Shown: positions 1 through 17,433 of the stretch, in pieces
How the letters are laid out: each line of letters begins with the position of its first letter
Position numbering within the stretch: the stretch's first letter is position 1
Source: Eubacteriales bacterium
GTDB lineage: Bacteria > Bacillota > Clostridia > Oscillospirales > Oscillospiraceae
NCBI GenBank assembly: GCA_030528965.1
Contig: JAUMXS010000015.1
Span: 1-17,433, forward strand
Reading direction: 5' to 3'
DNA: 17,433 nt
The notes under the pieces: generated by a model
The model's input: the letters and a program-made list of their open reading frames with translations, nothing else
Databases searched by the model: none
What the model was told of the DNA's origin: nothing
Program-made: the position numbers and the translations under genes

Positions 1-2
1 AA

Positions 3-197
3 CAGATTGAAAAAACAGGAACTGCGTTTGCCGTTGATATGTTGTTGGCAAAGTTTGTGCAGGGACTTCCCGTGGTGGGGGTGCTCGGCGGTGTAGGAAA
101 CCCGGTCTGTTACAACCGGGTCATGAGGTATGTGCATCTGAAATACAGGAAACGATACCTGCTAACGGTAGCAAAGAGAAAAGGGTTTACCCTGTAA
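3..197 (+). CDS. EcsC family protein, C-terminal fragment (cut by window edge)
   Basis: An open frame enters from the left edge and ends at TAA 195-197, giving 64 residues. The segment PVVGVLGGVGNPVCYNRV followed by a basic, Tyr-rich tail resembles the C-terminal end of EcsC-family proteins, which carry a Gly-rich hydrophobic stretch, then N...NRV and an aromatic/basic tail. The family's biochemical role is not established; it is named after the third gene of the Bacillus ecs ABC transporter locus. A strong terminator follows directly, so this is the last gene of its transcript. It probably belongs to the element whose recombinase lies downstream, because the missing half of cotJC should lie beyond it. 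That placement is inferred. The family call is moderately sure because only the tail is visible. Confidence 0.6.
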   Translation, partial: QIEKTGTAFAVDMLLAKFVQGLPVVGVLGGVGNPVCYNRVMRYVHLKYRKRYLLTVAKRKGFTL

Positions 198-207
198 AAA
201 TATCCCG

Positions 208-257
208 ATCCCCTGATGCCGGTCGAGAAAGATCTCGCATCAGGGGATTATTGTATT
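208..257 (+). terminator. Rho-independent terminator after the EcsC-like gene
   Basis: A perfect 12-bp inverted repeat, ATCCCCTGATGC at 208-219 and GCATCAGGGGAT at 237-248, encloses a loop that can itself pair (GAGA/TCTC). T-rich sequence follows (TATTGTATTTGT). It lies 10 bases after the stop codon of the EcsC-like gene. Confidence 0.8.
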
Positions 258-268
258 TGTTAGGCTGA

Positions 269-541
269 ATGAAAAGTGAACGGCAAGCCGGCGGCATAGG
301 GCTATGGAAACGCTCATACCTATTAGTAAAGGGAGGTGCTGCTGCGCTGAGTAAAAGAGAATGGATTTATACCGGGGAGACAGTCCCGGACCTGAATGAG
401 AAGGAATACACGGCGCTTCTGAGAAATGTGCAGAGAGCAGTTCTCTTTTCTTTGGAGGCGAGGGGAATGCTTACTGCCTCAGAGCGATCACGCTGTGAGG
501 CGGCACTAACAGAGGAATACACCCGAAAACAGAGAAAGTAA
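269..541 (+). CDS. Small hypothetical protein upstream of the serine recombinase
   Basis: I do not recognise this protein. The ATG at 269 gives 90 residues but has no clear ribosome binding site. An excellent one, GGGAGGTG at 331-338, sits nine bases before an in-frame CTG at 347, which would give a 64-residue protein beginning (M)SKREWIYTGETVP. The shorter form is compact, charged and probably helical, and its second half (FSLEARGMLTASE) has the 'helix, G-x-L-T-x-x-E, helix' look of SHOCT-like modules. The gene lies 62 bases upstream of the recombinase on the same strand. Small proteins beside large serine recombinases can be recombination directionality factors, so that is one possible role, but no homology was seen to support it. 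Coding is likely; start and function are uncertain. Confidence 0.6.
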   Translation: MKSERQAGGIGLWKRSYLLVKGGAAALSKREWIYTGETVPDLNEKEYTALLRNVQRAVLFSLEARGMLTASERSRCEAALTEEYTRKQRK

Positions 542-542
542 A

Positions 543-566
543 GCCGGGCGATAGCCGGGCGTTTTT
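543..566 (+). terminator. Possible weak terminator or attenuator between the small ORF and the recombinase
   Basis: GCCGGGC at 543-549 and GCCGGGC at 554-560 can pair around a GATA loop, giving seven positions with one central G-G mismatch. A G and five Ts (562-566) follow. It would reduce read-through from the small ORF into the recombinase gene. Confidence 0.4.
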
Positions 567-603
567 ATTATGTAAAAGCCGCCGAAGAAGGAAAGGGAGT
601 CCT

Positions 604-2265
604 ATGTCGACAGACTGGTATGAAAGCATGAATCGGGGCAGAGAAAAGCAGACCGGGAGAAAAAAAGTGGCGGTGTACTGCCGGGTTTCCACAGACAGAG
701 AGGATCAGGCCAACTCGTTCGAGAGTCAGCAAAGGTTTTTTCGGCAATACATTGAGAATAACGCGGACTGGGAACTGTATGAGGTGTTTGCTGATGAGGG
801 GCTTTCCGGGACAACAACGAAAAAGCGCCGGGAATTTAACCGCATGATCGCCTGTGCACAAAGGGGTGAGTTTGATCTTATCCTCACCAAGGAGATTTCC
901 CGTTTTGCCAGAAATACGCTGGACAGCATTCATTATACCCGGGAACTGAAAAAATACGGTGTCGGGGTGCTGTTCATGAATGACGGCATCCATACGCTGG
1001 ACGGCGACGCAGAACTCCGCTTGGCAATCCTGGCTTCCATCGCGCAGGAGGAGAGTCGAAAAACCTCCGAGCGGGTGAAATGGGGTCAGAAACGTCAGAT
1101 GGAAAAAGGAGTCGTGTTCGGCCGGGATATGCTGGGCTATGATGTGCGCGCCGGGAAACTGTATATCAATGAGGAAGGTGCGCAGGTCGTACAGCGTATC
1201 TTCCGAAAATTCGTGGAAGAAGGAAAAGGAACACATGTCATCGCCCGGGAACTGCAGGAGGAGGGCGTTCCGCCTGTGCGTCGGGGCGGGGAGTGGCAGA
1301 ATACTGTTATTCTGCGAATCCTCCGCAACGAAAAATACTGCGGTGATCTGGTGCAGAAAAAGACATATACACCGGATTTCCTGTCGCACGAGAAGAAGTA
1401 TAACCGGGGAGAGGAGGAGTTTGTTATTCTCCGGGACCACCATGAGCCGATCGTTCCCCGGGAATTATTCGAAGCGGCAAGCCGGAAGCTGGATGCAAGA
1501 GCAAAAATCCGAAAGGGGAGCGGAAAATACTCCGACCGTCATCCTTTTTCCGGGAAACTGCGCTGCGGGGCCTGCGGCGCAAACTATGCTGCCCGGTTTA
1601 AAACCAGAGCGGACGGGAGTCGGTATGAGGGCTGGCGATGCCGTGAGGCGGCTGCACACGGACAACCTCATATCGACATAGCCGGACGGTTTGTCGGATG
1701 CATAGGGCCGGGGATCCGCAGCGATGACATCGTAAAGATCCTGCGGCAGATCATCGATAAGCTTTCGTTTGACCGAGAGAAAACGGCGGAGTGCGTATTA
1801 CAGCTGATCCAATCGGTGACGGGAACGGATCCGGAAACGGAAAAGCAGCGTCGGATACTGGAAGCCAGAAGAGAGGGATTATTGGAACTCTACCTGTCCG
1901 GGGACATAAGCGGCGAGGAATTCCGGGCGGCGCGGTCAAAATGTGGGGAAAAACTCTTTGCGATCCATTCATCTCAGGGCAGTTCGGAAAGCTGCCGGGC
2001 ACAGGAAAGAAAAGAGAGAATGGCTGAAGCGGTGCGGGAGGTCCTGTCCGGTCCGGAAGAGGAGGATATGTTTTATCGGCAGCTGCTGGACGCGGCTGTT
2101 ATTCATCCCGACGGACGAATCGATGTCCGTTTGCAGGACCTCTCTTTTATCTGGACCTTTCGTGCTGTTTCGTCGGGAAAAGCCATGCCGCTCAGGAACA
2201 TAAATGATGCGTCGGTACCTATATCGGTCAAAAGTCCTTTGAGTTCCGGGGTGGGCATGGAATAA
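604..2265 (+). CDS. Large serine recombinase (site-specific integrase/excisionase)
   Basis: This 553-residue protein has the layout of large serine recombinases. An N-terminal resolvase catalytic domain (about 20-170) carries YCRVSTD with nucleophile Ser29 and the SRFARNTLDS helix. Next come the Recombinase domain (about 175-300, ending in the LRNEKYCGD signature), a zinc-ribbon region with CGAC, WRC and a later GC pair (about 325-375), and a Glu/Arg-rich coiled-coil segment (about 410-460). Such enzymes cut attP and attB through a phosphoserine link and integrate or excise an element without homology. The start is ATG 604, behind GAAAGGGAG. The gene ends inside DNA that encodes cotJC on the other strand, so the last 17 or so residues are read from host sequence. 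A recombinase gene abutting its own attachment site is normal for integrated elements. The family call is firm; the specific element is unknown. Confidence 0.95.
   Translation: MSTDWYESMNRGREKQTGRKKVAVYCRVSTDREDQANSFESQQRFFRQYIENNADWELYEVFADEGLSGTTTKKRREFNRMIACAQRGEFDLILTKEISRFARNTLDSIHYTRELKKYGVGVLFMNDGIHTLDGDAELRLAILASIAQEESRKTSERVKWGQKRQMEKGVVFGRDMLGYDVRAGKLYINEEGAQVVQRIFRKFVEEGKGTHVIARELQEEGVPPVRRGGEWQNTVILRILRNEKYCGDLVQKKTYTPDFLSHEKKYNRGEEEFVILRDHHEPIVPRELFEAASRKLDARAKIRKGSGKYSDRHPFSGKLRCGACGANYAARFKTRADGSRYEGWRCREAAAHGQPHIDIAGRFVGCIGPGIRSDDIVKILRQIIDKLSFDREKTAECVLQLIQSVTGTDPETEKQRRILEARREGLLELYLSGDISGEEFRAARSKCGEKLFAIHSSQGSSESCRAQERKERMAEAVREVLSGPEEEDMFYRQLLDAAVIHPDGRIDVRLQDLSFIWTFRAVSSGKAMPLRNINDASVPISVKSPLSSGVGME
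2205..2222. other. Inferred attachment-site junction (attL/attR) of the recombinase element within cotJC
   Basis: Read leftward, the cotJC frame matches the conserved CotJC N-terminus through LLTDIGT (codon 63). The conserved Glu-Glu-x-x-His that should follow is replaced by DASFMF. Loss of similarity therefore lies at about 2213, next to the GGTACC at 2214-2219. The recombinase gene ends across the same point. The exact crossover dinucleotide cannot be fixed without the other end of the element or an uninterrupted cotJC. Confidence 0.65.
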
Positions 2266-2402
2266 CGCTGACTCAGGTAACGCAGGGAAGCACCGAGTTC
2301 GCCGTCCGGTCCGCCGTACTGGCTGATAATAAACTTCGCCAGAGCGGGGTTGGTGTTCCGGATCCGAATGGGGAATTGCAGTTTTTTTTCATATATAAAC
2401 AT
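2211..2402 (-). pseudogene. cotJC: cotJC 5' part: spore-coat manganese-catalase-like protein, interrupted by the element
   Basis: The start is ATG 2402 with an AGGAGGG site, directly after the CotJA-CotJB stop. Residues 1-63 (IYEKKLQFP, LAKFIISQYGGPDGELGAS, LRYLSQRYSMP, LLTDIGT) match the N-terminus of CotJC, a spore coat protein of the manganese-catalase family that is normally about 190 residues. The next codons should give the metal-binding Glu-Glu-x-x-His of the ferritin-like fold; instead the frame enters the recombinase element and meets a stop at 2103. As it stands the gene cannot encode a working protein. If the element excises precisely, the frame would be restored by the 3' half, which should lie left of this window. 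CotJC belongs to the outer spore structure made in the mother cell, where loss of the element would do no harm to the heritable genome. Identity is firm; restoration by excision is inferred. Confidence 0.85.
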
Positions 2403-2405
2403 ATC

Positions 2406-2855
2406 TCAGCCCTCCTGTTTTTCCGGATAGTCCCAGGGCCAGGGATTTTTCAGCCAGGTAAAGCTCTGGGCCTCGAGAAGATCGCAGGGCTTCACAGGAC
2501 CACAGAGTTTGGTATACCGGCGGTGTGCTTCCTTGGCCAGCTTGAGAAGCTCCTGCAGCATGGAAAAGGCCTCGGTATCATCTGCATGTGTATCCAGATA
2601 CAGCCGAAGCTCATGGGAGGCAAAATCGAGGGCCATCAACTCACCCAGCGGGGTGTTGGCCAATTCACCGGTGTTTACGATGTTAAAAAGCGGAAGGTCA
2701 AGTCCCGGGAAGAGCGTCCCGCGCATGATGCCCTTGGCGGGCTCATACTGGGGCAGACTGCTCTGCTGCATCGGCACATAAGCCAGCGCAAGCGGAGCGC
2801 AGGACGGCAGCGCCCCGTTCTTTCCGCCGCAGTCGTGCTTATTGTTGTTCTCCAA
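2406..2855 (-). CDS. CotJA-CotJB fusion, spore coat assembly protein
   Basis: The N-terminal part (about 15-60) has LALAYVPMQQ and EPAKGIMRGTLFPGLDLP, the signature of CotJA. The C-terminal part (about 70-149) has MALDFASHELRLYLDTH and NPWPWDYP, the signature of CotJB. In Bacillus these are two separate small genes; here they form one continuous 149-residue frame joined by a short linker (NTGELANTPLGE). The start chosen is TTG 2855, because AGGAGG lies seven bases upstream and translation then begins (M)ENNNKHDC. An upstream ATG at 2912 would add an implausible Arg/Pro-rich leader. The stop at 2406 is three bases from the cotJC start, so the two are translated together. CotJ proteins localise to the spore coat and depend on one another. 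I found no clear sigma-E promoter upstream. Confidence 0.85.
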   Translation of the reverse strand: MENNNKHDCGGKNGALPSCAPLALAYVPMQQSSLPQYEPAKGIMRGTLFPGLDLPLFNIVNTGELANTPLGELMALDFASHELRLYLDTHADDTEAFSMLQELLKLAKEAHRRYTKLCGPVKPCDLLEAQSFTWLKNPWPWDYPEKQEG

Positions 2856-2991
2856 TATTCTTCCTCCTGTGCGTAATGTGACCGATCTTCGCCGCGGCGG
2901 AGATGGTCTCAAGACAGCATATGCTGCACCAGCAGGCTGTGATAATTTACGATAATAATATTATGTAAATCTCCGAAATGCTTATTACTGC

Positions 2992-3020
2992 TTGAAACTC
3001 TAAGGCGGACTTGATATACT
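2992..3020 (+). promoter_or_regulatory. Sigma-A promoter for the SLH subtilase gene
   Basis: TTGAAA (2992-2997) and TATACT (3015-3020) are separated by 17 bases, with TG one base before the -10 (extended -10). Transcription would start near 3027. That leaves too little leader for translation from GTG 3031 and supports ATG 3058 as the start of the protease gene. Confidence 0.75.
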
Positions 3021-3057
3021 AATAAAACCGGTGTCGAAAAAGCAGGAAATCGGAGAA

Positions 3058-4812
3058 ATGCGGGTGATTATGATGAAGAGAGTCTGCAGGCATATCTGCT
3101 GTGTGATCATATGGGGACTTCTGCTTAGCCTGATGCCGGGTCAGATCGTCTTCGGTGCGGAGGAAACGAGCTGTATCGTAAAACTCCGGGAGCCGGTGGA
3201 AGAGCTTTCGGGGATCCATGTCATCAGTGAAGAGCACAGTCTGTATTGGATTTCGGATCGTGCGCTTATTGAGACCCTAGAGGCGGTGGGGCTTGTCGAA
3301 TACGTCGAAGAAAGCTGCACAGTGACATTATGCGGCGAGACAAATGATACGTATTATTCAGAGCAATGGAATATTCTTTCTCTGGGCATGGAGGCTGTAT
3401 GGGAGAGGGGACTGACCGGCTCGGGTGTCACAGTAGCGATCGTGGACTCCGGTTTGAATGTGGATCACGAAGAATTTGAGGATGTTAACATTCTGCCCGG
3501 ATATAATGCGATGGATAAGAGCCGGAACGTAACAGACAGTAACGGACACGGAAGTTTTGTGGCAGGGATCATTGCCTCCGGGCATAATAACGGAAAGGGA
3601 ATCGCCGGATTGGCGGACGGTGTGACCATAGCGCCGATCAAGTGTTTTTCATGGATGGAGGAAACGGATATCCGTTTTGTACTCCGCGCGATTTATGCCG
3701 CAGTAGATGAATATCACAGTGACGTGATCAATCTCAGCCTTGGCATGGAGGAGGATCTCAGATCTGTACGTGAGGCCATTTCCTATGCGGTGAACTCCGG
3801 AGCGATCGTGATTTCCGCAGTCGGGAACGAAGGCGGAGCCGCGCTCATGTATCCTGCTGCTTATGATAATGTGATCGGTGTGGGCTCGGTGGGACGGAGC
3901 GGAAAACTCAGCGATTATTCCGAGCGAAACAACAGCGTGTTTGTGACGGCACCGGGCGAGAATATCATCAGCATTACATATGATGAGATCAACGGGTACA
4001 AATATGGCAGTGGGACCTCATTTTCGGCTCCGCATGTGACTGCTCTGGCCGCGCTGGCCCGGTCGATCGATCCGGATCTCGATGCGGCAGAGTTCAAGGA
4101 ACTTCTGAGACTTACTTCGCAGGATCACGGGGCTCCGGGGTATGACACCGGCTATGGCTGGGGAGTGATCCGCCCGGTCGAATTGCTGACTATGCTGAGC
4201 AGTATGGATTCGGAGGTCCCGGAGAGCCCCGATGAGAATGAAGAACCGGAAGAGCCGACAGATGAAGATGTCTTTACGGATATCGCGGGACATTGGGCTC
4301 GGGAGAGCATCCGATTCTGTACGGAGCTGGGACTTTTCAGCGGTGTGTCGGATACCGAATTTGCCCCGGAGCTTTCCATGAGCCGTGCTATGCTGGTGAC
4401 GGTGCTCTGGCGGCTTGAAGGGAATCCGCAGACAGAGCCGGCCGGATTCACGGATGTGTCCGATCCGTCGTCCTGGTATTATGAGGCGGTCAACTGGGCG
4501 GCGCAGGCGGGAATTGTTAGCGGTTTTGAAAACAACGAGTTCCGGCCCATGGAAAACCTGACCCGCGAACAGATGGCCGTAATGCTCTGGCGCTATCTTG
4601 GCGCATCAGGGGAGATAGACGAGCAGGAGCTTCTTTCATCATTTAAAGATGCCGACGGGATATCGTCCTGGGCGCGGGAAGCAGTGGCCTGGTGTTATGC
4701 AAAGGGCTTGATGAGCGGTATGAGCAGTGATTTGTTTGGACCGTCATCTGAGGCGACGCGTGCGCAGGTGGCCACGATCCTGTACCGGATAATCTGTATG
4801 CCGCGCGTGTGA
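3058..4812 (+). CDS. Exported subtilisin-like serine protease (S8) with three SLH cell-wall anchor domains
   Basis: This 584-residue protein (from ATG 3058, behind AGGAAA and the promoter at 2992) opens with a basic stretch and the hydrophobic signal segment CCVIIWGLLLSLMPG. A short propeptide-like region follows, then a subtilase domain with the full triad: Asp130 in AIVDSG, His164 in NGHGSFVAG and Ser321 in GTSFSAPH. The oxyanion Asn257 lies in VGNEG. An acidic Glu/Pro linker (about 385-405) leads to three SLH repeats starting near 406 (FTDIAGHWA), 464 (FTDVSDPSSWYY) and 529 (FKDADGISSWA). SLH triplets bind secondary cell-wall polymers, so the enzyme should be held on the cell surface. A GTG at 3031 would extend the frame but lies right at the transcription start. 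The gene is monocistronic between its promoter and a strong terminator. Substrate is unknown. Confidence 0.93.
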   Translation: MRVIMMKRVCRHICCVIIWGLLLSLMPGQIVFGAEETSCIVKLREPVEELSGIHVISEEHSLYWISDRALIETLEAVGLVEYVEESCTVTLCGETNDTYYSEQWNILSLGMEAVWERGLTGSGVTVAIVDSGLNVDHEEFEDVNILPGYNAMDKSRNVTDSNGHGSFVAGIIASGHNNGKGIAGLADGVTIAPIKCFSWMEETDIRFVLRAIYAAVDEYHSDVINLSLGMEEDLRSVREAISYAVNSGAIVISAVGNEGGAALMYPAAYDNVIGVGSVGRSGKLSDYSERNNSVFVTAPGENIISITYDEINGYKYGSGTSFSAPHVTALAALARSIDPDLDAAEFKELLRLTSQDHGAPGYDTGYGWGVIRPVELLTMLSSMDSEVPESPDENEEPEEPTDEDVFTDIAGHWARESIRFCTELGLFSGVSDTEFAPELSMSRAMLVTVLWRLEGNPQTEPAGFTDVSDPSSWYYEAVNWAAQAGIVSGFENNEFRPMENLTREQMAVMLWRYLGASGEIDEQELLSSFKDADGISSWAREAVAWCYAKGLMSGMSSDLFGPSSEATRAQVATILYRIICMPRV

Positions 4813-4832
4813 TGCGGACATAAATCAAATAT

Positions 4833-4873
4833 AAAACCAGAGGCGATCGGATTGACCGATCGCCTCTGGTTTT
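4833..4873. terminator. Bidirectional terminator between the protease and MFS genes
   Basis: A perfect 18-bp inverted repeat pairs 4833-4850 with 4856-4873 around the loop ATTGA. It begins with AAAA and ends with TTTT, so it offers a GC-rich stem plus a T-run to both converging transcripts (stops at 4812 and 4896). Confidence 0.92.
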
Positions 4874-4895
4874 ATTGTCAGGATTGATAAGTACT

Positions 4896-6161
4896 TCAGG
4901 CCTCAACAGGAACCTGGCTATGGAGCTTTTTCAGCCGCAGAGCGATGAGTAAGACAAGCGCGAACTGTCCGGCAGTGAAGATACCACAGATCACGAAGGA
5001 CGGAGCGAAGCTGTTAAAGAAGTCATACAGGAAACCGATAGAGGTACTGAAGATGGCGTTGGACATAGCATACGCAGCAGAGACCTTAGCCAAAACATGC
5101 TTGTACTTTTCGGGGCCGAAGACCTTGAGGCAGAGGAGAGAGGGCATGCTGTAGACGGCATAGGCGACGCCCAGGCAGGCAGAGCCGAGCAGAAGGCCGG
5201 GGAGGAAGTCCGTAAACGTGAGGAAACAGACGAAGCAGCAGAACACGACGACCAGAGAGATATACATGGCCTTGAAAACGCCCAGACGGTCGGCAAGCAT
5301 ACCGACGACGACTTTACCGATCAGGTTGCCGGCCATCATGAAACTCGTCATATAACCGCTGATGGTGAGGTCATAACCAAGGGACTGGGTGAACAGGGCG
5401 ACCTGATTGGTGTGACCCATGGAGCTGCCGCCGCAGACGGCGTAGAACATGCAGAGGAAGAAGAAGTACTTGGGGATGGAAATGGTTTCGGTGGACTTCT
5501 TCGTGGTGGTGTTGGTGCTGGAAGCGACGGCCTTTTCTTTGTCATCAGAGCCGTAGGGGATGATGCCCATGACATCGGGGTCATCCTTCAGGATGAAGAG
5601 AGAAGAGGGGACGACGATCAGGAGACCGGCAGCCATGACACAAAGACTGGTAGCACGCCAGCCGATGGCCAGGATCAGCTTGGAGATGAGCGGGTTGGCG
5701 AGCATGCCGCCGACACCGGAGGCGGCCATGGCAAGGCCGATGGCGAAGCCGTTGTTCTTATGGAACCAGCGGTTGATGACCAGAGGAACAATAGCATGGA
5801 AGCTGCTCTGGCCGATACCGACGAAGAAGCCAAGAATGTACCAATGCCATACCTGATTGCAGAGGGAGTAGGCACCGACGCTGACAGCGAGGAGAGCGGC
5901 GAGACCGGCGACCAGCTTGTGACCCCAGCCCTTCAGGTACAGTTTTACGGTGACCAGAACTGTGAACGCGGCGGTGATTTGCCGTACGGAGTAGAAAATG
6001 GACAGGTCACCGGATTTGAAGCCGAGATCCTTGAGGATGGCGTTGAAGAGTACGCCGTTGCAGTTGACGAACAGGCCGATGGTACCGGCCATCATGAGGC
6101 AGAGTGCAACAAGGTTGATCCATGCATAATGAATATGCAGGCGCTGAGCCAACTTGTACAT
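4896..6161 (-). CDS. MFS transporter, monocarboxylate/oxalate-formate antiporter-like
   Basis: This 421-residue polytopic membrane protein has about 12 hydrophobic segments in two halves split by a hydrophilic loop (about 205-230: DDKEKAVASSTNTTTKKS). The fifth-helix region NRWFHKNNGFAIGLAMAASGVGG matches the R-W-F-x-x-x-x-G-x-A-x-G pattern of the monocarboxylate-porter and oxalate/formate-antiporter branch of the MFS. MADRLGVFKAM in the second half is the usual MFS loop motif. It probably moves a small carboxylate across the cytoplasmic membrane; the substrate cannot be read from sequence. The start is ATG 6161, with AGGAGAT eight bases upstream. It is monocistronic, with its own promoter at 6316-6344 and a shared terminator at 4833. 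Confidence 0.85.
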   Translation of the reverse strand: MYKLAQRLHIHYAWINLVALCLMMAGTIGLFVNCNGVLFNAILKDLGFKSGDLSIFYSVRQITAAFTVLVTVKLYLKGWGHKLVAGLAALLAVSVGAYSLCNQVWHWYILGFFVGIGQSSFHAIVPLVINRWFHKNNGFAIGLAMAASGVGGMLANPLISKLILAIGWRATSLCVMAAGLLIVVPSSLFILKDDPDVMGIIPYGSDDKEKAVASSTNTTTKKSTETISIPKYFFFLCMFYAVCGGSSMGHTNQVALFTQSLGYDLTISGYMTSFMMAGNLIGKVVVGMLADRLGVFKAMYISLVVVFCCFVCFLTFTDFLPGLLLGSACLGVAYAVYSMPSLLCLKVFGPEKYKHVLAKVSAAYAMSNAIFSTSIGFLYDFFNSFAPSFVICGIFTAGQFALVLLIALRLKKLHSQVPVEA

Positions 6162-6289
6162 AACTGAAACATCTCCTTAAACTGTCCGGCAGAGTTTGTC
6201 AGTACGGATGTCGTAGGAAAGCATGCTGGCATCTGCGTGGCGCTTGCCGGGGCGGTTATTATGCACAGCTAATGGCTGCACATTTGTCT

Positions 6290-6309
6290 GTTCGCAAAAA
6301 TCCGCGAAC
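6290..6309. promoter_or_regulatory. Possible operator at the MFS gene promoter
   Basis: GTTCGC (6290-6295) and GCGAAC (6304-6309) form a 6-bp inverted repeat with an 8-base spacer. It overlaps the predicted transcription start of the MFS gene, where a repressor could act. This is inferred from position and symmetry only. Confidence 0.3.
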
Positions 6310-6315
6310 TTATAC

Positions 6316-6344
6316 AGTTTATCACATATTAAGCCCCTCTGCAA
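6316..6344 (-). promoter_or_regulatory. Sigma-A promoter for the MFS transporter gene
   Basis: On the minus strand TTGCAG (6344-6339) and TAAACT (6321-6316) are separated by 17 bases, with TGA before the -10 giving an extended -10. It leaves a leader of about 150 bases before ATG 6161. The gap between the MFS and comEC genes (6162-6602, 441 bases) holds this promoter, the operator-like repeat, the comEC promoter and a leader hairpin. I see no credible gene in it. Confidence 0.6.
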
Positions 6345-6430
6345 CCAAAAACATTTGAATAAACACCGTTTTCCAATAGAACATTTTCGGTATTGCAGGC
6401 GTTCTTTTGTGTAAAAATTCAGAGCGTCTC

Positions 6431-6460
6431 TTGACAAAGAGCGGAGTGAGCATATACAAT
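6431..6460 (+). promoter_or_regulatory. Sigma-A promoter for the comEC-holA-rnmV operon
   Basis: A perfect TTGACA (6431-6436) is followed by TATACAAT (6453-6460), which gives a -10 either 16 (TATACA) or 18 (TACAAT) bases downstream. It points at comEC and implies a leader of about 135 bases. Confidence 0.7.
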
Positions 6461-6485
6461 AAAATAAAATATAGGGAAAAGGGAT

Positions 6486-6505
6486 CGCCGCTTGCAGAAG
6501 CGGCG
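6486..6505 (+). promoter_or_regulatory. Stem-loop in the comEC leader
   Basis: CGCCGCTT (6486-6493) and AAGCGGCG (6498-6505) pair perfectly around GCAG. TTCCGTTTG follows, which is T-rich but not a clean T-run. It could be a weak attenuator or a stabilising 5' hairpin just downstream of the promoter. Confidence 0.35.
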
Positions 6506-6602
6506 TTCCGTTTGTCGAAGAGGTTTTCGAATACCGGGGGGGCTGTCTTTCCGGGATTGAGAATATAAAGGGACCATCACAAGGCTGAGAGAATGTGTCA
6601 AC

Positions 6603-8996
6603 ATGTCGAATGAAGCAGAGGGCTTCCGCCCCGGCGTAAGAAAGCTGGCCACGGCTTGCCTGGGCTTTTCCGGGAGTTTGTTTTTTGCTGTTTATCTGCT
6701 GCCTGCCGGCTGGATGCTTTGGTGCGGTGCGGCATTTTTATGTTTTGGAGCGGCATTTCGGGCTTTGCCGCAGGGGAATCTGCGAACCCGGGCGCTTTTG
6801 TTTGCTTTTGGTGCTGCAGCAGGAATGCTGTGGTGCTTCTGCCATATGAAGCTGACGGTCGAACCGGCGGAGAGTGCCGTGGGGCAGGAATTGAATGTCC
6901 GGGCCCGGGCGCTCGATTATCCACGCCGCTATGACGACGGGTATGCCTCCGTGTATATCCGCATGGAACTGCCCGACGGAGGGCCTGCAGTACGGGCACA
7001 GCTTTCTGATTACGAAGGATGTCTTCCGGAGCTTGTACCCGGAGATGAATTCGACGTAAACGTGCAGGTGCGGTCGGCTTCTCTGCGTTATGGGACAGAG
7101 ACGATGCAGTATACCTCCCGCGGAGTGTTTCTGCGCTGCACGATGCTGGATGACACCGCGCCTGAGGTAACGGGCCGCTGGAAATGGTCTTTCATATATC
7201 TGCCGGCTAAACTGGCACAGGCGGTTCGTGAGAAAACGACGGAGCTGTTTCCGGCAGATGCCGCAGGCTTCATGCGTGCATTGCTGATCGGCGATAAATC
7301 GGAACTCTATCAGGATTACGACCTGCATTATGCCATGGGAAGGGCCGGACTGCTGCACGTCGTGGCAGTCTCCGGAATGCATATTTCTTTTATCGTGGGC
7401 GTGGTGAAGTTCCTGATTCCGAACTATCGGCAGAAGATGTTTCTTATCATCGCATTGCTGGCGCTCTTTGTTCCGATGACCGGCGGTTCTCCCTCGGTGA
7501 TTCGTGCGGCATTTATGAATCTCTGTGTATTGATTGCGCCCATGCTGAAAAGGGATGAGGACACGCTGACCTCGCTGATGCTGATTCTGTCGGTCATCCT
7601 GCTTTTCAATCCCTCGTCTGCAGGCAATGTGGGCCTGCAGCTCTCCTTTGCATCGATGGCAGGAATTGCCCTGTTCTCACCGCGAATCTATACTGCGGCT
7701 TTCGCGCGGGTCGATACATATGCTGCAAAAGAACGGCGCCTGATTCGGCGCATCGCGGCTTCGATCATAGGAACCGCGGCCACCACGCTCGGGGTATTGG
7801 CATTGACTATGCCGCTTGCTGCCCTGTACTTCGGGATCGTTTCAATCATATCTCCGCTGACCAATCTGTTGTGCCTGTGGCTTGTGTCCCTGCTCTTTAC
7901 CGGCGGTTGGTTTGCCGTGCTGCTGAGCTTCGTGTCGGCGATGATCGCAGCTGTTCCGGTCTGGTGCCTGAGCTGGGGCGTGAGACTTCTGCGGGGCATT
8001 GTTTGTTCGCTGGCTTCGATCCCGTATGCCGCAGTATATACTTCAAACGCAATTTTTGTCCTGTGGCTTGGGTTCGTCTATGCGTTGATCGTCGTTACAT
8101 GGGTCCAGCGCGACCGGGAACTTGGTTATCGCCCTTCAGGACCGGCCGCTTTGGCGATCTTTTGCCTTTGTGCAGCGATCCTTTTTACGCGCTGGACGAA
8201 TGATCGTACAGGGCCTACACTTGAGGTACTCAATGTCGGGCAGGGGGCCTGCTCTTTGCTTCGGGACGGGTCTGCCGTTGTCATGGTGGACTGCGGTGGG
8301 CAATACGCCGACAACTATGCGGGCGACGTGGCTGCGCAGTATCTGCTGGGCCGCTGCATTCTGCGTGTCGATGCACTGATGCTGACGCATTTGGATGACG
8401 ACCATGTCAACGGTGTACAGCGGCTTCTCAGTCAGGTGAGGGTCACGCGCATATTTCTTCCGTATGCGGAGGCTTGTGATGAAGAGAATCTGCCATCGAT
8501 TCGGATGGCGGCAGAAGAACATGGTACGGAACTGGTGTTTCTCTCGGAGGACACCGAGATGCGTTTCGACGATATTGTGATGCGCGCATATGTGTCTGGC
8601 CCGGGCAGAAAAGACAACGATTTGGGCATGGTTATTTGGGGCAGCGCAGCCGGAGCGGACATTCTGTTTATGGGTGATGTGGGCACAGAGAGGGAGAGAC
8701 AGTTTCTTGCGGATGCCGGTTTTCCCAACATGGAGATTCTGCTTGTGGGGCATCATGGGTCCAAATACTCCACGGGGGAACATCTGCTGGAGGCTGCCCG
8801 CCCGGAACTGGCGGTGATATCAGTCGGCTGGAATCCCTACGGTCATCCGACGGAGGAAACGCTGGCCAGATTGGAAGCATATGATGCGGAAGTCCTGCGC
8901 ACGGACTTGCTGGGGAATATCAGGATCAGATTGGAGGAAAAAAGCGATGGCACGCAGTCAGACGGACGCACTGGACTACAAAGTCCTGCAGCGTGA
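6603..8996 (+). CDS. comEC: ComEC/Rec2 DNA-internalisation channel protein
   Basis: At 797 residues this has the usual full-length ComEC order. An N-terminal membrane anchor and DUF4131-like region (1-190) comes first, then the Competence domain with many membrane helices and the AVSGMHISFIVG signature (about 250-500). The C-terminal metallo-beta-lactamase-like domain has THLDDDHVNG (His596, Asp598, Asp600, His601), a GDVG loop and VGHHGSK (His717, His718). Active-site residues look intact. ComEC forms the membrane channel for single-stranded DNA in transformation, and its MBL domain is thought to degrade the non-transported strand. The Shine-Dalgarno at ATG 6603 is weak (GAGAG), so initiation may be poor. 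It is first in an operon with holA and rnmV; no other competence gene is in view. Confidence 0.93.
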   Translation: MSNEAEGFRPGVRKLATACLGFSGSLFFAVYLLPAGWMLWCGAAFLCFGAAFRALPQGNLRTRALLFAFGAAAGMLWCFCHMKLTVEPAESAVGQELNVRARALDYPRRYDDGYASVYIRMELPDGGPAVRAQLSDYEGCLPELVPGDEFDVNVQVRSASLRYGTETMQYTSRGVFLRCTMLDDTAPEVTGRWKWSFIYLPAKLAQAVREKTTELFPADAAGFMRALLIGDKSELYQDYDLHYAMGRAGLLHVVAVSGMHISFIVGVVKFLIPNYRQKMFLIIALLALFVPMTGGSPSVIRAAFMNLCVLIAPMLKRDEDTLTSLMLILSVILLFNPSSAGNVGLQLSFASMAGIALFSPRIYTAAFARVDTYAAKERRLIRRIAASIIGTAATTLGVLALTMPLAALYFGIVSIISPLTNLLCLWLVSLLFTGGWFAVLLSFVSAMIAAVPVWCLSWGVRLLRGIVCSLASIPYAAVYTSNAIFVLWLGFVYALIVVTWVQRDRELGYRPSGPAALAIFCLCAAILFTRWTNDRTGPTLEVLNVGQGACSLLRDGSAVVMVDCGGQYADNYAGDVAAQYLLGRCILRVDALMLTHLDDDHVNGVQRLLSQVRVTRIFLPYAEACDEENLPSIRMAAEEHGTELVFLSEDTEMRFDDIVMRAYVSGPGRKDNDLGMVIWGSAAGADILFMGDVGTERERQFLADAGFPNMEILLVGHHGSKYSTGEHLLEAARPELAVISVGWNPYGHPTEETLARLEAYDAEVLRTDLLGNIRIRLEEKSDGTQSDGRTGLQSPAA

Positions 8997-9987
8997 GCTG
9001 AAGGAAAAAGGGCCGGGGCCTTTATATCTGTTCTGGGGCGAAGAGGACTATCTGCGGGATACCTTCGTGGCAGAACTGCGTGCGGCTTGTCTGGAGGAAG
9101 GCTGGGAAGAGTTCGACGCGAAGCGTCTGGATGGCCGTCAGTTGGATTTGGACATGCTCTCAGACGCATTGGATGCGCTTCCTTTCTCCGGCGGGCGTGT
9201 GTTTGTGGAGCTGCGGGATTTCGATCCGGGACAGTGCCGTGCGGATACGGCTCAGCGCATGATGACGCTCCTGTCCAACATTCCCGAATGGTGCACACTG
9301 GTGATCACTCTGCCCACCGGGCAGGCGCCGGACGGACGGCTGGCACTGGTGAAGCATTGCAAAAAAATCGGACGTGCAGTGGAATTCACGACGCAGCCGC
9401 AGGATAAACTGCTCCCCTGGATCGCCCGACGCTTTTCCGGACTGGGGAAACGTATCGGTCGTGTGGAGGCCGAGAGGCTCATATTCCTGTCGGGAGACTT
9501 GATGAACCGTCTGATCCCGGAGATCGAGAAGATCGCCGCATATTCTTCCGGGGAATATATTACGGTGAAAGATATTGAAGCGGTGGCGCATCGTATTCCG
9601 GAGGCCGATGTGTTCGAGATGTGTGACTGCCTGTCCCGCCGGGATATCGAGGGAGCTGTACTTCGCATGGCCGAACTGCTTTCCACAAAAGAAAGCCCGA
9701 TAGCCATACTGGCTGTTTTGGGCGGCCAGATGCGTCGCCTGTATGCGGCAAGGCTGGCTCAGGAACAGAAACTCGGCGCAGAGTTTGTGAAGGAAGTCTG
9801 TGCGCTGCGTTTTGATTTTATAGCAAAGAAACTGATGGACAGTGCGCGGCGTTTCACAACGGAACAGCTTGCGGACGCGGTGGCGCTTTGTGCGGAAATG
9901 GATTACAGAATGAAAAGCTCCTCGCAGGATGACGAAGAGCTTTTGAAAGAATTGCTTCTGCGCCTCGCAGTGGGAGGAGCGGCATGA
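8947..9987 (+). CDS. holA: DNA polymerase III subunit delta
   Basis: This 346-residue protein starts with the typical delta-subunit N-terminus (LYLFWGEEDYLRDTF, about 21-35). It has the AAA+-like body and ends with the family's C-terminal collar features (SPIAILAVLGGQMRRLYAARLA, near 255-275, and the C-terminal SSSQDDEELLKELLLRLA). Delta opens the beta clamp within the clamp loader of the replicative polymerase. The chosen start is ATG 8947, behind GGAGGAAAA, rather than the in-frame ATG at 8881, which lies deep in comEC. This still overlaps comEC by 50 bases, so expression is coupled to it. A comEC-holA pair is a common arrangement in Firmicutes. Confidence 0.93.
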   Translation: MARSQTDALDYKVLQRELKEKGPGPLYLFWGEEDYLRDTFVAELRAACLEEGWEEFDAKRLDGRQLDLDMLSDALDALPFSGGRVFVELRDFDPGQCRADTAQRMMTLLSNIPEWCTLVITLPTGQAPDGRLALVKHCKKIGRAVEFTTQPQDKLLPWIARRFSGLGKRIGRVEAERLIFLSGDLMNRLIPEIEKIAAYSSGEYITVKDIEAVAHRIPEADVFEMCDCLSRRDIEGAVLRMAELLSTKESPIAILAVLGGQMRRLYAARLAQEQKLGAEFVKEVCALRFDFIAKKLMDSARRFTTEQLADAVALCAEMDYRMKSSSQDDEELLKELLLRLAVGGAA

Positions 9988-10634
9988 TGAGACAACGTCC
10001 CCGTATCCGCGAGGTGATCGTGGTGGAAGGAAAATACGATAAAAACACGCTCCTGCAGGTCGTGGATGCGACAGTGCTGGAGACAAACGGATTTGGGATT
10101 TTCCGCGATACGGAGAAACAGCAGTTGCTGCGGTGTATGGCCGAGGCACGGGGATTGATCCTGTTGACGGATCCTGACGGAGCCGGATTTCTCATCCGGG
10201 GCCATTTGAAAAGTATCCTTCCGCGAATTGGGGTAAAGCATGCCTATATTCCGGATCTGTACGGACGCGAACGGAGAAAAACCGCTCCTTCCCGTGAGGG
10301 GAAACTGGGCGTAGAGGGCATGACTCCGGAAATCCTGTTCCGGGCACTTCGGAACGCCGGAGCTACGTTCGAGAACGAAGAGACCGGGGAAGAGCGGGAG
10401 AAAATCACAAAGACCGATTTGTATTTTGCCGGACTTTCCGGACGGGCCGAGGCGGCATCGCGCAGGTCGTTGCTCCTGCGGACATTGGATCTTCCGGAAC
10501 GTTTGTCTCCCAATGTGCTTCCGGAGGTACTTAGTACGATCCTGACAAAAGAGGAATTCAAAGCCTTAACCGAGCGACTTTTCCTCCAGAATAACGCTGG
10601 CGAAGGATGCCAGAATGAGGAGTCCGACCGGTGA
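9984..10634 (+). CDS. rnmV: Ribonuclease M5 (5S rRNA maturation), TOPRIM protein
   Basis: This 216-residue protein has an N-terminal TOPRIM domain with the catalytic Glu in VVEGKYDKNTL (Glu15), ETNGFGI and the metal-binding TDPDGAG, as in RNase M5. The conserved tail region with LGVEGMTPE and a DUF4093-like C-terminal segment follow. The enzyme trims precursor 5S rRNA, in Bacillus together with ribosomal protein L18. ATG 9984 overlaps the holA stop (ATGA), with GGAGGAG just upstream; a second ATG at 9987 is equally possible. It is last of three co-transcribed genes. The final 20 or so residues after EEFKALTERLF are not family-like and overlap a convergent ORF on the other strand, so the tail may be dispensable. 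Confidence 0.85.
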   Translation: MMRQRPRIREVIVVEGKYDKNTLLQVVDATVLETNGFGIFRDTEKQQLLRCMAEARGLILLTDPDGAGFLIRGHLKSILPRIGVKHAYIPDLYGRERRKTAPSREGKLGVEGMTPEILFRALRNAGATFENEETGEEREKITKTDLYFAGLSGRAEAASRRSLLLRTLDLPERLSPNVLPEVLSTILTKEEFKALTERLFLQNNAGEGCQNEESDR

Positions 10635-10814
10635 ATTGGCCAGTTCCATGGCGGTACGATAAAGCGCGTAATTCTGGGAAGTAAAGGGCCCGCTATGTAT
10701 GATAAGCGCCAAAGAACATAGCTCCATGGCGCAGCTTAATCGCAGCGTACCCAAAATGGCCTGAAAAGCGGCGTCACACATGACATCCAGTCTATGAAGA
10801 AGTTTTCGAAGCAA
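10566..10814 (-). CDS. Small hydrophobic protein converging on rnmV, unidentified
   Basis: This 82-residue frame opens at TTG 10814, with AGGGGTGA seven bases upstream, a good site that supports reality. It has a basic N-terminus (LRKLLHRLD) and two hydrophobic stretches (about 17-40 and 58-75: VGLLILASFASVIL) ending in a charged tail, so it looks like a small two-helix membrane protein. I do not recognise a family. It overlaps the 3' end of rnmV by 69 bases tail-to-tail. No clear promoter is seen upstream; TTGACA occurs on its strand at 10923-10918 but without a well-spaced -10. The DNA from 10815 to 10973 holds only this and the presumed host/prophage junction. Coding status is more likely than not. 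Confidence 0.5.
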   Translation of the reverse strand: MLRKLLHRLDVMCDAAFQAILGTLRLSCAMELCSLALIIHSGPFTSQNYALYRTAMELANSPVGLLILASFASVILEEKSLG

Positions 10815-10973
10815 GCAGCATCACCCCTGTGTCAGTGTATCGTATCCGCGGACCGGCAGCAAGGAACAAAATCCGGCTGCGGAGGAAGGAAAAGGCAAGT
10901 TTTTGTATCCGTGCAAATGTCAAGTAGTAAACCCGAATAAATCAGAAAAATTTTTTATGTTTCCCGTGAAGCA

Positions 10974-12005
10974 CTACGCGCAAGCTGCCAGGAACACGTC
11001 AAACAGTTCTGCGGAGGAGTGCCAGTCCAATATACGGCGCGGGTAGTTGTTGATCCAGTCTATTGCTTTCTGTATGCTGCGGGCAGATACCTTGCGGAAG
11101 TCGGTACCTTTGGGGAAAAACCATCGTATCATCTGGTTTTGTTTCTCGTTGCTGCCGCGCTCGCCTGGGTACCGGGGGTGGCAGTAGTACATGTGGGTGC
11201 GGCTGCCTCTGCCGGTGACGCTGCGTTCCATGCCGGTGCAGTCCATGAACTCGTGGCCGTTGTCCACGGTGATGCTCTGGAACACCTGCTTAAACCGGCG
11301 CACGCCGTACTTGCGCTCCAATCGGTCCAGCGCGTCAACGACGCTGGCGGCGGTCTGGTCCCGCATGGGGATAGCGATCTCCTGGCGGGTGACGCGCTCG
11401 GTCATAACAAGCAGCGTGCGCTTGCTGCCTTTCTTGCCCTCCACACAGTCCATTTCCCAATGTCCCGGCTCCTCCCGGTTGTTGATATGCTCCGGGCGGC
11501 GCTCTATGCTGTCGCCACGGCTGGCCCTGGAGGCCCGCTTCACCTTTTTGTAGGTGCGCTTCTTGCTGCCCTTGTACCGCAGCTGCTTGTTGGTCAGCGG
11601 CCACAGGTAGCCCTCGTCGATGTACTTATACACCGTCTGCCGGGTGAGGGTGACGGAGAATGTGGTTTCCGGGGTCTTGCCCAACAGAGCGCAGGCAGCA
11701 GAGGGAGAATAGCCCTTGGTGCCGATCATATCCACCAGCCATTCAGCCAGGGCGTGATCGTGGCCGATCTTCAAGGGCTTCTCCCTGTTCTTCCGGCCCT
11801 CCTCGCGCTTGGCCTCGCTCATTTCCGGGGCGTAAACGGTGACAGGCCGCAGCTCGCTGTCCAGGATCTCCACAGCGCCGCGCTTGATCTCGTCGTAGAT
11901 CGTGCTATGATGCACACCCAGCTTCCGGGCGATAGCCGGGGCCTTATAGCCCTGTTTGAGCATCTTCTCTATTGTGAGCTTATCATTCCAGGTCAAACGC
12001 GGCAT
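10974..12005 (-). CDS. IS30-family DDE transposase
   Basis: This 343-residue protein has an N-terminal helix-turn-helix (IARKLGVHHSTIYDEIKR, 25-42) and the IS30-type catalytic core: Asp186 in HWEMDCVEG, Asp248 in TVDNGHEF and Glu287 in GERGSNEKQNQ. Length and motifs are intact, so it should be active. IS30 enzymes cut and join element ends with short terminal inverted repeats. The start is ATG 12005, with GGAGGGGG upstream and a possible promoter at 12040-12069. I found no convincing terminal inverted repeats around it. It sits between the last host gene and phage-type genes, so it is either an IS copy at the junction or the prophage's own integration enzyme. The family call is firm; the role is open. 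Confidence 0.92.
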   Translation of the reverse strand: MPRLTWNDKLTIEKMLKQGYKAPAIARKLGVHHSTIYDEIKRGAVEILDSELRPVTVYAPEMSEAKREEGRKNREKPLKIGHDHALAEWLVDMIGTKGYSPSAACALLGKTPETTFSVTLTRQTVYKYIDEGYLWPLTNKQLRYKGSKKRTYKKVKRASRASRGDSIERRPEHINNREEPGHWEMDCVEGKKGSKRTLLVMTERVTRQEIAIPMRDQTAASVVDALDRLERKYGVRRFKQVFQSITVDNGHEFMDCTGMERSVTGRGSRTHMYYCHPRYPGERGSNEKQNQMIRWFFPKGTDFRKVSARSIQKAIDWINNYPRRILDWHSSAELFDVFLAACA

Positions 12006-12039
12006 AATGCCCCCTCCTTTTTATGCTTTTGGTGATTAA

Positions 12040-12069
12040 ATTTTACATAACATTTTGCCCCTCCGTCAA
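12040..12069 (-). promoter_or_regulatory. Possible promoter for the transposase gene
   Basis: On the minus strand TTGACG (12069-12064) and TAAAAT (12045-12040) are separated by 18 bases, about 35 bases upstream of ATG 12005. It is a plausible sigma-A promoter, with the XRE terminator lying just upstream of it. Confidence 0.45.
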
Positions 12070-12088
12070 TCCGGCAGGTATTGTGGGC

Positions 12089-12126
12089 AAAAAACACGAA
12101 ATCCCCCAACATATCGTTGGGGGATT
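12089..12126 (-). terminator. Rho-independent terminator after the XRE gene
   Basis: AATCCCCCAAC (12100-12110) pairs with GTTGGGGGATT (12116-12126) around ATATC. On the minus strand a run of six Ts (12094-12089) follows five bases beyond the stem. The stem overlaps the stop codon of the XRE gene (12125-12127). Confidence 0.8.
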
Positions 12127-12367
12127 ATTCTTTACCAAGCAGCCAGCCGGTGGATACGCCCAGAGCCTCCGCCAGGATCGGCAGCTCGAAGTCCGGCACC
12201 AGGCGCTTGCCGGTTTCTATTCTGCTCACGGCCATCTGCCCGATCTGGAGGCCCAGCAGCTGCAGCTTAACTGCCAGTGCGTCCTGGGACAGGCCCAGCC
12301 GGAGCCTGGCTTCCCGTACCCGCTCGCCGGACAGGTTGCACCTGCCGTCCGGGGTGTATATCCTCAT
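12125..12367 (-). CDS. XRE-family helix-turn-helix regulator, phage-repressor-like
   Basis: This 80-residue protein is almost entirely one Cro/C1-type HTH: VREARLRLGLSQDALAVKL (about 17-35) and the recognition region QMAVSRIETGKRLVPDFELPILAEALGVSTGWLLG. It binds DNA, probably as a dimer, and may control lysogeny or the neighbouring transposase and lysis genes. It lacks the C-terminal peptidase or dimerisation domain of CI-type repressors, so inactivation by self-cleavage is not expected. The start is ATG 12367, behind an AGGCGGTGAGG stretch. The 143 bases upstream contain nested inverted repeats that could be its operators. It has its own terminator, so it forms a separate unit from the lysis cassette. 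Confidence 0.85.
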   Translation of the reverse strand: MRIYTPDGRCNLSGERVREARLRLGLSQDALAVKLQLLGLQIGQMAVSRIETGKRLVPDFELPILAEALGVSTGWLLGKE

Positions 12368-12380
12368 AGCCTCACCGCCT

Positions 12381-12455
12381 TTTAATCATCTTTCACATAT
12401 TCCACGTTGACGATACCACGGAAGTGGTGGTATTCTTATAAAAAAGATGATTAAA
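12381..12455. repeat. Nested inverted repeats upstream of the XRE gene (candidate operators)
   Basis: A perfect 13-bp inverted repeat, TTTAATCATCTTT (12381-12393) and AAAGATGATTAAA (12443-12455), encloses a second dyad, ATACCAC (12413-12419) and GTGGTAT (12427-12433). CCAC-GGAA-GTGG is an alternative inner pairing. The set lies just upstream of the regulator start and downstream of the lysis terminator, a typical place for autoregulatory operators. Confidence 0.6.
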
Positions 12456-12471
12456 GCCGAAATAAAGCGGC

Positions 12472-12504
12472 AAAAAAGGAGAGGCAGGCAGCGCCCGCCC
12501 CTCC
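12472..12504 (-). terminator. Terminator of the lysis cassette
   Basis: On the minus strand GGAGGGGCGGGC (12504-12493) pairs with GCCTGCCTCTCC (12489-12478), using G-U pairs, around a three-base loop. Six Ts (12477-12472) follow. It begins seven bases after the endolysin stop codon. Confidence 0.8.
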
Positions 12505-12510
12505 CGGTGG

Positions 12511-13317
12511 TTACTTAACAAGGCCCAGCTTCTCGGCCAGGCGGCAGAGGAACACGATCATGTGCTCGCGGGTGGCGAAAGCCTTATACATCTTTCTGCC
12601 GGAGCCGTCGCCGTAGATGATGCCGTTTTCCTCGGCCCACTTGCGTTCTGCTTCGCTCCAGTCCGCAGGCTCCTCCTGTGCCTGGCGTGCAAGCCAGTCG
12701 GCCATGAGCTTATCAAACTGTTCCTGGGTCACTTCGCCGTTGCCTCCTTTCATGCGTGCCGCAACATCGGCTCTGAACGTGTCCATGTTGTAGTCCATAT
12801 CCAGCTGCGCCCACAGGTGATCCGGGTCGCCGTGATTGCTGGCGATACCCAGGGCGTGGCCCTCCGCGTGGCTGATAATATCCACTTTGGGGTTAAGGTT
12901 GTGGAAAGCGCAGAGCTGCGCGAACAGCTCCACGGCGTTGGCCGTCACCTTTTCCACATAGGCTACAGCTGCCGTGCGGTCGGAACAGGTGAAGTTTGCA
13001 CCGCCGGTGTACTTGATACAGGACGGCTCGCACATTTCAAAGCCCAGGTGCGTGTTGTTGCTCTTGCCGCCGCCGTGCCAGCCGCGCATAGCCTTGCCGG
13101 GCTGCTCCATGCAGGGCAGAGCAATAATGGTTTCGTTCTCGCCGATGAAGCCGTGGACGCAGGCGTTGTTGTAGCTCTCCTTGTTCCAGAGATTTACGAA
13201 AACGCGGGGGTTCGGCTGCGGGCAGCCGATACTATGCAGCATAAGGCCCTTAACCTGGATCGTCTGGCCCTTTTTGTAGCAGGGGTTCCGGGTGAAATAC
13301 TCGGTCACGATGCCCAT
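12511..13317 (-). CDS. Phage endolysin, N-acetylmuramoyl-L-alanine amidase
   Basis: This 268-residue protein has an amidase_2/PGRP-like catalytic domain (about 10-185). Zinc-ligand candidates are His28 in LMLHSIG and the histidines of SHAEGHALGIASNHGDPDHLW; the GFEMCEP region fits the same fold. It would cut the amide between muramic acid and L-Ala in the host wall at the end of phage growth. The C-terminus (about 220-266) holds one SLH-like repeat (WAEENGIIYGDGSG then TREHMIVFLCRLAE), a likely wall-binding module. There is no signal peptide, so release depends on the holin encoded just upstream. The start is ATG 13317, with AGGAGGAG eight bases upstream. It is last in a leftward lysis cassette with a strong terminator. 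Confidence 0.92.
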   Translation of the reverse strand: MGIVTEYFTRNPCYKKGQTIQVKGLMLHSIGCPQPNPRVFVNLWNKESYNNACVHGFIGENETIIALPCMEQPGKAMRGWHGGGKSNNTHLGFEMCEPSCIKYTGGANFTCSDRTAAVAYVEKVTANAVELFAQLCAFHNLNPKVDIISHAEGHALGIASNHGDPDHLWAQLDMDYNMDTFRADVAARMKGGNGEVTQEQFDKLMADWLARQAQEEPADWSEAERKWAEENGIIYGDGSGRKMYKAFATREHMIVFLCRLAEKLGLVK

Positions 13318-13320
13318 AGG

Positions 13321-13530
13321 TTACTCCTCCTTTTTGCCTACCGCGTCGCTGATCTTCTGCGTCTGGGTACCGAAGTAGAACGACACAACGATCAGGAAGA
13401 TGGTCATGAAGTCCTGGCCGGTAATATCGCCGCGCAGGCAAAGCACGGCGAAAATCGCTGTCAGGGCGATGGTAACAAGGCTCTTAACGGAGATCAGGGC
13501 TGCCAGCCGCTTGGAAAAGTTTTCGTTCAT
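13321..13530 (-). CDS. Phage holin
   Basis: The start is ATG 13530 behind GAGGAGG, giving 69 residues. It has two closely spaced hydrophobic segments (SLVTIALTAIFAVLCL, about 17-32, and DFMTIFLIVVSFYFGTQTQ, about 40-58) and a short charged tail (KISDAVGKKEE). The size, two-helix topology and place immediately before the amidase (3-base gap) make a holin the natural call. The FMTIFLIVVSFYFG stretch is like holins seen in clostridial prophages. It would open the cytoplasmic membrane to let the endolysin out. Confidence 0.8.
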   Translation of the reverse strand: MNENFSKRLAALISVKSLVTIALTAIFAVLCLRGDITGQDFMTIFLIVVSFYFGTQTQKISDAVGKKEE

Positions 13531-13544
13531 AGCGTGATACCTCC

Positions 13545-13805
13545 TCAATAATCTCTCTTTTGTTTCTTCTCCGGCCCATTGCTGGTGCCGAATACTACGC
13601 TGTCGTTATGCTCAAAGATGTTGCCCACCACTTTCAGGATGCTTACGCCCAAAATGGTTTCAATGGCCTGCTCGGACAGCTCCACTACGGGGAACACCTG
13701 GCCCAGGCGAACGGTGGCATAAAGGGCGATCAGATAGGAGATCGACACCCAGGCCAGCGCTGCCAGCTGCGTGGTGACGAACAGGAAGTGTGTAACTTTC
13801 TTCAC
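13545..13805 (-). CDS. Small phage membrane protein of the lysis cassette
   Basis: The start chosen is GTG 13805, with AGGAGG seven bases upstream, giving 86 residues beginning (M)KKVTHFLFV. A TTG at 13823 would overlap the ribosome site. Two hydrophobic stretches (about 7-32, VTTQLAALAWVSISYLIALY, and a weaker one near 50-65, ILGVSILKVVGNIF) surround a short polar loop, and the tail is charged (GPEKKQKRDY). I do not know its function; it may be an accessory holin, antiholin or structural-lysis link. It ends 14 bases before the holin start and 14 bases after the upstream gene's start of overlap, so it is co-translated with its neighbours. Confidence 0.7.
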   Translation of the reverse strand: MKKVTHFLFVTTQLAALAWVSISYLIALYATVRLGQVFPVVELSEQAIETILGVSILKVVGNIFEHNDSVVFGTSNGPEKKQKRDY

Positions 13806-13819
13806 GCCGTCGCCTCCTA

Positions 13820-14116
13820 TCAATGCTCATGGCCGCCATCTGTTTCCAGGCGATCAATGCGGTGGTGGGCCTGCTTTGCGCTGCTCTCAACGGCAGACAG
13901 ACGGGAATACACTTCGGTATTCACCTTGCGCTGCTCCCGGTTTTCGGCTTTCAGGTCGTCAATGCCGCCCTTGATATAGCCTAATTCCGTCAGGACAACG
14001 CCGGTTTGCTGCCCCTCGTTCTTGTCGTCCTTGGTTTTGTTTCGTGAAAACGCGACGTAGGAAAGCGTCGCGCCCAGAACGGTACACACGATCCCAACAA
14101 CGATATTCCACTCCAT
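13820..14116 (-). CDS. XhlA-like phage protein: membrane anchor plus coiled coil
   Basis: From ATG 14116 (an AGGTGAT site precedes it) this is 98 residues. A single N-terminal membrane helix (MEWNIVVGIVCTVLGATLSYVAF) is followed by a polar, heptad-like region (LKAENREQRKVNTEV then LSAVESSAKQAHHRIDRLE, about 50-92). The membrane-plus-coil layout and its place first in the lysis cassette recall the XhlA/hemolysin-associated group of phage lysis proteins, though here the helix is N-terminal. A GTG at 14125 would add three residues. The gene diverges from the 14200 gene across 83 bases. Confidence 0.65.
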   Translation of the reverse strand: MEWNIVVGIVCTVLGATLSYVAFSRNKTKDDKNEGQQTGVVLTELGYIKGGIDDLKAENREQRKVNTEVYSRLSAVESSAKQAHHRIDRLETDGGHEH

Positions 14117-14199
14117 TGGTATCACCTGCCTTTCTTACAAAGCATATCAGAGGCCGCCCGGCGGTTTCACCCCATAAAGCCACAAATAGGAGGGTTTTT

Positions 14200-14520
14200 A
14201 TGAAAAAGAAGCAAGCGGCAATCCCGCGCCATATTGTAGTCGATACCTCCACCGGCGAGGTCGTGGGTGTTGCAAAGAGATCCCATACGCCCGTCGTGGT
14301 GGCCGTCGTGCTGGCGTTGGCCCTGGTGGTGTGCGTAAGTATGTATGCTTACATACATACACGGCCCGCACAAGAGCCGGAGCCGCAGCAGCAGGCACAA
14401 GAGCAGGAGCGAATCGCCAGTGAATTCTTGCATGAAAAGGCCCAGGAGCGTGCAGAGAAGATAGACGAAATATACGGGCCGGGGGCGTATGGCGGCACCG
14501 ATTGGCTGAATGGAGAGTGA
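14200..14520 (+). CDS. Small single-span membrane protein, phage accessory gene
   Basis: The start is ATG 14200 with AGGAGG six bases upstream; the longer frame from 14044 is rejected. The 106-residue product has a basic N-terminus (MKKKQAAIPRH), one strong membrane helix (about 31-49, VVVAVVLALALVVCVSMYA) and a Gln/Glu-rich, probably coiled-coil exterior or cytoplasmic tail (QEQERIASEFLHEKAQERAEK). It is not recognised. It lies on the strand opposite the lysis and giant-protein genes, with a partner gene overlapping its end, which is how morons and superinfection-exclusion genes often sit. That role is inferred from position. Confidence 0.7.
   Translation: MKKKQAAIPRHIVVDTSTGEVVGVAKRSHTPVVVAVVLALALVVCVSMYAYIHTRPAQEPEPQQQAQEQERIASEFLHEKAQERAEKIDEIYGPGAYGGTDWLNGE
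14339..14360. repeat. Perfect 9-bp inverted repeat inside the small membrane-protein gene
   Basis: GTATGTATG (14339-14347) and CATACATAC (14352-14360) are separated by CTTA. It lies within the coding region at the end of the membrane helix. Confidence 0.6.
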
Positions 14521-14524
14521 TAGC

Positions 14525-14755
14525 GTGAAAAAAGGGGATTTGCTGCTCATTCTTGCAGTGGTTTTAATCGGGGTTGCTCTTTGGCTGGGACATAGCACCG
14601 GTTACGACAAAGGGTACACCCAGGGATTTTACGGTGCAGAGCGCGATCTGTTCAACGGCAACGGGCAGGAAGATCACGAATGGTATGAGCAGCTCGTAGA
14701 GAACGACACTTTTTTGGAATGGTTGAAAGACAACGATTATATTTTGCTGCATTAA
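14525..14755 (+). CDS. Second small membrane protein of the rightward pair
   Basis: GTG 14525 is preferred because GGAGAGTGA lies just upstream, inside the end of the previous gene; ATG 14510 would add five residues. The 76-residue product has an N-terminal membrane helix (about 4-22, GDLLLILAVVLIGVALWLG), a Gly/Tyr-rich stretch (GYDKGYTQGFYGAERD) and an acidic tail rich in Trp and Leu (WYEQLVENDTFLEWLKDND). I do not recognise it. It follows the 14200 gene on the same strand and closes the pair with a strong terminator, so the two should be co-expressed. Confidence 0.7.
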   Translation: MKKGDLLLILAVVLIGVALWLGHSTGYDKGYTQGFYGAERDLFNGNGQEDHEWYEQLVENDTFLEWLKDNDYILLH

Positions 14756-14756
14756 G

Positions 14757-14790
14757 AAAACCGGCAGGCTCGCGCCTGCCGGTCTTTGTT
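14757..14790. terminator. Bidirectional terminator between the small membrane genes and the giant gene
   Basis: CCGGCAGGC (14761-14769) and GCCTGCCGG (14774-14782) pair perfectly around TCGC. AAAA precedes the stem and a T-rich tail follows (TCTTTGTTTT). It serves the rightward pair (stop at 14755) and the leftward giant gene (stop at 14791-14793). Confidence 0.88.
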
Positions 14791-17433
14791 TTAGGGCTTG
14801 TGTTTCTTCCAGGGGTTGTTCTTGTCGCTGTCGTACTCGGAGTGGAACAAGATATAAGCCTCCTCGTAGGTTAGGTTTTCGTTGGCAATCATGGCTTCCA
14901 GGATGCCGATAACCTCGTCCTGCTTCAGGCTCCCGTCATCGTTTGCAAGGTCACGCTGGGCCTTGTAGGAGATAACGGTATCGTTGCTCACGCCCTCAAA
15001 CTCTGCGAAGTAGTCCGTCTGGGTCGCGCCGATCCGGGCGAGGACGCGGTTGGTGGCCTCCTCCTTCGCCACGTCCTTTGCAGCTTTCAGCACGGCAGCC
15101 TGCTGCGCCAGCGTGTCGCGGGTGTTCAGGTTGGCTTCCACGTAGTTCCAGTACAGCCGCAGATAGTCGGTCTGGTATTCCACGTACTGCACGTCGGACA
15201 GGGTGTGAGAAACTTCCTTGCCGTCCTTAATGGTGCTTTGCATGACGCTGGGGAGGTTTTCTGTGCTGCCCTGGCGCTCGCACACGGAATACACCGCCCT
15301 CTGCGCCGCCGTCAGCTCGCCGCTGTCGGCGGCTTTCTGGTATTCCAGGATCATGTTCAGCACGGTCTGGCGGGTTGCCCTGGTGGCCGTGGTTTCGGCG
15401 GCGTTCTTCGCCAGCTTGTAGTAGCGGGAGTAGAACGTGGTCATGTTGCTGTCCATCTTGTAGGTAATGGCCTTTTCCATGTTGCCGCCGTCGCTGTTCT
15501 TCGCTTTCTGGGAGGCTTCCGCCTGGCTATACAGCCAGTTCACCAGGTCGGTGGAATACTGGTTGTCCTTGATGTAGCTGTTCTGCACACCCAGGGTGTA
15601 GTCCACATTCTCCTTGCCCACCGGGAACAGGGCCTTTTGAGATTTCCACCAGCCGCCCAGAACGGAGTTGAAGAAGTAATCCACCATTTGCGGGCTGGTA
15701 TTAAAGGCCTGGCCTACCCAGTACGCAATCTTGGAAGTGCGCTCGTTGTACTGGTCTTTTGCCTCCAGGTTCTGCAATCCGCTGGAAACGATGGGCCGCC
15801 CCAGGAAGTCCCGGTTTGCCATCATGTAGGAGCCTACGCCCACAATGCCCAGGCTGCCGATTGCTCCGGCAATGTCGCCCTGGGCCACGTCGGAAAAGAC
15901 GGATGGCAGCCAGTTATCCGCAGCGTAGGAATAGAACTCGTCAAAAGCGTGGTCGTTCTCGCCGATGCCGTATTCCATGCAGGTTTCAAAGAAAGAGGTC
16001 AGCACGCCCAGGTCGCGGGGCTTGGGGATAGAGAAATACTTTCCGTCGCCCAGAGGAATATTCCAATAGCTGTTCTTGGTGTAGTTGGAAAGCTGCTCGT
16101 AATCTTCCTCGGCCTCGTCGTCCCAGTTGTTCAGCCCATAGAACAGGGCTGCCAGGGCAGCGCTCACAGCGATATAGGAGATCGTGCGGGCGCGGACTAC
16201 CTTTGCGCGGGTTTCCGCCGGCGCGTCGGTGGCGGTGATCCAGCGGCGGAACTTGTCGAGGCCCTGCACGCTGGCGTTGAAGAACGGAACTACCTTGTTG
16301 ATCTGGCGGGCGATCTCGCCGCCGCGCCGGAAGTTCACGGTAATATCCATTGCTTCATAGAACGCCTCCTGCGGCCCCATGCCCGCCTGCCGCATGAGCT
16401 TATAGGTCGCAAAGCGCGGCCCCAGCTCCACCGTGTCGCTGACAAAACCGATCCAGTCCAGGGGGTTGGCGCTGAACTTTCTGTCGGAAAGGGCCTTGCG
16501 GGCCTTTTTCGCCAGGTCGCGGTCTGCGGTGTAGGCGCTGGTCTTGCCACCGCCCATTGCCAGGTATTCCTTGTAGAGTGGGTCGGCGTTGTCACCCTTG
16601 ATCTTGTTCACATAGGCGCTGCCCATAGAGGCAAACACCTTTGCGGGGTTGCGTACCTTGGAGTAGGTGAAGAACGTACCCATGTCGCGGGGGAAGTTGG
16701 AGAAGATAGACCAGATGATGTTATTGCCGGTGATGTTCGCCGTCATGAAGCGGCTCACCATAGCATAAGCGTCCAGAATACCCTCCATTTTCTTGGGGGC
16801 CATGTTGGTAACGGAGGACAGCAGCAGCGGGTCGTTGATCTTCCAGAACTCTTGATCGCCATTCTTCAGAACGGTAATCACGTCGCCGTGGGCCTTACCT
16901 CTGCCGTACTGGTACAGAATGTCGTCCAGGTTGCTGACAATCCCGGCAGCCTTGAACTTGTCGGCGGTCTGCATATCGCTCTCGTCGAACCAGTCCGTCA
17001 GCTGCGCCTTTACGCCGGTCATGTCAAAGCCGCGCTTCACCATCGGCGTGGGTACCTTTTCCAGGAATGCCGCGTCGGCTCCCAGGGCCTCCGCCGTGTC
17101 GGTGATCGTGCGCATGACGTTGTTGCGCACACCGGCATTTACCATCTTAACAACGTTGTTGACAATGTTGTCTACCGGGTGGACTACGTCAAGACCGCTG
17201 CCTCGCGCCCGCTTAATAGTGCTGTTCTGGTTTGCAAAGCCTCTCCTGGCTCCGATACCCCGCTTGTCCTCGCTGACGGCGCGGTTCAGGGGTACATAGA
17301 ATTCCCAGCGTTTGCTCCACTCGTCGGCGCTGGTGGGGGACACAAGGCCGGTACCTACGCCCCAGGTCTGGAGGAACTGCTTTTGGAATTCATACAGCCG
17401 CTCGGAGATCTCTTTGAACTGCGGGTACTGCTG
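14791..17433 (-). CDS. Giant phage polyvalent protein, LPD38-like C-terminal part (N-terminus beyond window)
   Basis: The frame is open from the right edge to TAA at 14791, giving about 880 visible residues; GTG 17343 is internal, since 30 more sense codons precede it. The visible first half resembles the LPD38 region of large polyvalent phage proteins: NNIIWSIFSNFPRDMGTFF, then DTVELGPRFATYKLMRQAG, VNFRRGGEIARQINK and FFNASVQGLDKFR, followed by a hydrophobic segment (ISYIAVSAALAALFYG) and IPLGDGKYFSIPKPRDLG. The rest is helical, with Gln/Glu/Ala-rich coils. Polyvalent proteins are very long, multi-domain products that some phages carry in the virion and inject, with enzyme domains further N-terminal. 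If this one follows that pattern, most of it lies outside the window. It is transcribed leftward to the terminator at 14757. The domain call is moderate. Confidence 0.65.
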   Translation of the reverse strand, partial: QQYPQFKEISERLYEFQKQFLQTWGVGTGLVSPTSADEWSKRWEFYVPLNRAVSEDKRGIGARRGFANQNSTIKRARGSGLDVVHPVDNIVNNVVKMVNAGVRNNVMRTITDTAEALGADAAFLEKVPTPMVKRGFDMTGVKAQLTDWFDESDMQTADKFKAAGIVSNLDDILYQYGRGKAHGDVITVLKNGDQEFWKINDPLLLSSVTNMAPKKMEGILDAYAMVSRFMTANITGNNIIWSIFSNFPRDMGTFFTYSKVRNPAKVFASMGSAYVNKIKGDNADPLYKEYLAMGGGKTSAYTADRDLAKKARKALSDRKFSANPLDWIGFVSDTVELGPRFATYKLMRQAGMGPQEAFYEAMDITVNFRRGGEIARQINKVVPFFNASVQGLDKFRRWITATDAPAETRAKVVRARTISYIAVSAALAALFYGLNNWDDEAEEDYEQLSNYTKNSYWNIPLGDGKYFSIPKPRDLGVLTSFFETCMEYGIGENDHAFDEFYSYAADNWLPSVFSDVAQGDIAGAIGSLGIVGVGSYMMANRDFLGRPIVSSGLQNLEAKDQYNERTSKIAYWVGQAFNTSPQMVDYFFNSVLGGWWKSQKALFPVGKENVDYTLGVQNSYIKDNQYSTDLVNWLYSQAEASQKAKNSDGGNMEKAITYKMDSNMTTFYSRYYKLAKNAAETTATRATRQTVLNMILEYQKAADSGELTAAQRAVYSVCERQGSTENLPSVMQSTIKDGKEVSHTLSDVQYVEYQTDYLRLYWNYVEANLNTRDTLAQQAAVLKAAKDVAKEEATNRVLARIGATQTDYFAEFEGVSNDTVISYKAQRDLANDDGSLKQDEVIGILEAMIANENLTYEEAYILFHSEYDSDKNNPWKKHKP

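Follow-up and report, generated by a model that had tools for sequence, protein, structure and literature searches.

The sporulation gene cotJC is split by serine-recombinase elements in an Oscillospiraceae genome and in many of its relatives

In an Oscillospiraceae genome (assembly GCA_030528965.1), the sporulation gene cotJC lies in three pieces, separated by DNA that carries large serine recombinases. The first break falls in positions 1 to 17,433 of contig JAUMXS010000015.1, the stretch called the window below, and abutting pieces of the same gene recur in many genomes of the family. The reading that we favour, and consider quite likely to be right, is that cotJC is interrupted by two serine-recombinase elements that would be excised in the mother cell, the parts of the gene being joined in frame. 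The window's element almost certainly belongs to the gene-intervening kind known from sporulation, as one member of a large and structured set.

The split of cotJC in the source genome is confirmed. The 5′ piece (codons 1 to about 63) occupies positions 2215 to 2402 of the window on the reverse strand, within an open reading frame (2402 to 2103) whose match to the Pfam family Mn_catalase (PF05067) is confined to residues 1–64 (E = 3.3e-17). A custom CotJC HMM, built from 12 intact relatives, matches the piece over the same residues (E = 1.3e-33), in agreement with the earlier note, which had read the frame as family-like to about codon 63 and without similarity thereafter. Similarity to cotJC ends at AGGTAC (2220 to 2215, reverse strand), the presumed crossover region, and leftwards from 2214 lies element sequence, not cotJC, through which the frame runs on to a stop (2103 to 2214, reverse strand). 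Upstream of cotJC, CotJA (PF11007) and CotJB (PF12652) domains are found at 2406 to 2912 of the same strand, sharing one ORF as if fused.

A 3′ part of the gene lies on contig C70 of the same genome (7700 to 8122, reverse strand), where it matches PF05067 positions 61–209 (E = 1.7e-28) and codons 61 to about 178 of the CotJC profile; it and the window piece, which covers positions 1–65 when the whole genome is searched, are the only two PF05067 matches in the source genome. After AGGTAC, the same six bases in the same register, the C70 part begins Gly-Thr-Glu-Glu-Leu-Ser-His (G-T-E-E-L-S-H). The earlier note had predicted a 3′ half starting with Glu-Glu-x-x-His and a short core near GGTACC: the half is there and undecayed, though on a separate contig, and AGGTAC (GGTAC) is common to both cotJC ends. 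The coding-strand sequence is TTGACCGATAT-AGGTAC-CGACGCATC in the window and GATGCTTCTGC-AGGTAC-GGAAGAACTGAGC on C70, and a join of the two at AGGTAC would read Leu-Leu-Thr-Asp-Ile-Gly-Thr-Glu-Glu-Leu-Ser-His without a stop; AGGTAC is thus a short shared core that would give an in-frame cotJC join. Because the window contig and C70 are unjoined in the assembly (1.25 Mb in 167 contigs, 71% complete), we infer the order of and distance between the source genome's own pieces, which lie on two contigs; in relatives the piece order is seen on one contig and one strand. C70 ends in an apparent regulator tail, for which there are three matches in the source genome, none traced to a contig join.

The gene bears a second cut. 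A further ∼25 codons, the cotJC tail, lie 3.9 kb beyond the C70 part, and the interval encodes a U32-type peptidase and another serine recombinase, the latter ending at most 30 bp from the tail; this second element sits near codon 175 (site D). The one cut proposed earlier is borne out; this second cut and the wide occurrence of the split had been missed. Among 10 further stretches fetched, cotJC tails were found in three, with a recombinase abutting the tail in G306 and G375 and lying elsewhere in the stretch in G053; the remaining seven showed no tail within the stretch fetched.

Opposite the window's junction is a gene (604 to 2265, forward strand) with Resolvase, Recombinase and zinc-ribbon domains (PF00239, PF07508 and PF13408), the layout of a large serine recombinase, and its product groups with codon-63 recombinases in trees, in the site-B1 clade. 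The earlier note had placed the end of this gene exactly at the junction; the recombinase is present, but its stop lies about 45 bp inside cotJC. Its last ∼15 codons (2221 to 2265) are cotJC on the opposite strand, and since these C-terminal codons lie in cotJC, excision would change the enzyme's C-terminus. Element cargo includes an EcsC-like C-terminal end (3 to 197, forward strand; PF12787 positions 191–240, under the Pfam cut-off) that is cut by the contig end. The middle of the element is missing: the rest of EcsC had no other match in the source genome, and no phage structural genes were seen in the visible 2.2 kb. Elsewhere in the window, we noted by eye an IS30-type transposase (10974 to 12005) and, on the right side, prophage-like genes (12511 to 17433; an amidase and a large structural protein).

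Across relatives, the elements range in size from 2.4 kb (G024) to more than 30 kb. Each both-ended element of the first locus set carries a serine recombinase, mostly beside the junction (2–4 kb from it in G066 and G350); a further 40 stretches, with one element end apiece, include 16 in which no recombinase ORF was found. Nine small elements of relatives hold metabolic-looking genes (named by eye) and no phage genes recognisable by eye. A gene resembling pyrimidine-nucleoside phosphorylase, again by eye, is common to the small elements L034, L036 and L037.

The cotJC pieces flanking these elements fit together. When they are joined in the HMM register, 43 of 45 cases contain no stop, the exceptions being L047, where the longest shared run lies away from the core, and site D of C70, where the register is misset and the tail is otherwise plain. 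For the 41 joins at sites A–C, to which the comparison with controls applies, the longest run shared by the two ends averages 7.0 bp and reaches at least 6 bp in 23, against a mean of 2.9 bp and 1.8% of cases in 820 out-of-register controls. A separate join search gave 41 stop-free joins out of 41, which we do not count as evidence, as that search admits only in-frame, stop-free joins.

PF05067 was matched in 318 of 400 sampled genomes of the family. We searched again the 95 genomes in which the best match was weakened, together with five with a full-length match; certain other genomes whose single match was weak lie outside this second search. By hand count, two or more cotJC pieces are present in 87 of the 95, and in 81 the pieces meet, by their positions in the profile, at codon ∼30 (site A), ∼63 (site B) or ∼136 (site C), in a number of cases on different contigs (G141, G258, G276, G279, G381 and G390 fall outside the 81). 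With the source genome included, abutting pieces occur in at least 82 of the 318 genomes, a lower bound counted by hand that leaves aside G131, where a split copy lies beside an intact one. By Pfam alone, a count in which site D is too close to the gene end for detection, two breaks appear in seven genomes (G024, G029, G110, G142, G149, G208 and G396), G142 and G396 not being simple double breaks: on contigs C1 of G142 and C122 of G396, two cotJC pieces lie on opposite strands, suggesting inversion. G390 (contig C2), G279 and G381 may have a further break near codon 47–50. Adenylate kinase, examined as a control, was found in 101 of 120 genomes of the family and as complementary halves in none.

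Split cotJC is also present in G097 and G369, each a genome of one contig, and in a cultured strain, Pusillibacter faecalis MM59, where a 504-kb plasmid record has the gene split at the window's site (NZ_AP023421.1, about 241,210–271,736; L119, L281). The P. faecalis element, of ∼30 kb, carries mobC along with genes for replication, partition and restriction-modification. Both cotJC halves are absent from the gene tables shown for it, which are incomplete, indicating that automated annotation can miss cotJC. Flavonifractor sp. An10, Pseudoflavonifractor phocaeensis and Oscillibacter sp. ER4 are further carriers among cultured commensals.

Each insertion site has its own recombinases. Sites A, B1, B2 and C each correspond to one recombinase clade, both in a carefully built tree of 41 sequences and in a quicker one of 63, B1 and B2 being two cores a few bases apart in codons 62–66, labelled from the cores themselves or, for L089 and L091, from recombinase position and orientation. 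Trees of 41, 63 and 69 recombinases, built without L110, the duplicate L116 and ORFs shorter than 300 residues, need four clade-to-site changes, the minimum, and none of 200 shuffles was as low. Six site-D candidates and the one known case form a fifth clade (FastTree); of the candidates, L283 and L286 lie directly beside a tail and L285 has one in its stretch, and for the other three no tail was found. The deep joins of the recombinase tree are unsure because the tool warns of long branches.

The sites themselves fall at particular codons. When CotJC is aligned to solved manganese catalases (hand-numbered), E35, E65, H68, E136 and H169 fall on positions that we take to be metal ligands in those enzymes, and sites A (about codons 29–34), B (61–66), C (133–137) and D (172–176) each adjoin a predicted ligand codon. 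Recombinases targeting the least-changeable codons would keep finding their site across species.

The association also holds when approached from the recombinase. We searched genome contigs with eight B1 recombinases, using no cotJC information, and kept the best 80 of a larger number of loci, which are named Oscillibacter, Flavonifractor, Roseburia, Dorea, Ruminococcus and others and some of which may be of the same species as the sampled genomes. A cotJC piece lies within the fetched 7-kb flanks of 76 of these best 80, and none was found in the flanks fetched for L171, L190, L194 and L197. Two records labelled ‘Bacteriophage sp.’ (L118, MT839280.1; L120, MT837874.1) were considered as excised circles, which their size fitted, an idea that we dropped because both hold a cotJC piece and neither has a terminal repeat of 15 bp or more; they are probably bacterial DNA. 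Among 80 IMG/VR loci found by recombinase, six have a cotJC piece, on contigs that IMG/VR classes as viral, including the four closest and with one of the six resting on a weak 19-codon match, and no free form of the element was recognised in the 80.

Ahead of the window's recombinase lies a small ORF (269 to 541, forward strand; the start codon is probably further in than 269) that has no Pfam match and that we regard as a candidate recombination directionality factor: members of its family stand before 88 of 104 B1 recombinases and none of 35 others. A candidate mother-cell promoter of sigma-E type (296 to 318, forward strand; ATA at 296–298, CATA at 315–318) fits ATA-N15..17-CATA, a pattern read against the sigma-E consensus. 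It is followed by GGGAGG (331 to 336, forward strand), the probable ribosome-binding site of the small ORF, with 17 bases from the start of CATA to the start of GGAGG, a spacing shared by 13 of the 24 relatives in which it was measured. In the window the −10 is CATACCTAT, unlike the CATACATT that is common in relatives.

The pattern ATA-N15..17-CATA, fixed before the larger set of recombinases was fetched, occurs upstream of 39 of the 74 B1 recombinases in that set (shuffles 7.9, opposite strand 13) and of 24 of 57 once near-copies are removed (shuffles 6.2, opposite strand 11), the excess on the opposite strand indicating that composition accounts for part of the enrichment. In the window's own family the signal is weaker: among the first 41 recombinases the pattern is found seven times against 2.3 expected, but five times on the opposite strand. 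Other patterns were set aside. One of them, GCATANNNT[GA], was picked from the first set; it was found in six of 20 further regions (shuffles 0.9, opposite strand 2) and is weak in 74 more (10; shuffles 4.8, opposite strand 3), so that we do not rely on it. ATAT-N16-CATA (20 of 57) was selected with the data already in view, and we do not treat it as a test. A strict cotJ-operon −10 pattern precedes 23 of 51 cotJA genes (opposite strand 1) but one of 41 recombinases, indicating that this exact promoter type is not theirs; a sigma-K pattern precedes one of 41, the same as in shuffles. SpoIVA is intact in the source genome. In this assembly, which is 71% complete, nothing scored above the cut-off of a sigma-E model; the best match (C125:19451–19678) is a short stretch covering model positions 22–97 within a frame of 157 codons, and may represent a contig end, a different sigma factor or a further split gene. 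In B. subtilis, one table lists cotJC under sigma-E (PMC3416734).

To gauge selection on the separated pieces, we computed dN/dS by Nei–Gojobori counts for both cotJC pieces and for the recombinase in nine pairs of split genomes, an argument that presumes the element was already present in the ancestors of each pair. In five same-genus pairs (G180/G305, G197/G053, G088/G213, G165/G259 and G144/G066) the cotJC pieces give 0 to 0.048 and the recombinase 0.08 to 0.21 (saturated in G144/G066, pN/pS 0.31). A sixth, G079/G289, gives ∼0.03 and 0.19, respectively, though its element may have moved, because dS is lower for the recombinase (0.42) than for cotJC (1.3–1.8). The recombinase is thus above the cotJC pieces in all six same-genus pairs; in three different-genus pairs (cotJC 0.03–0.12, recombinase 0.04–0.08) it is not clearly above them. 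Intact cotJC ranges from 0.025 to 0.113 (six pairs from four genomes of one genus), and by this yardstick the split genes are at least as constrained. Pieces so well preserved suggest that the cell removes the elements, rebuilding the gene during spore formation. Regulated excision is backed by this purifying selection, by the sigma-E-type motif in relatives and by a recombinase lineage that is mostly at this site, and an excision timed to sporulation appears likely.

An unlikely alternative is that cotJC is dispensable and its conserved codons are good landing sites, with no developmentally timed excision, the gene being kept alive by occasional excision or through purging by selection. Such a safe harbour would suit elements that carry cargo, among it the mobC and replication genes of the P. 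faecalis element, that sit in the very conserved DNA near predicted metal-ligand codons, and that move between genera: in the site-C pair G369/G283, recombinases 97% identical (dS 0.32) accompany cotJC 5′ pieces only 71% identical (dS 1.9), which shows transfer of the element. It sits poorly with the same-genus pairs, where recombinases are related but diverged and both cotJC halves have dN/dS of at most 0.05, as tight as the intact gene, and with the enrichment of the sigma-E-type motif. Much less probable is that insertion killed cotJC and left relics; the three pieces of the source gene might be read in this way, as might the stops inside the match in 15 listed pieces (hand count, some arising where the match overruns the gene end), but nearly all joins are free of stops and purifying selection is strong. 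We give equally little credence to pieces that are translated separately and then assemble without DNA excision, for which the constraint on both halves could be cited: the breaks lie beside predicted active-site codons, there is a tail piece of ∼25 codons, and the frames, in those cases that were inspected, continue into element sequence that differs from one to the next. An assembly or binning artefact, conceivable for so fragmented and incomplete a source genome, is very improbable given the same arrangement in one-contig G097 and G369 and in the cultured strain's plasmid record.

On the reading that we favour, each element would have arrived through recombination that paired a short cotJC core with a matching core of its own. 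In the mother cell, whose genome is not inherited, the sigma-E-type promoter would switch on the small ORF and the recombinase, and the small protein would steer the recombinase to excise the element as a circle. The cotJC parts would then join in frame at AGGTAC and the coat protein would be made.

Sporulation genes named as split in the literature are sigK, spsM, spoVFB, spoVR, gerE and yabG (PMC4191935, PMC5595907, PMC10747680). Like the cotJC element, gin in gerE of Bacillus cereus lies inside a mother-cell sporulation gene; it is a non-phage element with a large serine recombinase and a directionality factor (GirC, GirX), a short core and a rebuilt gene (PMC5595907), to which the recombinase, the candidate factor, the AGGTAC core and the proposed in-frame join of cotJC would correspond. 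The gene and the recombinases are different, and excision has been shown for gin whereas the cotJC elements are read from sequence. In skin (sigK), SP-beta (spsM), vfbin (spoVFB), vrin (spoVR) and yin (yabG), a serine-recombinase element likewise splits a sporulation gene, and these are described as prophage or prophage-like (PMC4191935, PMC10747680); by eye, neither the visible part of the window's element nor the nine small elements of relatives showed recognisable phage genes, though the six cotJC-bearing IMG/VR contigs are classed as viral. The cotJC elements also differ in occupying five sites in one gene, which can harbour two of them together. CcrB, XisF and other serine recombinases have the same domain layout as the window protein, which scores far under the curated cut-offs of CcrB/XisF-type families (116 against 900 bits; 100 against 375). 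A CotJC homologue beside a prophage deleted in C. difficile is described in PMC11222575, and the available portions of PMC4028888, PMC3416734 and PMC6353076 mention cotJC without a split. The gene-intervening kind is thus already known (skin, gin, yin), and a split cotJC was not found in print in a search of open-access papers other than preprints.

In the published cases, as the portions of those papers available to us describe them, each sporulation gene has one element. Here, of the sampled genomes that have a match, roughly one in four carries cotJC in pieces, at recurrent places and with a recombinase lineage proper to each. We lean, if only slightly, towards seeing cotJC as a dedicated hub in gut Clostridia, at which at least five recombinase lineages would each hold one site beside predicted ligand codons, sometimes with two elements in the gene, such that the mother cell would excise several DNA ‘introns’, some of them shrunk to a recombinase and a small partner (2.4 kb). 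Cargo such as the pyrimidine-nucleoside phosphorylase-like gene would then be lost from the mother cell. As cultured carriers exist, mobile DNA in mother-cell genes and the ownership of codons by recombinases become testable, as does the possibility that a developing bacterium reassembles a single gene from several parts.
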